From: Ruficoccus sp. ZRK36
Lineage (GTDB): Bacteria > Verrucomicrobiota > Verrucomicrobiia > Opitutales > Cerasicoccaceae
Direction: 5' to 3'
Assembly (NCBI RefSeq): GCF_019603315.1
Contig: NZ_CP080649.1
Location: forward strand, 186,001-250,000
Length of the DNA stretch: 64,000 nucleotides
A program made the position numbers and the translations under genes. Numbering within the stretch: position 1 is the stretch's first letter; every line of letters begins with the position of its first letter. This document shows positions 1 through 64,000 of the stretch, in pieces. The notes beneath the pieces were generated by a model, which was not told the DNA's origin, searched no databases, and worked only from the letters and a program-made list of their open reading frames with translations.

Positions 1-603
1 GACTTCCTCGTTGAGCGCGGCGGTCATGTCCGTGGCGATAAAGCCGGGCGCAACCGCGTTGACCGTGATGCCCCGGGAGGCAACTTCGCGGGCCATGGAC
101 TTGGTCAGGCCGAAAATACCGGCCTTGGCGGCGGCATAATTGACCTGTCCAGGGTTCCCCATGATCCCGACGACCGAGGAAATATTGATCACGCGGCCCC
201 AGCGCTTCTTCGTCATCGGACGAAGCAGCCCCTTGGACCAGTAGAAGCAGCTGGAGAGGTTCGTGGAGATGACCTCGTTCCAGTCCTCGTCGCTCATGCG
301 CAGCATGAGGGTATCGCGGGTGATCCCGGCGTTGTTGACGAGGATATCTACGTTTTCGTGCTCCTTGATGAGCGATTCGCAGGCGTCGGCTACCATGGCG
401 CCGTCGGAGACGTCCACGGCCAGTGCGGAGGCCTTGCCCCCCTGGGCCTTGATGGCGTCGGCAGCAGCGCCGCAGGAGGATTCGTTGCGGCTGACGCACA
501 CCACGTGCACGCCCTCGGCCGCAAGGCCTTCGGCGATTGAGCGGCCAATTCCACGGCCTGCTCCTGTGACCACGGCCACTTTGTTGTCAAATGTCAGCTT
601 CAT
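1..603 (-). CDS. fabG: 3-oxoacyl-ACP reductase FabG (3' end outside window)
   Basis: NADPH-dependent reduction of 3-oxoacyl-ACP in type II fatty acid synthesis, in the cytoplasm. I translated the reverse strand from the ATG at 603: it opens MKLTFDNKVAVVTGAGRGIG, which holds the short-chain dehydrogenase TGxxxGIG cofactor loop. It continues with the NNAG motif, an ISS catalytic-serine strand and the YAAAK catalytic pair, followed by the substrate-loop VAPGFIATDM. 201 codons are inside the window; the family is about 245 residues, so roughly 45 C-terminal residues lie to the left. It is divergent from cls. The order of motifs makes FabG more likely than a generic SDR. Confidence 0.93.
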   Translation of the reverse strand, partial: MKLTFDNKVAVVTGAGRGIGRSIAEGLAAEGVHVVCVSRNESSCGAAADAIKAQGGKASALAVDVSDGAMVADACESLIKEHENVDILVNNAGITRDTLMLRMSDEDWNEVISTNLSSCFYWSKGLLRPMTKKRWGRVINISSVVGIMGNPGQVNYAAAKAGIFGLTKSMAREVASRGITVNAVAPGFIATDMTAALNEEV

Positions 604-761
604 TCAGCAAAAGGGTAAACAGGCGACTGTGCCCGAGCCGCCCGTCAAAGCAAGCAAAAACCTGCCACGAAAACCCCGCGCACGCATGCAAGGCGCATCA
701 GGGCTCACAAACATCCGCATGCCAGAGCCTTACGAGCACACATCGCCGGGGTCGATAAGGA

Positions 762-797
762 TTGATTTGTCACACGCCGTGCCCATAAATCGGGGGC
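762..797 (+). promoter_or_regulatory. candidate sigma70-like promoter of cls
   Basis: TTGATT at 762-767 and CATAAA at 784-789 are separated by 16 bases. A start of transcription 6-8 bases after the -10 would fall at about 795-797, directly at the GTG start at 798. If the promoter is real, the cls message would be leaderless or nearly so. Read by eye only. Confidence 0.35.
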
Positions 798-2258
798 GTG
801 GACAGCCAACCGGATTACGTCGTCGATGTGTTTTTCCTGATCCACTGGATGCTGGCCATTGTCGTCACGCTCCGGATCATCATGCGCCGCAACTCGGTCG
901 GGGTCGCCCTAGCCTGGTTGACGTTAGTTTTCTTCCTGCCGATGGCTGGCTCCATCCTCTATATAATCTTTGGGGAGATCAGTGTCGGCCGTGCCCGTAC
1001 CCGGCGAGCCTTGCAGCTCATCCAGCCCTTTAAGCAGCTGATCAACGACCGGCAAAAGCGCTTCACCCTCGACTGGTCGCAGCAGAGCGAAGCCTCCCGG
1101 CTGCTCGCCCGCCACGCCTACAATACGACCAACCTCCCCACCCTGCCCGGTAACGACCTCGAACTGCTCGACAACTGCCAGGACATCCTGCGCCGCATGA
1201 TCGATGACATCCAGCAGGCCACCCACCGCGTGCACATGGAGTTCTACATCTGGCACCTCGGGGGGATCGCAGACGAGGTCATGGCCGCCGTCATTGAGGC
1301 CCGCAAGCGCGGTGCGCACTGCCGCATCCTGCTGGACTCCATCGGCAGCCACGATTTCCTGAAAAGCGAGCTGTGCAAAAAGGCCCGGCAGGCCGGGGTC
1401 GAAATCGCCGAGGCCCTCCCCGTGCGCTGGCTGCGCAACTTTTACCGCCGACAGGACCTGCGCCTGCACCGCAAGATCGTCTGCATCGACGGAGAGATCG
1501 CCTACACCGGCAGCCTCAACCTCGTCGATTCGCGCCACTTCAAGACCAAGGCCGGAGTCGGCCAGTGGGTGGACAGCATGGTCCGCGTCAAAGGCCCCGT
1601 CGTCGAGGCGCTGGCAGTCGTCTTCCTCGCCGACTGGAGCATCGAGACAGGCATGAGCTTTGACCAGATCACCGAGGAAGGCGGGCTCAAGGAGCTCGAC
1701 GAGGCCGGCGAATCTTTCGTCCAGGTCGTCCCCTCGGGGCCGGGCTTCTTTAACCAGTCCAGCTACCAGAGTATCCTGACCGCCATTTACCTCGCGAAGA
1801 AGGAGCTGGTGCTGACGACCCCGTACTTCGTGCCGGACGAGGCCGTGCAGATCGCACTGGTCTCGGCCGTCATGCGCGGGGTCAACGTCACCCTCATCAT
1901 GCCCGAAAAGGTGGACTCAAAGCTCGTCCACCACGCCAGCCGCGCCTACTTCGAGGAGCTGCTGGAGGGCGGCGTACGCATCGCGCTCTTTACCGGCGGG
2001 CTCCTGCACTCCAAGACCGTGACGGTGGACAACGAGATCGGCCTCATCGGCTCGGTCAACCTCGACCAGCGCAGCCTCTGGCTCAACCAGGAGGTCACGC
2101 TCTTCGTGTACGACAGCGAGTTCGCGCAGCGCCTGCGCAAGGTCCAGCAAAGCTACATCGACAACGCCGATATCCTCCACCTCGCCGCCTGGAAGAAGCG
2201 CCGCTTCCACCAGCGCCTGCTGGAGAACGCCCTGCGCCTGACCGGGCCGCTGCTGTAG
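798..2258 (+). CDS. cls: cardiolipin synthase
   Basis: Makes cardiolipin in the inner membrane by phosphatidyl transfer. The 486-residue protein has two N-terminal membrane helices (about residues 8-60) and two phospholipase D HKD motifs: HRKIVCIDGEIAYTGSLN near the middle and HSKTVTVDNEIGLIGSVN near the C-terminus. Length fits bacterial Cls of about 480 residues. The start is a GTG at 798 preceded by GGGGGC; an in-frame ATG at 849 would cut into the first helix and is less likely. It lies next to fabG, so the two flank a lipid-metabolism boundary, but they are transcribed apart. Confidence 0.92.
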   Translation: MDSQPDYVVDVFFLIHWMLAIVVTLRIIMRRNSVGVALAWLTLVFFLPMAGSILYIIFGEISVGRARTRRALQLIQPFKQLINDRQKRFTLDWSQQSEASRLLARHAYNTTNLPTLPGNDLELLDNCQDILRRMIDDIQQATHRVHMEFYIWHLGGIADEVMAAVIEARKRGAHCRILLDSIGSHDFLKSELCKKARQAGVEIAEALPVRWLRNFYRRQDLRLHRKIVCIDGEIAYTGSLNLVDSRHFKTKAGVGQWVDSMVRVKGPVVEALAVVFLADWSIETGMSFDQITEEGGLKELDEAGESFVQVVPSGPGFFNQSSYQSILTAIYLAKKELVLTTPYFVPDEAVQIALVSAVMRGVNVTLIMPEKVDSKLVHHASRAYFEELLEGGVRIALFTGGLLHSKTVTVDNEIGLIGSVNLDQRSLWLNQEVTLFVYDSEFAQRLRKVQQSYIDNADILHLAAWKKRRFHQRLLENALRLTGPLL

Positions 2259-2273
2259 GCGAAAGATTTTGTT

Positions 2274-2303
2274 TTAACCGCAAAGACGCAAAGAGCACAA
2301 AGG
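2274..2303 (+). repeat. left inverted repeat of cassette
   Basis: The first 20 bases are perfectly repeated in reverse complement at 2803-2822. The following bases (GAGCACAAAGG) match imperfectly. Confidence 0.75.
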
Positions 2304-2334
2304 TAAGAGCCTAATATTTAAGCAGGAGGGATCA

Positions 2335-2709
2335 ATGAGCAACAGGCTAAGTTTTCCGGGCATACTGATGTTTGTGCTGCTGGGAATGAGTTTACCTCTT
2401 AGCGGGGCGGCTCCGCGCGAGGAATTCATTTCGATTTCCTTGTACACGATGAACGTCAAGCTCGACCTTCGACAGTACAAGAACGTTTTGGATGAATCCA
2501 AGGCAGGCTTCTTGTTACTCGATGCGGATGTTGTGAACAAAAAGGCCCTGCTACTGCTGTACGATGAGTCCAATAAACAGACTTATTGTGGTTGGGTCGA
2601 CGAAGCCATGTTTGTCAATTCCGCCCCGGCGCTCAAAGGCCGCTCCGGCCTCAAATTATTAAAGGTAACAGAGAACTCTGCGACCTTTGAGATACGTTTT
2701 GCGCGTTAG
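2335..2709 (+). CDS. small exported protein of unknown function
   Basis: 124 residues. An N-terminal signal peptide is visible: basic start MSNR, a hydrophobic core (ILMFVLLGMSLPL), then SGAA as a likely cleavage site. The mature part is about 100 residues with no motif I recognise; it has two cysteine-poor beta-like stretches (KAGFLLLDADVV, KALLLLYDE). AT content is higher than in the flanking genes, and the gene lies inside an inverted-repeat pair, both signs of separate origin. An AGGAGG-like site (AGCAGGAGGGATCA) lies before the ATG, which supports this start. Function unknown. Confidence 0.7.
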   Translation: MSNRLSFPGILMFVLLGMSLPLSGAAPREEFISISLYTMNVKLDLRQYKNVLDESKAGFLLLDADVVNKKALLLLYDESNKQTYCGWVDEAMFVNSAPALKGRSGLKLLKVTENSATFEIRFAR

Positions 2710-2797
2710 TGGAGACCGTTGGCTAATAAGGTATGCAGGCCGACATCATGAGCGGGCAACCGCGGTAACGGTTATCGTACAGTAACAGCATTTGCTT

Positions 2798-2822
2798 TGC
2801 GCCTTTGCGTCTTTGCGGTTAA
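2798..2822 (-). repeat. right inverted repeat of cassette
   Basis: CTTTGCGTCTTTGCGGTTAA at 2803-2822 is the reverse complement of 2274-2293. It ends 15 bases before the next start codon. Confidence 0.75.
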
Positions 2823-2837
2823 TTAATCCCCTTTTCC

Positions 2838-3638
2838 ATGTCCACTGAACCGACACCGCTTTTATCCGTCGAGGGCTTGGCCGTCATGCGCGGCGACACC
2901 CACATCCTGCGCAAGATCGACTGGCGCGTCGAACCGGGCCAACACTGGGCCATTCTCGGGGCCAATGGCTGCGGCAAGACCTCTCTGCTCTCGGCCATCA
3001 CCGCCTACCTGACGCCCTCCTCCGGCGAGATCGTCTTCGACGGCGACGCCTACGGCGAGACCGACTGGAACGATGTGCGCCTGCGCATCGGGATCGTCAG
3101 CAACGCCCTCACCCGCCGCATCCCGCCCGGCGAAAACGCCCTCACCACCGTGCTCTCCGGACAGACCGCGCAACTCGGCTTCTGGACGCGGGATAAAAAA
3201 GTCCCCGTGGACAAGGCCCTGCGCTGCCTCGGCAAGCTCGGGGTGCGCCATCTGGCCGAACGCCCCTGGGAAGTCCTCAGTCAGGGCGAACGGCAAAAGG
3301 TCTTCATCGCCCGCGCCCTCATGGCTGACCCCCGCCTGCTCATCCTCGACGAGCCCTGCGCCGGGCTCGATCCGGTGGCTCGGGAGAACTTTCTCGTGCG
3401 TCTGCGCAAGCTCGCCACCCTCAAGCGTGGACCGGCTATGATCCTCGTCACCCACCACGTGGAGGAGATTTTTCCGGAGATCAGCCACGTGCTCGTCCTG
3501 AAGAAGGGACGCGTGCTGGCCGCTGGCCCCGTCGCGGAAACCCTTTCCTCTGAAACGCTCAGCGCGGCCTTCGGGGCCCCTCTCACGCTGGAGCGCGACC
3601 GCTACGAGCGGCTCAGGTTGCAGTTCGCTCAGAGCTAA
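2838..3638 (+). CDS. ABC transporter ATP-binding protein
   Basis: 266-residue single nucleotide-binding domain. It shows Walker A GANGCGKTSLL, signature LSQGERQKV, Walker B LLILDEPCAGLD and the switch histidine in VTHHVEE. No permease or binding-protein gene is next to it, so its partner is unknown. The overall pattern (GANGCGKTSLL and LDEPCAGLDPVAREN) resembles the iron/molybdate-type stand-alone ATPases (YlmA/ModF-like). The start follows the right cassette repeat by 15 bases, so its own promoter may have been separated from it by the insertion. Confidence 0.85.
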   Translation: MSTEPTPLLSVEGLAVMRGDTHILRKIDWRVEPGQHWAILGANGCGKTSLLSAITAYLTPSSGEIVFDGDAYGETDWNDVRLRIGIVSNALTRRIPPGENALTTVLSGQTAQLGFWTRDKKVPVDKALRCLGKLGVRHLAERPWEVLSQGERQKVFIARALMADPRLLILDEPCAGLDPVARENFLVRLRKLATLKRGPAMILVTHHVEEIFPEISHVLVLKKGRVLAAGPVAETLSSETLSAAFGAPLTLERDRYERLRLQFAQS

Positions 3639-3768
3639 GGGCTGCTCCGATACGGCATTTTTCGCACAACGCAGGCGGACGCAGCGTTCCCGCGCGCTCG
3701 TTCATTATTTTTACTAATTTAAAGCAGACTATTAATTAAATAGACTTTTCGTCGATTTTTAGTGAACC

Positions 3769-3779
3769 TAAACGGTTTA
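3769..3779 (+). promoter_or_regulatory. candidate operator upstream of HPr gene
   Basis: TAAACGGTTTA is an odd palindrome (5-base arms about a central G), 20 bases before the ATG of the HPr gene, in a very AT-rich stretch (3700-3799) that also holds a near-palindrome at 3727-3745. It could be an operator or part of the promoter. Confidence 0.3.
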
Positions 3780-3799
3780 ATATCGCTCTAATAGCTAAG

Positions 3800-4066
3800 A
3801 TGAAAACGACCAAAGTCATCGTCCCCTGGAAAGGGGGCCTGCACTTAAGACCGGCGGCGGACATTGTGAACACCGCCAAGCAGAGCCGTTCGTCCATGAC
3901 CCTGCGTCTTGGCGAAAAACGCGCCAGCCTGCGCAGCATTGTCAGCCTCGTCATGCTCTGCGCCACGATGGGCACACCTCTCGTGCTTGAAGCCCAGGGC
4001 GAGGACGAAGAACGCGCCTCCAAGGCGGTGGCCCAGCTCTTCGCCAAGGATCATATCGAAAATTGA
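3800..4066 (+). CDS. ptsH: HPr family phosphocarrier protein
   Basis: 88 residues, the usual HPr length. The active-site loop GGLHLRPAA places the phospho-accepting histidine at position 15, and SLRSIVSLVML places a serine at position 46, the site used by HPr kinase in families that regulate through HPr. With both residues kept, it could act in phosphotransfer and in regulation. No enzyme I, enzyme II or HprK gene is in this window. It stands alone between the ABC ATPase and msrA with its own AT-rich upstream region. It could serve only as a regulator in an organism with an incomplete PTS. Confidence 0.88.
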   Translation: MKTTKVIVPWKGGLHLRPAADIVNTAKQSRSSMTLRLGEKRASLRSIVSLVMLCATMGTPLVLEAQGEDEERASKAVAQLFAKDHIEN

Positions 4067-4186
4067 TCGGACCGCACGGGGGACTGGGTCCCTCGAAGCT
4101 CCATCAACACCTCAACGGTGGAACGGGCAAACCTGCCCGCTGGCTTGCGTGTGTCAGGAAACGGGATTGATTACGACTGAGCAGGC

Positions 4187-4819
4187 ATGTCCCTGATCCG
4201 TTTCGCAGTTCTCACCCTGCTGGCCGCCACCCTGAGCGCCGCGTGCGCCCGTGAGCAGTCCGCGCCCACCCGCCAAACCGTTTCCGATATGACCGATCTC
4301 CCCGCCCATGCCCAACAAGCGATCTTTGCCGGTGGCTGCTTCTGGTGTACCGAGGCCATCTACGCCCGCATCGATGGCGTGCTTAAGGTCGAGTCCGGCT
4401 ACATCGGGGGCGACGTCCCCAACCCGACCTACCAGCAAGTCTGCACCGGTACCACCGGGCACGCAGAAGCCATTCGCGTGAGCTTCGACCCGGAAAAGGT
4501 CAGCTACGAGCAACTGGTGAGGCTGTTTTTCGCCGCCCACGACCCGACCACCCTCAACCGCCAGGGAGCCGATGTCGGCACCCAGTACCGTTCGGCCATC
4601 TTCACGCTGGACGACGCCCAGGCCGACACCGCCGAACGCGTCAAAAAGGAAATCGACGCCTCCGGGGAATTCTCGCGCCCCATCGTGACCGAGATCACCC
4701 CCGCGACGACGTTTTATCCCGCCGAGGATTACCATCAGGACTATTTCGAGCGCAACAGCTCGGCCCCCTACTGCCAGGTCGTCATCGCCCCCAAGCTCAA
4801 AAAGCTCGGACTGGAGTGA
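4187..4819 (+). CDS. msrA: peptide-methionine (S)-S-oxide reductase MsrA, probable lipoprotein
   Basis: Reduces methionine-S-sulfoxide in oxidised proteins. Catalytic motif GGCFWC with Cys51 as nucleophile, then the family stretches [17 protein letters not shown] and GHAEAIRV, and the C-terminal QDYFERN. The 210 residues include an N-terminal segment absent from cytoplasmic MsrA: hydrophobic [14 protein letters not shown] followed by Cys20. This looks like a lipoprotein signal, although the -3 residue is Ser and not the usual Leu. A surface or periplasmic MsrA would protect envelope proteins. It is convergent with murJ. Confidence 0.93.
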
Positions 4820-4848
4820 GTGGTTTGCTTGGGGGTTATGCACCCGCA

Positions 4849-4883
4849 GCAGCCACAGGCTGCACTTTCGATGCTGCGCATCG
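4849..4883. repeat. two adjacent tight-loop hairpins
   Basis: GCAGCC-ACA-GGCTGC at 4849-4863 and CGATGC-TGC-GCATCG at 4869-4883, each with a three-base loop. They are the first two of five hairpins between the convergent msrA and murJ genes. Confidence 0.75.
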
Positions 4884-4885
4884 TA

Positions 4886-4930
4886 TCAGCGATTACTGAA
4901 ACCAGCTACGCTGGTTTCAGTAATCGCTGA
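4886..4930. repeat. 21-bp-arm perfect hairpin
   Basis: A perfect inverted repeat with arms 4886-4906 and 4910-4930 and the loop TAC. No T-run follows on either strand. It sits between the 3' ends of msrA and murJ, so a role in ending or stabilising both messages is likely, and a small repeat element is the other reading. Confidence 0.8.
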
Positions 4931-4996
4931 GCAAAGCATCCAAGCCGCGTTGCCACCAGAACAAGTCCTGGACCTGTAATGCTGTCGCATCACCTT

Positions 4997-5090
4997 GCCT
5001 CTGCTAAGGCAGAGGCGAGAGGAGGCCAAGTGGTTGATTAACCCGTTGCCGGGGCAGCGAACGCAGTGAGCGATGGGGCAGAGCCCCATC
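4997..5090. repeat. two further hairpins before murJ 3' end
   Basis: GCCTCTGC-TAAG-GCAGAGGC at 4997-5016 and GATGGGGC-AGA-GCCCCATC at 5072-5090. The second lies 15 bases beyond the murJ stop and could act as its transcript end. Confidence 0.7.
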
Positions 5091-5104
5091 AATGTCCTGT
5101 GCGG

Positions 5105-6682
5105 TCACGCACCCCGGCGCAGGATGAGCGAGAGGAGGGCTTTGCGGTCCTCGAAGCCACTCAGCCAGAGCAGTCCAAAGTACGCGGCAGCCGAGACCGG
5201 GATGATCACGAGCACGGTGATCACATCCGCCCATTTACCGGGCGCTATCCACTGACTCAACACCTGTGCGAGCTCCCAGGTCAGCACTCCCATAACCACT
5301 GCTGCCAGAACGATCCGGACAAGGCCGTTGACCAACCTGGCCCCGGAAAAGACCGTCAGCTTGCGGGGCAGAACAGCAGCCAGCCCGACGGCCTGCACAC
5401 CGGCTGAGACGAGGTTCGCCACGGCGAGGCCGACCGTCCCCAGCGGCCGCATCAAGATCAGGCTGAGCACGAGGTTGACCACGAAGGACACGACCGCGAT
5501 GCGCACCGGCGTACGCGTGTCTTTCATCGAGTGGAAGCCGCGCGTGGCCATGGTTGCCAGTCCGTAGAAAGGCAGGGCGCAGGCAAAAACCGCCAGCACC
5601 GGCACCGTCTGGTCCACGTCGAGCGCGTTGAAGCGCCCCCACTCAAACAGCAACCCCAGCACCGGCCCGGCCAGCACGGCCAGCCCGACAGCTGCAGGCA
5701 CCGTGATGGCGAGAATCAGCCGCAGGCCCTCGCCATAGAGGCGGGCGATCCCGGGCTTGTCATCGGTGGCGGCCATCAGCGCCAGATTTGGAAAGATCAC
5801 CGTCGCCACCGCGATGGCGAACACCCCCAGCGGGAGCTCGACGAGGCGGTTGGCCAGGTACAGGGCGGTCACACCCGTTTCGTTCAGGCCAAAGGCAAGC
5901 AGACGCGAGACGAGGACATTTACCTGCATCACTGCTGCCCCGGCCACGGCGGGGAGGAAAATTTTGTTTAGCTCGGTTAAACGCTCGGCGGGAGAAAAAT
6001 CGAAACGCGCGCGCCAACCCTCACGCCTCAGTGCCACCCACGGCACAATCAGCTGCACCGCACCGCCGACCAACACCCCCGCGCACAGCGCCAGCGCCAG
6101 CGGGTAGCCCTTCAACCCCATCCCCCAGCCGCCGATGGCCAGGGTCGCAATCATGGCGAGGTTGAGCCAGACCGCCGTGAGCGCATGCACGGCGAAGCGC
6201 TGGAGCACATTGAGCAGGCCGCCCATCAGCGCCGCCACACAAACCAGCACCATATACGGCAGCAGCACCACGCCCATGGCGCAGCCCTTTTCCCACTGCT
6301 CGTGGTCGACCTGCAGCGTCTCGGCCAGCCCGGCGTGCCGGATCAGTACCCAACCGATCCCGAAGCCGAGCATCCCGACGGCGCTCAGCCCCAGCAGGAC
6401 GACCAACGCACGCGAGAGCACCCGATTCGCAAACCCGAAGGCCGGCCCCTTGCCCTCCTCTTTCAGGGCCCCGGAAAAGATGGGGATCAACGCCGAGCTG
6501 AGTGCCCCCTCCCCTAACAAACGGCGGAATAGGTTTGGCACAGTAAATGCAAAAATGAAAGCTGAGGAGGTGGCCGACAGCCCTAAAAAGCCCATCATCA
6601 GGATATCACGCAAGAGCCCGAGCAGTCGGGAGCCAAGCGTCGACACGGCGACGATGAGGATATTTTGCAGGTTTTTCGCCAT
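5105..6682 (-). CDS. murJ: lipid II flippase MurJ (MviN)
   Basis: Flips the peptidoglycan precursor lipid II across the inner membrane. 525 residues with about 14 hydrophobic segments. The N-terminal part is typical of MurJ: STLGSRLLGLLRDILMM, the FTVPNLFRRLLGEGALSSA loop with conserved arginines and EGALSSA, and FANRVLSR. Length matches the family (510-530). It starts at an ATG at 6682, divergent from pta with 59 bases between the starts. The 3' end faces msrA across the hairpin cluster. Confidence 0.95.
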   Translation of the reverse strand: MAKNLQNILIVAVSTLGSRLLGLLRDILMMGFLGLSATSSAFIFAFTVPNLFRRLLGEGALSSALIPIFSGALKEEGKGPAFGFANRVLSRALVVLLGLSAVGMLGFGIGWVLIRHAGLAETLQVDHEQWEKGCAMGVVLLPYMVLVCVAALMGGLLNVLQRFAVHALTAVWLNLAMIATLAIGGWGMGLKGYPLALALCAGVLVGGAVQLIVPWVALRREGWRARFDFSPAERLTELNKIFLPAVAGAAVMQVNVLVSRLLAFGLNETGVTALYLANRLVELPLGVFAIAVATVIFPNLALMAATDDKPGIARLYGEGLRLILAITVPAAVGLAVLAGPVLGLLFEWGRFNALDVDQTVPVLAVFACALPFYGLATMATRGFHSMKDTRTPVRIAVVSFVVNLVLSLILMRPLGTVGLAVANLVSAGVQAVGLAAVLPRKLTVFSGARLVNGLVRIVLAAVVMGVLTWELAQVLSQWIAPGKWADVITVLVIIPVSAAAYFGLLWLSGFEDRKALLSLILRRGA

Positions 6683-6741
6683 TGATCCGCAGAGTCTAGC
6701 ACATTAGTGATAAACACTTTCCCAAACAGAATTTCCTCATC

Positions 6742-7776
6742 ATGTCACTGATTAACCGCTTATCCGTCCGCTTGCAGAACCACCCCAAGCGCGTTGTATA
6801 CCCCGAGGGAACGGACCCACGCATCATTCAGGCCGCCCGGCAGTACGCCACCCGCGGCCTTGGTGTACCGATCCTGCTCGGAGACCGGACCCGCATTAAA
6901 ATCAATGCGGCCCGCCTCGACATCAAACTCGATGGCGTCAAGATTATCGAGCCCGGCCGTTCCGACGAGCTGGAAGATTTTCTCACCAAGTTCCAGGGGC
7001 TACGCCGCTTCCGGAACCTCGACAAGCAGTCCGCCAAGGACTACATCGTCAACAACAACTACTTTGCCACGCTGATGCTGGCCACGGGCCGGGCCGATGC
7101 CATCGTGTCCGGTGCCACCATCAACGCCTCCAGCGCCCTGCGTCCGCTCTTCCAGATCATCCCAACGCAGGACGACGTGCAGACGGCCTCCTCCATGCTC
7201 ATCCTGGAAAAGGAAGACTCGCGCCTGGGCATCGACGGTGCGCTCTTTATGGCGGACTGCGGTGTCATCCCCGAGCCGACCTCCGAGCAGCTGGCGGACA
7301 TCGCCTGCACCACAGCCGGCCTCGCCTGGCACCTGACCAACGAGCGTCCGCGCGTGGCCATGCTCGCTTTCTCCAGTAAGGCCAACAAGGACAAGCACGC
7401 CTCCATCGCCCGCATGAAGGCGGCCACCTCTCTGGCCAAGGACAAAGCACGCGACCACGACATGCCGGTCGAAATCGATGGTGAGCTGCAGGCTGACGCC
7501 GCGCTGGACCCCTTTGTGGCCGAGCAGAAAGAAATCGGCGGCTCCGTCGCCGGTCAGGCCAACGTCCTGGTCTTCCCCGACCTGAACAGCGGTAACATCG
7601 CCTCCAAGCTCGCCCAGATGGTCTCCGGTGCGCGCTCTTACGGGCAGATCATTACCGGCCTGTCCAAGCCCGCTGCCGAGATCAGCCGCGGTGCCAGTGC
7701 GCACGACATCTTTGGGGCCACGGTCATTGTTGCCGCTCAGGCGGTGGACAAGAAGTACCTCTACCCCACGGATTAA
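6742..7776 (+). CDS. pta: phosphate acetyltransferase, catalytic domain only
   Basis: Interconverts acetyl-CoA and acetyl phosphate. 344 residues that cover only the PTA_PTB catalytic domain: VVYPEGTDPRIIQAA near the start, VSGATINASSALRPLFQII, then the C-terminal VLVFPDLNSGNIASKL and VAAQAVDKKYLYPTD. Large Pta enzymes such as that of E. coli (about 714 residues) carry an extra N-terminal P-loop/DRTGG region; here that region is encoded by the next gene downstream. No ackA gene is in the window. The two genes are 66 bases apart and likely co-transcribed. Confidence 0.92.
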   Translation: MSLINRLSVRLQNHPKRVVYPEGTDPRIIQAARQYATRGLGVPILLGDRTRIKINAARLDIKLDGVKIIEPGRSDELEDFLTKFQGLRRFRNLDKQSAKDYIVNNNYFATLMLATGRADAIVSGATINASSALRPLFQIIPTQDDVQTASSMLILEKEDSRLGIDGALFMADCGVIPEPTSEQLADIACTTAGLAWHLTNERPRVAMLAFSSKANKDKHASIARMKAATSLAKDKARDHDMPVEIDGELQADAALDPFVAEQKEIGGSVAGQANVLVFPDLNSGNIASKLAQMVSGARSYGQIITGLSKPAAEISRGASAHDIFGATVIVAAQAVDKKYLYPTD

Positions 7777-7842
7777 CGCTCACACCGCGGACCCGATGTT
7801 TGCGCCCGCTGCGGGCACAGACGACTCTCCAACTATTCTGCC

Positions 7843-9030
7843 ATGGCCAAGAAGAAAATGACCCACTCCCCCTTCGTGGAACCCGACGAAACCGAGCTGC
7901 TCGCGCGCCCGCGCAACAAGAGCACCAAGCGTATCTTTGTCGCGGCCACCCGCCAGAACGACGGTAAGACCACGACCTGCCTGGGTCTTTTCGCCGCGCT
8001 GCGGCAGTTCTCCGACCGGGTCGGATTCATCAAGCCGGTGGGCCAGCGCTTCATCGAGGTCGAGGGGCAAAAGGTGGACGAGGACTCCGTCCTGCTGGAG
8101 AGCATTTTCCATGTCGGCCTGCCGCTCATGGCCATGAGCCCGGTCGCCATCGACGGCACCTTTACCCGCCGCTACCTGAAGGACCCCGACGACTCCCTCA
8201 AAGTCATCGTGGACAAGATGAGCCGCGCCTTTGACCGCACTGCCTACGAGAAGGACTACGTCATCATCGAGGGCAGCGGGCACGCCGGCGTAGGCGCAGT
8301 CTTTGACATGTCCAACGCGCAGGTGGCCAAGCTCATGGGCGCCAAGGCCATCATCGTCTCTCAGGGCGGGATTGGCCGCCCCGTGGACGAAGTCGCCATC
8401 AACAAGGCCCTCTTCGACAAGTACGGCGTCGAGGTCATCGGAGCGATCCTGAACAAGGTCATGCCCGACAAGATCGACCTCATCCGCGAATATGCCGGGG
8501 CCGGACTCAAGCGTCTCGGAGTGCCGCTGCTGGGCGTGCTGCCGCTGCAAAAGCGTCTCGCCGCTCCAAACCTTTCCCAGATCGTGGACGAGATCGGTGG
8601 CCGCTGGCTCAACGGTCGCGAACAGGCCGCCAACGAGCGCATCCTGCGTGTGGTTATCGGTGCTATGACCGCCAAGGGCGTCATCGACTACCTGCAGCCG
8701 GGCGTGCTAATCATCACCCCCGGTGACCGCGACGACATTATTTTCTCAGCCATTGCCAGCGCCGGACTCTCCGGCAAAAAAGTGGTCTCGGGCATCGTGC
8801 TGACCCGCAACATCCTCCCTCATCCCAAGCTGATGGAGATGCTCGCCCGCACGAATATCCCGACGGTTATCTGCAGCGAGGAGAGCTACGCGGTCGCCTC
8901 ACGGATCAACTCCATGACGGTCAAAACTCAGCCGCAGGACCACGACAAAATCCCCATCATCAACAACCTGGTGATGGACAACGTGGACATGAAAAAGATC
9001 ATCGAGGCCTTCGAGCCCGGCCGCGCCTAA
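7843..9030 (+). CDS. BioD-like P-loop and DRTGG domain protein (Pta N-terminal homologue)
   Basis: 395 residues matching the N-terminal half of long phosphotransacetylases. Residues about 28-260 form a dethiobiotin-synthetase-like P-loop domain: AATRQNDGKTTTCLGL, YVIIEGSGHAGVGAVFDMSNAQVAKLMGA in two parts, and GAILNKV. Residues about 270-390 form a DRTGG-type domain with GALTITP-like VLIITPGDRDDII and VVSGIVLTRNI. In E. coli this region supports allostery and oligomerisation. Its placement directly after pta suggests the two polypeptides form one enzyme. The catalytic domain gene comes first, the reverse of the fused order. Without the partner gene I would have called it only a cobyrinate-synthase-like ATPase. 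Confidence 0.85.
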   Translation: MAKKKMTHSPFVEPDETELLARPRNKSTKRIFVAATRQNDGKTTTCLGLFAALRQFSDRVGFIKPVGQRFIEVEGQKVDEDSVLLESIFHVGLPLMAMSPVAIDGTFTRRYLKDPDDSLKVIVDKMSRAFDRTAYEKDYVIIEGSGHAGVGAVFDMSNAQVAKLMGAKAIIVSQGGIGRPVDEVAINKALFDKYGVEVIGAILNKVMPDKIDLIREYAGAGLKRLGVPLLGVLPLQKRLAAPNLSQIVDEIGGRWLNGREQAANERILRVVIGAMTAKGVIDYLQPGVLIITPGDRDDIIFSAIASAGLSGKKVVSGIVLTRNILPHPKLMEMLARTNIPTVICSEESYAVASRINSMTVKTQPQDHDKIPIINNLVMDNVDMKKIIEAFEPGRA

Positions 9031-9046
9031 CAAACGCCCGGCGTTT
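9030..9046. terminator. hairpin at 3' end of the pta pair
   Basis: CAAACGCC-C-GGCGTTTG, centred just after the stop codon. There is no T-run, so it may stabilise the 3' end and not terminate by itself. Confidence 0.4.
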
Positions 9047-9166
9047 GATCCGACTCCGGCTGAAGCAGCAATGAGGACTTCGCCCATCTCAGGACCGCGG
9101 CCAAAAACCTCTTTTTGTAACATTTTTTAGCTTCAGGTCAGGGGCACATGTTGTAATAGTTAGAGC

Positions 9167-10573
9167 ATGCGCCGTCTCCTCCTCTGCCTGCTTGCATTAG
9201 CAGTTCCCCTGTCCGTCTCTCTGCGGGCCGACTTTACCTATTCCGGAGCCGAGATGGAATTCTCTGGTGGAACAGTCACCGCATCTGACTATGTATTAGG
9301 CCCAGATGTAGCACTGAATATCGACCTTGAGGAACTTGGCTGGGTCTGGGACGAAGAAACCGGGACCTGGATACCTCCGGAAACATACGCAGACGGATCG
9401 GTTTGGTTCACTTATTCTGAGGGAGAAGGCTACCTTAAAGTGGAAGGAGGTCACCTCATTTTCGTCATTGGCTCAAACGACGAAGAGGCCCCCTCCGACG
9501 ATACGAACTCAACCAGCAGCGGCGCTTACCTGCCCGCCGATAACAACCCGGCCGACCACCATGTCAGCGATGAGGAATTCGACGCCTACTGCGCCGCCTG
9601 GCAAGCCGGTGAGGACTGGCCCGAGCATGGCGGACTGATCCCGATCGACTTCGTCACCCGCACCGCCTGGATCTACTGGGAGTACGATGGGGACTACACG
9701 ACCAACACGAATACCGACCCCAACAGCTCCGGCTCGTACCAAGGTGTTTACGCTGAGACCACCGATTGGGACTCTGTGTGGAACAATCTGAATTTCACTG
9801 CTATCGGGGGAACCATAGTCGACTGGACCGCTACCCGCGTGCTGTGCAACTTCGATCTGCCGGAAGGGGCCACAGCCTGCGCCATTGAGCTGTCACTGCC
9901 GGAGGGTTGGGTTGCCCTGCCAGAGGGCGATGGGGGCCTGAGCGTGATCAGCCTGAACGAGATCACAACAGGAACCGTCAATGCACAGCAGCACACCGTG
10001 CGCTGGGGCCCGTACCGCACAAGTGAAATCCCGACCAACATCGGGACCTTCCTCATTTCGATGAACGGCGATGTTCTCCCCGAGACCGATGATCTGGACG
10101 GCATTGCCTCCTTTGACGGCACGGACACCGCGCTCACCAGCTACGAACTGGTCGAGCCGTCGCTTTACGTTTACTGCAATACCGATGAAGCAGCCGGGCG
10201 GGACCCCGCCCTGCATGCGGGTGGAGCCTTGCTGGAAAAAGCTCTCGCGGGCCGGGGCAATCGCCCTTCCGAAGATTTCTCTCCGGTCTTCAAACCATTC
10301 ATCAACGACGAAGGCCAGCTCAGCATGCGCTGCACCTTAACCCGCGACGTTATTTACCCGGAAATGGGCTTCGTCATCGAGCGTAAGACCAGCCTGGGAA
10401 GCACCGAGTGGGACGAGGTCCCGGTGGAGTGGACCCTTATCGAGCAGGATGGGCGTAAGCTGGTATTTGAGACGACCTTTGCCTGTCTTGACAGCGGCCA
10501 GCCTGAATACCATCGAGTCCGCGTGACTGAAAACGCCGAAGTGGCCGTCAGCCTACCTCGCACGTTTGAGTAA
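9167..10573 (+). CDS. secreted protein of unknown function
   Basis: 468 residues with a clear signal peptide (MRRLLLCLLALAVPLSVSLRA-D). The mature protein is acidic, rich in Asp, Glu, Thr, Ser and Trp, with stretches such as GWVWDEETGTWIPPETYADGS that suggest beta structure. A linker rich in Ser/Thr/Asn lies at about residues 107-130. There is no C-terminal anchor and no catalytic motif that I recognise. It has its own upstream gap and is convergent with gcvP. It could be an extracellular or outer-surface protein; nothing more can be said from sequence. Confidence 0.75.
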   Translation: MRRLLLCLLALAVPLSVSLRADFTYSGAEMEFSGGTVTASDYVLGPDVALNIDLEELGWVWDEETGTWIPPETYADGSVWFTYSEGEGYLKVEGGHLIFVIGSNDEEAPSDDTNSTSSGAYLPADNNPADHHVSDEEFDAYCAAWQAGEDWPEHGGLIPIDFVTRTAWIYWEYDGDYTTNTNTDPNSSGSYQGVYAETTDWDSVWNNLNFTAIGGTIVDWTATRVLCNFDLPEGATACAIELSLPEGWVALPEGDGGLSVISLNEITTGTVNAQQHTVRWGPYRTSEIPTNIGTFLISMNGDVLPETDDLDGIASFDGTDTALTSYELVEPSLYVYCNTDEAAGRDPALHAGGALLEKALAGRGNRPSEDFSPVFKPFINDEGQLSMRCTLTRDVIYPEMGFVIERKTSLGSTEWDEVPVEWTLIEQDGRKLVFETTFACLDSGQPEYHRVRVTENAEVAVSLPRTFE

Positions 10574-10580
10574 ATCACTC

Positions 10581-10682
10581 ACCCCAGTGTCACATGGGGT
10601 CACCTCATGGCACCATCAGTGATCCGCAGGATCACAGGTGCAGGCTTTGCCTACCGCGAGGTTTGGGGGCGCGCAGCCCCCA
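10581..10682. repeat. three hairpins between convergent genes
   Basis: ACCCCA/TGGGGT arms at 10581-10600, GTGATCC-GCA-GGATCAC at 10619-10635, and TGGGGGC-GCGCA-GCCCCCA at 10664-10682. The last ends 4 bases from the gcvP stop. They are of the same tight-loop style as those near 4.9 kb and probably end both transcripts. Confidence 0.65.
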
Positions 10683-10685
10683 TCA

Positions 10686-13655
10686 TCACGCGCCCAGTGC
10701 CGCGAAGGTACCGCGCAAGCGCTCGGCGATTTCCGGGATGGGGGTCTCGGCGATTTCCTCCAGCGGGATGCGTACGGCGGGCGTCTGCGGCAGCTCGGTC
10801 AGGGGCTCACTGATGCACAGGTCGCGGTTGGCGGCCACCTCGTCGATGCGCCCGGTAGGCGTCGTCAACGGAGCGCGCTTGAGCAACTCGGGCTGTTCGC
10901 GAACCAGCTCCAGAATGGCCAGCGTGGCGTCGGCCAGACGGTCGAGCTCGGCGCGCGTATAGCTCTCGGTCGGCTCAAACATGATACCGAGCATTTCCGG
11001 CCAGGCGACGGTTGGCGCGTGGAAGCCAAAGTCCAGGAAGAGCTTGCCGAGGCTGGGCATGATCGATGTCTTCGCGACACCGGCAGCCTCCACCGTGGCG
11101 AAGTCCTCCGCCGTGAGCGTGAGGATAAACTCGTGCATGCGAGGCAGCTCTCCGGTCCCGGCGGGCAGAGTGGCGTACTGGCCACGGGTGCGCTCAAAGA
11201 GGTAGCGGGCCGCCAGCACGGCGGTAGCCGACATACGGCGGATGCCCTCGCCACCGAGCCGCAGCAGGTAGGTGTAGCAGCGGATCTTGTGGCCGAAGTT
11301 CCCCCAGTGCCGATGGAAAGAACCGATCGAACGCGGGGCCTTGACCGGCGCGTAGCGACCATCGGGCGCGCACTCGACCTGATGGCCCGGCAGGTACGGC
11401 AGCAGACGTCCACTGACGGCGACAATCGCATCACCCGGACCCCCTCCACCGTGCGGGATCGTCCAGGTCTTGTGCAGGTTGTTGTGGACGGCGTCCACGC
11501 CCATCGCCCCGAGGTTTACCCAGCCGGCGATGGCGTTCATGTTTGCTCCGTCCATGTAAACTAGTCCGCCAATGGCGTGGATCTTGTCGGCGATAGTTTT
11601 AAAATGCGTCTCGAAGATGCCACTGGTGTTCGGGTTGGTAATCATGACCCCGGCGATACGCTCGCCGTAGGTGCCGATGACCTCGTCGAGCTGGGCCAGG
11701 TCGATCTGGCCGTCGTCTCCGGCCTCCAGCAGCACGATTCCACCCTTGGGGGTCACACCGGGGCGCGGCGTGTAGCCCGCCATGGCGGCGGTGGCAAAGT
11801 TCGTCCCGTGGGCCGAACGGGGGATCAGGATGACATCGCGGCGGTGGTCGGAGTGGTCGCGGTGGTAGGCCTGAAACAGCTTTAAGCCGACCAGCTCGCC
11901 CTGCGCACCGGCCAGCGGCTGCGTGGTGAGCCCGGCCAGACCGGTGATACCCTTGAACCATTCCTGAATCTCAAAGAGCAGCTTGAGGCAGCCCTGCACA
12001 TCGTCGATGGGGGCCTGCGGGTGCGCCTGGGTAAAGCCCGGCAGCGAGGCGGCCTCGTCGTTGACGAAGGGGTTGTACTTCATCGTGCACGAGCCCAGCG
12101 GGTACGGGCTGTCATCGGGGCTGACGTTGAGAGCGCCGAGCTTTTTATAGTAAGCGAGCACCTCATCGTAGCCAAAGCTGGGCAGGCCAACGGCACCTTC
12201 GCGCAGCGCGGAGGCGGGGACGTCGGGAAGCTCGACCGACTTTTTAGCCGGGCCAAACTGCGACTCGAAGAACGCCACCAGATTTGTGATCCCGGCGTGG
12301 ATGTCCGAGAAGGAAAGTTTGAGCAGATTCTGCCCACCCTTGACGCGGCGGCTGGCATCCACGCCCAGGTGCAGCCCGGCCTCGCGACCAGCACGGAGCA
12401 CATCCTGCACGGGGCGGTCGAGCTTGAGCGTAAACTCGTTATAGAATGGGCTCTCCGGGTAAAGCAGCTCCACCCCCTCCAGCGCGCAGAGTGCGCGGGC
12501 GGCTTCGCGGGCACGTTCGCGGGCAGCCGAAGCAGCCTCGGCCATCCCCTCTTCACCGCGCTCCAGCACGGAGGCACCGGCCACCGTGGCGATAAAGGCC
12601 TGATTGGAGCAAATGTTCGAGGTCGCCTTGTCCTTGCGGATGTGTTGCTCGCGGGTGGACATGACAGCCACGCGGCAGTCACGCCCCTCGCCGTCGCGGC
12701 CCTTGCCCACGTAGCGGCCCGGCGTCGCACGCACGTGGTTGGAAATCTCGCTGTTGTGGCGCACGGCGAACAGCCCCAGACCGGGTCCGCCGAAGTTCGG
12801 AGCCAGCGCCAAATGCTGGGCCTCGCCTACTACGATATCCGCCCCGGTCTCGCCAAAGGCCGTCGGAGGCTTCAGGCCACTCGTGCCCAGCAGCATCGGG
12901 TCGATCATGGCAATGGCGAGCACCCCGGCCTCGTGGGCCAGGTCGGTCAGCGCGTCCACATCCTCCAGGAGGCCCAGATCATTGACCTGCGGGAAGGCAA
13001 TCCCGGCCAGCGCTTCACCGGTCTCGGCGACAAGGCTTTTCAGGGCTTCGATGTCGAGGGCACCGGTCTGCACACTGCGCGGAGCCCAGCGGATTTCGAC
13101 TTCGGTGTCGGCGGCGAGGGTTTCCAGCACCTCACGGTCGCCGGGATAAATGGCCTCGGAGACGATGACCACGCTGCTCTTGCGCTTCAGGCGGATGGCC
13201 GCACAGGCAGCCTCAAAGAGCGCGGTCGAGCGGTCATAGAGGGAGGCGTTGACGGCCTCAAAGCCGGTCAGCATCCGCATCAAGCATTGATAAATCCAGT
13301 GGCAAAGCAGGGTTCCCTGGCTGCGCTCCGGCTGGTAGGGCGTGTAGGCGGTGGTCAGGTTACGGATCGCACTGACCTCGGCCACAATCGGCATCTGGCG
13401 AAACTGCGGCAGCCCGTCCCCAATGTACGACTCGCGGATCAGGTTCATGTCGGCCAGCTCACCCAGGCGGTCGAGCAGGTTCTCGTGGGCCTCGGCCTCG
13501 GGAAGCAGCAGCGGGCCGGAGAATTTCACATCCGTAGAAATGTGCCGAAAAAGGTCGGCAAGGTCTTTGGCTCCAACAGATTCCAACATTCCCTGAATGT
13601 CGGCTTCGGAGGCGGGGATGTAGTCGCGGGCGTGTTCGCGGTCAGTTTTGGCCAT
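10686..13655 (-). CDS. gcvP: glycine dehydrogenase (decarboxylating), fused P-protein
   Basis: PLP enzyme of the glycine cleavage system; decarboxylates glycine and loads aminomethyl onto the H protein. 989 residues. Residues about 1-470 correspond to the alpha subunit (GcvPA-like: YTPYQPERSQGTL, STREQHIRKDKATSNICSNQA). Residues about 483-989 correspond to the beta subunit (GSCTMKYNP, IPRSAHGTNFA, VYMDGANMNAI) with the PLP lysine at about 729 in NNLHKTWTIPHGGGGPG. The C-terminal half reads like the two-subunit type, so this seems to be a GcvPA-GcvPB fusion and not a copy of the E. coli form. gcvT is divergent; gcvH is not in the window. Confidence 0.93.
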   Translation of the reverse strand: MAKTDREHARDYIPASEADIQGMLESVGAKDLADLFRHISTDVKFSGPLLLPEAEAHENLLDRLGELADMNLIRESYIGDGLPQFRQMPIVAEVSAIRNLTTAYTPYQPERSQGTLLCHWIYQCLMRMLTGFEAVNASLYDRSTALFEAACAAIRLKRKSSVVIVSEAIYPGDREVLETLAADTEVEIRWAPRSVQTGALDIEALKSLVAETGEALAGIAFPQVNDLGLLEDVDALTDLAHEAGVLAIAMIDPMLLGTSGLKPPTAFGETGADIVVGEAQHLALAPNFGGPGLGLFAVRHNSEISNHVRATPGRYVGKGRDGEGRDCRVAVMSTREQHIRKDKATSNICSNQAFIATVAGASVLERGEEGMAEAASAARERAREAARALCALEGVELLYPESPFYNEFTLKLDRPVQDVLRAGREAGLHLGVDASRRVKGGQNLLKLSFSDIHAGITNLVAFFESQFGPAKKSVELPDVPASALREGAVGLPSFGYDEVLAYYKKLGALNVSPDDSPYPLGSCTMKYNPFVNDEAASLPGFTQAHPQAPIDDVQGCLKLLFEIQEWFKGITGLAGLTTQPLAGAQGELVGLKLFQAYHRDHSDHRRDVILIPRSAHGTNFATAAMAGYTPRPGVTPKGGIVLLEAGDDGQIDLAQLDEVIGTYGERIAGVMITNPNTSGIFETHFKTIADKIHAIGGLVYMDGANMNAIAGWVNLGAMGVDAVHNNLHKTWTIPHGGGGPGDAIVAVSGRLLPYLPGHQVECAPDGRYAPVKAPRSIGSFHRHWGNFGHKIRCYTYLLRLGGEGIRRMSATAVLAARYLFERTRGQYATLPAGTGELPRMHEFILTLTAEDFATVEAAGVAKTSIMPSLGKLFLDFGFHAPTVAWPEMLGIMFEPTESYTRAELDRLADATLAILELVREQPELLKRAPLTTPTGRIDEVAANRDLCISEPLTELPQTPAVRIPLEEIAETPIPEIAERLRGTFAALGA

Positions 13656-13680
13656 GGAAAAAGGAAAAGAGCGGTTTCAG

Positions 13681-13703
13681 GATTGTCTGACAATCAGACA
13701 ATC
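13681..13703. promoter_or_regulatory. perfect palindrome upstream of gcvP
   Basis: GATTGTCTGA-CAA-TCAGACAATC: 10-bp arms, three-base loop, 26 bases before the gcvP start codon. It could be an operator for the divergent gcvP/gcvT region or an RNA hairpin in the gcvP leader. I looked for a glycine riboswitch in this 248-bp gap and did not find its conserved core. Confidence 0.5.
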
Positions 13704-13903
13704 TCCAGCATGGGTGATAGCAACCCTATTCTGCGCAGAGCGGGCGGCGTTTGCGTAAGCCTCCGGGCGGCAACGAAATATTTTTGCCGTCGGAGATGAG
13801 AACGAACGATGCGGACGCTGCGCAGGAGCCGGGAAGCGAGAAAACTGAAATCCGACTTTGCCTTTGCCCAGCGGCTGGGCCACAACACTGACACACACTT
13901 GCC

Positions 13904-14983
13904 ATGTCCGACCTGAAGCAGACTCCGCTCATTGATTTTCACAAGAAACTGGGAGCACGTTGCGTGCCCTTTGCCGGCTGGGAAATGCCCGTCAGCTATG
14001 CCGGGATCATAGAGGAGCACCTCGCCGTGCGCCAGGCCTGCGGGTTCTTCGACGTGTGCCACATGGGCGAGTTTGTTGTGAGCGGGCCAGAGGCCGAGAA
14101 ATTCCTCGACGAGGCCCTGACCAACCGCATCGCTGGCACCCCTGCGGGTAAGGCCGTGTACTCCCCCCTCTGCGCCGAGGATGGCGGCACGATCGACGAC
14201 CTCATCGTCTACCGCGAAAGCGAGGAGGACTTTATCGTCGTGGTCAACGCCTCGAACATCGACAAGGACTTCGCCCGCTTCGAGGAGCTGGCTCCCAGCT
14301 ACGCGGTGACGCTGACAAATATTTCCGACGACACCGGGCTCATCGCCGTACAAGGCCCCAAGGCCACCGCCCTCGTACAATCCCTTGCTCCGGAGCTCAA
14401 ACTCCCCGGACGCTTCCGGCACATTCAGACCACCCTCGGCGAGATCAACTGCCGCATCTGCCGAACCGGCTACACCGGTGAGGACGGGGTCGAGATCATG
14501 TGCGCGGCCCAGGACGCCGTCGCCCTCGCGGAGCTGCTGACCGCGACCGGAGAGAGTTTCGGGGCGCAGTGGTGCGGGCTGGGTGCCCGCGACAGCCTCC
14601 GTCTGGAAGCGGGCTACCCCCTCTACGGCCACGAGCTGAGCGCGGAGATTTCCCCCGTCATGGCCGGGCTTGGCTGGGCGGTCAAGCTCGACAAAGAGCG
14701 CTTCAGCGGGCGTGAACCTCTCGCCGCTCAGGCCGCCGACAAGGCGCTGGCCGGGGTTAAGTTTTTCACCCTGGAAGGTCGCCGCATCGCCCGCGAAGGC
14801 ACCCCGGTCCTCGATGCGACCAATAAGGAAGTCGGCAAGGTCCTCTCCGGCACCATGTCCCCGGTCCTGAGCAAGCCCATCGGCTCGGCCCTGCTAGAGG
14901 CCGGAGCGCAGGCTCCGCTGCGGGTTGAGCTGCGCGGTCACCGGGCCGAGCTGGCACTGGCCAAACCGCCCTTGTATAAGTAA
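13904..14983 (+). CDS. gcvT: aminomethyltransferase (glycine cleavage T protein)
   Basis: Moves the aminomethyl carbon from the H protein to tetrahydrofolate and releases ammonia. 359 residues, normal length. Family motifs: PLIDFHKKLGARCVPFAGWEMPV across the N-terminus, FFDVCHMGEF, DEALTNRI, CRTGYTGEDGVEI, and the C-terminal GLGARDSLRLEAGYPLYGHEL. Divergent from gcvP over 248 bp, which suggests joint control of the cleavage system. A possible terminator hairpin, GGCAGC-ATTAACG-GCTGCC, follows at 15000-15018. Confidence 0.95.
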   Translation: MSDLKQTPLIDFHKKLGARCVPFAGWEMPVSYAGIIEEHLAVRQACGFFDVCHMGEFVVSGPEAEKFLDEALTNRIAGTPAGKAVYSPLCAEDGGTIDDLIVYRESEEDFIVVVNASNIDKDFARFEELAPSYAVTLTNISDDTGLIAVQGPKATALVQSLAPELKLPGRFRHIQTTLGEINCRICRTGYTGEDGVEIMCAAQDAVALAELLTATGESFGAQWCGLGARDSLRLEAGYPLYGHELSAEISPVMAGLGWAVKLDKERFSGREPLAAQAADKALAGVKFFTLEGRRIAREGTPVLDATNKEVGKVLSGTMSPVLSKPIGSALLEAGAQAPLRVELRGHRAELALAKPPLYK

Positions 14984-15179
14984 ACCTCACCGGCGGCTTG
15001 GCAGCATTAACGGCTGCCGACATATCTCGCTCCTTGATCGGGGAGCCGCGTTCGCGCGCCCACTTGAACAGTTCCAATAAAATAAGCGGGCTGAACTTAA
15101 CTGTGAGAGTATCTGTCGTGGGTTTTTCCATTGCCATTACGACTGCAAACGAATCGGTTTCCCGGACCAAACCAACGCA

Positions 15180-16133
15180 ATGAAAGACGCTACCCGTATC
15201 TTCAAGCGCCACGAAGGTGGCCCCCTCCTGCACATCAAGGACTTCCCCGGCAAGGCCCAGATCTACAACCCGGCCCCGGTCCAAGTCGGTGACGAAACAG
15301 TCCTGCTTGTCTCCGTGGTCGAGCACGCCGCCACCCATGGCTTCGGCCGCGATGTAGGGCAGACCCGCGTCGCCCGCTCCAAGGACGGGATCAACTTCGA
15401 GCTCTCCGAAAAGAACTTCATCGACACACAGGCGGTCGGTGAGCCCTGGGAGCGCTACCACCACTTTATCGACAACCGCGTCACCAAGATCGACGACTGG
15501 TACTACATCATCACCCCCGTGATGGTAAACGGCTACGATGCCCCGGTCGGCATGCTCGGCCGCACACAGGACTTTGTCTCCTACGAGCGCATCGAGATCA
15601 TCACACAGCCGAAAAACCGCGGCGCCTCGCTTTTCCCGGAGAAGATCAACGGCAAGTACTACAAGCTCGACCGCCCCGGCGGGGGTGACGGCGGCGACGG
15701 CGACATCTGGATCAGCGCTTCGCCGGACCTCGTCCACTGGGGCGAGTTCAAGCCCGTGCTGGCAGCCGGTTACCGCTTCTGGAACGTGCAGAAGATCGGC
15801 CCCACCCCGCCCATCAAGACGGAGCACGGCTGGCTCGACATCATCCACGGTGTCTTCACTCCTGCGGGCGGCACCTACTACTATATCGGGGCCATGCTGC
15901 TCGACCTGGACGAGCCGTGGAAAGTCATCGGCAAGACCAACAGCTACCTGCTCATGCCCGAGGAGCCCTGGGAACAGCACGGCAACTGCGACAACACGGT
16001 CTTCCCCTGTGGAGCCATCGCCGACTACGATCAGGACCGCATCCGCCTCTACTACGGGGCCTGCGACTTCGCGATCTGTCTGGCCACCGGCTCCTTGAGT
16101 GAAACCGTCGACGCCTGCCTGAAGGGCCTGTAA
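15180..16133 (+). CDS. GH130 family glycoside phosphorylase/hydrolase
   Basis: Probably acts on beta-mannosides. 317 residues with the layout of glycoside hydrolase family 130: IYNPAPVQVGDETVLL (blade 1), GQTRVARSKDGINF, the TPVMVNGYDAPVGMLGRTQDF strand pair, GGDGDIWISASPDLVHWGE, WNVQKIGPTPP, HGVFTPAGGTYYYIGAMLLDLD, and the terminal RLYYGACDFAICLATGS. A five-bladed propeller is expected. No signal peptide, so it would act on imported oligosaccharides. The window holds no mannan transporter next to it. Whether it is a phosphorylase or a hydrolase cannot be decided from this reading. Confidence 0.85.
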   Translation: MKDATRIFKRHEGGPLLHIKDFPGKAQIYNPAPVQVGDETVLLVSVVEHAATHGFGRDVGQTRVARSKDGINFELSEKNFIDTQAVGEPWERYHHFIDNRVTKIDDWYYIITPVMVNGYDAPVGMLGRTQDFVSYERIEIITQPKNRGASLFPEKINGKYYKLDRPGGGDGGDGDIWISASPDLVHWGEFKPVLAAGYRFWNVQKIGPTPPIKTEHGWLDIIHGVFTPAGGTYYYIGAMLLDLDEPWKVIGKTNSYLLMPEEPWEQHGNCDNTVFPCGAIADYDQDRIRLYYGACDFAICLATGSLSETVDACLKGL

Positions 16134-16153
16134 ACACACCAGCTCTCATACAA

Positions 16154-16207
16154 GGGGCATAGCCCCGCCCAGCGATGAAGCATCCGGCCTGCAGGGCTTG
16201 CCCTGCA
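16154..16207. repeat. two hairpins after the GH130 gene
   Basis: GGGGC-ATA-GCCCC at 16154-16166 and TGCAGGG-CTTG-CCCTGCA at 16190-16207, in the gap between the GH130 gene and the ketosynthase gene. They probably separate the two transcripts. Confidence 0.6.
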
Positions 16208-16264
16208 CTTTGGTCTTCACGCCGGGGCGATTTTGGTTAATCTGGGCGGTTTCCCATCTTTTCC

Positions 16265-17509
16265 ATGCACAAGAGCACCCGCATTGTTATCACCGGCCTG
16301 GGGCTGACCGCCCCCAATGGCAATACCCTGGCCGAGTTCCGGCAGAACCTTCTTGGCGGCGTCGCCCGCCTGCAGAACATCGACATCCGCCACATGGGCC
16401 AGGTGCACGCCGGGGTGTGCGACTTTGATCCGCTCAAGTACCAGAAGCGCAAGGAGCTACGCAACGGCACCCGCGCTGGCAGCGTCTCGATCTACTGCGC
16501 CCGCGAAGCCATTGCTGACAGCGGCCTGGATCTGGAGAGCCTGGACAAGAGCCGCGTCGGCGTCTACCTCGGCATCACCGAGCACGGCAACGTAGAGACC
16601 GAGAACGAGATCTTCAACATCTCGCAGTTCGACTACGACACGAAGTTCTGGACGCACCACCACAACCCCCGCACCGTGGCCAATAACCCCGCCGGGGAAG
16701 TCACGCTGAATCTCGGCATCACCGGACCGCACTACACCATCGGTGCCGCCTGCGCCGCCGGCAACGCCGGCCTCATCCAGGCCGCCCAGATGCTCATGCT
16801 CGGTGAGTGCGACCTCGCCCTGGCAGGCGGCATCAGCGAGAGCATCCACACATTCGGGATTTTCGCCGGGTTTAAAAACCAGGGCGCCCTCGCCGTCAAT
16901 GAGGACCCCAACAAGGCCTCCCGCCCCTTTGACCAGGACCGCAATGGTATCGTGGTCTCCGAAGGCGGCTGCATCTACACCGTTGAGCGGCTGGAGGATG
17001 CGCAGGCCCGCGGCGCAAAGATTTACGGTGAAATCGCCGGTTGGTGCATCAACTCCGACGCTACCGACGCCGTTCTGCCCAACCCCGAACGTCAGGCCCA
17101 GTGCATGCGCTCCGCGCTCGCACGCGCCGGGATGGAGCCGGGGGACATCTCCATCGTTAACACCCACGCCACCGCCACAAAAATGGGTGACATCCAGGAA
17201 ATGACGGCGGTCCGCGAGGTCTTCGGGGGATGTGAAAACACTTGGGTTAACAACACCAAAAGCTTTATCGGACACGCCATGGGCGCTGCCGGGGCACTTG
17301 AGCTGGCCGGAAACCTGCCTGCCTTCGAGGACGGCGTCGTCCATCCCACGATCAATGTGGATAATCTTGACCCGGCATGCGAATTTCCCACGCTGGTCCT
17401 GAACGAGCCGAAAAAAATCGGCAGGGTTGACAGCATCCTGAACAACTCTTTCGGTATGCTCGGTATCAACTCCGCCCTCATTATCAAACGAGTTGCGGCC
17501 ACCCAGTAA
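16265..17509 (+). CDS. beta-ketoacyl-ACP synthase (FabF-like)
   Basis: Decarboxylative condensation that lengthens acyl-ACP chains. 414 residues, thiolase fold. The catalytic triad is visible: Cys163 in GAACAAGNAG, His301 in NTHATAT and His337 in IGHAMGAAGALE. The usual NTHGTGT is NTHATAT here and the usual TACATG-like nucleophile loop is GAACAAG, so it is divergent from housekeeping FabF. It starts a three-gene run with an acyl carrier protein (14 bases on) and a desaturase-like flavoprotein. This suggests a dedicated pathway, not central fatty acid synthesis. Confidence 0.88.
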   Translation: MHKSTRIVITGLGLTAPNGNTLAEFRQNLLGGVARLQNIDIRHMGQVHAGVCDFDPLKYQKRKELRNGTRAGSVSIYCAREAIADSGLDLESLDKSRVGVYLGITEHGNVETENEIFNISQFDYDTKFWTHHHNPRTVANNPAGEVTLNLGITGPHYTIGAACAAGNAGLIQAAQMLMLGECDLALAGGISESIHTFGIFAGFKNQGALAVNEDPNKASRPFDQDRNGIVVSEGGCIYTVERLEDAQARGAKIYGEIAGWCINSDATDAVLPNPERQAQCMRSALARAGMEPGDISIVNTHATATKMGDIQEMTAVREVFGGCENTWVNNTKSFIGHAMGAAGALELAGNLPAFEDGVVHPTINVDNLDPACEFPTLVLNEPKKIGRVDSILNNSFGMLGINSALIIKRVAATQ

Positions 17510-17523
17510 ATTGACCAAGGAAC

Positions 17524-17781
17524 ATGACCAAAGACGAAATCAAGCAGATCGTGCTGGATATTATCGCTGAAATCGCGCCCGACGAGGATCTCTCGGACGT
17601 CAAGCCTGACGTGCGTCTGCGCGACCAGCTCGACCTGGATTCCATGGACTTTCTCGACATCGTGATGGAGCTGCGCAAGCAGCATGGCATCGAAGTGCCC
17701 GAAGAGGAGTACCCAAAGCTGGCCTCCCTCGACAGCTGCGCTGACTACCTTGAGCCGAAATTCGCGGCTCTGAAGGCCTAG
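17524..17781 (+). CDS. acyl carrier protein
   Basis: 85 residues, acidic, with the phosphopantetheine attachment motif DLDSMDFLD (Ser40). Length and the helix II pattern fit ACP. It follows the ketosynthase by 14 bases, so it is almost surely its partner. The sequence after DSMD (FLDIVMELRKQHGIEVPEEEY) resembles carriers of specialised fatty-acid or polyene clusters more than AcpP, which is an inference. Confidence 0.9.
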   Translation: MTKDEIKQIVLDIIAEIAPDEDLSDVKPDVRLRDQLDLDSMDFLDIVMELRKQHGIEVPEEEYPKLASLDSCADYLEPKFAALKA

Positions 17782-17867
17782 TCGCGCTTTCCCCCGCCTC
17801 CCGTTAAGCGGCCACCAGGCCGCATGACGGGAGTTTCACGTTTATATCCCCCAATCGGAACCAGCGC

Positions 17868-19247
17868 TTGGCTGAGCGATACGACACGATCATTATCGGC
17901 GCGGGCTTTGCCGGACTCTCCGCGGGCATTCGGCTGGCCCAGTTCCAGCAGCGCGTGCTCATTCTGGAGGCCCACACGCTGCCCGGTGGGCTCAACTCGT
18001 ACTACTTCCGCGGCAAGGGGAATCTCTACAACAGCGGGCTGCACACGGTCACCAACTTCAACGCGAAGAACCGCCGTTGGGGCTTTGGGCTGATCTGCCG
18101 TAATCTCGGCATCGATCCGGCGGACTTCCGGCTCGTCCCGCCCAAGCACCCCTCCGCCCTGCAAATGCCGCAGGGGGAGCTGCTCTTCGGTAACGACCTG
18201 GAGCTGCTCCGCAGCTCGATCCGGGATAAATTCCCTGATGAGATCGACGCCTTTGACCGCTTCTGTGCGGACCTGAAGACACCCCGCGACCCCGCCGAGC
18301 TCCAGCGCGCAGGCAGCCGGGAGCTTTTAGACGGATACTTTTCCGACCCCCTGCTGATCGACCTGCTGGAGCTGCCCGTCTACATCTACGGCGGCTACCG
18401 TGAGGGGCAGATCGACGCCGCCACCTACGGCACGGTCTTCCGGTCGATCTTTCTGGAGGGCTGTGGCTCACCGCCCGACATCAAGCACGTCCTCGACCTG
18501 CTGATTGCCCGCTTTAAATCGCTGGGCGGCACCTTGAAAACCCGACGCCGCGTGGCCCGGATCGTGACCGAGGATGGAGCTTTCCGTGGGGTCGAGTTGG
18601 CCGATGGCACTCAGATCGAGGCCGACGCCTGCCTCTCCTCCGCCGGTCTGGCCGAAACCGGGCAGCTGGCCGGGCAAGCCTGGGGCAAAAGCGGCGATCT
18701 GTCCGTCTTTGAAACGGTCGTGGCCATGAACCGCCCGCTGGACGAGCTCGGCGTTGACCGCACCCTGCTCATGGTCTGCCTGGAGCCGGAGTTTCACTGG
18801 CGTGCCCCTGAGGGCCGTCAGGAGTACCTGCACCTCACGCTCGCAGCGTCCGACAACTACCTTTTTACCGACACGCCTGATGCGCACCATCTGAAGATCG
18901 GGTGCTTCCAGAAAGGCTCGCTCTGGCTCGGCCTGGATGAGGAAGGCTACCGGCGCGAAAAGCTCCTGCTGGAAGAAAAGATGCTCAACGAACTGACCAA
19001 GCGCTTCCCGGCGCTGCTGGACGAGCCGGTCCTCCACCATGAGTCTCTCAGCCCCAAAACCGTGGTGGACTACACCAGCCACCTCAACGGCGGCATCTAC
19101 GGCGGCAGTGTAAAAACTTTTGATGGTTCGACCCCGATTCAGGGTCTGTACGCGATCGGTAATGATCAGGCCGGGATCGGTATCATGGGCGCGCTCACGA
19201 GCGGCGTGATCGTAGCCAACTACAAAGTGGTTCTGGCCGGACAATAG
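17868..19247 (+). CDS. FAD-dependent phytoene-desaturase-like oxidoreductase
   Basis: 459 residues. The N-terminal dinucleotide-binding motif DTIIIGAGFAGLSAGIRLA is followed by LEAHTLPGGLNS, as in the CrtI/CrtISO family. The C-terminal IQGLYAIGNDQAGIGIMGALTSG is the second FAD-contact region. It starts at a TTG at 17868, which gives MAERYDTIIIGAG; no ATG gives a full Rossmann fold. It forms an operon-like group with the ketosynthase and ACP genes. Its substrate may be an acyl chain or polyene and not a carotenoid, since no other carotenoid gene is present. Similar trios occur in ladderane-type clusters of anammox bacteria, by memory. Confidence 0.82.
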   Translation: MAERYDTIIIGAGFAGLSAGIRLAQFQQRVLILEAHTLPGGLNSYYFRGKGNLYNSGLHTVTNFNAKNRRWGFGLICRNLGIDPADFRLVPPKHPSALQMPQGELLFGNDLELLRSSIRDKFPDEIDAFDRFCADLKTPRDPAELQRAGSRELLDGYFSDPLLIDLLELPVYIYGGYREGQIDAATYGTVFRSIFLEGCGSPPDIKHVLDLLIARFKSLGGTLKTRRRVARIVTEDGAFRGVELADGTQIEADACLSSAGLAETGQLAGQAWGKSGDLSVFETVVAMNRPLDELGVDRTLLMVCLEPEFHWRAPEGRQEYLHLTLAASDNYLFTDTPDAHHLKIGCFQKGSLWLGLDEEGYRREKLLLEEKMLNELTKRFPALLDEPVLHHESLSPKTVVDYTSHLNGGIYGGSVKTFDGSTPIQGLYAIGNDQAGIGIMGALTSGVIVANYKVVLAGQ

Positions 19248-19308
19248 TTGAAAAAAAAGGCCTCGGGCCGGAATTTTTTAGGGACCTAAGCCTCTAGTGA
19301 GCAGTCAT

Positions 19309-19431
19309 CTAGTTTGCGAGGAGCAAATATAGATTGAAACCCACCATAAAAATGACTATTGCTATCACAATGTAACGCATGGGCCACGACTTAGGCGCCT
19401 TCTTTTTACTGGAATCGTTTGGCTTCTCCAT
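19309..19431 (-). CDS. small single-pass membrane protein (40 aa)
   Basis: I translated the reverse strand of the otherwise empty 319-bp gap. The ATG at 19431 opens a 40-residue frame closed by TAG: a charged, lysine-rich head (MEKPNDSSKKKAPKSWP) and then one hydrophobic helix (YIVIAIVIFMVGFNLYLLLA) with a terminal Asn. The basic-then-hydrophobic layout suggests a helix with its N-terminus inside. No Shine-Dalgarno site is seen. Base use is more AT-rich than in the neighbours. It is convergent with the desaturase gene and divergent from the hybrid kinase. Confidence 0.55.
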   Translation of the reverse strand: MEKPNDSSKKKAPKSWPMRYIVIAIVIFMVGFNLYLLLAN

Positions 19432-19566
19432 AAATTGCGATTAATTAGCTTTATGAGCAGTTTTACTAGAAGGGTTTTCCTTCCAGAAAATGGCAAGAAA
19501 AAGGCTTAAGGGCATTTGATGTATTACGATAAGTAGGGTATAAATCCTAGAAAAATAGCTCAAGGC

Positions 19567-22314
19567 ATGGGCCTATTTGATGAACGCAAACTCGCTGGAC
19601 TATCCAAGGTTATGCCTTGGCCGTACTTGCTGTGCCAGCGTTCAGGGGAGATCGTCTATGCCAACCGCCATTTTCAGCGCCTGCTGAACGCCTCATACCC
19701 CCTCAGAAACGGCCCATCCGTACCGGAACTTTTCGAGTGCGTAGGCGGCGGAAACAGCGTGGCCGAGGAGTTGGCATGTACCATCCCGGGACGCGCCAGC
19801 CATGGTAAGTGGCAGCTCATCGACGAGCAGGAGAAGCTGATTTTCGAGGTCATGGTCGAGCAGGACCCTGACGATGCGGACCTGCTCTGGGTCATCGTGA
19901 TGGAGAACCCGGTCATCAACGACCAGATCGTCCTCGGCAGCCAGAGCGAGCTGCGCCTGCTCCAGATCCTGATGGATCACACCCTGGACTACGTGTACTT
20001 CCAGGACATCCGCGGGCACTTCATCATCGCCAACCGCGCCTTTCAGCGGCTGATCCGCACCCCCCACCCCGGCTACGAGATCGGGCGCAAGCTCTCGGAC
20101 TTCGTCAACGAGAAGACCGCCATCGCCTCCGAGGAGGTGGACCACGAGGTGCTGACCAGCCTGCAGCCGATCATTAACAACGTCAGCTATTTCCAGCTCA
20201 AGGACGGGCCGGGCCTCTGGCTGCAGTCTACGAAGATGCCGGTCTTCGACAGCAACAACAAGCGCCTCGGCGTCGTCTGCGTGAGCCGCAATATCTCCGA
20301 CTCCGTCGAGCAGGAGCGCAAGCTGCGCGAGGCCATGACCCGCGCCGAGCAGGCCAGCCGCGCCAAGAGCGACTTCCTGGCGAACATGAGCCACGAGATC
20401 CGCACCCCGATCAACGGCATCATCGGGATGGCCGAGCTTTCGCTCGATTCCGACCTGGGCCCCGAGCAGGAGAAGTACGTCCAGACCATCGTTAATTGCA
20501 GCAACACCCTGCTCTCCCTCATCAACGACCTGCTCGACTTCTCGAAGATCGAGTCCGGGCAGCTTGAGCTTGAGGAGATCAATTTCAATCTGGTCACGCT
20601 CATGGAGGAGTGCCTCGACCAGTTCGTCGCCCAGACCCGCGAGAAGGGCATCGAGCTGGCACTCCAGATCAGCCCCGACCTGCCCGCCCATGTGCGCGGC
20701 GACCCCACCCGCTTCCGCCAGATCCTCAGTAACCTGATCAGCAATGCGGTCAAGTTCACCGACGAGGGCGAGATCGTAGTCTCGGCTCAGCCGACGGGAG
20801 AAGAGGACGGCTTGTCACGCCTCAGCTTCACCGTAGCCGACACGGGCATCGGCATCCCCGATTGCCGCAAAGACGCGATCTTTGACAGCTTCACCCAGGC
20901 AGACTCTTCGACCACCCGTAAGTACGGGGGCACCGGGCTGGGCCTGTCCATCTGCCGCCAGCTGGCGGAGATGATGGGCGGCATGATCAGCGTGGACAGC
21001 TGCCTGGACAAAGGCTCGGCCTTCACGGTGGAGATTCCTTTCCAGACCTTCAAGCGCCGCGATAGCGTCCCCCGTAAGCAGTTGAAAAAGCTGCAGGGGA
21101 TGCGCGTCCTGATCATCGACGACCACCAGACCAATCGCACCATCCTCTCGGAGCTGTGCAAGAACTGGGGGCTCGATGCCCAGGAAGCTCAGGGCGGCCT
21201 GCAAGCACTCGAAATGCTGGAGCGCGCAGTCGAGATCGGTAAGCCCTACCAGCTCATCCTGCTCGACCAGCAGATGCCACACCTGAGCGGGCTCGAAGTC
21301 GCCGGGCTGATCGTCAACCGCCAGCAGCTGGCCGGTGCTAAGATCGTCCTGCTGTCCTCCTCGCTCAATCAGGACGAGACCCGACGCGCCACAAAGCTCG
21401 GCATCCAGCGTTTCCTGAGCAAGCCCATCAAGCAATCCGTATTACTGGAGGCCCTGCTTGAGCTTTTCGAGCTCTCGACCCCGATGCGTCAGCATCCCTC
21501 GCGCTCGGTCAGCACCCAACTGCAGCAGCAGCCGCAGACCGAGAGTGCCATGAAGCCCATGCGCATCCTGCTGGCCGAGGATAACCCGATCAATCAGGAG
21601 GTCACCCTCCGACGGCTGAAAAAGATGGGGCACGACGTCACCCTGGTGGAAAATGGACGGCTCGCTGTCGAAGCCTGCCAGGCCGTGCGCTTTGACCTCG
21701 TTCTCATGGACGTGCAGATGCCCGAAATGGACGGCATCGAGGCCACCCGGCGAATCCGCGATCTGGAGAAACACCGTGGCTCACGCACCGTAATCGTTGC
21801 CATGACAGCACGGGCCATGTCCAGTGACGAGGCCCTGTGCCTGGAGGCGGGCATGGATGCCTACATCGCCAAACCCTTCCGCGCGGCCAAGCTCCAGGCG
21901 GTGTTTAACTCCATCGCAAACGGCCTCGGGCAGACCGCGAACGATGCCGACCAGTGTGCGCCCTCGCAGGCTTGCGATCTGGACCAACTCTTTCAGGAGC
22001 TCTCCCCCGAGGATCGGGAAGACCTCCACTCGGCCGCTGAGATCTTTCTACAAAATTACCGCACGGACTGGGACCGACTCCAGCACGCCTGGCAGAAGGG
22101 CGAGTTCCCGGAGATCAATCACCTCGCCCACAGCATCAAAGGGGGTGCCTTGATTTTCCAGGCCCGCCGCCTGAGCAAACTGGCGGAAAGCCTGGAGCTG
22201 GCCGCGCTCAACTCTGAGTCCGAGACCATCGTGACCCTTATGCCCGCCTTGGAAAAAGAGCTGGAGAGCTTTGCAAAACTTCTCCGCGCCTACCTCGGCA
22301 AGCGTAAGGTCTGA
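19567..22314 (+). CDS. hybrid sensor histidine kinase (PAS-HisKA-HATPase-REC-REC-HPt)
   Basis: 915 residues, BarA-type phosphorelay protein without obvious membrane helices, so probably cytoplasmic. A PAS-like domain lies at about 125-245 ([17 protein letters not shown]), the HisKA phospho-histidine at His276 in [15 protein letters not shown], and the ATP-binding domain to about 490 ([30 protein letters not shown]). Two receiver domains follow with Asp567 (LILLDQQMP) and Asp715 (LVLMDVQMP), both with the conserved lysine later on. A C-terminal HPt carries His855 in [11 protein letters not shown]. All relay residues are present. A separate output regulator is not adjacent. Confidence 0.93.
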
Positions 22315-22424
22315 TCCCTTCCGAATAAACGGCAGCGGAGGGGGAATTTCGGCTTCTGACTTGCGGGGCCACGGGGTGCCCGTAGAGTGATGAAAGTGGC
22401 TGCAACACTCGCCACGATACACTT

Positions 22425-22721
22425 ATGGCCGACCCGACAAATCCACTCGCCGCACCAGTTACCCAGACGGAAACTGAGGTAGAGTTGCCATGGCTGGTCA
22501 TCGTGCGTAACGACCCGGTCAACCTCATGGAGTATGTCGTCATGGTCTTCCGGCGTGTCTTCGGATACGATCTGGAAAAGGCCCGCAAGCACATGCTCGA
22601 AGTCCATGAGCTCGGGCGCTCAGTCCTGTGGTCCGGGGAGCGCGAGCAGGCCGAGTCCTACGTCTACCAGCTTCAGGAGTGGCAGCTCAGTGCCTGCCTC
22701 CAGCGCGACGAGGGCGAGTAA
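22425..22721 (+). CDS. clpS: ATP-dependent Clp protease adaptor ClpS
   Basis: Delivers N-degron substrates to ClpAP. 98 residues; the core WLVIVRNDPVNLMEYVVMVFRRVFGYD matches the ClpS N-end-binding fold (usual VLLLNDDxTPMEFV), with the conserved Asp and Met-Glu, then ARKHMLEVHELGRSVLWSGEREQAE, which matches the A-x-xx-M-x-x-VHxxG-x-a region. The N-terminal 20 residues are flexible. It is followed 104 bases on by a gene of the type often linked to clpS in Actinobacteria. No clpA is in the window. Confidence 0.9.
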   Translation: MADPTNPLAAPVTQTETEVELPWLVIVRNDPVNLMEYVVMVFRRVFGYDLEKARKHMLEVHELGRSVLWSGEREQAESYVYQLQEWQLSACLQRDEGE

Positions 22722-22825
22722 AACGCCCCCACTCTGGCCCGGCGACTGCTCAACTCCGGCTGAGCCTTGCCATCGGGCATGATCTGCTTTCAGTATTCAT
22801 AGCCTGACACGCTACGTCCCGCACC

Positions 22826-23269
22826 ATGCCTGAAATCCATCTGCACGTCAGTCCCATCTTCCTTACTACCTTCCGCGACCTCGTGGAGGGCTTCACTCGC
22901 CATGTCGGCGTGCAGCTCGCCGTGCAGGCAGATGGTCCCGACCCCGATGATGAAGACCTGATGGAAGCCTGGCGGGAAGGTCTGCTGGAGACCGTCCGCG
23001 ACGACTGCGCGCAGCTCATGCTGCTGCTGAACGACTCCGGCCTCGGGCAGGATAAGGTCGTGCTCTCAGAAGAGGCCGCGCTCAGCGTCTTGCGAGCCTG
23101 CTCAGCCGTCCGCCTGAAGATCCAGCAGCTGTTCCTCAAGCCCTACGGGGACGAGCAGCTCGAAGAGGGCGAACTGGACTTTGACGAAATGAGCATCGAG
23201 CTGCAGCAGGTCTACGCCTGCTACATCTTTCTGGCTGGACTGCAAGAGGTACTCATCCAGGAGCTGTAG
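22826..23269 (+). CDS. DUF2017-like protein next to clpS
   Basis: 147 residues, acidic and helical. The C-terminal segment LSEEAALSVLRACSAVRLKIQQLFL fits the pattern of actinobacterial DUF2017 (W/L-L-R-A-L-N-D-x-R-L-x-L-G-x-R-L), and the middle RDDCAQLMLLLND fits its earlier helix. In Actinobacteria DUF2017 genes sit beside clpS, the same arrangement as here. Assignment is by pattern memory only. The function is unknown; a part in the ClpS/ClpAP pathway is inferred from position. A hairpin overlaps the stop codon. Confidence 0.65.
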   Translation: MPEIHLHVSPIFLTTFRDLVEGFTRHVGVQLAVQADGPDPDDEDLMEAWREGLLETVRDDCAQLMLLLNDSGLGQDKVVLSEEAALSVLRACSAVRLKIQQLFLKPYGDEQLEEGELDFDEMSIELQQVYACYIFLAGLQEVLIQEL

Positions 23270-23283
23270 GGGCGAGCGCCCCT
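23268..23283. terminator. hairpin at convergent gene ends
   Basis: AGGGGCGAGCGCCCCT, arms of 6-7 bases about a two-base to four-base loop. It overlaps the TAG of the upstream gene and lies between two convergent genes. There is no T-run. Confidence 0.5.
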
Positions 23284-23317
23284 CATTGTCCTGCGCTACC
23301 GTGCCCTGCGCGCCGAC

Positions 23318-26080
23318 TCACCCGAAGGAGGCCATCAGGCGCTCAAGCTCGGCGGCCTTGGCTTTGTTTTCAGCTAAAGTCTGGCGGACGCCCTCGACCA
23401 CTTCGGCAGGAGCCTTACCGGTGAACTTCTCGTTCCCGAGCTTCGCCTCTGCGCCACGGATGGCACCCGCGAGCTTTTCCAGCTCCTTACCCAGACGCTT
23501 CTTCTCGGCCTCGGTGTCCACACTGCTGGCCAAATCCAGATAGAGCGTGCCGAGCGCCGTGACGGAGGCCGGAGCATCCTGCACATCATCGCGCGGCTCG
23601 ATACCAGCTGCCCCGACGAGGCGCTTGAGCTTCTCACCGTGGCTCTCAACCACCGTGCGGTTGGCTGCGTCGCCGACGATGTAGAAGGTCACGTCGCGCT
23701 TGGCGGCGAGGTTGTACTGGGCCTTGAGGGCGCGTGCCTTTTGCACGAAGTCACGCAGCGCCTCGACCTCCTCCATCGCGCTCTGATCGAGCGTGACGTT
23801 AGCAGAGAGGAGCTTGGCCTTCAGTTCCGTGCCGGTACCGGGAGCATAGTTCTGGATGAAGTCATCTTCGCCTGCCGCGTAACCCATGTCGTGCCAGAGC
23901 TGTTCAGTGATGAACGGCGTCAGCGGGTAGAGCATGAGCAGCAGCTGGCGCAGGCACAGGTCCTGGATGGCGAGGCAGTTGGCCTTCAGCTCGGGGTCCT
24001 GCATCTTGGTCTTGGAGACCTCGACGTACCAGTCGCAGAAGTCCGACCAGAAGAATTTGTAAATCTGCTGCGTGACGGCGTTGAACTCGTACGCGGACAG
24101 GTCCTTGTCGTAGGCGTCGAGCGTTTCGACCAGCGAGCCAAGGATGGCGTGGTCGTCTGCATCAAACTTCGCCGGCTCGAGGCGAGCAATAATGTCCTCC
24201 AACGAACCAGCCGCGGATGCCCCCTCCTCCTGTTGCATGAGGCGGAAGCGGCAGGCGTTCCAGAGCTTGTTGCAGAAGTTGCGGCCCTGCTGCAGCGGCG
24301 GGCACTCGGTGACCGCGCCGGTCTGCGGATCGGTGGTGAAGTCGAAGAGCACGTCCTGGCCCTTGGGGGCGATCATGAGCATGCCGAGGCGCATCGAGTC
24401 GGCGCCATAGAGGGCGATCAACTCCAGCGGGTCGGGCGAGTTACCGAGCGACTTGGACATCTTGCGGCCCTTGCCGTCGCGGATGATGCCGTTGAAGTAC
24501 ACGGTCTTGAACGGTACATCGCCCATGAACTCCAGACCCGCCATAATCATGCGCGCCACCCAGAAGAAAATAATATCCGGCCCCGTCGCCAGCGCGGCGG
24601 TCGGGTACCAGAAATCCAGTTCCTTCTTTTGCAGCTCGCTACCCTCCGGCCAGCCGAAAGTCCCAAACGGCCACAGCCAGCTGGAGGCCCAGGTGTCGAG
24701 CACGTCCTCCTCCTGATCCCAGTTTTCGGGGTCGGCGGGGCCGTCCACGGAGACGTGGACGAGCTCGGGGTTTTGAAAGTCTTCGTCGGTGAGCTTGGAG
24801 CGGTCGAGGCCCTTCTTGTACCACACGGGGATGCGGTGGCCCCACCACAGCTGGCGGCTGATGCACCAGTCCTGGATGTTGTCGAGCCAGTGCAGGTAAA
24901 CCTTTTCCCAGCGTTGCGGGTAAAACTTGATCGCCCCGGAGCGGACGGCCTCCTTGGCCTCTTCGACCTTCGGGTACTTGAGCCACCACTGGTCGGACGG
25001 GCGCGGCTCGATCGGCACATCGGCGCGCTCGGAGAAACCGACATTGTTCTCGTACTTCTCGGCCTCGATGAGCAGGCCCTGAGCCTCCAGCAGCTTGACG
25101 GCGAGCTTGCGCGCCTCAAAGCGGTCCTTGCCGTGCAGCTCGGGTACCTCGGGGCAGTCCACCTTACCATCGGCGGTGATGACGATCGGCGCGGGCAGGT
25201 TGTGGCGCTTGCCGATGTCCCAGTCCGCCTGGTCGTGCGCAGGGGTGACCTTCAGCACGCCGGTCCCAAACTCGCGGTCCACGTGCTCGTCCGGCACGAA
25301 GGGGATCTCCGCGCGCGGGAACGGCCGCACCGCGTGCAGCCCGTGCAAGTGCTTGTAGCGCTCGTCCTCGGGGTGGATGGCCACGCCGGTATCGCCCATG
25401 ATAGTCTCGGGGCGGGTGGTGGAAATCTCGACGTACTCGCCGGGGCGCTCGGCGATCTCATAGCGCATCTTGTAGAGGAAGCCCTGCTGCGGCTTCATGA
25501 TGACCTCCTCGTCGGAGAGGGCGGTCAGGCTGACCGGGCACCAGTTGACCATGCGCTTGCCGCGGTAGATCATGCCCTTTTGGTAGAGCTCCACAAAGGC
25601 CGTCAGCACGGCGCGGCTGTAGCCCTCGTCCAGTGTGTGGACGGTGCGCCCCCAGTCACAGGAGGCTCCGAGCTTACGCAGCTGCTTAAGAATAATGCCC
25701 CCGTGCTCGTCGCGCCATTCGCAGGCCTTTTCGACAAATTTCTCGCGCCCGAGGTCGTGGCGAGTCTTGCCCTCCTTGCGCAGTTCGCGCTCGACGCGGG
25801 CCTGCGTGGCGATCCCGGCGTGGTCGGTGCCGGGCACCCAGACGGCGGCCTTACCCTGCTGGCGCGCGCGGCGCGTGAGGATGTCCTGGATGGTGTTGTT
25901 CAGGATGTGCCCCATGTGCAGGACGCCCGTCACATTCGGCGGCGGAATCACGATCGAGTGCGGCTCAACGGCGGAGGTATCCTCCGGCAACACTCCCTTG
26001 AAGCACTTGGCTTCCTCCCAGGCGGCATCCCACCGGGCTTCGACTTCCTGCGGTTCGTAGGCTTTGGCAATCTCGGACAT
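23318..26080 (-). CDS. valS: valyl-tRNA synthetase
   Basis: Charges tRNA-Val. 920 residues of class I synthetase. HIGH-type motif as PPNVTGVLHMGHILNNTI, PGTDHAGIATQA next to it, KMSKS as GRKMSKSLGNSPDPLEL, and a C-terminal coiled-coil arm (ALGTLYLDLASSVDTEAEKKRLGKELEKL...). The editing domain insertion is present (TTRPETIMGDTGVAIHP). Length fits ValS (860-950). It lies downstream of pcp on the same strand with 137 bases between, so it may have its own promoter. A long plus-strand ORF over it is a shadow. Confidence 0.97.
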   Translation of the reverse strand: MSEIAKAYEPQEVEARWDAAWEEAKCFKGVLPEDTSAVEPHSIVIPPPNVTGVLHMGHILNNTIQDILTRRARQQGKAAVWVPGTDHAGIATQARVERELRKEGKTRHDLGREKFVEKACEWRDEHGGIILKQLRKLGASCDWGRTVHTLDEGYSRAVLTAFVELYQKGMIYRGKRMVNWCPVSLTALSDEEVIMKPQQGFLYKMRYEIAERPGEYVEISTTRPETIMGDTGVAIHPEDERYKHLHGLHAVRPFPRAEIPFVPDEHVDREFGTGVLKVTPAHDQADWDIGKRHNLPAPIVITADGKVDCPEVPELHGKDRFEARKLAVKLLEAQGLLIEAEKYENNVGFSERADVPIEPRPSDQWWLKYPKVEEAKEAVRSGAIKFYPQRWEKVYLHWLDNIQDWCISRQLWWGHRIPVWYKKGLDRSKLTDEDFQNPELVHVSVDGPADPENWDQEEDVLDTWASSWLWPFGTFGWPEGSELQKKELDFWYPTAALATGPDIIFFWVARMIMAGLEFMGDVPFKTVYFNGIIRDGKGRKMSKSLGNSPDPLELIALYGADSMRLGMLMIAPKGQDVLFDFTTDPQTGAVTECPPLQQGRNFCNKLWNACRFRLMQQEEGASAAGSLEDIIARLEPAKFDADDHAILGSLVETLDAYDKDLSAYEFNAVTQQIYKFFWSDFCDWYVEVSKTKMQDPELKANCLAIQDLCLRQLLLMLYPLTPFITEQLWHDMGYAAGEDDFIQNYAPGTGTELKAKLLSANVTLDQSAMEEVEALRDFVQKARALKAQYNLAAKRDVTFYIVGDAANRTVVESHGEKLKRLVGAAGIEPRDDVQDAPASVTALGTLYLDLASSVDTEAEKKRLGKELEKLAGAIRGAEAKLGNEKFTGKAPAEVVEGVRQTLAENKAKAAELERLMASFG

Positions 26081-26217
26081 CTTTTCTGTTCCTTACGAAA
26101 AATTGAAACCGGCCATTGTGCCCGCCAGCCGCTCTGGGGCAAGCGCGGTTTTTGGACAGGTTACACCTGCTGGAGGGCTTCGAATACCGTCCGTCGCTTC
26201 GCAGGGACTAGAGTCGT

Positions 26218-26886
26218 CTAGAGCTGAAAGTTCGACTTGATCGGTACGTCGATGTCGGTGGGGTGCTCGACGGCGGCGATGATACCCGCCTCCAGCCCGG
26301 CGATTTGCGTCTCCAGCGCCATGCTGGGCAGGCCGAGGTTTTCGTCGAGTGCGGCAGTGGCCGGTAGCGAGGGCAAGTGGACCCACCCGGCGCGGATAGG
26401 CAGCTTGTTGACCGCGATGTGGTGCAGCACGCCGTACATGAGCAGGTTACAGCCAAAGGTGCCGCCCGTATCCGAAATGTCTGCCGGGATGCCCGCCTCC
26501 CGCATGGCCTTGACCATGGCGCGAATGGGGAGCGTGGCGTAGTAGGCGGCGGGACCACCGGGCACAACGGGCTCACCCTGGGGGCGCTCGCCCGCACTAT
26601 CCCCCATCCCGTAGCGGGTCGCGTCGATCAGGTTCTGGCCCAGGCGCTCGACCGTGATCAGCCCCCGCCCGCAAAACTCCCCCATCATGATCACGACGTC
26701 CGGCTTGAGCCGGTCGATCTCCGCCGCGGTAAAGGGGATCATCTCCTTAAAATAGTTCGGCGGGGTCACCACCGAGACTTGCGCCCCGGCGAGCGTTTTT
26801 CCTTCAAAGGCGTGAGCGACGAGGCCGGAGGGGTTGGCATCGCTACCGGCCCAGGCACCGAATCCGGTGAGGAGAACCTGTGTCAT
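26218..26886 (-). CDS. pcp: pyroglutamyl-peptidase I
   Basis: Removes N-terminal pyroglutamate from peptides; cytosolic cysteine peptidase of family C15. The chosen start is the ATG at 26886 (MTQVLLTGFGAW), which gives 222 residues, the usual length; an upstream in-frame ATG at 26958 would add 24 residues not found in the family. The triad is visible: Glu80 in GRGLITVERLGQN, Cys146 in DTGGTFGCNLLMYG, His170 in AGWVHLPSLP. Divergent from glnD. Confidence 0.92.
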   Translation of the reverse strand: MTQVLLTGFGAWAGSDANPSGLVAHAFEGKTLAGAQVSVVTPPNYFKEMIPFTAAEIDRLKPDVVIMMGEFCGRGLITVERLGQNLIDATRYGMGDSAGERPQGEPVVPGGPAAYYATLPIRAMVKAMREAGIPADISDTGGTFGCNLLMYGVLHHIAVNKLPIRAGWVHLPSLPATAALDENLGLPSMALETQIAGLEAGIIAAVEHPTDIDVPIKSNFQL

Positions 26887-26963
26887 GAGTGATCCTTGGC
26901 AGAGGTGAGAGAGGTTGAGAGACCCCAGATGAGTAATCTTCAGCCACCTAAAGGGCAAGATTT

Positions 26964-29840
26964 ATGCGCCTGCACGATTTCCCCGTTGAAATCAGGCATG
27001 CCATCTGCGTGATTAATCAGGTTTTGAGCACAACCTCGCCAGATCCACTCATCCGCCGCATCCGACAGCACGCCGAGAAGCGTCTGCAGTTTGTACCCGG
27101 TTCCGGCGCTGGAGAGCGTTTGCCCAAGCTCAAGGAGTACGCCCGACTGGAGCGCGAGATGCTCCAGCGCTACCACCGCAAGGGGGACTCGGGGCTGCGC
27201 GTCGCCAAGGCCCGCTCCATGATGGTCGATGTGCTGCTGCAGCAGCTTTTCAAATACGCGACCGAGACCTACAAGCTCGAGCACGGCAAGCTGCCCTGCG
27301 AGGTGGCACTCGTCGCGCTCGGTGGCTATGGCCGTGAGGAGCTGTGCCCGTTCAGCGACATCGACCTGATGTTCCTCTACCCCAAGCGGGTCAACAAGGA
27401 CCAGATCAAGCCCCTCCAGGAGGCCCTCACCAACGACATCCTCTATCCGCTGTGGGACCTCAACCTGAAAGTCGGCCACTCCTCGCGCACGATCAAGGAG
27501 ACGCTTGAGGAGGCCAAGGTCGAGGACCAGTCCAAGAACGCCCTGCTGGAGGCCCGCCTCATCTGCGGCTCCGAGCGGGTCTTCAGCAAGTTTACCCGCG
27601 AGTATAACAAGTTTCTCGAGCACGAAGACCCCACCCCCTACGTACGCCTGCGTCTGGAGGACCAGGCCGAGCGCCGCAAAAAATATGGCGGCACGGTCTT
27701 TTTGCAGGAGCCGGACATCAAAAACGGTGTGGGCGGGCTGCGCGACTACCAGAACATCCTCTGGATGGCTCGTGTCCGTCTGGGCGAAGGCTCCCTCGAT
27801 GCCCTTGAGCGGCGCCACTACCTGAACGCCCAGGAGCGCAAGCACCTGGAGAACGCGTACAATTTCCTGTTGCGGGTCCGCAACGAGCTGCACTTCGAGA
27901 GCGTCCGACCGACCGACCTGCTGAACCTCGAAAAGCAGCCCTCCATCGCCTGGGCACTGGGCTACCGCCGCGAGAACATCTTCCGCCGCGTGGAGTGGTT
28001 CATGCGGGACTACTACTCACACGCCAACCGTATCTATACCCTCTCGCGCCTGCTGGAGCAGCGGCTCGCCATCACCGGTATGCCCGGTAAGGAAAAGCTC
28101 ACCATGCGCGATGTCATCCACTCGCGCCAGATGAGCCGACAGAAGCACTTCGACGGCTTTATCCTGCGCGACGGCGTCATCAGCGCCGAGCACAACGGAA
28201 TCTTTACGGAAGATCCGGACCGCCTGATCCGCGTATTCCGCTACAGCCAGCAGCACCGGGCCCAGCTGGAGATCGAGCTACAGAGCCTCATCTCAAACTC
28301 CACGCAGCTCATCACGCCCCGGATCACCCACGCCGAGTCCCCCAACCGCACCTTTCGCTCCATCCTGCAGGAGCGCGGCCAGGTCCACCCCACTCTTTCG
28401 CTCATGCACGAGCTGGGCGTACTCGGGCGCTTCATCCCGGAGTTCGGCGAGCTGACCTGTCTGGTCCAGCATGAGTTCTACCACCGCTACACAGCGGACA
28501 TCCATGTGCTCAACACCATCCATGAGCTGGATAAGGTCTTCGAGGGCGAAGGCGAGCTGGTCGCCCCCTACCGGGAGGCCATCCGCCAGGCCGAGACACC
28601 CGGCCTTCTTTACCTGATTTTACTGCTGCACGATCTGGGCAAAAGCGACGGTGTGGAAAATCACTGCGATCGCGGAGTAACACTGGCCAAACCCATCCTC
28701 AAACGCATGGGGGTTTCCGAAAAGTTCAGACCGTTAGTTTTATTCATAATAAAAAATCATCTCGAAATGGCACGATTCTGGCAGCGGTTCGATGTAGATG
28801 ACCCGAGGACGATCGAATCGTTTGCCGAGTTGGTGGAAAATGAGGAGGCGCTGCGACACCTTTTCGTCTGTACCTACTGTGATGCACGCGGGACGGCCGA
28901 AAGCCTCTGGAACGAATACAAGGACTCACTCCACCGCCCACTCTATCGGGCGAGCCTCGACCTTCTCCACGACGAGGAAGCCGTGGCCCGCAAGACCAGG
29001 GAACACATCGAGATGATACACAAAAAACTCATTGCTGACAGCTTACCCGACATCCCGGAGGACCAGATCGAAGCCCACTTCAACCTCCTTCCGGAGCGAT
29101 ATTTCCTGCATAACAGTGCCGCCGACATAGAGCTGCACCTGCGTATGATCAACAACCTTCTGGGCCAGATCACCGAGGCCGAGTCCGTCGGCTCGCTCGT
29201 GCCCATGGTGGACTGGAGAGACGACATCGACCAGGGCATGAGCATCGTCAATGTCGTGACCTGGGACCGGGCCGGACTTTTTTACAAGCTCGCCGGTGCC
29301 CTCACCGTGGCAGGGGTTAACATTCTCAGCACCAAGGCCATCTCCCGTGGTGACCATATCACGATCGACACCTTCTATGTGGTTGATCCCTCCGGCGGCG
29401 TTGTCACCAACCCACACGCACGCGAAGTTTTCGAGAAAGAGCTCAACGACGCCCTCCTGACTAACAAGGACCTGATGACCGGCATCCAGGAAAAGGCTCG
29501 CCAGGCCAGCCGCGCCAAGATGTACGAAACAGACTCGCGCCTGCGCGCGCCCATCCCGGCCACCGTTGACATCTACCACGAGCTTTCCCTCCACCGTACG
29601 ATTGTCGAGGTCCAGACCAATGACCACATCGGTCTGCTCTATCAGCTCTCAAAGGCGATCTTCGACCATGGGTTCGACATCACTTTTGCGCGTATCTCCA
29701 CCGAGCGGACGGCCGCATTGGATACCTTCTATATCGAGCGCATCAGCCCGGAGAACAAGTCGGACACATCCAGTCTCGTCGCGCTGCGCGAGACGCTCAA
29801 CCGCATCATCTCCTGCGAAGACTTCCAGGCGGTGATCTGA
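26964..29840 (+). CDS. glnD: [protein-PII] uridylyltransferase/uridylyl-removing enzyme
   Basis: Senses glutamine and modifies PII proteins to control nitrogen metabolism. 958 residues with the four-part layout: nucleotidyltransferase (GGYGREELCPFSDIDLMFL), the central helical part with GGLRDYQNILWMARV, HD domain (LILLLHDLGKSDGVENHC with the HD pair) and two C-terminal ACT domains (WDRAGLFYKLAGALTVAGVNILS; TNDHIGLLYQLSKAIFDHGFDI). All catalytic Asp residues of the transferase motif are present. The PII gene is elsewhere. A histidine kinase gene starts 10 bases after its stop, so the two form an operon. Confidence 0.94.
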   Translation: MRLHDFPVEIRHAICVINQVLSTTSPDPLIRRIRQHAEKRLQFVPGSGAGERLPKLKEYARLEREMLQRYHRKGDSGLRVAKARSMMVDVLLQQLFKYATETYKLEHGKLPCEVALVALGGYGREELCPFSDIDLMFLYPKRVNKDQIKPLQEALTNDILYPLWDLNLKVGHSSRTIKETLEEAKVEDQSKNALLEARLICGSERVFSKFTREYNKFLEHEDPTPYVRLRLEDQAERRKKYGGTVFLQEPDIKNGVGGLRDYQNILWMARVRLGEGSLDALERRHYLNAQERKHLENAYNFLLRVRNELHFESVRPTDLLNLEKQPSIAWALGYRRENIFRRVEWFMRDYYSHANRIYTLSRLLEQRLAITGMPGKEKLTMRDVIHSRQMSRQKHFDGFILRDGVISAEHNGIFTEDPDRLIRVFRYSQQHRAQLEIELQSLISNSTQLITPRITHAESPNRTFRSILQERGQVHPTLSLMHELGVLGRFIPEFGELTCLVQHEFYHRYTADIHVLNTIHELDKVFEGEGELVAPYREAIRQAETPGLLYLILLLHDLGKSDGVENHCDRGVTLAKPILKRMGVSEKFRPLVLFIIKNHLEMARFWQRFDVDDPRTIESFAELVENEEALRHLFVCTYCDARGTAESLWNEYKDSLHRPLYRASLDLLHDEEAVARKTREHIEMIHKKLIADSLPDIPEDQIEAHFNLLPERYFLHNSAADIELHLRMINNLLGQITEAESVGSLVPMVDWRDDIDQGMSIVNVVTWDRAGLFYKLAGALTVAGVNILSTKAISRGDHITIDTFYVVDPSGGVVTNPHAREVFEKELNDALLTNKDLMTGIQEKARQASRAKMYETDSRLRAPIPATVDIYHELSLHRTIVEVQTNDHIGLLYQLSKAIFDHGFDITFARISTERTAALDTFYIERISPENKSDTSSLVALRETLNRIISCEDFQAVI

Positions 29841-29850
29841 GAGATGCCGG

Positions 29851-31635
29851 GTGACATCCGACAAGACTGGCCCCGGGAATTGGCATTGCCCCACGCATGA
29901 TTTCTCTCATGCTGAACCCGCATTGAAGACCGCTCAGGAAGACCGCTCCGTGCTCGACTCACTCTATCGGATCAGCAGCCTCGTCAGCCAGACTGAGGAC
30001 CCGCGTGAAGCGCTGGAGCTCATAATCAAGAACCTGCTGGAAACACTCGGGGCCACCAGCGCATCCATTGCGCTGATCAACCCCGACACCAACCGCCTTG
30101 AGATCGAGGTCTACCGTGGCCTGCCCAAGTCCTCCGAGGAGATCAAGCTCGCGCTGGGCAGCGGTGTGACCGGCTGGGTCGCCCTGCATGGCCAGCCCGT
30201 GCTGATCGAGGATGTGCGCTTCGACCCGCGCTACATTACCCTCAAGCCCTCCATCCGCTCCGAGATGGCCGCCCCCATGATCCTGCAGGGGCTCACCGTT
30301 GGCGTCGTCAATGTGGACAGCGAGCAGGTCGCCGCCTTTGACGAGGAGGATCTCAAGCTACTGGTCCTCCTCACCTCCGAAGCCACGAAGGTCGTCAGCC
30401 GCCTGTGGCTCATCAACCAGCTCAAGGAAAAAGCCGGCCAGCTTCAGGCCCTGATCAGCGCTGGGCAGCAGCTCGTAGCCACCCGCGACCAGCCCACCCT
30501 CCTTCAGGGCATTGCCCGGGAAGCACGCCGCCTGATGGACTGCCGCTACTGCTCGATCATGCTGCTCTCCGACGACATGAAATCCCTCAAGATGGAGGCC
30601 CTTGAAGGGCCAGGGGGCGAAGTCGACTACCGCGAGACACTTGATCTGGAGCAGAGCACACTCGGCGTTGCCCTTAAGCGCAACAAGCAGATCAGCGTGG
30701 GCGACCTGGCCCGCACCGAGGAGCACCACTTCGTGCGCTTCGTGCAGCAGGACAAGCTGCGCTCCATGCTCAGCACGCCCATCGTCGTAGGCGAGGAAGT
30801 GATTGGCGTCCTCAACGCCTACACCGACATTTCCCACCGCTTCAACAACGACGAGAAACGTCTTTTCGCCACCCTCGCCTCCCTCGGCGGTGTGGCCATG
30901 GAAAACTCCCGCTTGTACGCGCGGGTGTTTGCCACCGAGGAGAGCCTCCGCCGTAATGACCGCCTGACCACTCTCGGGCTGCTGGCTGCGGAGATCGCCC
31001 ACGAGATCCGCAACCCGCTCACCGTGATCAAGCTGCTCTTCGAGGCGCTCGACCTGCAATTCCCGCAGACCGACCCACGCCAGCAGGACGTTGCCGTGAT
31101 CGGGGAGAAAATCGTCCAGTTGGAGGAAATTGTCAGCCGTGTGCTCAACTTTGGTAAAAGCCGCTCCGAGATGCACGCCCCGCAGGACCTGAAAAAGCTC
31201 GTCGAGGACAGCCTCGTCCTCCTGCGCCTGAAGCTTGAGCAGTCCAAGGTCCACCTGGCCTATCAAACACCCAACGAGCCGCTCATGGTCGAGGTCCACA
31301 AGGGCCAGATCCAACAGGTCATCCTCAACCTCGTCATCAACGCGGTCGAGGCCATGCCCGGTGGAGGCATCATCAGCATCCACATGGAGGTCATTGACAC
31401 CCCGGAGCGTCCTCTGGCCGCGGTCACCCTCAAGGATACCGGCGGGGGCATCCCCGGCCCGATCCGGGAGCGCATTTTCGAGTCCTTCCTCACCGGCAAG
31501 TCGCAGGGAACGGGCCTCGGGCTGGCCATCTCCCGCCAGATCCTCAAGGCCCACCGGGGCGAACTCGAACTGGTCGAAACCGGCTCAGAGGGTACGATTT
31601 TCCGTTTCACGCTGCCCCTCATGCACAAGCATTGA
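29851..31635 (+). CDS. GAF-GAF sensor histidine kinase
   Basis: 594 residues, no membrane segments. Two GAF domains (about 38-180 and 205-350), then HisKA with His384 in EIAHEIRNPLTV and the HATPase domain (NAVEAMPGGG, DTGGGIPGPIRERIFESFLTGKSQGTGLGLAISRQIL). The kinase core resembles NtrB/AtoS-type kinases. It starts with GTG 10 bases after glnD, so it is probably translated from the same message. A role in nitrogen-related signalling is inferred only from this position. No response regulator is adjacent; the lone NarL-type regulator at 56.6 kb is not an obvious partner. Confidence 0.88.
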   Translation: MTSDKTGPGNWHCPTHDFSHAEPALKTAQEDRSVLDSLYRISSLVSQTEDPREALELIIKNLLETLGATSASIALINPDTNRLEIEVYRGLPKSSEEIKLALGSGVTGWVALHGQPVLIEDVRFDPRYITLKPSIRSEMAAPMILQGLTVGVVNVDSEQVAAFDEEDLKLLVLLTSEATKVVSRLWLINQLKEKAGQLQALISAGQQLVATRDQPTLLQGIAREARRLMDCRYCSIMLLSDDMKSLKMEALEGPGGEVDYRETLDLEQSTLGVALKRNKQISVGDLARTEEHHFVRFVQQDKLRSMLSTPIVVGEEVIGVLNAYTDISHRFNNDEKRLFATLASLGGVAMENSRLYARVFATEESLRRNDRLTTLGLLAAEIAHEIRNPLTVIKLLFEALDLQFPQTDPRQQDVAVIGEKIVQLEEIVSRVLNFGKSRSEMHAPQDLKKLVEDSLVLLRLKLEQSKVHLAYQTPNEPLMVEVHKGQIQQVILNLVINAVEAMPGGGIISIHMEVIDTPERPLAAVTLKDTGGGIPGPIRERIFESFLTGKSQGTGLGLAISRQILKAHRGELELVETGSEGTIFRFTLPLMHKH

Positions 31636-31672
31636 ATCGCTGAACGGCAACAACAAGCCCCCCCCTTAGCTT

Positions 31673-31951
31673 ATGAGTAAGATACATCTGAAGCATCTCT
31701 GTTTACTCTTGGTACTCATCTCTGCCGCTCTCTCCGGCTGTCAAAATACGGAGGAGCTAGACTGGCTAGAGGGCTCCGGCAGTCACAGCGACCCGCTGAG
31801 TCCAGACTACCCTGGGGGCATTAACAACCCCAACAATCCAGCCAACCCGAACAGCCCGCTGAACCCGAACAACCCGGCAAATCCGGACAGCCCGGAAAAT
31901 CCGATGAATCCAATGAACCCCGCCAGCCCGACCTATAATAACGGGCTTTAA
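31673..31951 (+). CDS. small lipoprotein with Asn-Pro-x repeats
   Basis: 92 residues. A lipoprotein signal peptide ends in LISAALSGC (lipobox LSGC). The mature part is short and mostly a period-three N-P-x run from about residue 51 (INNPNNPANPNSPLNPNN and onward), ending in TYNNGL. This gives an extended, probably unfolded chain tethered to the outer or inner membrane. DNA of the repeat is correspondingly low-complexity (CCNGGCNAACCC-like). It follows the GAF kinase by 37 bases. Function unknown; a spacer or surface-exposed tail is one guess. Confidence 0.7.
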   Translation: MSKIHLKHLCLLLVLISAALSGCQNTEELDWLEGSGSHSDPLSPDYPGGINNPNNPANPNSPLNPNNPANPDSPENPMNPMNPASPTYNNGL

Positions 31952-32016
31952 CAGCCGGTAAAGGGAGGCGGCCTCTTAAGCCCCATCCTTGCCTTTTAGC
32001 CGGGATCAACTACGGT

Positions 32017-32565
32017 ATGAGAATGGTGTTAAGCCAAGCATCCAGATCTACCCGCAGCCTCTTGCTCATCCTGACCGTCAGCCTGATTGGCGGGCTCACA
32101 GCTCATGCACAGGATGTGACGGGTGCGTTTTCTGCCAACACCCGCCCTGCCTATAAAGAGGAGCTGACCGGTGTCTGGGAAATGACCTTTCAGCGCTTCA
32201 CCCATCCGGTCGAGGACGACCCGCAGATGACGGCCCGCTATCAGGTCTTCTCCTTCGGGGAAGATGGCGTCTTCAAAAACATCACCGCGACCCGCCGCGT
32301 CAGCAATGAAGACCGCGAGACCTTTCTCGCCATCATGCCCGAGAATACCCACTGGGAGATGCCCAAGGATGGCCTGCTGGTGATCCGGCGCTCCCAGCTC
32401 GATGCCGACGGCGTCCAGGCCTTTGTCGTAACTCAGGGCTTCACCGATGAGCTCCTCTCCGGCTCTCCCGCCCTCAAGCGCGGAGACGTCGTGCTCATCT
32501 ATCAGGACAAGTACGGCAACCCGTACCTGCGCCGCTACCTGCGCCTCATGCCGCTGGAGCAATAG
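32017..32565 (+). CDS. exported protein of unknown function
   Basis: 182 residues. Signal peptide: basic start (MRMVLSQASRSTR), hydrophobic core LLLILTVSLIGG and AHA-Q cleavage site. The mature part starts TGAFSANTRP and has a lipocalin-like opening (LTGVWEMTFQRF ... YQVFSFGEDGVFKNITATRR) that suggests a small beta-barrel, similar to short 'lipocalin-like' stress proteins; this is only an impression. It is convergent with hemB with 8 bases between stops. Confidence 0.68.
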   Translation: MRMVLSQASRSTRSLLLILTVSLIGGLTAHAQDVTGAFSANTRPAYKEELTGVWEMTFQRFTHPVEDDPQMTARYQVFSFGEDGVFKNITATRRVSNEDRETFLAIMPENTHWEMPKDGLLVIRRSQLDADGVQAFVVTQGFTDELLSGSPALKRGDVVLIYQDKYGNPYLRRYLRLMPLEQ

Positions 32566-32573
32566 CCCGCAGG

Positions 32574-33581
32574 CTACGCTTTTTGCAACCGCTGGGCGAC
32601 GTCCTTGGCGAAATAGGTGAAAATGATGTCGGCTCCGGCACGCTTGATCGAGAGCAGCGACTCGTCACGGCAGCTTTCCAGATCGAGCCAGCCTAGCTGG
32701 GCGGCGGCGTGGATCTGGGCATACTCGCCGGAAACCTGATAGGCGGCCACCGGCAGATGAGTGTTACCGCGAAGCTCACGGATAATGTCCAGGTACGGTC
32801 CAGCGGGCTTGACCATGAGCACGTCCGCACCCTCCAGCTCGTCCAGCTCGGTTTCGAGCAGAGCCTCACGGCGGTTGGCCGGGTTGAGCTGGTAGGTGTG
32901 CTTGCCCAGCAGGTTCGTCCCGGCAGCAGAGGCGCTGCCCACCGCATCGCGGAAAGGCCCGTAGTAGGCCGATGCAAATTTAGCCGAGTAGGCCATGATC
33001 GCTGTCTCGATCAGCCCGGCATCGTCCAGAGACTCGCGGATCGCCTCCACACGGCCATCCATCATGTCGCTGGGGGCGACGAAGTCCGCCCCCGCCTCGG
33101 CACACAGCACGGACATTTGACGCAGGATCTCGACCGTCCCGTCGTTATCCATATCGGTGCCTTCTTTATTAAAGATACCGTCGTGGCCGTGGTCGGTGTA
33201 CGGGTCCAGCGCAATATCGGTAAAGATAGACAGCTCGGGCACGGCCTGCTTCACCGCGCGAATGGCGCGCAGCACGAGTGTCTCCGGGTTGAGCGCCTCG
33301 CTACCGGCAGCATCCTTGAGCGCGGGCTCGATACTCGGAAACAGCGCAACGCCACGAACCCCCAGACGGTGAAGCTCCTCGCACTCGCTCACGAGGTCTT
33401 TAATAGACAGACGCTGCTGCCCCGGCAGTGAGCCGATGTCCTGCGGCGTGCCCTCTCCATCGATAACGAAGAGCGGGTGCACCAGGTCCGCCGTGGTAAC
33501 AGCGGTCTCGGTGACCAGTTCGCGAATAGCTGCCGTGCGGCGTAGGCGACGGGGGCGGCGCGGGAGATTAAGTCGGCGCAT
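32574..33581 (-). CDS. hemB: delta-aminolevulinic acid dehydratase (porphobilinogen synthase)
   Basis: Condenses two 5-aminolevulinate molecules into porphobilinogen for haem, sirohaem and cobalamin synthesis. 335 residues from the chosen ATG at 33581 (MRRLNLPRRPRRLRR); an in-frame ATG at 33605 adds 8 residues. Schiff-base lysines are in AYSAKFASAYYGPFRDA and DVLMVKPA. The metal-site loop reads ALDPYTDHGHDG, with Asp in place of the cysteines of the zinc enzymes (CLCPYTSHGHCG type), so it belongs to the Mg/K-dependent class. Confidence 0.95.
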   Translation of the reverse strand: MRRLNLPRRPRRLRRTAAIRELVTETAVTTADLVHPLFVIDGEGTPQDIGSLPGQQRLSIKDLVSECEELHRLGVRGVALFPSIEPALKDAAGSEALNPETLVLRAIRAVKQAVPELSIFTDIALDPYTDHGHDGIFNKEGTDMDNDGTVEILRQMSVLCAEAGADFVAPSDMMDGRVEAIRESLDDAGLIETAIMAYSAKFASAYYGPFRDAVGSASAAGTNLLGKHTYQLNPANRREALLETELDELEGADVLMVKPAGPYLDIIRELRGNTHLPVAAYQVSGEYAQIHAAAQLGWLDLESCRDESLLSIKRAGADIIFTYFAKDVAQRLQKA

Positions 33582-33605
33582 GATAGAGCATTCAAACACT
33601 TGCAT

Positions 33606-33988
33606 CCCTCACGGGGCAAAATCATTTTTCACCCCTGTGCAGGTAACATCCCCTCGGCCCACACCCGCACACGTCTATTTATAAAAGATGTACGCCCCCC
33701 AAAAGATCCCTGCACGTAGAAACACATAGCTAGCCGCGAGGCCCGGCAGACAGGTTACTGAACACGTACAAAAAAAAGACGAAAAATGTACGCATTTCCC
33801 GCCTTGACTCCAGCGACCCGACCCCTACTATTTCGCGCTTCCTGTGTTCTTATACAGTTTCATTGTTGATCCTCGCGTGCTGCGGGAAACGCTCGCTGTC
33901 CTTTGACAGCCGAGAGCTTCCAGACGGCCACCACACCTCGCGCGCACCGCTTGCAGAATCAGCACAAATCATTCATTTTCAAACCCTT
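33606..33988. other. gene-free gap between hemB and tRNA-Met
   Basis: 383 bases with no ORF I trust. A candidate promoter lies at 33804-33831. The hexamers ATGTAC recur at 33688 and 33786. Nothing else is seen. Confidence 0.5.
33804..33831 (+). promoter_or_regulatory. candidate promoter upstream of tRNA-Met
   Basis: TTGACT at 33804-33809 and TACTAT at 33826-33831 with a 16-base spacer, on the tRNA strand. Transcription would start about 150 bases before the tRNA. Confidence 0.5.
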
Positions 33989-34063
<75 letters not shown>

Positions 34064-34090
34064 ATTTTTAAGTGGGCTCCGCCCGAGCGG

Positions 34091-35986
34091 ATGTTCCCAC
34101 CGCGTGACAAAGTCCCCCCCGACATGCAGCTTCCTGACCAAGCCCCCTTCAGTCTTGAACAACGGCAGGCCATCGAAGGCGCGATCAGCGCCCTCTCCTC
34201 CGAGCAAAATGCCTGGCTGAGCGGCTACCTCGCAGGCGTCGGGGGTAATGCACCCGCCCAGCAGACCGCTCCAGCCCCTGCCGCTGCGGTCGCAGCTGCG
34301 CCCAGTAAGGGCATCCCGCTGACGATTCTGTTCGGCACCGAGTCCGGCAACTGTGAAGAGCTGGCCGACCGGGCCCGCGACATGGCCCAGACCAAGGGAT
34401 TCCTGCCCACCGTCAAGGACATGGGCAGCATCACACCCGAGCAGCTGGCCAAGGAAAGCAATGTGGCCGTCATCGTCAGCACTTGGGGTGAGGGCGAGCC
34501 GCCTGACGGCGCCAGCACTTTCTACAAAGCCGTGATGGACGACAGCTGCCCGCGGCTTGAGAAGCTCCGCTTCGCGGTACTCGCTCTCGGTGACACCTCC
34601 TACGAGCATTTCTGCAAGATCGGGCGCGACTTCGACCAGCGCCTCGAAGACCTCGGCGCCAAGCGCTACCACTCCCGCACCGATTGCGATGTGGACTACG
34701 AGGAGCCCTACCAGAAGTGGATCGACGGCGCCCTCAAGGCCCTCGGTAAAGTCGCCCAGCCTGAGCCGGCACGGGCCGTCGTCATGAACGGCACCTCCTC
34801 CAGCAATGGAGCAGCCGCCGCCCAGACTGCACCGACGCCCAAGCCTGCCGCCAACGGCCAGATCTACGGCAAAAAGAATCCTTTCCCCGCTCGCCTCAAG
34901 GAGCGCATCCTCCTCAACGGCACCGGATCGATCAAGGAGACCTGGCACCTCGAGCTCTCGCTCGAAGGCTCCGGCCTCAGCTATGCACCCGGTGACGCCC
35001 TGGCCCTCATCCCCGCGAATCCCGCGGATGTCGTGGATCAGATCATGGATACGTGCTGCTTTGACCCGCGCGAGCGCGTCAGCGGTAATGCCGGTAGCGA
35101 AGTCACGCTTCGCGAGGCCCTCACCCGCCACTACGACATCACCGGGCTGAGCAAAAACATTCTCCGCAAGTACAACGACAAGGCTGCTTCCGAAAAAATC
35201 ACCAAGCTCCTTGATGACAACAGCAAGGAAGAGCTCCACAACTACCTGTGGGGCCGCCAGATCATCGACATGCTTGAGGATTTCCCGATCAAGGGCCTCA
35301 GCGGCAGCGAGTTTGTCTCCATCCTTCGCAAGATGCCCCCGCGCCTGTACTCGATCGCCTCTTCCTTCCGGGCCCACCCGGATGAGGTGCATCTGACGAT
35401 TGCAGCCGTCCGCTATGAAGCTCATGGCCGCAAGCGCAAGGGCATTGCCTCCACATTTATCGCTGACGACCTGCAGGCCGGCGGCACCGTTCCGGTCTAC
35501 ACCCACTCGAACAAGAACTTCCGCCTGCCCGCCGACTCCGACACCCCGATCATCATGGTCGGCCCCGGCACCGGCATCGCCCCCTTCCGCTCCTTCATCG
35601 AGGAGCGCGCCATCAACGGCGACAAGGGTGCCAACTGGCTCTTCTTCGGCGACCAGCGCTACAACTACGACTTCCTCTACCAGCTCGAGTGGCAGGACTA
35701 CATCAAGAAGGGTGTCCTCAACCGCCTCGACGTGGCCTTCTCCCGCGACCAGCCCGAGAAGATCTACGTGCAGGACCGCCTGCTCGAAAACGGCAAGGAA
35801 CTCTACCGCTGGCTCGACGAGGGCGCACACTTCTACGTCTGTGGTGATGCCAGCCGCATGGCTCATGACGTCCACAACGCCCTGCTGAAAATCGCCCAGA
35901 CCGTGGGCGGCAAGTCCGAAGATCAGGCCCAGGAATGGTTCGAGGACCTGCGCAAGCAGAAGCGCTACCAGCGCGACGTCTACTAA
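34091..35986 (+). CDS. cysJ: sulfite reductase flavoprotein (CysJ-type)
   Basis: Carries electrons from NADPH through FAD and FMN to a reductase. 631 residues. Flavodoxin domain at about 75-215 (ILFGTESGNCEELADRA, STWGEGEPPDGA, LALGDTSYEHFCKIG), an Ala/Pro-rich linker at 225-255, then the connecting and FAD domain (PRLYSIASS, and GIASTFIADDL), and the NADPH domain (MVGPGTGIAPFRSFIEER, FFGDQRYNYDFLY, and the last residues RYQRDVY). The N-terminal 60 residues resemble CysJ (LSxEQxxWLSGYLAG). The ATG at 34091 is listed; MQLPDQAPF at 34124 is possible. No cysI or other sulfur gene is adjacent. Confidence 0.9.
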   Translation: MFPPRDKVPPDMQLPDQAPFSLEQRQAIEGAISALSSEQNAWLSGYLAGVGGNAPAQQTAPAPAAAVAAAPSKGIPLTILFGTESGNCEELADRARDMAQTKGFLPTVKDMGSITPEQLAKESNVAVIVSTWGEGEPPDGASTFYKAVMDDSCPRLEKLRFAVLALGDTSYEHFCKIGRDFDQRLEDLGAKRYHSRTDCDVDYEEPYQKWIDGALKALGKVAQPEPARAVVMNGTSSSNGAAAAQTAPTPKPAANGQIYGKKNPFPARLKERILLNGTGSIKETWHLELSLEGSGLSYAPGDALALIPANPADVVDQIMDTCCFDPRERVSGNAGSEVTLREALTRHYDITGLSKNILRKYNDKAASEKITKLLDDNSKEELHNYLWGRQIIDMLEDFPIKGLSGSEFVSILRKMPPRLYSIASSFRAHPDEVHLTIAAVRYEAHGRKRKGIASTFIADDLQAGGTVPVYTHSNKNFRLPADSDTPIIMVGPGTGIAPFRSFIEERAINGDKGANWLFFGDQRYNYDFLYQLEWQDYIKKGVLNRLDVAFSRDQPEKIYVQDRLLENGKELYRWLDEGAHFYVCGDASRMAHDVHNALLKIAQTVGGKSEDQAQEWFEDLRKQKRYQRDVY

Positions 35987-36010
35987 ACCGCGCTACAGCG
36001 TCCATTTTCC

Positions 36011-36042
36011 ACCCCGCTCCGGGAACGGTGCGGGGTTTTTAT
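36011..36042 (+). terminator. intrinsic terminator of cysJ
   Basis: CCCCGC at 36012-36017 pairs with GCGGGG at 36030-36035 and is followed directly by TTTTTATT. Confidence 0.85.
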
Positions 36043-36130
36043 TGTCCGTCGCGAGAGCCACAGGGCGCTCATCCGCGTCCATCCGGCCAATCCCCCGTTT
36101 GTTACCCATCCCTCCTAACCTCTCCTTGAT

Positions 36131-36165
36131 CGAAAATAACGCCCTCCCCGAAGCAGGGAGGGCGT
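36131..36165 (-). terminator. intrinsic terminator of the heparinase-like gene
   Basis: ACGCCCTCCC at 36139-36148 pairs with GGGAGGGCGT at 36156-36165. On the minus strand the hairpin is followed by TATTTTCG. It lies 30 bases past the minus-strand stop. Confidence 0.8.
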
Positions 36166-36195
36166 CAACGAAAACGGTTTATGAAAAGTTAGAAC

Positions 36196-38292
36196 TTACT
36201 GCTCCTGTACGTCAAAGACAGTCGTCAGGGTCATTTCCTTGACTGGCTCGGCCGACTGCAGGACCAGGCATTGGTGATCACCTTGCTTGAAGTCTAGCGT
36301 GCGATCCATAAGCGGCTGGAGGCTCTGGTCCAATTCGCAATCCGCCTCAAAGGTCACGGTCAGATCACCGGCGACCAGCTTTCCGGGCGTCAGGACAGCC
36401 TCATCACCGGGGGCGATGATACCACTCATATCATTATATTTGTCTTTGAGTTCGCGCAGGGGCAACCCCAGGTGCCAGCGAAATAAGGCGATCTCGGGCT
36501 TGGTGAGGACGACTTCATCACGGACTTCCAGTGTATTCTTCGTCCAGATAATCGTACGGATCCATTTCTCGGCTGTCGGGTAGACCTGGCTCATGTCAGC
36601 CTCGGCCTCACCGCCATTTTCATCCATGTAGATCACTTCCAGCGGTGCTGCCCGGAACTCGTCCTTCTTCGGCTGTCCGACGGCCTCGCGCTCTTCAATC
36701 GTGGCCTTCATCGGGTCAATAATTCCCACCTGCAGCACGTTGTGCCCTGTGATGGTGCGGAAATACTGGAGCACGTCCTGGTAGCTATAGCTGATCAATG
36801 CCGCCTCAATGAGCACCGCACGGCCATTGACGATAAAGTTCACACCCCCACGGTCCATGTGGTCGTGAAAGTCCGTCTCGGCCCCTCCGCGCATCCATAG
36901 CCCTGAGGCTTTCTTGTCCCAGCTGTCGCGCCAGGTCAGCATCTGCATCTTGGGGTAGTAGGCGTAGGGGGCCGGCTCTTTCATCCCCTTATCCGACATC
37001 GCTTTTACGATCATACCGTTCAGCGTCCGCGTCATGGAGTACTCGTACACGTCTTTCTCCGCTTGTGTCTTACACACCCAGAGGGCAACCGGATCGTTCA
37101 GCAGAACGGCCAGATCCGCAAAGATATCGATGTAGTTTCTGAGCGAGAAACGATAGCCGTAAAAATTGTCGAAATTGTTGATCGTGTAGTCATTGGGCTG
37201 GATGTGGTGCGCCAGCCACGTCCCATAGTTACTCATGAACGCATTATCGGCCAGGCGGCGATCCCCTACCATCAGAGAACTGCGAACAGCCGGCATCAGC
37301 AGTTTCATCGTCGCGATCGAGTACGACATCCCCTCGACAAACTCACCCTGTTCGCCCTCGGCGTTAAAGGTTTCAAGCAGACGCTGGATACCGTATTCGT
37401 ACTCTTCGCCATACTCATCCAAACCGAGGTACGCCGTAGCACCGACCAACCCGGAGAGCGGGATCACCCACTGGTTGCTGAAAACTGCCTTCGCCTTGAC
37501 GAACCAGCCCTTTTCGGACTTCCAGTCGTCGACGACATACTTGATCTCGCGCTTGAGCAGCGCGTCCATCTTCGCCTTGAGGTCGGCCGGTATCGCCTCG
37601 GGGGGCAGTGAGTCGATGAAGACTACGCAGGCCAGCATACCGCGACCGGTCGCCATCCATACCCCATCATCAGTATACTTACCATGCTTCCCATAGGAGC
37701 TCCATCCGGGGCGCTGCAGCGGGTCCCAGGTAGTCAGCTCCTCCATCTGCTCAAGGGCATGATCAAGGAAAGCTTTGTCGCCACTGAGCACATACGCTGA
37801 GGCCATACGCTCGCATCGCGAAAGCACGGCAGCGGTAACCATGATATCCGTCCGTGCCAGCGAGAACTGCAGATACTCCTCCGTGTAGCGGTTATCCCAG
37901 CCCAGCTTGTTATCCTTAATATCCGCCAATGTCATCGGACGGCGGATGATCGGCTTCTCCAGGAGCCAGCGGCTCTTTTTGACAAACTCATCGCGCGCCT
38001 CAGCCATGGCCGGATCATCGTGGATGCGCTTGAGCAGCTCATAGCGGGAGACCAGCTTATTATCTTCTCCCAACGGCTTGGCAGGGGCAACGCCCGGCGC
38101 TTCATTCACATCATCTGCGACCGCTTCAGGGGATACCTTTACAGGCTGCGGGGGAGCAGCTTTGGCTTGCCCGGCTTCCGCAGGAGCGTCGCTGGTCGTT
38201 GGTGCCGCATTGGCAGCAGCAGGACGTGTACATTGAGGAAAAACAAAGCCGGCAGCGGCTACCAAACAAAGGATAAGAAGTTTACGGGGCAT
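36196..38292 (-). CDS. heparinase II/III-like polysaccharide lyase, lipoprotein
   Basis: Probably eliminates uronic-acid glycosidic bonds. 698 residues. Signal with hydrophobic LLILCLVAAAGFVFPQC, so Cys21 is a likely lipid site. A low-complexity Ala/Pro linker (about 22-75) precedes an alpha/alpha-toroid (LARTDIMVTAAVLSRCERM, GMSYSIATMKLLMPAV). The C-terminal beta-sheet domain carries the family's FHDHMDRGGVNFIVNGRAVLIE segment. It is paired with a sulfatase upstream on the same strand and with LacI, so the substrate is likely a sulfated uronic-acid polysaccharide. The exact PL family and substrate are not resolved by eye. Confidence 0.82.
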   Translation of the reverse strand: MPRKLLILCLVAAAGFVFPQCTRPAAANAAPTTSDAPAEAGQAKAAPPQPVKVSPEAVADDVNEAPGVAPAKPLGEDNKLVSRYELLKRIHDDPAMAEARDEFVKKSRWLLEKPIIRRPMTLADIKDNKLGWDNRYTEEYLQFSLARTDIMVTAAVLSRCERMASAYVLSGDKAFLDHALEQMEELTTWDPLQRPGWSSYGKHGKYTDDGVWMATGRGMLACVVFIDSLPPEAIPADLKAKMDALLKREIKYVVDDWKSEKGWFVKAKAVFSNQWVIPLSGLVGATAYLGLDEYGEEYEYGIQRLLETFNAEGEQGEFVEGMSYSIATMKLLMPAVRSSLMVGDRRLADNAFMSNYGTWLAHHIQPNDYTINNFDNFYGYRFSLRNYIDIFADLAVLLNDPVALWVCKTQAEKDVYEYSMTRTLNGMIVKAMSDKGMKEPAPYAYYPKMQMLTWRDSWDKKASGLWMRGGAETDFHDHMDRGGVNFIVNGRAVLIEAALISYSYQDVLQYFRTITGHNVLQVGIIDPMKATIEEREAVGQPKKDEFRAAPLEVIYMDENGGEAEADMSQVYPTAEKWIRTIIWTKNTLEVRDEVVLTKPEIALFRWHLGLPLRELKDKYNDMSGIIAPGDEAVLTPGKLVAGDLTVTFEADCELDQSLQPLMDRTLDFKQGDHQCLVLQSAEPVKEMTLTTVFDVQEQ

Positions 38293-38471
38293 GGGCCATT
38301 CGGGTGTGGGTTAATCTGGGTGCGTTCCCTGCATAGGCCGCCGCATACATATCCATCGCCTCAGCCTGCACCTAAGACAGGCGGGCAATGGTCGCACGCA
38401 AACGAGATCGGGGTGAACACAACGAGTATAGCGTCTCAAAACGCTGCTAACCCGACAAAACAAACATATAC

Positions 38472-38481
38472 GAACGCGTTC
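38472..38481. promoter_or_regulatory. LacI-type operator candidate before the lyase gene
   Basis: GAACGCGTTC is a perfect palindrome centred on CG, within TTTGAACGCGTTCGTATA on the minus strand, about 180 bases before the lyase start. LacI-family sites are typically CG-centred palindromes. It differs from the motif shared by the other genes of this region. Confidence 0.4.
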
Positions 38482-38576
38482 AAACGCAAAATCTCCACGC
38501 ACGTAGCCATTTCTCGTGAACCTGTTCAGCGACGCCGGGATGTTCACTCACGCGAAGTGGACCACCGCATCGAATC

Positions 38577-40037
38577 TCAGCAGTTGTTGGAGGTATCGGG
38601 GTGCATCCACCACAGTTGCTCCCAGGCGGTGCCGTTCGTGTTCTCACACTTTGGGCCCGGTGTGCTCCGCCCGTTCTCGACATACTGCGTCAACAGCGCG
38701 CGGAGGCGGTCGATGACCACCGGGTTTTCGGCATAGACGTTGCGGCGCTCACCGATGTCGCTTTGCAGATCGTAGAGTTGAACAGGAGGCAGACCTTCGC
38801 AGTCCGAACCCGGCTTGGGATCACTCCAGCCGCCGGAGCCAGCGCACATTTCGAGCTTCCACTGCCCATAGCGAATCGAGAAAGAGCCATCAATGGAGTG
38901 ATGAACCGTCGCCTCACGCAGCGAGCCGTCCAGTGGCTTTCCCTCCCACAGCGGCAGGTTACTTACGCTATCCTCCCCCGCTCCTCCGGGCAGAGTCACT
39001 CCGAGGATGTCCGTGCATGTCGCCAGAAAGTCTACCAGACAAATCGTCTCGCCACACGTCGCCCCCGAGGCAATGCGTCTGGGCCATCTCACCAGCAGGG
39101 GGATACGATGCCCTCCCTCGTAAATATCCGCCTTGTGCCCGCGGAAGATATAGCTGGGGTTGTGTCCCGCAGTTGCCAACTCCTCAAAGTTAGCCTGCGG
39201 AGAACACCCATTATCGGACGTGAAAACCACGATGGTATCTTCAGCCACACCGCAACGCTCCAATGCATCCATCACTTGCCCGACGACATCGTCCACATCC
39301 AGACAAAAATCCCCGTAGGCATTGGTCCCGGATTTTCCCTGAAACTCGGGCCGTGGCAAAATCGGTGTATGCGGAGCCGGTAACGAGAAATACAGGAAGA
39401 ACGGCTGTTCGCCGGCAGACTTCTCTTCGATATATCGGATGGCTTTCCGGGTAAACGCCGGCATCACCTCTTCATGCGCAAAGTTCGGGGCGATGGGGCC
39501 TTCACGCCAAAAAGCAGGCGCCGGGCTATCGGGGGTCACACGATCGGGAGCCGCCGTCACGTATTCGTTTTTCAAATACACATACGGTGGCATATCGAGA
39601 GATCCGCTAATGCCGAAAAACTCGTCGAACCCGACATCAGTCGGGCCACCGCTGATAGGCTGCGTATAGTCCACGGTTCCATCTTCACCCCGAGCCCAGT
39701 CCCAGCCCAGGTGCCACTTACCGATACAGGCAGTCGCATATCCCTGCTCCCGCAGGCATGAGGCTACCGTCATGCGATCAGATTCGATCAAAGGGCGATC
39801 ATAGCCGTCTGTGACACCACGTTTGAGCCACGAGCGCCAATTGTAGCGACCGGTCAGGATGCTGTAGCGCGAGGGCGTACACACTGCTGAGCTCGAGTGA
39901 GCATCGGTAAAGCTCATGCCATTCGCAGCCAGCCGATCAAGGTTCCGGGTGCGGATCTTACTGTGTTCGTTCAGGCACGACAGATCGCCATAGCCCATGT
40001 CATCCACGAGGATGTATAGAATATTTGGTTTCTTCAT
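38577..40037 (-). CDS. sulfatase (formylglycine type)
   Basis: Hydrolyses sulfate esters on a saccharide. 486 residues with the alkaline-phosphatase-like fold: metal site NILYILVDDMGYGDLS at the N-terminus, nucleophile motif CTPSR with Cys53 (to be converted to formylglycine) in SSAVCTPSRYSILTGR, and HTPILPRPEF further on. No signal peptide is seen (the start is MKKPNILYIL), so as read the protein would stay in the cytoplasm. This is unusual for a family S1 sulfatase in such a locus. A maturation enzyme is not in the window. Divergent from lacI. Confidence 0.9.
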   Translation of the reverse strand: MKKPNILYILVDDMGYGDLSCLNEHSKIRTRNLDRLAANGMSFTDAHSSSAVCTPSRYSILTGRYNWRSWLKRGVTDGYDRPLIESDRMTVASCLREQGYATACIGKWHLGWDWARGEDGTVDYTQPISGGPTDVGFDEFFGISGSLDMPPYVYLKNEYVTAAPDRVTPDSPAPAFWREGPIAPNFAHEEVMPAFTRKAIRYIEEKSAGEQPFFLYFSLPAPHTPILPRPEFQGKSGTNAYGDFCLDVDDVVGQVMDALERCGVAEDTIVVFTSDNGCSPQANFEELATAGHNPSYIFRGHKADIYEGGHRIPLLVRWPRRIASGATCGETICLVDFLATCTDILGVTLPGGAGEDSVSNLPLWEGKPLDGSLREATVHHSIDGSFSIRYGQWKLEMCAGSGGWSDPKPGSDCEGLPPVQLYDLQSDIGERRNVYAENPVVIDRLRALLTQYVENGRSTPGPKCENTNGTAWEQLWWMHPDTSNNC

Positions 40038-40132
40038 GTCAGGGGCATGCGCACAGGAAAAATCACAAACCCCAGTGCACCAGTCCTCGTTTATAGTTCA
40101 CGCCTTCACAGGTATAAAGCCAGCACTCATGC

Positions 40133-40147
40133 ACACATACTAGTCAC
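40133..40147 (+). promoter_or_regulatory. shared motif copy 1 (sulfatase/lacI gap)
   Basis: ACACATACTAGTCAC, 96-110 bases before the sulfatase start. It matches copy 2 at 13 of 15 positions. Confidence 0.45.
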
Positions 40148-40226
40148 ATTAACAAAAGCATACAGCGCCACGACGCCCGCCTCGTTTCCGACAATACCCT
40201 TGACGAAATAACCCGCCCAGACTCTG

Positions 40227-40245
40227 TTTACACAGACTAGTTACC
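40227..40245 (+). promoter_or_regulatory. shared motif copy 2 (before lacI start)
   Basis: TTTACACAGACTAGTTACC ends at the lacI ATG. Copy 3 repeats TTTACACAGACTA exactly on the other strand. It is part of an imperfect 20-base palindrome starting at 40219. Confidence 0.5.
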
Positions 40246-41310
40246 ATGCAAAAAAAGCGTGTTACCCAAAAGGACGTTGCCTACGAGGCAGGTGTGCACC
40301 GGGCCACGGTATCGCTCGCAGTCCGTAACCACCCCAGCATCCCGGCAGAGACACGAGAGCGCGTCATGCGTGCCGCCCGTAAGCTCGGCTATGCCCCGGA
40401 CCCAATGCTGTCCGCTCTGGCCATGTACCGGAGCACGATGAAAGATCACACCTTTCAGGGGACACTCGCCTGGCTCGCATTTACCGACAAGCGCTTCCCC
40501 TGGAACAAGGAAGGCCTCTTTTGGAACTATTACCAGGGAGCCCTTTCGCGCGCCAAAGAGCATGGTTTCAAGCTGGAGCGTTTTGAGTTTGATCCCCACG
40601 AGATTAAAGCCGAACGCCAGGCATCCATTCTCAGGGCCCGTAATATCCGAGGCATCCTGCTCGCCCCACAGACTGAGCCACGGAAGGTCGTGGACTTTAT
40701 CTGGGATGATTTTTCGTTCATCACCTTTGGCTACTCACTGCTGAAACCCGAGCTGCACACCGTCTGCACGACCCAGTACCGCGCCATGGCACAGATCATG
40801 AGCACCCTGCACGAGCGAGGCTATCGGCGGATTTCGCTGGCGATCAACATGGAGCACAACGAGCGGACCGATAACAACTACCTCTCGGGCTACCTGACTG
40901 CGCAGTACCGCATCGGGGAGCCCCCACTCGTCCACGATGAAATCTGGAGCGATACCGATGCCTTTATCAAACGGCTGCGCGAAGAGAAACCGGAAGCCGT
41001 CGTCATCGGTAGCCCTAAAGTTCTCACGCTGATGAGGGAAAACGGGTTTCGAATCCCCCGCGACTGCGCGGTCGTTTGCCCCGGTCTATCATCCGACGAA
41101 AGCAAAATCGCCGGTGTCGTCGAAGACGCCTATCACATCGGTGAAGTCGCGGTGGATCACCTCACGCGTATGATCATGCGTGGTGAGCGAGGCATTCCCC
41201 AGAAAGTTCAACGCGTCCACATCGAGGGCATCTGGAAGGACGGCCCAACCATAGCCCCCGCCAAGAAGCGAACCAGGCGTAAAACGACCTCCCCTGCCCC
41301 CTTACGCTGA
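40246..41310 (+). CDS. LacI family transcriptional regulator
   Basis: 354 residues. Helix-turn-helix at 3-50 (RVTQKDVAYEAGVHRATVSLAVRN, followed by the hinge LGYAPDPML), then a periplasmic-binding-protein-like sensor domain for a sugar or its derivative (FQGTLAWLAF, GYRRISLAINMEHN, VVCPGLSSDESKIAGVVEDAYHIGEVAVDHL). A basic tail follows (AKKRTRRKTTSPAPLR). Divergent from the sulfatase gene; two copies of a shared motif lie in the gap and a third precedes the next gene, so it is a probable autoregulated controller of this locus. Confidence 0.92.
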   Translation: MQKKRVTQKDVAYEAGVHRATVSLAVRNHPSIPAETRERVMRAARKLGYAPDPMLSALAMYRSTMKDHTFQGTLAWLAFTDKRFPWNKEGLFWNYYQGALSRAKEHGFKLERFEFDPHEIKAERQASILRARNIRGILLAPQTEPRKVVDFIWDDFSFITFGYSLLKPELHTVCTTQYRAMAQIMSTLHERGYRRISLAINMEHNERTDNNYLSGYLTAQYRIGEPPLVHDEIWSDTDAFIKRLREEKPEAVVIGSPKVLTLMRENGFRIPRDCAVVCPGLSSDESKIAGVVEDAYHIGEVAVDHLTRMIMRGERGIPQKVQRVHIEGIWKDGPTIAPAKKRTRRKTTSPAPLR

Positions 41311-41352
41311 TAAATCGTCCGCACGGGCTGACTCTCATCCCCGGTAGATACT

Positions 41353-41369
41353 GATTAGTCTGTGTAAAT
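41353..41369 (-). promoter_or_regulatory. shared motif copy 3 (before hydroxyacid dehydrogenase)
   Basis: On the minus strand the region reads ATTTACACAGACTAATCA. The 13-base core TTTACACAGACTA is identical to copy 2. It lies about 50-60 bases before the dehydrogenase start. Confidence 0.5.
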
Positions 41370-41415
41370 ACCCATACCCTTCCATGCCTCTCTCCATGAG
41401 GGTAGATTATGGGGG

Positions 41416-42489
41416 ATGCCAAAGATTTCCCCAGAGCACGAATCTGCGATAGCTCTCGAAACCCCTGCCGATAAATCACGCGTCCTGGTTGCCATCTCTC
41501 CGCGCGACTACGACCGGTTTTTTCCCGGAGGGATGACACTCGATGCGGGCAGCTGCGACCTGCGCATTGCTGCCCCTCAGCAGCTGGAACCGGGCAACTG
41601 GGTGCAACTGCTTCGGGAGTATCAGCCGGAAATCTTGATGACTGCCTGGTCCACGCCTCCCCTGACGCGTGCCATCACAGCCGAGGAGTGGCTCAGTATC
41701 CGCTACGTCTGCCACTTATCCGGATCGGTTAAGAAGCTCTTGGACATCGACCTGATCGAGCGCGGCATCAGCGTGACAAACTGGGGCAGCATGATCACCC
41801 CCTGCGTGGCGGAGCATGCACTCCTGCTCATCCTCGCCTGCTGTCGCAAGGCCACCCTGTGGCAAAACTTTCGGCAGTTCTCGGGTCCGTCCCCGGAACG
41901 CGCGCGCTATCTGGATGACTTGCAAACGATGAGCCTGCAAGGTCGGCGAGTCGGCATCCACGGATTCGGAAAAATCGCCCGGCATTTAATTCAGCTGCTC
42001 AAGCCCTTCGGAGTACGCATCTCGGCCTACTCCACCCCTTTTCCTGCTGAGACCATGCAGGCACTGGGTGTGCAGCCGCAGCCTGACATTGATACCCTTT
42101 TCGCTAACAGCGACGTGCTCGTCGAGTGCGAGGCCCTGACACCCGAGACCGCTAAAAGCGTGACGCGTGAACGCCTTGAGAGGCTGCCCGACGACGCCGT
42201 CTTCGTTAACATAGCCCGCGGCGGCCTCGTCGATGAAGAGGCCTTGATTGACGTAGCCCGCAGCCAGAGGATTCGCATCGGGCTCGACGTCTACGCACGC
42301 GAGCCGCTCGCGCCGGCCTCCCCCCTGTGGGACATCCCCGGTGCCATCCTCTCGCCCCATATCGCAGGCCCCACCCACGATGTTTACGCGCAGTGCGGCA
42401 ACTTCGCCCTGGAGAATATCCAGCACTATCTCAGGGGAGAGCCGCTGCAGAGTGTCATCGACGCGAATACCTACCAGCTCTCGACCTGA
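41416..42489 (+). CDS. D-isomer-specific 2-hydroxyacid dehydrogenase
   Basis: NAD-dependent reduction or oxidation of a 2-hydroxy acid. 357 residues: N-terminal catalytic half with CHLSGSVKKLL, then the NAD site GIHGFGKIARHL and the active-site series VNIARGGLVDEEAL (Arg), LDVYAREPL (Glu) and LSPHIAGPT (His). All three catalytic residues are present. A shared operator-like motif upstream places it in the LacI-controlled polysaccharide locus, where it may process a keto-acid from uronate breakdown. That role is an inference. Confidence 0.88.
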   Translation: MPKISPEHESAIALETPADKSRVLVAISPRDYDRFFPGGMTLDAGSCDLRIAAPQQLEPGNWVQLLREYQPEILMTAWSTPPLTRAITAEEWLSIRYVCHLSGSVKKLLDIDLIERGISVTNWGSMITPCVAEHALLLILACCRKATLWQNFRQFSGPSPERARYLDDLQTMSLQGRRVGIHGFGKIARHLIQLLKPFGVRISAYSTPFPAETMQALGVQPQPDIDTLFANSDVLVECEALTPETAKSVTRERLERLPDDAVFVNIARGGLVDEEALIDVARSQRIRIGLDVYAREPLAPASPLWDIPGAILSPHIAGPTHDVYAQCGNFALENIQHYLRGEPLQSVIDANTYQLST

Positions 42490-42536
42490 AACGACTCGTT
42501 CTTTCATTCCAACTAACCCTAACGACAAAATATCCC

Positions 42537-43397
42537 ATGAATAGATACTGCCCAAAACTCACCGCTCTCATGATCTCCGCCGGCTTCGCCGGCTGCCTCC
42601 CGCTGACCTCCAGCGCGGAGGTCCTCTACTTCGAAAACTTCGAAAGCTATACCCCCGGCAGCACCATCACGACTGCCAGCGCATACTGGTCATCTGATTA
42701 CACTGGCAATGACATCTACTTCGAGGCGCGCGACGACAGCAGCGACCTCTTCGGCAGCAGCGGTAATCAGTACGGCTATCTGGCCGATACCAGCGTCACC
42801 AACAACCAGAGCTTCTCGGAGGCGATCACGCCCTTTACCGGAACGCAAACTGGGCAGCTTGACTTCTCCTTCTATGATCCCTCCGGCGACCTTTTTAACG
42901 GGCAGGGCTTCCTCGTTCGGATCGGCTCCGGTAACGGCAACAAAAAGACAAGCTTCGGCCTCTTTGTCATGGATGGCGAGCTGGTCTGGGCTTCCGGTAA
43001 TGGCGTCTGGCTCAACACCAGCCAAACGACCACCTACGCCATGGATACCGCGAATACCGTGTCGGTCGTCTTTAACAACAGTAACGATCCTCTAACCTAC
43101 GGAGACCAGACCGTAGCCTCGCACTGCATGGATGTCTACCTCAACGGCGTCCTGGTTGGTGACGATTGGGGCGGAGCCGGTGAAGATCCGACAGGGACTG
43201 CTATCGCAAACGTCAACTTCACCGCAAAATCCCAGGAATCCAGTGCCACGGACTTTGCGGGTACGATCTATCTGGACGACATCCGGGTGGACTCCTCCAT
43301 CAACATCCCCGAGCCCTCCTCTTCAGCCATGCTGTTCGCTAGTCTGGGCGGCGCGCTGTTCGTACTGATCAAGCGCCTGCGTCGCGCCCGCGCTTGA
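42537..43397 (+). CDS. PEP-CTERM anchored exported protein
   Basis: 286 residues from the ATG at 42537 (MNRYCPKL), which gives a signal peptide (ALMISAGFAGCLPLTSSA-E). The longer in-frame start at 42327 runs inside the dehydrogenase gene and lacks a signal, so it was rejected. The C-terminus is the PEP-CTERM sort: IPEPSS, a hydrophobic helix (AMLFASLGGALFVLI) and a basic tail (KRLRRARA), which is processed by exosortase. The body has a jelly-roll-like pattern (YFENFESYTPGS, GQLDFSFYDPSG, GTIYLDDIRVD) that suggests a carbohydrate-binding module. It may display a binding domain at the surface. Confidence 0.88.
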   Translation: MNRYCPKLTALMISAGFAGCLPLTSSAEVLYFENFESYTPGSTITTASAYWSSDYTGNDIYFEARDDSSDLFGSSGNQYGYLADTSVTNNQSFSEAITPFTGTQTGQLDFSFYDPSGDLFNGQGFLVRIGSGNGNKKTSFGLFVMDGELVWASGNGVWLNTSQTTTYAMDTANTVSVVFNNSNDPLTYGDQTVASHCMDVYLNGVLVGDDWGGAGEDPTGTAIANVNFTAKSQESSATDFAGTIYLDDIRVDSSINIPEPSSSAMLFASLGGALFVLIKRLRRARA

Positions 43398-43418
43398 GAA
43401 CCGCTCGCCTCAGTTAAC

Positions 43419-43445
43419 AAGGGGTAGCGTTTACCCCACCTTTTG
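43419..43445 (+). terminator. intrinsic terminator of the PEP-CTERM gene
   Basis: GGGGTA at 43421-43426 pairs with TACCCC at 43432-43437, followed by ACCTTTTG. Confidence 0.65.
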
Positions 43446-43774
43446 TTGCCGCCTCGGCGACGCACAGAAAGACATCAACCCCGCCGGGTTGTTAGTTGGA
43501 ATGGTTACCCGTGGCTTCGGTGCTCGCCTACCAGCGCCGAAACTTCGGGTAATACTATTTCCAGTACCACGGTGCGCATGCTACGCATAGTCGGTAGAGT
43601 GTGCAGGCGACCCCTCTCCTCATATACGATTGACGGGGCCTGGCGGCACTTCTTTAGTCAGGGCATCGCGCGCCACATCTGCTTTGCGAGCGATGAGATA
43701 CGATCAAGCATACTGACCGTGCTCAAATAGCCTCCACTGATTATAATGGTCTGCGACCTGCTCCCGCTCTGCCG
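43446..43774. other. gap before nhaC without supported gene
   Basis: 329 bases. A 95-codon plus-strand frame crosses it (43443-43730, TTG start) but it is arginine-rich, has no recognisable family and could be a shadow or remnant. No clear promoter or RNA is seen. Confidence 0.4.
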
Positions 43775-45493
43775 ATGACTGCCCCGCATAAACATCCAGC
43801 ACTACGCCTACTTCACGCTCCGGGTCTATGGATCTTTGTACTGGGTATCGCACTGGCGGCCTGGGTCGGGCAGATCGCCTCCCCCCACTGGTACATCCAA
43901 CAGGCATCACTCGGAGACACCGAGCAGAACAGTACTGATGCGATCGATGCTTCGGACTCACTGCTGTGGGAGCTGCGCGGAAAGTCCGTCACGGAGCTTC
44001 CGACCGCCAAAGCCGAGCGCGTACGCGTCCAGCAGGCGAACGGACAAATCGAGATTTTCTCACTCAGCCCCCATCAGCACTGGGGCTACTGGTCCTTTCT
44101 GCCAGCGGTCATGGCCGTGGCGCTATGCTTTATCACCCGTGAGCCGATCACTGCGCTAACCGGCGGCATCATTACCGGTGCGCTTTTGATGTGTAAGTTC
44201 GACATCACCGGAGATGTTGTCATCCCCGCACTGGCCACCAAGAGCGGAGCGGGCATCCTCATCCTGTACCTGTGGTTTCTGGGCGGCATCATGGGCATCT
44301 GGTCGCGTAATGGCGCGGCCCAGGCCTTCGCCGAGTTGATGACGCGGCGCTTCGTGCGCGGCCCGGTCAGCGCACGGCTGGTGGCCTGGTTTCTCGGGGT
44401 GCTCTTCTTTCAGGGCGGCACGCTCAGCACCGTCCTCGTTGGCACCACCGTACGCCCTGTCGCGGACAAGGAAAACGTCAGCCACGAAGAGCTTTCCTAC
44501 ATCGTGGACTCGACCGCCTCCCCGATTGCCATCCTGCTCCCCTTCAATGCCTGGCCCTTTTATGTGCAGGGCCTGATCTTTCTCTCCGGAGTCGGGTTTC
44601 TGGCCACGGAGGCAGACCGCACGAACTTTTTCATGAGTTCGATTCCGCTCTCTCTGTACGCATGGGCGGCTGTGATCTTCACGCTGCTAATGTGCTTCGA
44701 CAAGCTCCCCTTTCTGGGCCGCTCGATGAAAGAAGCTATCGCACGCGCACGGGAAACGGGTGAACTCGACCGGCCCGGTGCCCAACCCCTACTGGCCAAG
44801 GAACTCGAAACAAGCGATCCGCCCGCAGATTACCGCCCGAGCGTATGGGAGTTTTTCATCCCACTGGGGCTGATCATCGGTGTAGCCGTCGGAACGCACT
44901 TTCTGCTCGGTTCTCCCAACGTCCACTGGGCTTTCGGTGCAGCTCTACTGGTGGCGTTCGGGATAACACTCGCACGCGGCATGAGCCTGGAGAACGCCAT
45001 CGGCGGCCTCACACAGGGCCTCAAGGGCGTCGTCTACGGCTCCGTCGTGCTGCTGCTGGCCGTGGTCATCGGGCGCGTCAGCCAGGATACCGGCGGCGGC
45101 TACTACCTGATGGACGTATTCGCAGGCTCGGTTCCTTTCTGGCTGCTTCCGGTGCTGTGCCAGGTCCTCACGATGTTTATCGCCTTTTCCACGGGGACGA
45201 GTTTCGGGACCTTTGCAGTCTCCCTACCGCTTGTCATGCCTCTGGCCTGGGGCACCGCCATGGCGGCCGACCTCGTCCACCCCCAGCTATATCTGACGAT
45301 CTGCTTCGCAGCCGTGATCAACGGCAGTGTCTACGGTGACCAGTGCTCGCCCATCTCAGACACGACGGTGCTCAGCAGCATGGCCACGGGTTGCGACCTG
45401 ATGGACCACGTAAAGACCCAGATCCTCCCGGCCTCTGTCGCGGCGCTGTTTGCAGCGATCGGCTGGAGCATCGCCGTCTTTTTCGCCGCTTAA
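43775..45493 (+). CDS. nhaC: NhaC-type Na+/H+ antiporter
   Basis: 572 residues, about 12 membrane helices. The C-terminal signature [29 protein letters not shown] is typical of NhaC and the related C4-type carriers, as is [11 protein letters not shown]. An extended region between the first two helices (about residues 45-105, acidic, extracytoplasmic in topology) is longer than in many NhaC proteins. It probably exchanges Na+ for H+, or it may carry an organic acid. It follows the dehydrogenase and PEP-CTERM genes on the same strand, separated by a terminator. Confidence 0.85.
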
Positions 45494-45510
45494 CCACTCT
45501 CCCTGCAGAT

Positions 45511-45536
45511 AAAAAAAGCCGCCCACAACGGGCGGC
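45511..45536. terminator. terminator between nhaC and the CBM-like gene
   Basis: GCCGCCC at 45518-45524 and GGGCGGC at 45530-45536 with loop ACAAC. On the minus strand it is followed by TTTTTTT, so it serves the minus-strand gene; it can also fold for nhaC. Confidence 0.8.
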
Positions 45537-45586
45537 CTGAAAAACCTTACTGTCCATCCCCATGGGGATGCAGCGTGCGGTGAAAT

Positions 45587-46120
45587 TTACATTTTCTTCA
45601 GCTCGAAATTATCGAGCAGAAACTCACCCGTGCTCTTGCCGTAGGAGAGGATGTAGATGGCGGCAGAAGTAGCATTGGCAGGCACATCAAAGTCCAGCTT
45701 GTAGCTCTTCCACTTATTGCCGGCGACACTCAGGCCCTTGCCGACCGGGTCGGTACCCTTGGAATTACCGGGGCGGTTGATCGCCTTCTTGGAGGCATCG
45801 AAGAACACAACATACACGCCGCAGCCATTGCCGCTGACAGTCTTGCCCTGGTAGAGGAGCTGATACTTGGCACCACTGTCGACCTGGAAGCGGTCAGAGG
45901 CAATAAAGGCACCCTTAACAGCGTCAGGGTCCATGATCTGCAGAGCGGAAGAGCTTCCAGGGGCACCCTCGGACGAGTTCTTCACGGTGATGGTGTCGCG
46001 GGTGCTGGCCTTCCAGCCCTGCATCCCATCTTCAAAACCGGGGTTGTTAATGGCCGATGCAACCATCGGAATCGCCAGTGCGAGTGCCAGGAGGCACGAT
46101 TTGGAGGTTTGGGTAAACAT
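45587..46120 (-). CDS. secreted small CBM-like beta-sandwich protein
   Basis: 177 residues from the ATG at 46120 (MFTQTSKSC), which places a signal peptide at the start (LLALALAIPMVASA-I). A longer frame from 46189 was rejected because its first 23 residues lack any signal. The mature part INNPGFEDGMQGWKA ... TITVKNSS ... YKLDFDVPANATSAAIYILSYG ... FLLDNFELKK has the shape of the CBM_4/9-like jelly-roll, a whole-domain protein. It could bind saccharides outside the cell. A palindrome lies in its upstream region. Confidence 0.75.
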   Translation of the reverse strand: MFTQTSKSCLLALALAIPMVASAINNPGFEDGMQGWKASTRDTITVKNSSEGAPGSSSALQIMDPDAVKGAFIASDRFQVDSGAKYQLLYQGKTVSGNGCGVYVVFFDASKKAINRPGNSKGTDPVGKGLSVAGNKWKSYKLDFDVPANATSAAIYILSYGKSTGEFLLDNFELKKM

Positions 46121-46253
46121 GGCAGAAGTTATTTCAGATCGGCCAACATTGATCAAGACCGGGTTTGTCACGGCACGCACGATGCGCACAAGACCCGGCT
46201 GAAAAGCCGCTCGTCAGCTAGCGTTTCGGCCACTGATCTCGCAGAGTCGGAAA

Positions 46254-46269
46254 GTTCAAACATTTGAAC
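46254..46269. promoter_or_regulatory. palindrome upstream of the CBM-like gene
   Basis: GTTCAAA-CA-TTTGAAC, 7-bp arms, about 134 bases before the start codon. It is an operator candidate. Confidence 0.4.
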
Positions 46270-46328
46270 CACACATATGCATGAACCCATGCGGATTCCA
46301 AGAGGATCCTTACGCGATGGAGCAGCGG

Positions 46329-46342
46329 GGAGCGAGCGCTCC
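46329..46342. terminator. hairpin at end of pilin-like operon
   Basis: GGAGCGAGCGCTCC, arms of 6 bases with a two-base loop, 7 bases past the minus-strand stop. It has the same GCGAGCGC core as the hairpin at 23.27 kb. No T-run. Confidence 0.45.
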
Positions 46343-46349
46343 TCGCGCA

Positions 46350-47747
46350 CTACTGGACAGAGCTGGGCGGGATTTCGCGCCAGCCGACCAGGGTCAACTC
46401 TCCCACTCCACTGGTCCCCGATGAGCTGTCCGAGTCGCTGTGTTCGATGTTACCCAGGTTCACGTCATAGTAGAACTCAGCACCGTTGGTGACCTCGATG
46501 TTATTAGCGACGATGGCTCCCCGGAACTGGGACTTGGGCCGTCCACCCACCCCGGCGATTCTCACGGTGGAGTTGGGGGCATTAATGACACCGGTGAAGA
46601 CGTCAAAGTTGTTCAGCACCACGTCCTGGCTTCCCTTGGCAATAACCTGAAACTGCGCGGGATACTGCTGAGCGATTTCGTCGGCATTGATGTGGATATT
46701 CTCACCGGCCATGATGACGAGAGTCGCGCCCGGCTCGATCACGACGTCGGCACCCAGATTGAGATTGCGGGTCGCATCGATGACCACATCCCCGACAACC
46801 GTAATCGTCGTGTTCTGATTGGTGTTGATGCGCTCGGTATTGACCCAGGTCGCCTGATTCCAGGAGCCCAGGTTGATGCTCGAATTATTCTGCCAGTAGT
46901 TCTGGTCCATCGACTGCACAGCGTAGCCATCGGTGGTCGGATAGTCCGGGTCAGTGATTTCCGCATCAAAGTCTCTGGACATCCGGTTCGGGTCGACGCC
47001 GTAGGTCATACCCGAATCCGGCCCGATGACAGTCGCATTCTGCGTCGGGTCATGATGGTGAGAGTTTGAGTAGCCGATGACTCCCCCGCCGCTGCGGACG
47101 GAGCCATGGATGTAGGCGTTGTTGATGTTGATCGACCAGTTGTTGTTCGAGACGCTGGCGATGACCACCGCATAGCCGGTGTTCTGCCCAAAGTACGGGA
47201 CGCCATAATCGTTATCGCTATCGTAACTGGCCACCTTCATGCCGGGATTATTGTGATTCAGCCGGATGCCGTTCTTGGCCACCAGTCCATAGCTAAACAG
47301 CCCTGAGCCGGTAGAAGACTCCGTAGCGGCTTCGCTGCGCACTTCTTTCACCTTCAGCTCAACAGCGCTCTGTACCAGCCGCCCATCAACCTCAATACCG
47401 GTCAGAGCGGTAATGGTGTAGACATCATCGCTGTCCAGATCGATGGATACGTCGGTATTAGCGGTGTAGCCCAGGGCGACTTCCTGGCTGAAAGTCTTTT
47501 TCCAGACATCAGTGCCCTCTGAGAGCCAGCCATCCGAGCCGAGATCATTCTTGGAGATCGCATGCATGGCCAGTTCCAGACCCGACTCGGAAAGATGGAA
47601 GGCAGACTGCCCCAATCCGTAGCTCATAGTGTCCTCGTACTCGCTGACAAGGACCTTGGTCTGGCTGACGATGATCAGTAAGGCGGCAGCGGCAAAGATC
47701 AATGTAACTAGAATAGCCGATCCGCGTCGATTGGGTAGAGTTTTCAT
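46350..47747 (-). CDS. PilX-like pilus-assembly protein with large adhesin-like tail
   Basis: 465 residues. The N-terminus (MKTLPNRRGSAILVTLIFAAAALLIIVSQTK) is a hydrophobic pilin-like helix without the GF(T)xxE cleavage motif, as in PilX-type proteins. The C-terminal 270 residues hold repetitive beta structure (DVVIDATRNLNLGADVVIEPGATLVIMAGENIHINAD...) that suggests a solenoid like the domain found in some pilus-tip proteins and bactofilins. It is the last gene of a three-gene set with pilW-like and pilV-like genes. Its size compared with ordinary PilX (about 180) is notable. Confidence 0.68.
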   Translation of the reverse strand: MKTLPNRRGSAILVTLIFAAAALLIIVSQTKVLVSEYEDTMSYGLGQSAFHLSESGLELAMHAISKNDLGSDGWLSEGTDVWKKTFSQEVALGYTANTDVSIDLDSDDVYTITALTGIEVDGRLVQSAVELKVKEVRSEAATESSTGSGLFSYGLVAKNGIRLNHNNPGMKVASYDSDNDYGVPYFGQNTGYAVVIASVSNNNWSININNAYIHGSVRSGGGVIGYSNSHHHDPTQNATVIGPDSGMTYGVDPNRMSRDFDAEITDPDYPTTDGYAVQSMDQNYWQNNSSINLGSWNQATWVNTERINTNQNTTITVVGDVVIDATRNLNLGADVVIEPGATLVIMAGENIHINADEIAQQYPAQFQVIAKGSQDVVLNNFDVFTGVINAPNSTVRIAGVGGRPKSQFRGAIVANNIEVTNGAEFYYDVNLGNIEHSDSDSSSGTSGVGELTLVGWREIPPSSVQ

Positions 47748-47749
47748 GA

Positions 47750-48325
47750 TTACAATGTCCTGTTTCTGAAGGTGACCATGGCCGTCTCCGTATCGACAGA
47801 CTTGGTCCCATTGGCACCTTCACGTTCTGAGGTGAGTTCGAGCTTGGCGGCGTTCATATCGATCTGCGTCGTGGTTTCATCCCCGAAGCGATCGTAGTAG
47901 GTAAAGGCTACGGCTGTGACGTTATCGACTAATGTCCGACTCGTGTCGTTCGTGATGGATTTGGCCACGAAACCGCTGTTCGCGCTGTCGTACCAGTAGC
48001 GGATGCGCTCGGTGCTGCCATCCATCCGTGTCGTGGTGAATTCAAAGACGGTAGCTGTCGTCTGGTGCACATCACTAATACCCCGTACCGCCTTGTGCAC
48101 GGTCTCAAAGGCGTAGAGCAGCGTTTCCGACTGGTCACGGTGCTCCAGCGAGGTCTTCATGCTCTTGTTGAAGGAGTAAAAAGTCGCGTACGACCCAGCC
48201 ATCACGAACGACAGGATCGCCACAGCAACCATGAGCTCGGCCACGGAAAACCCCCGCCGCCTGCATGGGCCACCTGTGCGCCCCAGCCTAGTTGGCCGTG
48301 CTAAACTTTTTATCTGAGAGTCCAT
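47750..48325 (-). CDS. PilW-like prepilin-type protein
   Basis: 191 residues. Type IV pilin leader: RRRG|FSVAELMVAVAIL, with Gly at -1, Phe at +1 and Glu at +5, so it should be cut by the prepilin peptidase. The rest is a pseudopilin-like beta domain. The gene overlaps pilV-like by 38 bases and precedes the pilX-like gene by 2 bases. In pilus systems such proteins prime or cap the fibre. Confidence 0.75.
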   Translation of the reverse strand: MDSQIKSLARPTRLGRTGGPCRRRGFSVAELMVAVAILSFVMAGSYATFYSFNKSMKTSLEHRDQSETLLYAFETVHKAVRGISDVHQTTATVFEFTTTRMDGSTERIRYWYDSANSGFVAKSITNDTSRTLVDNVTAVAFTYYDRFGDETTTQIDMNAAKLELTSEREGANGTKSVDTETAMVTFRNRTL

Positions 48326-48818
48326 CTTCTGTAAAAACTGCCTGACTGTGGATCAGGTAGGATTCACCGTTATAGGTCCACTGGACGACAACAGTGACCC
48401 GGATCGCTCCGTCGTCCCCGTCCAGATACTGCAAAAAGGAATCCACCGTGTAGGTGACGCTGTTCTGGGCTACCTGTGAGGTGCTGTGGGCAACCGCTTC
48501 GCCGGAAGTTGCCACCGTGCGCCCGAGCAGGCTGTTCAGTTGATCTGCGTTTGCCGAGGTCCCCCCCGAGTCTATGCGGTCGTCCATCTGGTCGAAGGTC
48601 AGCGTCCGGTAGCCCTCGATCGTCGCATTCAAGTGCGTAAAGCCCATTCTCATCCCGTCCGAACGGTATGAAATCTTCCTCAGTTGGGGCAGCGCCGCGA
48701 TGCAGCCGAGCAGCACCACACTCAGGATCGACATCCCGATCATCACCTCCATCAGCGAGTACGCAGAAGCCACCCCTGAAAGCAAGGGTCTGGATGCTGT
48801 CGCCTGAGCAGATTTCAT
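48288..48818 (-). CDS. PilV-like prepilin-type protein
   Basis: 176 residues. The leader motif is SVASA|YSLMEVMIGMSIL, with Ala at -1 and Tyr at +1 in place of the common Gly and Phe, but with Glu at +5 and a good hydrophobic helix. It overlaps the next gene by 38 bases, showing one transcription unit. It is the first gene of the three; together they look like minor pilins of a type IV pilus or type II secretion system. No assembly ATPase or platform gene is in the window. Confidence 0.72.
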   Translation of the reverse strand: MKSAQATASRPLLSGVASAYSLMEVMIGMSILSVVLLGCIAALPQLRKISYRSDGMRMGFTHLNATIEGYRTLTFDQMDDRIDSGGTSANADQLNSLLGRTVATSGEAVAHSTSQVAQNSVTYTVDSFLQYLDGDDGAIRVTVVVQWTYNGESYLIHSQAVFTEDGLSDKKFSTAN

Positions 48819-49123
48819 AGAACAAAGATAAGGTCAAAGTCGGATTTATGACATAAGTAATTACCCCTATTCTACATTAATCGTCAATGCATATTGCGGC
48901 TTAAGCCTGTTAATAAAATGGTAAAACCGCGAAATCCTAACCGGCCTCAATCCCTTTATGTATGCCGCATCAAGGCCGTATGGCCCTACCGAGCCGGGCA
49001 TGCAGAACCCCTCAGGTCGGGGCACGTCAAATGATGCAGCCCACGCAGGGGCCCGGGCGAGGCATCAAGCCCCGAGAAAAGGCTCTGCCTGCGGTCTAAA
49101 ATGACCTCTCCAGTATGCGAGAA
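48819..49123. other. gap upstream of the pilin-like operon
   Basis: 305 bases. A weak minus-strand promoter is possible (TTGACG at 48882-48887, TAATTA at 48858-48863, 18-base spacer). A CCCC/GGGG hairpin lies near 49000-49020. No ORF is supported. Confidence 0.35.
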
Positions 49124-51109
49124 TCAGGCCTGATCCGCCAGATGACGACGGGCACGGCCCATGGCCATGAGCGGGAAGTAGTGGCGGTACATGTTGTAGT
49201 TGATCATGAACCCACGGGCCAGCTCACGCCCCTGCGAGAGGGCATCGGTATTCCCAGCGAGCCGAATCCGCTCGCCCACTCCGTAGCCGGGGAAGCCGGT
49301 ACCGGTGTACTCCAGCTGCTCCCAGGTCCCGTCCTTTTGGGTGCGCAGCAGGTAGTCGAGCCCGCGCTGAATCGCTGCATCGTACTCGTGCGTGTCCATC
49401 GCCAGCAGGGCCATCAGCGCCCATCCTGTCTGGCTGGGCGTGGTCGTACCCACCCCGCGCAGGGAGTCGTCCATGTACGAGCCGCAGCTTTCACCCCATC
49501 CTCCGTCCTCGTTCTGCCGTTCGAGCAGCCACTGAGCACACTTGCGGATGCGCGGGTCGTGCATGTCAAAGCCCACCGCCTTCAGGCCGGGCAGAACCAG
49601 CGCTGTGCCATAAATATAGTTCACCCCCCAACGGCCAAACCATGGGCCCTCGGGCTCCTGCTCAGCCATGATGTAGTCCACCCCGCGCTTCACGGCCGGG
49701 TCTTCCATGCCGTAGCCCATGAGGCCGAGAGCCTCCAGCTTGTGGCCAGTCAGGTCGGCACTGGGCGGGTCGAGCACTTCTCCGAAGTCACAGAAGGGAA
49801 TCTGCGTGAGCGCCTTGGTATGGTTGTCCTTGTCGAAGGCGCCCCAGCCGCCATTGGTGGACTGCATGGCGCGCAGCCAGGCCTCTGCCCGGTCAAAAGC
49901 GCGGTCGATGCGCGCGCGGTAACTTTCCGGGGCCAGTTCCTTCATCTGGCAAAGCACGGTCAGGGCGACCGCCGTATCGTCCAGGTCCGGGTAAAAAGTG
50001 TTGGCGCGCTCAAAGGCCCAGCCCCCGCACTCCACGCCCTTGACGGTCATGGCCCAGTCGCCCTTGCACAGGACTTGCTTGTCGAGGATGTACTCGAGCG
50101 CGTCCTTGAGGGGTGGATAGCTCTCCCAGGTTTCTCCGCAGTCGAGAATCGCCTGCATGGCCAGCATCGTGTCCCAGATCGGCGATTCGCTGGCCTGGAT
50201 AAAGATCATCCCATCACGCTCGTAGGACCAGTGGTTATTCCAGGCATTGATGCCTGCGGCCATCACCGGGTGCTCCCGGTTGTAGCCCTCCGTATGCAGC
50301 GCCAGCAGCGCGTAGATCCAGGGCGGCTGGATGCCCCCCCAGGCCCCGTCCGCATCCTGATGCTTGATCACCCACTCCAGCGCGAGCTTAATGGAGTTCT
50401 CCCGACCGGGCTTCCAGGGCAGGCCTTGCCAGAAGTGCAGGACCTTGTCCGCCGTGCGGAAAAACGTCGGCCAGAATCCCGACAGGCGCTTCGGGAAGGA
50501 GAAGTCGAAATTCTCGCGCCCCTCCGGGTAGAGCTCATCTAACCGGCGCTCCGGGGCCAGGGGCACGACCGGGCGGCGCACCGAGACGATGCTCATCGAC
50601 ATAAAGGTCGCGCGGGCCCACTGGGCGAACTGGTAGATATTAAACGGTGCCCAGAGCGGAATACGGATGATCTCCGGCGGGATCACGGGCAGCGTCTCCC
50701 AGGGCCACTCACCGATCGTAGCGAGCCAGAAGCGGGTAAACATGCGCGCCTTCTGCATGCCCCCGTGGGAGAGGATCCACTCGCGGGCCAAGCGTGTCGG
50801 CTCTTCATCCGGGCCCATCCCGGCACTGCGCAGGGCCGCATAGCACTCGATCGTGGTATTAATATCCCCCAACTCGGCACCATAGTAAATGTCCCACGAG
50901 CCGTCTTCACGCTGTTTGTGGATGATGCCCTTGATGATCTTGTCGTACTTGGGGTCATCGGTACGCTCCAGGAAGTGCATAGCGAGCACCCACTGCGCCT
51001 CCATGCAGCAGTTTGACTCCAGCACATCGTTCCAGAAGCCTTCAGACTTTTGTTCACGGGCCAGCCAGTCGAGTGCGCCTCGGATACCTTGATCAAGAGA
51101 GAGTGTCAT
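49124..51109 (-). CDS. shc: squalene-hopene cyclase
   Basis: Cyclises squalene to hopene for hopanoid membranes. 661 residues, the family length. The acid catalytic motif DxDD is visible as DLDDTAV (Asp375, Asp377, Asp378). QW-type repeats occur along the chain (QREDGSWDIYYGAELGD, QDADGAWGG, STNGGWGAFD, QNEDGGWGESCGS, TQKDGTWEQ). It lies 35 bases after a TetR gene on the same strand, which suggests co-transcription and control. No other hopanoid gene (hpn) is in the window. Confidence 0.94.
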   Translation of the reverse strand: MTLSLDQGIRGALDWLAREQKSEGFWNDVLESNCCMEAQWVLAMHFLERTDDPKYDKIIKGIIHKQREDGSWDIYYGAELGDINTTIECYAALRSAGMGPDEEPTRLAREWILSHGGMQKARMFTRFWLATIGEWPWETLPVIPPEIIRIPLWAPFNIYQFAQWARATFMSMSIVSVRRPVVPLAPERRLDELYPEGRENFDFSFPKRLSGFWPTFFRTADKVLHFWQGLPWKPGRENSIKLALEWVIKHQDADGAWGGIQPPWIYALLALHTEGYNREHPVMAAGINAWNNHWSYERDGMIFIQASESPIWDTMLAMQAILDCGETWESYPPLKDALEYILDKQVLCKGDWAMTVKGVECGGWAFERANTFYPDLDDTAVALTVLCQMKELAPESYRARIDRAFDRAEAWLRAMQSTNGGWGAFDKDNHTKALTQIPFCDFGEVLDPPSADLTGHKLEALGLMGYGMEDPAVKRGVDYIMAEQEPEGPWFGRWGVNYIYGTALVLPGLKAVGFDMHDPRIRKCAQWLLERQNEDGGWGESCGSYMDDSLRGVGTTTPSQTGWALMALLAMDTHEYDAAIQRGLDYLLRTQKDGTWEQLEYTGTGFPGYGVGERIRLAGNTDALSQGRELARGFMINYNMYRHYFPLMAMGRARRHLADQA

Positions 51110-51144
51110 AATAAATGGATACAGTTCAAAATGTTCAGATGGAC

Positions 51145-51750
51145 CTATTTCTTTCGGGAGGCACGTGTCGCCTTAGCCGCAGGCTTGGCAGCTTTCTTGG
51201 ATTTCTGTTTCGGTGATGGGAGAGTGGCCATAATCTCAGCGTAGAGCTCGGTCCATTCATCCTCCTTCATGGACATAAAGCCAAAGCTGCGCAACACGAA
51301 CGCGCCCTCCATCGCCATAAATGCGATACGGGCCTGCCGCCCCTCCGGCGTGCTCAGATCGAGCGGCTGCAAATGTTCACGGTACCAGGTGCGGGCAGTC
51401 TCCATGTGCTCCGGGCTCTGCAATAGCATGGCCATGAGGCCAGCCGCTCGGGCATGAGAGTTCTTATTGATGCTCGCGGTCGCCTCGACGTAGCCGCGTA
51501 CGGCAGCCACAGGGTCAGAGGCGGGAGGGGTCCGCTCATCGATCTCATCCTGAAACTGACGGCACCAGCGCTCCACCATCGCATCGATCATGCCGCGCTT
51601 CGACCCGAAGCAGTACTGTACGCCGCCTTTGGTGATCCCAGCAGCGCGAGCCACCGCGTCCATACTCAGGTCCGCTGCCCCGTGCGTGAGCACGATCTGT
51701 TCGGCAGCGTCCAGCACGGCATTACGGTCGATATTCTGTTGTCGGCCCAT
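51145..51750 (-). CDS. TetR family transcriptional regulator
   Basis: 201 residues. N-terminal HTH with RNAVLDAAEQIVLTHGAADLSMDAVARAAGITKGGVQYCFGSKRGMIDAMV, split here by eye into helices. The C-terminal ligand domain has no recognisable subfamily. A basic tail (KQKSKKAAKPAAKATRASRKK, the last 21 residues) is unusual. It is directly upstream of the squalene-hopene cyclase gene and on the same strand, so it may regulate hopanoid synthesis as an operon partner. The usual TetR layout is divergent, so this is less typical. Confidence 0.87.
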   Translation of the reverse strand: MGRQQNIDRNAVLDAAEQIVLTHGAADLSMDAVARAAGITKGGVQYCFGSKRGMIDAMVERWCRQFQDEIDERTPPASDPVAAVRGYVEATASINKNSHARAAGLMAMLLQSPEHMETARTWYREHLQPLDLSTPEGRQARIAFMAMEGAFVLRSFGFMSMKEDEWTELYAEIMATLPSPKQKSKKAAKPAAKATRASRKK

Positions 51751-51861
51751 TTTTGATTCCGTACGTATGTATTGAAAAATAGAGTGGCAAGCAGAATTTA
51801 TCGCGATGCGCCATAATTCCTGCGCCCAAGTAAAGGGACGAGAATTCGGGCTGGCCCTCCT

Positions 51862-53121
51862 GTGAGCCGACTCTCAGGATGCGGCTTTGTCCTGATGGCC
51901 ACCTTAGCGAAAGTTCTCCGATTAAGCTCCGCCCTCCTGCTGGCGGCAGGGATGGGCACGCTGTCCGCCCAGAGTGAGACGCCCCCGCCAGCTACGACGA
52001 GCAGCCGTGCTGACAACCCACCGGCAGCCGCCACCGATCAGGTGCGTGTGGTGTACTTCTATCAGGTCGGGTGTGGTGAGTGTGAGCAGGCGCAGGCCTC
52101 ACTGGAGGAGCTCCAGGCTGCGATGCCAGAGCTCGTTATCGAGAAGCACGACATACGTAACACCGCCGCCATGCGCTTAAACGAGGCGCTGTCCGAGCAC
52201 TTCGGACTCCCCGAAAACCAACGCCTGCTGGCCCCGGCGGTTTTCACACGGGCCGGTGCACTCGGGCGCGAGGAGATAGACTTTGTCTCGCTGGCCGAGC
52301 TGCTGGACCGCACGCTCTCCACCCCACCCTCGGACTGGTATCCAAGCATGGATACGGAGCCCACCGCGCAGACCGATCAGAGTATCCGCCAGCGCTTTGA
52401 GCACATGACTGGCTGGATCGTGCTCGTCGCGGGCCTACTGGACGGGGTCAACCCCTGCGCCTTTGCCACCATCCTGTTCTTCCTTTCGTACCTGCATGTG
52501 GCCAAGCGCACGCCCGCGCAAATGCTGCAGGTCGGCCTGGCTTTTGCCCTGGCGATCTTTCTCACCTATCTGGCGCTCGGAGCCGGGTTCGCACAGGCCA
52601 TCAGCCACGCGTCCGCCGTGCGTGCCATCGCGAATATTTTTAACTGGGTACTGGCCGCCGCCGCACTGGTGCTCGCTATCCTCTGCATCCGGGACGGCTT
52701 CCTCTGCCTGCGCGGACGGCTGAACGACACGGCCCTCAAGCTGCCCCTGTTTCTGCGTAAACGCATCAACGCCGCCATCCGTCACGGCACCCGGCACCGC
52801 CGTATCGTGCTGGCTGCCTTCGGGGCCGGTGTGGTCGTCTCCGTGCTGGAGCTGGCCTGCACCGGCCAGATCTACGCCCCGGTCATCCTCTACATGTACC
52901 ATACCGGCGCAGAGAAAACCGCGGCCCTGGGCTATCTGGTCCTCTACAACCTCGCCTTCACGGTGCCCCTGCTCATCGTCATCGTGCTGGCGTTTTTCGG
53001 GCTGAGCAACGAGCGCCTGACCGCGTTTTTCCAGAGGAATGCCGCGCTGGTAAAGTTCGCCACCGGCGGTCTCTTTCTGCTCATCCTCGCCCTGCTTCTG
53101 AGCACGATGATTGCGTTTTAG
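51862..53121 (+). CDS. thioredoxin-fold/DsbD-CcdA-type membrane fusion
   Basis: 419 residues, start GTG at 51862. Signal peptide-like helix (LSSALLLAAGMGTLSA), a Pro/Ala-rich linker, then a thioredoxin-like domain (about 60-160) with a CxxC pair in YFYQVGCGECEQ. Six or so membrane helices follow (GLLDGVNPCAFATILFFLSYL, where NPCA is the conserved cysteine region of DsbD/CcdA, and VLELACTGQIYAPVILYMYHT with the second cysteine). It would shuttle reducing power across the membrane. The thioredoxin part is N-terminal, which differs from DsbD where the thioredoxin domain is C-terminal. Confidence 0.82.
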   Translation: MSRLSGCGFVLMATLAKVLRLSSALLLAAGMGTLSAQSETPPPATTSSRADNPPAAATDQVRVVYFYQVGCGECEQAQASLEELQAAMPELVIEKHDIRNTAAMRLNEALSEHFGLPENQRLLAPAVFTRAGALGREEIDFVSLAELLDRTLSTPPSDWYPSMDTEPTAQTDQSIRQRFEHMTGWIVLVAGLLDGVNPCAFATILFFLSYLHVAKRTPAQMLQVGLAFALAIFLTYLALGAGFAQAISHASAVRAIANIFNWVLAAAALVLAILCIRDGFLCLRGRLNDTALKLPLFLRKRINAAIRHGTRHRRIVLAAFGAGVVVSVLELACTGQIYAPVILYMYHTGAEKTAALGYLVLYNLAFTVPLLIVIVLAFFGLSNERLTAFFQRNAALVKFATGGLFLLILALLLSTMIAF

Positions 53122-53153
53122 AATAGCATAGCAGCCGCTCTGGAATCCGGCAG

Positions 53154-55127
53154 CTATTTCTCGCAACCCTTGGGCAAATCATCCTCCTCGCCCGTCACGT
53201 AGCTGCTTCCCGAGGCCAATCTCTGCGACGCATCCCCGGTCAAGTGCAGCGCCTGCGCGGGGAGCGCCAAGCGGATACCTGCCGCCTCAAAGCGGCTCAG
53301 AATCTCGCGGTTAACGCGCTGGGCATGCTCCTGAAACTCCCAGTAAGCAGGAGGGTGGTACCAGTAGATGACCAGAATGTTGAGCGAGGCAGGGTTAAAC
53401 TCATTGAAGAAGATGCGAGGCGGGAAGCCCGGCTGGTTGATCTCGGTATTGATGCGGCGAGTCTTGTCCTCCAGTTCCGGGTTGGCCTCGATCTGCTCCT
53501 GACTGTGCGGCACCTCATGCACGGCGAGAACCTCCCGCAGGATGTTCACCGCCTCCTCGGCCTTCTCAGGAGAAGTGTCCAGCGGCAGCGCCAGATTTAC
53601 CAGACGTCGGATATAGGGGCGCTGAGTGACGTTCACAATATCGGCCCGCGCGACATCCTCATTCGGGATAACTGCGACGAGGCCATCGAGCTGGCGAATC
53701 CGCGTCGAGCGCAGCCCGATCTCCTCCACGACCCCATCGTGCCCGCGGATCTGGATGCGCTGCCCCACCCTGAAAGGCCGGTCCAGCAGCAGCATAATGC
53801 TCCCGAAGATATTACGCAGGGACTCCTGCGCCGCCAGCGCAACAGCAAGACCCGTCACCCCGGCCCCGGCCAGAACCGTCGCCAGCGTGAACCCCATCTT
53901 CTGGAGCCCCTCAAGCAAGACGACCGCGGCCACCACGATGCTGGCCAGCCGCAGCCCGAAGCGCACGAGGTAAGCATCTACTCCACGCCTGTCGAAGCGC
54001 GGGGCCAGAAAAACGATATCGGTCAAGATGCTCCCTCCGGCGAAGATCATCGCAACTACACAGAGAAGCACCGTCCCCTGCTGGATGTAGTGAACCGTGG
54101 CCAGAACCGTTCCCGTCAGAAAAACATCCTCACTGAAGAACCCGCTCAATCTCGTGACCAGATAGATAATCAGTAACGGAATAACCAACCACAAGAGGCC
54201 CGAGAGGACACGTGGCAAGCGCCGCGACAGCACCTTGATCAAGCGGTTCACCAGCCAGACCAGCAGCACAGCGGCAAAGGTCAGCACAACCACGATCGCG
54301 AGCTGCCATACGCGCATACCCCACACGCCCCGGCGTGTCCACTCCGGCAGAGACTGGATCAATCCATCCGGGATGCCGGGACCCGGTGTGTTAAAATACG
54401 CCTCCCTCAGTCCGGCAAATTCCGGGTACACGAAGGAATGGTGGGAAACGCCCTCGTACATCTCTTTGGCGTTCAGCACCGTGTAGAGTGAGAACTGGAA
54501 GCGCCCCTCGAACTCTCCCGAATCCACATAGACAATCTCGATCGGGCTCCCGTACACGTTCCAGATACCGGGAAAACCATCTCTCATCTCCTGAATGGCT
54601 TCCGCATGATCCGGCAGGATGTCCGCGGGCGGCAGGTCGAAGCGCGCGATCGCATCACGCAGATAGACAGCAGCCTCCATCCCAGCATCTGTCCGCAGCG
54701 AAGGCGCGATTTCGCGCAGGTCGAACAGGTTGACGATCTGCTTCTCCAGATACTTCAGTCGTGGCTCGTTCTCGTAGGTAAATCCGTTTTCCTGAATCTC
54801 CTGGCTGAACTCATCCATCAGCAGCAGCATAGACTCCCAAGTCTGGCGCGGGCTCGTTAGCCGGGCAAAGTTTACGGTCTGACGGTAGTCACGCACACTC
54901 TCCCGGGCACCCGGCACAGAGATCGCGGGCCGCCGCCCCGCTGCTGGAGTCGGCGCACTGGCACCAGAGGGCTGCGCCTCCGAAGGAGCGGCCGGAGCGG
55001 CTTCCTGCTGCCCGGTATCCGTGGTATCACCCGGAGAACTCGGCTCATCCTGAGCCGCCAGACTCGCGCACAAGAGTCCCGAGAGGGCTAATGTCTGTAT
55101 AAACCGCAAATATCGACTCCAAGCCAT
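53154..55127 (-). CDS. large mechanosensitive channel (MscS family)
   Basis: 657 residues, more than twice the size of E. coli MscS. Signal peptide with cleavage after ASLAA; a soluble N-terminal domain (about 30-270) with low-complexity Pro/Ala; several membrane helices; the MscS pore helix GFTLATVLAGAGVTGLAVALAAQESLRNIFGSIMLL; and the beta domain (FRVGQRIQIRGHDGVVEEIGLRSTRIR). The C-terminus has a cytoplasmic vestibule part (NPASLNILVIYWYHPP). It probably opens under membrane tension. Convergent with the DsbD-type gene. Confidence 0.87.
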   Translation of the reverse strand: MAWSRYLRFIQTLALSGLLCASLAAQDEPSSPGDTTDTGQQEAAPAAPSEAQPSGASAPTPAAGRRPAISVPGARESVRDYRQTVNFARLTSPRQTWESMLLLMDEFSQEIQENGFTYENEPRLKYLEKQIVNLFDLREIAPSLRTDAGMEAAVYLRDAIARFDLPPADILPDHAEAIQEMRDGFPGIWNVYGSPIEIVYVDSGEFEGRFQFSLYTVLNAKEMYEGVSHHSFVYPEFAGLREAYFNTPGPGIPDGLIQSLPEWTRRGVWGMRVWQLAIVVVLTFAAVLLVWLVNRLIKVLSRRLPRVLSGLLWLVIPLLIIYLVTRLSGFFSEDVFLTGTVLATVHYIQQGTVLLCVVAMIFAGGSILTDIVFLAPRFDRRGVDAYLVRFGLRLASIVVAAVVLLEGLQKMGFTLATVLAGAGVTGLAVALAAQESLRNIFGSIMLLLDRPFRVGQRIQIRGHDGVVEEIGLRSTRIRQLDGLVAVIPNEDVARADIVNVTQRPYIRRLVNLALPLDTSPEKAEEAVNILREVLAVHEVPHSQEQIEANPELEDKTRRINTEINQPGFPPRIFFNEFNPASLNILVIYWYHPPAYWEFQEHAQRVNREILSRFEAAGIRLALPAQALHLTGDASQRLASGSSYVTGEEDDLPKGCEK

Positions 55128-55215
55128 TATACGTTAGGGCTATGCAATATCCACACCAGGTCAAGCAGACCGGCGTAAAACGACATAGGCTTAAAAACAA
55201 AAAGTCGCAACAGAC

Positions 55216-55872
55216 TCAGGATTCGCGACCGGCGGCCAGCTCCAGCAGGGAACGTTCGCCGAGGTCCTGTACGGCCCGGACAATGGCCTGTCCGACAAAA
55301 TCCATCGCAGCAATCGCCTTCAGCCGCTCACGCACTTGCGGGTACTCCTCCACGGTAAAGAGCAGGCTGTGCAGCTTGCAGCCCTCGGCCAGTGCCACCA
55401 GCACAACATCGTGCGGATCGGGAATCTCCTCAGCGTCGAGCGCAAGCGCGCGGATGCGGTCCACGACGTTGTCGTAGCTCTCGCCATCGGCGATAGGATG
55501 CAGCAGCGGGCGTTTAATCCAGAGAAAGGAGTTATCGCGCTGCGTCAGCACGCCCTGATCGACAAGACGCTGCAGCGTGCGGGAAATCAGCATATGCCCC
55601 TGCAAAGCCAGACGGGCCAGCGCCTGGCGCAGCGGCACGCGATCCTCGCCCTCACGGATCGTCTGCAGGGCGGCATCGAGAAACTGGCTGCGCTTGAACT
55701 TGGTCTGCAGGATCACCACCGCGTCCGGCTCCGTATCGATCACCTCCTGGAAAGACAACTCAAGCAGGAGGGCCCCAGCCAGTGACAGCTCCAGCGACTT
55801 GCGCGGAAGCGGGTGAAACTTACCCGTGCCCGGATCGAGCGCGAGCAGGACGAGTTCTTCAGCGAAGGTCAT
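55216..55872 (-). CDS. GPP34 (GOLPH3/Vps74-like) family protein
   Basis: 218 residues. The opening FAEELVLLALDPGTGKF and the SLAGALLLELS region match the GPP34 family, which in eukaryotes binds phosphatidylinositol 4-phosphate on Golgi membranes and is also found in bacteria, mostly Actinobacteria. Several conserved segments follow (RSQFLDAALQTIREG, VDQGVLTQRDN, LLHPIADG, LVALAEGCKLHSLLF, AIAAMDFVGQAIVRAV). No membrane helix. It follows a small lipoprotein gene by 15 bases on the same strand. Function in bacteria is not known to me. Confidence 0.8.
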   Translation of the reverse strand: MTFAEELVLLALDPGTGKFHPLPRKSLELSLAGALLLELSFQEVIDTEPDAVVILQTKFKRSQFLDAALQTIREGEDRVPLRQALARLALQGHMLISRTLQRLVDQGVLTQRDNSFLWIKRPLLHPIADGESYDNVVDRIRALALDAEEIPDPHDVVLVALAEGCKLHSLLFTVEEYPQVRERLKAIAAMDFVGQAIVRAVQDLGERSLLELAAGRES

Positions 55873-55887
55873 ACCTGTTCGGAGATA

Positions 55888-56211
55888 CTATTTGCGATTG
55901 GGAGCGTTGACCTTGGAGGTGCCAGGTTCGGGCGTTTCCTCTGTCTGCCCCTCCTGCTGCGCCTTCCATGCGAGGTAGTCCTCGTAGGTCACCGGATGAT
56001 CAATCGGCTGATCGGACTCGATCTTAACCCAACGGTTAGTACCGGGCACCTGCACCGGATACTCGTAGGTCGTCTCCTCGTAGCCCACCAGGAAGTTTTG
56101 CATGTCCTTGCCGTCGGTCGCGATCCCCTGAGAGATCGGGGATTCGCAGCCGCCCATGAATAAAGCCCCGGCCGCAACCAGGCCGACTATCCAGAGAGAG
56201 GGGATTTGCAT
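55888..56211 (-). CDS. small lipoprotein of unknown function
   Basis: 107 residues from the ATG at 56211 (MQIPSLWIV), the in-frame ATG that starts a signal. The hydrophobic core is IVGLVAAGALFMGGC, so Cys21 is the lipid site. An upstream in-frame ATG at 56265 adds 18 residues with no role and was rejected. The mature part is acidic and ends in a Pro/Glu-rich tail. It precedes the GPP34 gene by 15 bases and probably shares its message. Confidence 0.7.
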   Translation of the reverse strand: MQIPSLWIVGLVAAGALFMGGCESPISQGIATDGKDMQNFLVGYEETTYEYPVQVPGTNRWVKIESDQPIDHPVTYEDYLAWKAQQEGQTEETPEPGTSKVNAPNRK

Positions 56212-56300
56212 ATCACAGGAACTTACATAGAGGATCGTCCCCTGCAATCCTTTTGCGCTTGCCAAGCGCTCAGAGCATGCTTTTCTTGGTCCCCTTTCGC

Positions 56301-56376
56301 GGGTCGGTAGCTCAATCGGTAGAGCAGTGGCCTTTTAAGCCATTGGTTCTGGGTTCGAGTCCCAGCCGGCCTACCA
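56301..56376 (+). tRNA. tRNA-Lys (TTT anticodon), with encoded CCA
   Basis: Acceptor stem GGGTCGG pairs with CCGGCCT (two G-U wobbles), D arm GCTC/GAGC, anticodon loop CTTTTAA with a stem GTGGC/GCCAT, T arm with GGTTCGAGTCC, discriminator A and CCA at 56374-56376. Confidence 0.94.
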
Positions 56377-56593
56377 AATACCCCCCAGTTTCCGCAAGGC
56401 CTTCCTGTAAAGGAAGTTTTAAAAACCCTAGCTTTGGGCAATCAGGGCAAAAAGCCTTTACATTACGGGTATTATACGAAACCGTTTTGCAATAACCAGA
56501 GTCGGTATACCACCGGCGAGGGTCCGCCACAGGCCCTAAAATAACTCGCCAGCAGACTCTATTTGTGCTTTTTTGTCTACCAATTGCTCTCAC

Positions 56594-57259
56594 ATGAAGA
56601 AAGTTGTAATCGTTGAGGACCAGACCGCTGTACGGGAAATGATTTCCCAGATCGTTCAGTCTGATCCGTCCTTTGAAGTGGTCGCCGAGCCCGGCGACGG
56701 TCAGGAAGCCTACAACCTCGTCATGGAGCTGAAGCCCGACTTCGTCATCCTTGACGTCATGCTTCCCGGCCTGAATGGCGCAGAAGTGCTCCGGCGCTTT
56801 GCCAAGCACCTGAAGAACACACGCGTGCTCGTCTTCTCCGGCTATCAGAACCCTTCACTCGTACGGGAGCTGCTGCAGGCAGGCGCCCATGGCTTTGTCG
56901 AAAAGTCCGCCCCCCTGAGCGAGCTGAAGAAGGGGATCGAGATCGTCGCCAACGGCGGCAGCTACTTTGGCCCCGAGGTCGCGCAGATGCTGCGTGAAGC
57001 CGTCCTGAACCCGAACTCCTCCAGCCGTAAGGGCGTCGATGTCCTCACTGCCCGCGAGCGGGAAATCCTGCAACTGATCGCCGAAAGCCACAGCACCAAG
57101 GAAGTCGCACAAAAGCTCAACATCAGCGTGAAGACTGCGGAAAACCACCGTACGAACCTGATGAAGAAGCTCGACCTGCACGATGTGGCCAGCCTGACCC
57201 GCTATGCCATCCAGCAGGGGCTGATCGAGGGCGTCGCCCCCTCCACTCCGGAAGCCTAG
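56594..57259 (+). CDS. NarL/LuxR-type response regulator
   Basis: 221 residues from the ATG at 56594 ([10 protein letters not shown]); the in-frame upstream start at 56573 adds 7 residues before a receiver domain, so it is less likely. Receiver: acidic VEDQ, phospho-acceptor Asp54 in [10 protein letters not shown], Ser and Lys of the switch ([16 protein letters not shown]). C-terminal Lux[46 protein letters not shown], given here in parts. There is no kinase gene nearby, so the cognate kinase must be elsewhere; the hybrid kinase at 19.6 kb has its own receivers and HPt and could feed such a regulator. Confidence 0.92.
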
Positions 57260-57369
57260 CGGCTCCCCCTCCCTCCCAGCACGCCGGATAAGTCCTCAGG
57301 GACCACCGTCTACTTCTGTTGACAAGTAAGCAGCGGTTGACACATCAAGCCCAGCTAGGGGCGCACGGT

Positions 57370-58197
57370 TTAGCACGTCTGCCGTAAACGCTCGGCAAGC
57401 AGCTCAATCAAAGCCGGATCTTCCCCCAGAAGGCGCGTCCGGTATGTCTTCAACGCGGGAGCATCTGCCTCAGCCCGCGCACAGATCTGGGCAATATCCC
57501 CACCCGAGCCCGCATGGCGACCCGGTTGTAGAAACAGCATGCTCACCACGACCGCCTCATCGCGCCAGCCCGGCCGGTGCAGCAGTTTTTCCAGTAAGGG
57601 CTCATTAAAGGCATAGCGTTCACCCTCACGCCGCTCCATCGAGCAAGGGGCCACCGCCTCGATACCTTCTCCCAATAAATCGGCCAGGCGATGGGCAATG
57701 CGATTGCGAACCTGCGTCACGACCTCGACCGGCGACCCATGATCCACGAGGGCCACCCGGGGGCTCTCCAGTTCCTCTGATTCCATTAACTCGCGCACAC
57801 CGCGCGCCAGGATACCAGCCACGACATCATCCCCCGAGCCATCCTCCGGGCATAGGCACGGTGCCAGGTGAACCCGCAGATCCGGCACCTTCGCCCGCCA
57901 AGCGGAGGCCTGCTCGGGGATGTACTGCGTGATCGCCCGACTCGGCCCGAGGAACAACGGGATGACATGAAACTCCCGTGCGCCACGCGCGACGTGATGC
58001 TCCAGAAACGACAAAAATGTCCAGGCCCCCTCCCCGCCGAGGAGCTGCGGGTCGACACGATCTGCATGCATCAGGGAGACCGGATGCACCTCGGTGCCCG
58101 AGGCGTTTCCAACGGATTTTGCCAATGCACGCAGACTTAAGGTTGCCTCCGGCCGCAATGAGCCATTATCGACTAAAAGGTAAAGCGGGCTTGTCAT
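57370..58197 (-). CDS. CbiX/SirB-like sirohydrochlorin chelatase-type protein
   Basis: 275 residues with two similar halves, as in class II chelatases. The N-terminal half opens LYLLVDNGSLRPEAT, where the metal-binding His of the family (VGHGS) is Asn; it also has PLFLGPSRAITQYIPE without the second His. The C-terminal half keeps VALVDHGSPVEVV and MLFLQPGRHAGSGGDI, both with their histidines. So only one half seems able to bind metal. The reaction could be Co or Fe insertion into sirohydrochlorin, or another small-molecule role. No cobalamin or sirohaem genes are adjacent. Confidence 0.75.
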   Translation of the reverse strand: MTSPLYLLVDNGSLRPEATLSLRALAKSVGNASGTEVHPVSLMHADRVDPQLLGGEGAWTFLSFLEHHVARGAREFHVIPLFLGPSRAITQYIPEQASAWRAKVPDLRVHLAPCLCPEDGSGDDVVAGILARGVRELMESEELESPRVALVDHGSPVEVVTQVRNRIAHRLADLLGEGIEAVAPCSMERREGERYAFNEPLLEKLLHRPGWRDEAVVVSMLFLQPGRHAGSGGDIAQICARAEADAPALKTYRTRLLGEDPALIELLAERLRQTC

Positions 58198-58275
58198 GGT
58201 TTTTCACGTCTTTTAACATCTGCGTTACGAAATTCCTTGCCCATACATTAAGATTCAAACATCAGTAGGAATCAA

Positions 58276-58836
58276 ATGAAGAAGGTCAGTCTTTATCTCG
58301 TCAGTCTCAGCCTCAGCGCTTTCATGTTCACCGGGTGTGAATCCGACCCCGAACCCTCTCCGGACGATACTCTCTCCGCCACCGTCGGAGGTCCCCGTGA
58401 GGACTGGATCAATCCAGACGAGATCAGCCCCGCCACCGGCGACTCCCTGGAGATGCGCGACCCGAACTTCAGTGGCATGAACGGCGGCCTCGCTCAGGGC
58501 AACATCATGGCCTCCGTCCAGTTCGGCTTCGATGAATTTACCGTCCAACCCTCCGAATACGGCAAGCTCGATCAGGTCATCCAATACCTGAACAGCAACC
58601 CCGGCGCACGCGTGATCTGCGAAGGCCGCACCGACTGGTACGGCACCAACGAGTACAACCTCGGCCTCGGTGACCGCCGCGCCAACGCGGTGAAGGACTA
58701 CCTCGAGCGTAAGGGCATCGCCGCCACCCGCATCGAAGTCCTCTCCCTCGGTGAGCTCGACGCGATCCAGGACCTGCCCAAGACCGACCCGGGCGTCATC
58801 GGTGACCGCCGCGTAGACGTCATGCTGGTCGAGTAA
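58276..58836 (+). CDS. Pal-like OmpA family lipoprotein
   Basis: 186 residues. Lipoprotein signal ends in AFMFTGC (Cys21). An acidic, disordered linker (about 22-75) is followed by an OmpA-type peptidoglycan-binding domain: VQFGFDEFTVQPSEYGKL, NPGARVICEGRTDWYGTNEYNLGLGDRRANAVKDYL split here, ATRIEVLSLGE, DRRVDVMLVE. The NLGLGDRRA and D-x-x-G (TDWYGTNE) residues for diaminopimelate contact are present. It would tether the outer membrane to the cell wall. Terminated by a strong hairpin. Confidence 0.92.
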   Translation: MKKVSLYLVSLSLSAFMFTGCESDPEPSPDDTLSATVGGPREDWINPDEISPATGDSLEMRDPNFSGMNGGLAQGNIMASVQFGFDEFTVQPSEYGKLDQVIQYLNSNPGARVICEGRTDWYGTNEYNLGLGDRRANAVKDYLERKGIAATRIEVLSLGELDAIQDLPKTDPGVIGDRRVDVMLVE

Positions 58837-58866
58837 GTTTTCACACACACACCTTTTTCAAAGAAG

Positions 58867-58898
58867 AACGCCAGACGAGTCCGTCTGGCGTTTTTCTT
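58867..58898 (+). terminator. intrinsic terminator of the Pal-like gene
   Basis: AACGCCAGACG at 58867-58877 pairs with CGTCTGGCGTT at 58882-58892, loop AGTC, then TTTCTTTG. Confidence 0.92.
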
Positions 58899-59018
58899 TG
58901 TCCTGAACCTTTAACCAGGCAGAAAAACTTATCTCTTATAAGAGATGAAATGGCGAACCCGAGCCTGCATGACTCAGCCCGGCCCTTAATGACTTAACAA
59001 AACCCTCAGCCTTCGGAC

Positions 59019-60401
59019 CTACTCCCCGAAAGCCATGCGGCGCAGGATGCTCTGGTAGGCATCGATGCCCTTCATCATCATGTCGATCTCGAAGCTCTCG
59101 TTGGGGGCGTGCAGATTATCACGCGGGGTAAACAGGCCGATCATGAGCGAATCCAGCCCGGTCTTGTCCTTGAGGTCGCGGATGATCGGGATGCTTCCGC
59201 CCTCACGCAGGTAGAGCGGCTTCTTCCCAAAGGCTTCCTCGATGGAGACCTCGGCCGCTTCACAGGCGGTGGCGAATACCGGTGAAAGGTCCGGCGCGGT
59301 GTTCGGGCGACCGGCGGGGGCCACGTAATAAGGGCTACCGCCCTTGTCGACTTTGACATCGATCTTCACCTGCGGCGGGCAGCGCTCCAGCAGCGCAGTC
59401 TTCAGCTTGGCGACGATGTCGGCCTCGTCCTGGTCGGGCACGAGGCGGCAGGTGATTTTAACAAAGGCCTTGGCGGGGATGATGGTCTTGCTCCCCTCGC
59501 CCTGATAGCCGCCGCCGATACCGTTAAACTCCAACGTCGGGAAGAAGCGTACCAGCTCCAGCGCGGTCGCACCGTGGGGATGGATAAAGCCCGGCACACC
59601 GAGAATCTCCCGGTACTGCTCCTCGGTCACGGGCAGCTTGGCCAGCTCCTCACGCTCCCAGGTCAGCGGCTCGACCACGGCGTCGTAGAAGCCCGGCACG
59701 TTCACACTTCCGTCCTTGTTGTGAAGCGAGGCACACAGCTCCGTCAGTGCCTGCACCGGGTTGAGCACCGGGCCGCCGTTGACGCCCGAGTGCAGGTCCA
59801 ACTCCGGACCGGTCAGGGTGACCTCCATACCGAGCATGCCGCGCAGGCCGGTCGTGATCACGATCTGCTCAGTGCCGGGGCTACCGGTGTCCGAGAGGAG
59901 GATCATGTCGGCCTTGGAGAGGCGCTCGCCGTATTTTTCCAAAAACCCGAGAAAGCTCGGGCTGCCCATTTCTTCCTCACCCTCGATCAGGTACGTGATG
60001 CGCAGCGGCAGGTCCGGGTGCTCATCGAGCAGGCGCGAGAGCGCAGTCATCTGCACTGCCTGCGGGCCCTTGTTGTCAGCGGTACCGCGACCGTAGAGTC
60101 GGCCATCGCGCACCTCCGGCTCAAAGGCCGGGCTCTTCCACAGCTCAAAGGGGTCGGCGGGCTGCACATCGTAGTGACCATAGATAATCACATGCGGCAC
60201 GTCCTCGCGATCGGGACCACGCTCAGCGAGCACGATCGGGTGCTTCGGGGTGGCCACCTCCTCGACGGCAAACCCCAGCTCGGTCAGTGCGTTTTTAACG
60301 TAGTCGCGCGCGCCCTTCATGCCCTCGGCATAGGCCGAGTCGGTAGACACACTCGGGAAGCTCGCGTACTTGGAGAGGAAGGGGATCGGATCAATGGCCA
60401 T
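59019..60401 (-). CDS. M20 family metallopeptidase (dipeptidase)
   Basis: 460 residues. Metal-binding landmarks: YGHYDVQPADP (His/Asp), GRGTADNKGP (bridging Asp), EGEEEMGSPS (catalytic Glu pair), and the C-terminal PRDNLHAPNESF (His). The dimerisation insert lies between. The closest type is the carnosinase/CNDP-like branch that cuts dipeptides and some amino-acid amides. Cytoplasmic, no signal. Its start is preceded by a 12-base palindrome. purH lies upstream on the same strand and ends in a terminator. Confidence 0.9.
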   Translation of the reverse strand: MAIDPIPFLSKYASFPSVSTDSAYAEGMKGARDYVKNALTELGFAVEEVATPKHPIVLAERGPDREDVPHVIIYGHYDVQPADPFELWKSPAFEPEVRDGRLYGRGTADNKGPQAVQMTALSRLLDEHPDLPLRITYLIEGEEEMGSPSFLGFLEKYGERLSKADMILLSDTGSPGTEQIVITTGLRGMLGMEVTLTGPELDLHSGVNGGPVLNPVQALTELCASLHNKDGSVNVPGFYDAVVEPLTWEREELAKLPVTEEQYREILGVPGFIHPHGATALELVRFFPTLEFNGIGGGYQGEGSKTIIPAKAFVKITCRLVPDQDEADIVAKLKTALLERCPPQVKIDVKVDKGGSPYYVAPAGRPNTAPDLSPVFATACEAAEVSIEEAFGKKPLYLREGGSIPIIRDLKDKTGLDSLMIGLFTPRDNLHAPNESFEIDMMMKGIDAYQSILRRMAFGE

Positions 60402-60410
60402 AGGAAATAA

Positions 60411-60422
60411 AACGTTAACGTT
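60411..60422. promoter_or_regulatory. palindrome at the M20 peptidase leader
   Basis: AACGTTAACGTT is a perfect palindrome 9 bases before the start codon of the minus-strand peptidase, followed by GTTAAC again. It overlaps the expected ribosome-binding region, so it could be an operator or an RNA element. Confidence 0.35.
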
Positions 60423-60481
60423 AAGTTAACACCCCCTCCCCCGAACGCAATCCACGAAGCACGCATCATGAGTCCTACCGC

Positions 60482-60519
60482 AAAAAAATCCCCCACTCTT
60501 CCGAGCGGAGGATTTTTTT
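60482..60519 (-). terminator. intrinsic terminator of purH
   Basis: On the minus strand AATCCTCCGCTC pairs with GAGTGGGGGATT (two G-U wobbles) around a GGAA tetraloop and is followed by TTTTT. An A-run precedes it, so it is also usable in the other direction. Confidence 0.85.
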
Positions 60520-60540
60520 AAAGGACGCAAAGGCATCAGT

Positions 60541-60576
60541 GACCCGGAGGGTCTCTGGTCCAGGACTTCGTTCTGG
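60541..60576. repeat. two tight-loop hairpins after purH
   Basis: GACCC-GGA-GGGTC at 60541-60553 and CCAGGAC-TTC-GTTCTGG (one G-T) at 60560-60576. They lie 9 bases from the purH stop, ahead of its terminator. Confidence 0.6.
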
Positions 60577-60584
60577 CGCCCTGC

Positions 60585-62126
60585 CTAGTGCTTAAAGTGG
60601 CGCTTGCCGGTGAAGACCATGGCCAGGCCGCGCTCATTGGCGGCTTTGATGACCTCCTCGTCGCGGACGGAGCCGCCCGGCTGGATAGCGGCGGTGGCAC
60701 CGGCCTCGGCGGCGGCGATCAGCCCGTCGGCGAAGGGGAAGAAAGCGTCGGAGGCGACAATCGAACCCTGCAGGGAGAGCCCAGCCTGTCCGGCCTTCCA
60801 CACGGCGATCTGGGAGCTGTCCACGCGGCTCATCTGCCCGGCACCGATGCCCAGCGTGCGCTCGGCAGAGGCGTAGACGATGGCGTTGGACTTCACGTGC
60901 TTGACGACTTTCCAGCCAAAGCGCATGGCGGCCCATTCTTCATCGGTGGGCTGGCGCTCGGTCACGACCTTCCAGTCAGCGGGCTTGTCCGGGTAGTGGT
61001 CGCGGTCCTGAAGCAGGAAGCCGCCGACGACGGACTTGACCTCCTGCAGCGAATCGGAGCCGAGGAAATCGCGGGCGATCATCAGGCGCAGGTTCTTTTT
61101 CTTACCGAAGACCTCGCGCGCGGCGGGCGTAAACTCGGGGGCGATGATGACTTCGCAGAAAATGCCGGCAATGATCTTGGCCAGATCGGCGTCGATCGTG
61201 CGGTTGGAGACGATGATGCCGCCGAAGGGGGCCTGCTTATCCGTCTCAAAGGCCTGCTCCCAGCAGGTAACGAGCTCCATGTCGCTGGCCACGCCGCAGG
61301 GGTTGGTGTGCTTGAGGATGCCGACAGTGGGCTTCTCAAACTCGCCGATCAGGTATGTGGCGGCGGTGATGTCGATGATGTTGTTATAGGAGAGTTCCTT
61401 GCCCTGGAGCTGCTCGAAGCACTCGTGGAAACGGCCGTAGAGCGCGGCCTGCTGGTGCGGGTTCTCACCGTAGCGAAGGCTTTGGGCCAGCGGCATTTCG
61501 AGGCTCAGGCGCTCGGGCAGACCGATCTGGGCACTCTCCTCGACCTGCTTCTCCAGGTAGGAGGCGATTGCACCGTCGTAGGAGCTGGTGCGCTGGAAAA
61601 CCTTGAGGGCGAGCTTGCGGCGCAGGAAGGTCAGCGCATCGCCACCGGTGGCGAGAGCTTCAAGCACGGGCGAGTAGTCGTCAGCGTCACATACCACGGT
61701 CACGCTGGCGTGGTTCTTGGCAGCGGAGCGGAGCATGGAGGGACCGCCGATGTCGATGTTTTCGATGGCTTCCTCAAAGGTGCAGTCACGGCGGGCCACG
61801 GTCTCCTCAAAGGGGTAAAGGTTCACACAGACCAGATCGATCATGTCGATACCGTGCTCCTTGGCCTGGGAGAGGTGGTCGTCCTTGTCGCGGCGGCAGA
61901 GCAGCCCACCGTGGACCTTCGGGTGCAGGGTCTTGATGCGACCCTCCATCATTTCCGGAAAGCCCGTGTACTCACTCACGTCCGTGACGGGGAGCCCCTG
62001 CTCGCGCAGAAGCTTGGCCGTCCCCCCGGTGGAGAGGATGCCGTAGCCCTGTTGCTCGACGAGGCCCTTCGCAAAATCGACGAGGCCGGTTTTATCGCTG
62101 ACCGAAATTAGCGCCCATTTACTCAT
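60585..62126 (-). CDS. purH: bifunctional AICAR transformylase/IMP cyclohydrolase
   Basis: Last two steps of purine synthesis. 513 residues. The N-terminal cyclohydrolase ([48 protein letters not shown]) is followed by the transformylase domain ([24 protein letters not shown] with the KHTNPCG catalytic motif, and [32 protein letters not shown]). All hallmark motifs are present and the length is normal. Start ATG at 62126. Confidence 0.97.
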
Positions 62127-62216
62127 CCGAATTACCCTGCCCCGCCGCGCCGCCGGGGCAAGTCAAAACCGGATACTCTGACCACGCACCTCGATTTCGG
62201 CGCGCCTCTTATTTAT

Positions 62217-62232
62217 TGGCATAAATATGCCA
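62217..62232. promoter_or_regulatory. palindrome upstream of the orphan RNA
   Basis: TGGCATA-AA-TATGCCA, 7-bp arms, in an AT-rich stretch between purH and the ABC exporter. It could be an operator for the plus-strand RNA or for purH (minus strand, 90 bases downstream). Confidence 0.4.
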
Positions 62233-62239
62233 TTTAAAA

Positions 62240-62394
62240 CTCGACACCGAGATTTGTATGTCTAGAGTATGAAGCGGCAAAGCTCGGAAGCGGTGGTACT
62301 GCCCGTTTCCGCGCCTCCCGCCAAAACTGTAATAGCGATAGCCAATCTCCCGGGCCCGTCTTCTAGCCTGATCGACGGGTCCGGGCTTTTTTTT
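62240..62394 (+). ncRNA. orphan structured RNA, cobalamin-aptamer-like, with terminator
   Basis: A plus-strand element that ends in a strong terminator, between two minus-strand genes. In order it shows GGAA, GGTG, CC (a GCGG/CCGT stem can form round the loop), GCG, CCCGCC, ACTGTAAT, GCG and AGCCA, which is the order of the cobalamin riboswitch core (GGGAA, GGTG, CC, CCCGC, ACTGTAA, AGCCA). Differences are a CAAA insertion in the loop and a degenerate B12 box; the conserved 5' GGTxCC is not clear. An alternative is a hairpin-type small RNA with chance similarity. The start at 62240 is a guess. No gene follows on this strand. Confidence 0.4.
62349..62394 (+). terminator. intrinsic terminator, plus strand
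   Basis: CCCGGGCCCGTC at 62349-62360 pairs with GACGGGTCCGGG at 62374-62385 (one G-U), loop of 13, then eight T at 62387-62394. On the minus strand there is no T-run. Confidence 0.9.
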
Positions 62395-62426
62395 GGAGAA
62401 TTACGCCCCAGCTCGCGTGAGAACGC

Positions 62427-64000
62427 CTAGGCCTTGTTCCCGCTCTGCCCGGCCAGCAGATGAGCAAAGATACCGTCCTGATCCGCCAGTTCGTCGAAGG
62501 ACCCGCTCTCCTGCACACGCCCCTTTTGCAGGACGACGATACGGTCTGCGGTACGAACCGTGCTCAGGCGGTGCGCGATGGTGATCACCGTACGTCCCTT
62601 GGAGAGGTTTTCCAGTGCCGCCTGGACCTGGCGTTCGCTCTCGTAGTCCAGCGCCGAGGTCGCCTCGTCGAGGATGAGGATGCTGGGGTTGCGCAGCAGA
62701 GCACGGGCAATGGCGATACGCTGCCGCTGCCCACCGGAGAGGCTGACGCCCCGCTCGCCGACCTTAGTCTCGTAGCCCTGATCAAGCTGGCGGATAAACT
62801 CATCCGCGTAGGCCAGGCGGGCTGCCTCGTAGACCTCGTCCATGCTGGCAGTCGGACGACCGAAGCGGATGTTGTCCGTGATCGAGCCGGACAGCAGCAG
62901 ACTGTCCTGCATGACGATGGCACAGCTCCGGCGGAACTTGCGCATGGCGATGCGCTGCTGCGGCATACCGTCGATCAGGATGCGCCCTTCGCGCGGGGCA
63001 TACACCCCGAGGATGAGGCTGACGATCGTGCTCTTACCCGAGCCCGAGGGACCGACAAAGGCCACGTGCTCGCCGGGCTTGATAGTGAGCGAGAAGTGCG
63101 TGAGCACATCCGGCTTGTCCTTCTCGTAGGTGAAGCACACATCGTCGAAGGTGATCTCCCCGCGCATGTGCTTGAACTCATACCCGCCGTTCCACTTCTC
63201 CACGTAGCCGCTGTCGAGTAGCTCGCGGATGCTGCGGTAGCTTTCCTCTGCGAGGAAAAACTGCTGGCTGAACGCCGTTAGCTGGTTGATCGGGCGCAGG
63301 ATGATCGGCAGGGAGGCCTGGAAGGCGACCAGCGTACCGATGCTCGCATGACCGGAAATCGTGAGGATCGCGCTCATGGCGATAACGGCCACGGAAAGTG
63401 CCTCGGTCAAAAAGTAGCTGTATGTGCCCAGGTTCTGGTTGAGCCGAATCTGCCGCTCGCGCCCCTCACGGAAGCCCTCACTGTGGCCGCTCATCTGGGT
63501 GTCCACGGCATGCTCCTCGCCCAGGCTGCGCACCAGCCGCAAGGCGGAAATATACTCGCTGGCCGCCCCCGTGAGGCGCTCGCGGGCCACACGTACGCTG
63601 TGGTTGGTTTGCAGGATGCGCTTCATGAAAATCCAGCGCATGGCGAAGATGATCGGCACCACGCAGACGATGACCGCCGATAGCAAGGGGTTAAGAAAAA
63701 CCAGAATAATGGTCAGGCAGCCGGCGTAGGCCAGGTCGGGCATGATCGTATAAATGATCGGCACCAGCGCGCCCTCGACCTGCTGCGTATCAAAGGCGTA
63801 CTTCGAGAGCAGCCGTCCCGTCTTGGTCCGGTCCAGAAACCCGAAGTGCATGAACTGCAGCTTGTGGAATATACGCGCCCGCAGATCCAGCACCATACGC
63901 GGGATGCGGCGAGCGACGAGTGAGCTGCCACTGACCGCAATCACGGTATGCAGCGCCAGCAGGCAGACAATGACCCCCGCCAACTGGAGCACGACGGTGA
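62427..64000 (-). CDS. ABC exporter (fused permease and ATPase; 5' end outside window)
   Basis: MsbA/MdlB-type half transporter. Inside the window: 524 codons, with a membrane domain (LAGVIVCLLALHTVIAV, then YAGCLTIILVFLNPLLSAVIV) and the ATPase: VAFVGPSGSGKSTIVSL (Walker A), GVSLSGGQRQRIAIARA (signature), PSILILDEATSALD (Walker B) and TIAHRLSTV (switch His). The frame is open through base 64000, so the true start lies outside; the family is about 580-620 residues, so perhaps 60-90 are missing. Lipid or peptide export in the inner membrane is likely. Confidence 0.92.
   Translation of the reverse strand, partial: TVVLQLAGVIVCLLALHTVIAVSGSSLVARRIPRMVLDLRARIFHKLQFMHFGFLDRTKTGRLLSKYAFDTQQVEGALVPIIYTIMPDLAYAGCLTIILVFLNPLLSAVIVCVVPIIFAMRWIFMKRILQTNHSVRVARERLTGAASEYISALRLVRSLGEEHAVDTQMSGHSEGFREGRERQIRLNQNLGTYSYFLTEALSVAVIAMSAILTISGHASIGTLVAFQASLPIILRPINQLTAFSQQFFLAEESYRSIRELLDSGYVEKWNGGYEFKHMRGEITFDDVCFTYEKDKPDVLTHFSLTIKPGEHVAFVGPSGSGKSTIVSLILGVYAPREGRILIDGMPQQRIAMRKFRRSCAIVMQDSLLLSGSITDNIRFGRPTASMDEVYEAARLAYADEFIRQLDQGYETKVGERGVSLSGGQRQRIAIARALLRNPSILILDEATSALDYESERQVQAALENLSKGRTVITIAHRLSTVRTADRIVVLQKGRVQESGSFDELADQDGIFAHLLAGQSGNKA

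What the first reader, a model, noticed from the sequence alone, without database searches (positions are those of the whole stretch)
16265..19247. Ketosynthase, ACP and phytoene-desaturase-like trio: possible specialised acyl pathway
Three tight plus-strand genes (gaps 14 and 86 bases) encode a divergent FabF-like enzyme (NTHATAT in place of NTHGTGT), its own ACP and a CrtI-like flavoprotein, with no other fatty-acid or carotenoid gene beside them. Clusters of this kind make unusual lipids such as ladderanes in anammox bacteria. An unknown lipid or polyene is possible.
Basis: partly seen in the sequence, partly recalled or inferred. Interest (0 to 1): 0.6.

Follow-up and report, generated by a model that had tools for sequence, protein, structure and literature searches.

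The report
Acyl trio tied to hydrocarbon synthesis
Three neighbouring bacterial genes (a fatty-acid chain extender, its carrier protein and a flavin enzyme) look like a dedicated acyl-chain module that is kept or lost together with the genes for making long oily hydrocarbons, which suggests a new way in which many Verrucomicrobiota bacteria may build an unusual membrane lipid.

Summary
The trio is real, at the stated coordinates. The ketosynthase (KS) is not housekeeping FabF: it misses the FabF cut-off (316 versus 494 bits), a true FabF lies elsewhere (627 bits), and the KS forms its own clade. It occurs in 104 of 132 genomes of the order (window's own included), usually beside ACP and flavoprotein (FAD1). 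The trio is part of a larger set: in four genomes it runs on into a second CrtI-like flavoprotein (FAD2), a FabZ-like dehydratase, a FabI-like reductase, OleA and an OleB-like hydrolase. In the window's genome these form a separate operon; OleC and OleD are present too. KS, FAD1, FAD2, OleA and OleC are nearly all-or-none: 86 of 132 genomes have all five, 21 none. PfaD, mark of the known polyunsaturated supplier of OleA, was found in 1 of 132. Best reading: a dedicated type II acyl synthase with CrtI-like flavoproteins working with OleABCD towards a long-chain, probably polyunsaturated, hydrocarbon. A surprise: the window's genus carries a different flavoprotein type (29-36% identical) from the usual one at that place. 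Product and flavoprotein chemistry are inferred. Ladderanes are not supported.

The parts
16265..17509 (+). Dedicated beta-ketoacyl-ACP synthase (KS), 414 aa; catalytic Cys-His-His and Lys kept; signature AACAAG / NTHATAT / NTKSFIGH / NSFGMLGIN
17524..17781 (+). Dedicated acyl carrier protein, 85 aa, DSM phosphopantetheine site
   Evidence: 72-98% identical in the relatives where it was found near FAD1
17798..17833 (+). RNA hairpin in the ACP-flavoprotein gap (possible attenuator or processing site; role unknown)
   Evidence: z -5.05 for the 86-base gap; hairpins also fold in the gaps of L005 and, weaker, L006, without shuffles
17868..19247 (+). CrtI-like FAD flavoprotein FAD1, type II variant, 459 aa, TTG start (TTG also in L005 and L006)

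Best explanation
The trio is the chain-building part of a dedicated second fatty-acid synthase that works with the OleABCD head-to-head hydrocarbon pathway. Proposed route: the KS elongates acyl chains on its own ACP; housekeeping FabG reduces; the FabZ-like dehydratase and FabI-like reductase of the second operon complete selected cycles; FAD1 and FAD2 (CrtI-like) set or rearrange double bonds. OleA then joins two chains head to head, OleD reduces, OleC closes the beta-lactone and OleB decarboxylates it to a long-chain, probably polyunsaturated, olefin for the membrane. Shown here: the genes, their conservation, the physical linkage in several families and the shared presence or absence. Inferred: the order of steps, the flavoprotein chemistry and the product.
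For: (1) Linkage: KS-ACP-FAD1-FAD2-dehydratase-FabI-like-OleA-OleB-like in one run in 4 genomes (G040, G127, G116, G043: L044, L045, L046, L066); in G030 the FabI-like and OleA genes lie upstream of KS-ACP-FAD1 (L050); in two genomes outside the class an OleA-like gene sits divergently beside KS-ACP-FAD1 (L143, L144). (2) The window's genome carries the other half at about G000:C1:2920292-2924978, OleC at C1:743495-745135 and OleD 3.3 kb from it. (3) Of 132 genomes of the order (own included), 86 have all five of KS, FAD1, FAD2, OleA and OleC, 17 have four, 7 three, 1 one, 21 none. (4) Dedicated enzymes: the genome also has its own FabF, a FabH-like gene beside a PlsX-like gene (by reading) and a FabV-type enoyl reductase, so the KS, OleA and FabI-like proteins are extra. 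(5) OleA passes its curated cut-off (409 vs 285 bits) and keeps the active-site Cys region and the Glu-Pro motif (PMC7064751, passages). (6) PfaD over cut-off in only 1 of 132 genomes, so the known source of polyunsaturated Ole precursors is missing.
Against: No product has been measured in this organism. In the window's genome the trio, the FAD2-OleAB operon and OleCD are in three separate places. Of 20 stretches fetched for FAD2, 10 show none of its four partner genes. Co-occurrence among relatives is not independent evidence for each genome; the losses group into a handful of lineages. Outside the class (19 loci fetched) FAD1 and OleA adjoin the KS in only 2. OleD (419 vs 580), the OleB-like hydrolase (177 vs 466 for haloalkane dehalogenase), the FabZ-like (95 vs 113) and FabI-like (171 vs 391) proteins miss curated cut-offs. 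The FabI-like gene was not found in G034, which keeps KS, FAD2 and OleA. The structure prediction of FAD1 failed (pLDDT 37).
Confidence: 0.7

Rival explanations
1. The KS-ACP module builds the chain, but the CrtI-like flavoproteins act after OleB, on the finished hydrocarbon in the membrane, as CrtI acts on the C40 hydrocarbon phytoene: they desaturate, isomerise or saturate the olefin.
For: CrtI relatives act on long membrane hydrocarbons (recalled); the best curated models are carotenoid isomerase for FAD1 and CrtD for FAD2, both far below cut-off. FAD2 lies 3.4 kb from oleC-oleD in G071 (L065).
Against: FAD1 sits directly behind KS-ACP in 17 of the 19 loci L037-L055 fetched for it, which favours an ACP-bound substrate.
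Confidence: 0.15
2. The trio makes a separate acyl product (for example a special membrane or lipid A acyl chain) and travels with the Ole genes only because both are ancestral lipid genes of the order.
For: The trio is physically apart from the Ole genes in the window's genome and in most stretches fetched; outside the class 17 of 19 KS loci show neither FAD1 nor OleA nearby; the trio persists in genomes of 0.8-1 Mb.
Against: Operon linkage in families f8 and f14, partial linkage in f22 and f59, and the nearly all-or-none pattern over 132 genomes.
Confidence: 0.12
3. The trio is a ladderane-type or anaerobic polyunsaturated fatty-acid cluster as in anammox bacteria and Desulfotalea.
For: Both pair extra KS and ACP genes with FabZ and 'phytoene desaturase' genes; D. 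psychrophila lacks PKS-type PUFA genes yet makes C31:8 and C31:9 hydrocarbons (PMC2649909, passages and section 9; PMC4790861, passages).
Against: No radical SAM gene was seen on reading the ORFs around the trio and the second operon; one KS with an intact Cys, whereas Kuenenia has extra KS paralogues without it (PMC2649909 Table 2). Sequences of those clusters could not be compared here.
Confidence: 0.1
4. The KS is a second housekeeping FabF and the flavoprotein a carotenoid enzyme; nothing special.
For: Catalytic residues are intact; FabF is the best curated family of the KS.
Against: 316 bits against a 494-bit FabF cut-off while the genome's own FabF scores 627; separate clade; flavoprotein 37 bits against the crtI_fam cut-off of 238.
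Confidence: 0.03

Closest known systems
OleABCD head-to-head olefin pathway (Xanthomonas, Shewanella, Micrococcus)
   Same: The window's genome holds OleA (over its cut-off), an OleB-like hydrolase with HDWGG (by reading), OleC (over cut-off) and an OleD-like reductase.
   Different: In the systems described in PMC6463001 (passages) the precursors come from the core FAS or from Pfa synthase; here a dedicated KS, ACP, dehydratase, FabI-like reductase and two CrtI-like flavoproteins go with the Ole genes.
Pfa synthase plus OleABCD (hentriacontanonaene in Shewanella, Geobacter bemidjiensis)
   Same: A dedicated acyl synthase is held to supply OleA (PMC6463001, PMC3098273, PMC4882568, passages).
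   Different: Type II discrete enzymes instead of multidomain Pfa; PfaD in 1 of 132 genomes, and there among other polyketide-type neighbours.
Ladderane-candidate and polyunsaturated-hydrocarbon clusters of Kuenenia and Desulfotalea psychrophila
   Same: Extra KS, ACP, FabZ and phytoene-desaturase-like flavoproteins (PMC2649909, PMC4790861, passages).
   Different: No radical SAM or methyltransferase gene seen in the operons read here; a single KS with intact active site; sequence relation untested.
CrtI / CrtD / CrtISO flavoprotein family
   Same: Nearest curated models.
   Different: The cut-offs of all carotenoid models listed are missed by a wide margin; no carotenoid-synthesis gene was seen on reading the ORFs beside either flavoprotein gene in the window's genome.

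Membership tests
Housekeeping FabF (KAS II) | Curated score cut-off TIGR03150 (493.75 bits) | tested here: not met
   315.7 bits; the genome's own FabF 626.6
Housekeeping FabF (KAS II) | Catalytic Cys-His-His and Lys | tested here: met
Housekeeping FabF (KAS II) | Gating loop GFGG with the Phe that guides the acyl chain | tested here: not met
   FGM(L/M/V/I/F)G in 41 of 41 trio-type rows: Met in place of the second Phe; role of the Phe from PMC2649909 Table 2
Phytoene desaturase CrtI | crtI_fam cut-off (238.1 bits) | tested here: not met
   FAD1 37.0, FAD2 78.1 bits
OleABCD pathway (for the partner genes) | OleA: model NF006720, active-site Cys, Glu117-Pro | tested here: met
   408.7 bits vs 285; NACL and LEPSTAS aligned to PDB 3row; that NF006720 and 3row are OleA is recalled
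OleABCD pathway (for the partner genes) | OleB: beta-lactone decarboxylase | tested here: inconclusive
   haloalkane-dehalogenase type, 176.7 bits vs 466; stands next to OleA
OleABCD pathway (for the partner genes) | OleC: NF006754 cut-off 478 bits | tested here: met
   649-652 bits in the window's genome; the Xanthomonas-type model NF045786 gives 555 of 900, not met
OleABCD pathway (for the partner genes) | OleD: NF042422 cut-off 580 bits | tested here: not met
   418.7 bits, full length, best family; beside or within 3.3 kb of OleC in 9 of 10 stretches fetched
OleABCD pathway (for the partner genes) | Long-chain olefin in the cells | not testable with these tools
   no lipid data; PMC7158056 (passages) says an earlier study reported olefin producers among Verrucomicrobia
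Pfa polyunsaturated fatty-acid synthase | PfaD (TIGR02814) | tested here: not met
   no match at E <= 1e-30 in the window's genome; 1 of 132 genomes has one
Ladderane-candidate cluster | Radical SAM enzymes in the cluster | tested here: not met
   none seen on reading the ORFs beside the trio or the FAD2 operon; no whole-genome search for radical SAM was made
Ladderane-candidate cluster | KS and flavoprotein in one clade with the Kuenenia/Desulfotalea proteins | not tested
Aryl polyene cluster | Neighbouring ligase, MMPL exporter, LolA, further KS | tested here: not met
   none seen beside the trio on reading the ORFs (compare E. coli CFT073); the place of the two CFT073 KS in the tree is unsure, long branches

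The most novel reading that the evidence does not exclude
A previously undescribed, oxygen-independent type II route to polyunsaturated chains: a dedicated KS and ACP with CrtI-like flavoproteins replaces Pfa synthase as the supplier of OleA, is widespread in this order (down to 0.8-1 Mb genomes), recurs outside the class, and is the sought precursor route behind polyunsaturated hydrocarbons in bacteria without Pfa; exchange of the flavoprotein (type I to type II) in the window's genus changes the double-bond pattern.
Probability: 0.35. Interest if true: 0.82.

Novelty: new variant of a known kind. Interest (0 to 1): 0.62.

Why it matters
Ole hydrocarbons are membrane lipids found in several phyla whose purpose is not settled, and the source of polyunsaturated chains in bacteria without PKS-type PUFA genes is open (raised for Desulfotalea in PMC2649909). 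Here is a small, conserved candidate set that can be moved into E. coli and tested. Its presence in 0.8-1 Mb genomes suggests a basic membrane role. It would also give a handle on what CrtI-like flavoproteins do in acyl pathways; the two anammox ones tested did not make lycopene and their activity remains unknown (PMC4790861, passages).

Tried and rejected
A sigma-54 promoter upstream of the KS (suggested by NtrC-like neighbours) was no better than shuffles overall. The idea that the FabI-like gene is the sole housekeeping enoyl reductase (one search found no second close copy) was rejected after FabV was found in 7 of 8 genomes; the window genome's 230-residue piece scores 370 bits on the FabV model, whose 400-bit cut-off is for the whole protein. 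Plasmid searches gave KS matches all under 60% identity (best listed 37.5%) and weak flavoprotein matches (5 records for FAD1, 1 for FAD2, 23-27% identity). PfaD in G075 lies near OleC, but the neighbours (a P450-like ORF, an acyltransferase-PfaD ORF) read as a polyketide cluster. The one genome-contig scan went to the flavoprotein and returned two loci, so anammox and Desulfotalea sequences were not reached. G086 gave no candidates at all and may be unreadable; it is one of the 21 'none' genomes.

Limits of the counts: absence lists for one search were read by me from the tables; genomes not printed there were taken as lacking a match. The five searches used different E-value limits (1e-20 to 1e-100). 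Genes cut by contig ends can count as absent. Loci fetched were chosen by me (long contigs, spread over families), not at random. No row that met the length rule was dropped in the KS tree or the FAD1 tree; L048 and L054 have no KS to include.
Full report
What is there. Three plus-strand genes: KS 16265-17509, ACP 17524-17781, flavoprotein (FAD1) 17868-19247, with gaps of 14 and 86 bases as stated. Upstream is a GH130 family gene, downstream a hybrid histidine kinase. The 86-base gap folds into a strong hairpin (z -5.05) of unknown role. The genome is G000 (3.76 Mb in 2 contigs; window = C1:186001-250000). 'Opitutales' for the order is an inference.

The KS is not FabF. It scores 315.7 bits against the FabF model (cut-off 493.75), while the genome's own FabF, just left of the window, scores 626.6. 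In a tree of 50 ketosynthases, 41 trio-type rows form one group with support 100/99. Outside it are E. coli FabF and FabB, two aryl-polyene KS of E. coli CFT073, the FabF and two further KS of G000, a FabF-like KS of G035 and the KS of G230. Several outside branches are very long and one aryl-polyene KS joins the stem of the group on such a branch, so nothing is claimed about the nearest relative. Cys, both His and Lys are kept. Of the 41 rows, 37 have AACAAG (the others GACA[AG]G), 40 have HAT[AGS]T (L143 has HGTGT) and 41 have FGMxG, with Met where FabB/F has the Phe said to guide the acyl chain (PMC2649909 Table 2).

Conservation. KS matches (E <= 1e-100) occur in 104 of 132 genomes of the order, own included; the relatives' are 66-95% identical, with one copy in 103 of the 104. 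FAD1 (E <= 1e-20) occurs in 104 of 132. In 17 of the 19 stretches L037-L055, chosen for FAD1, the order is KS-ACP-FAD1; L048 and L054 lack KS and ACP beside it. The carriers include several genomes of 0.8-1.0 Mb. In a draw of 387 genomes of the phylum, 113 have the KS at E <= 1e-85: 62 in the order (own included), 50 outside the class (59-71% identical) and one 42% match in the class, which falls outside the group in the tree. Of 19 stretches from outside the class, 13 have the ACP beside the KS, and 2 have FAD1 as well, both with an OleA-like gene divergently next door.

The second half. In G040, G127, G116 and G043 the run continues FAD1-FAD2-dehydratase-FabI-like-OleA-OleB-like. Of 20 stretches chosen for FAD2 (L057-L076), 8 carry FAD2, dehydratase, FabI-like, OleA and OleB-like together, 2 carry the first three, and 10 carry FAD2 without the other four; in one of these ten (L065) OleC and OleD lie 3.4 kb on. 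The window's genome is of the full kind, at about C1:2920292-2924978: FAD2, a FabZ-like protein (95 bits, cut-off 113), a FabI-like reductase (171 bits, cut-off 391) with the Y-x6-K pattern by reading, OleA (409, cut-off 285) and an alpha/beta hydrolase of haloalkane-dehalogenase type (177, cut-off 466) with HDWGG by reading. The OleA keeps the Cys region and the Glu-Pro motif that all but two OleA proteins of PMC7064751 share (passages). OleC is at C1:743495-745135 (652 bits, cut-off 478). OleD lies 3.3 kb from it on the same strand, with ORFs on the other strand between, and scores 419 bits against a cut-off of 580. OleD is beside or within 3.3 kb of OleC in 9 of 10 stretches fetched; G075 is the exception.

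Nearly all or none. From five searches over the same 132 genomes: KS 104, FAD1 104, FAD2 103, OleC 105, OleA 104. All five in 86, four in 17, three in 7, one in 1, none in 21. Every pairwise table is strongly skewed (Fisher p 2e-13 or lower), but the genomes are related, so these p-values overstate the evidence. Fifteen of the 'none' genomes were printed with their family: f7, f17, f28, one genus of f5, one genus of f8 and one incomplete genome of f24, while other members of f5, f8 and f24 have the set; the other six were not printed. This looks like several whole-set losses. G086, one of the 21, gave no candidates in seven searches and may be unreadable.

A dedicated, not housekeeping, set. 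Besides FabF the genome has a FabH-like gene next to a PlsX-like gene (names by reading) and a FabV-type enoyl reductase; FabV was found in 7 of 8 genomes tested, including G013, which lacks the pathway. So KS, OleA and the FabI-like protein are additional. The known polyunsaturated supplier of OleA, Pfa synthase, seems missing: PfaD passed its cut-off in 1 of 132 genomes, there among polyketide-type neighbours.

A different flavoprotein. FAD1 comes in two clades: type I (29 rows, 27 different, support 98/92, median identity 52% among themselves) and type II (the window, three relatives of its genus, G005, and a second copy in G068; support 99/93). The window's FAD1 is 29-36% identical to type I, 43% to the G068 copy and 38% to that of G005. 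Yet the KS and ACP beside it are 78-79% and 85-89% identical to those of G004 and G007, members of the same family that have type I. With the window's FAD1 as query only one match at E <= 1e-20 was found in each of G000-G003 and G005, so type I seems to be gone there; G068 has both, the type II copy without KS or ACP on its 9.2-kb contig. Long branches are flagged in that tree, so the depth of the split is unsure. A changed double-bond pattern in the window's genus is a natural but untested reading.

Mechanism. The papers say that OleA condenses two activated acyl chains, OleD reduces, OleC forms a beta-lactone and OleB decarboxylates it (PMC7158056, passages), and that the polyunsaturated Ole product of Shewanella oneidensis depends on Pfa synthase (PMC6463001, passages). 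D. psychrophila makes C31:8 and C31:9 hydrocarbons without PKS-type PUFA genes and has extra KS and phytoene-dehydrogenase-like genes in its lipid clusters (PMC2649909, passages and section 9). The present set fits the same idea with simpler gene content. Whether the flavoproteins act on ACP-bound chains or on the finished hydrocarbon is open. The two anammox flavoproteins tested did not make lycopene (PMC4790861, passages).

Print. Paper searches in an open-licence library: Verrucomicrobia + ketosynthase + phytoene desaturase + ACP, 0 papers; oleABCD + phytoene + hydrocarbon, 0 papers; the wider ones listed no paper whose title or abstract start describes this set, but I saw only the 10-15 rows listed out of 1,406, 50, 1,420 and 38. 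OleA, oleC and olefin producers in Verrucomicrobia, Opitutae or Opitutaceae are known (PMC7064751, PMC7158056, PMC10176705, passages). Sukovich 2010 was not held. New here, as far as those searches go: the tie of the KS-ACP-flavoprotein trio and the FAD2-dehydratase-FabI-like genes to Ole, and the two flavoprotein types.

Noticed in passing
window 1-603 (-): First 201 codons of a fabG-like gene; fabF follows just outside the window, so core fatty-acid genes are about 16 kb from the trio.
   Followed up: yes
window 19567-22314 (+): Hybrid histidine kinase directly after the trio; a homologue follows FAD1 in L005, L006, L037 and L038.
   Followed up: partly
window 22425-22721 and 22826-23269 (+): ClpS adaptor followed by a DUF2017 protein; similar pairs follow one another in L037 and L041.
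   Followed up: no
window 10686-13655 (-): Single-chain 989-aa glycine dehydrogenase (P-protein) beside gcvT at 13904-14983; ordinary.
   Followed up: no
L041, L044, L045, L066 (both); L050, L055, L038 and others (one or both): An NtrC-type response regulator and a galE-like gene often lie near the KS in relatives; no sigma-54 promoter stood out upstream of the KS.
   Followed up: partly
L099 9344-11508 (-), G000 C1 about 684 kb: Another KS with a FabA/Z-like hotdog protein and an ACP-like protein: a further unassigned acyl cluster in this genome (names by reading).
   Followed up: no
L145, L150, L151 and L148, L161: Outside the class, a ThyX-like gene follows KS-ACP in three loci, and in two loci a holo-ACP-synthase-like gene lies just upstream on the other strand (names by reading).
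   Followed up: no
L164 (G075 C24): OleC beside a polyketide-type cluster with PfaD, and no OleD in the stretch; unlike the other nine OleC loci fetched.
   Followed up: partly
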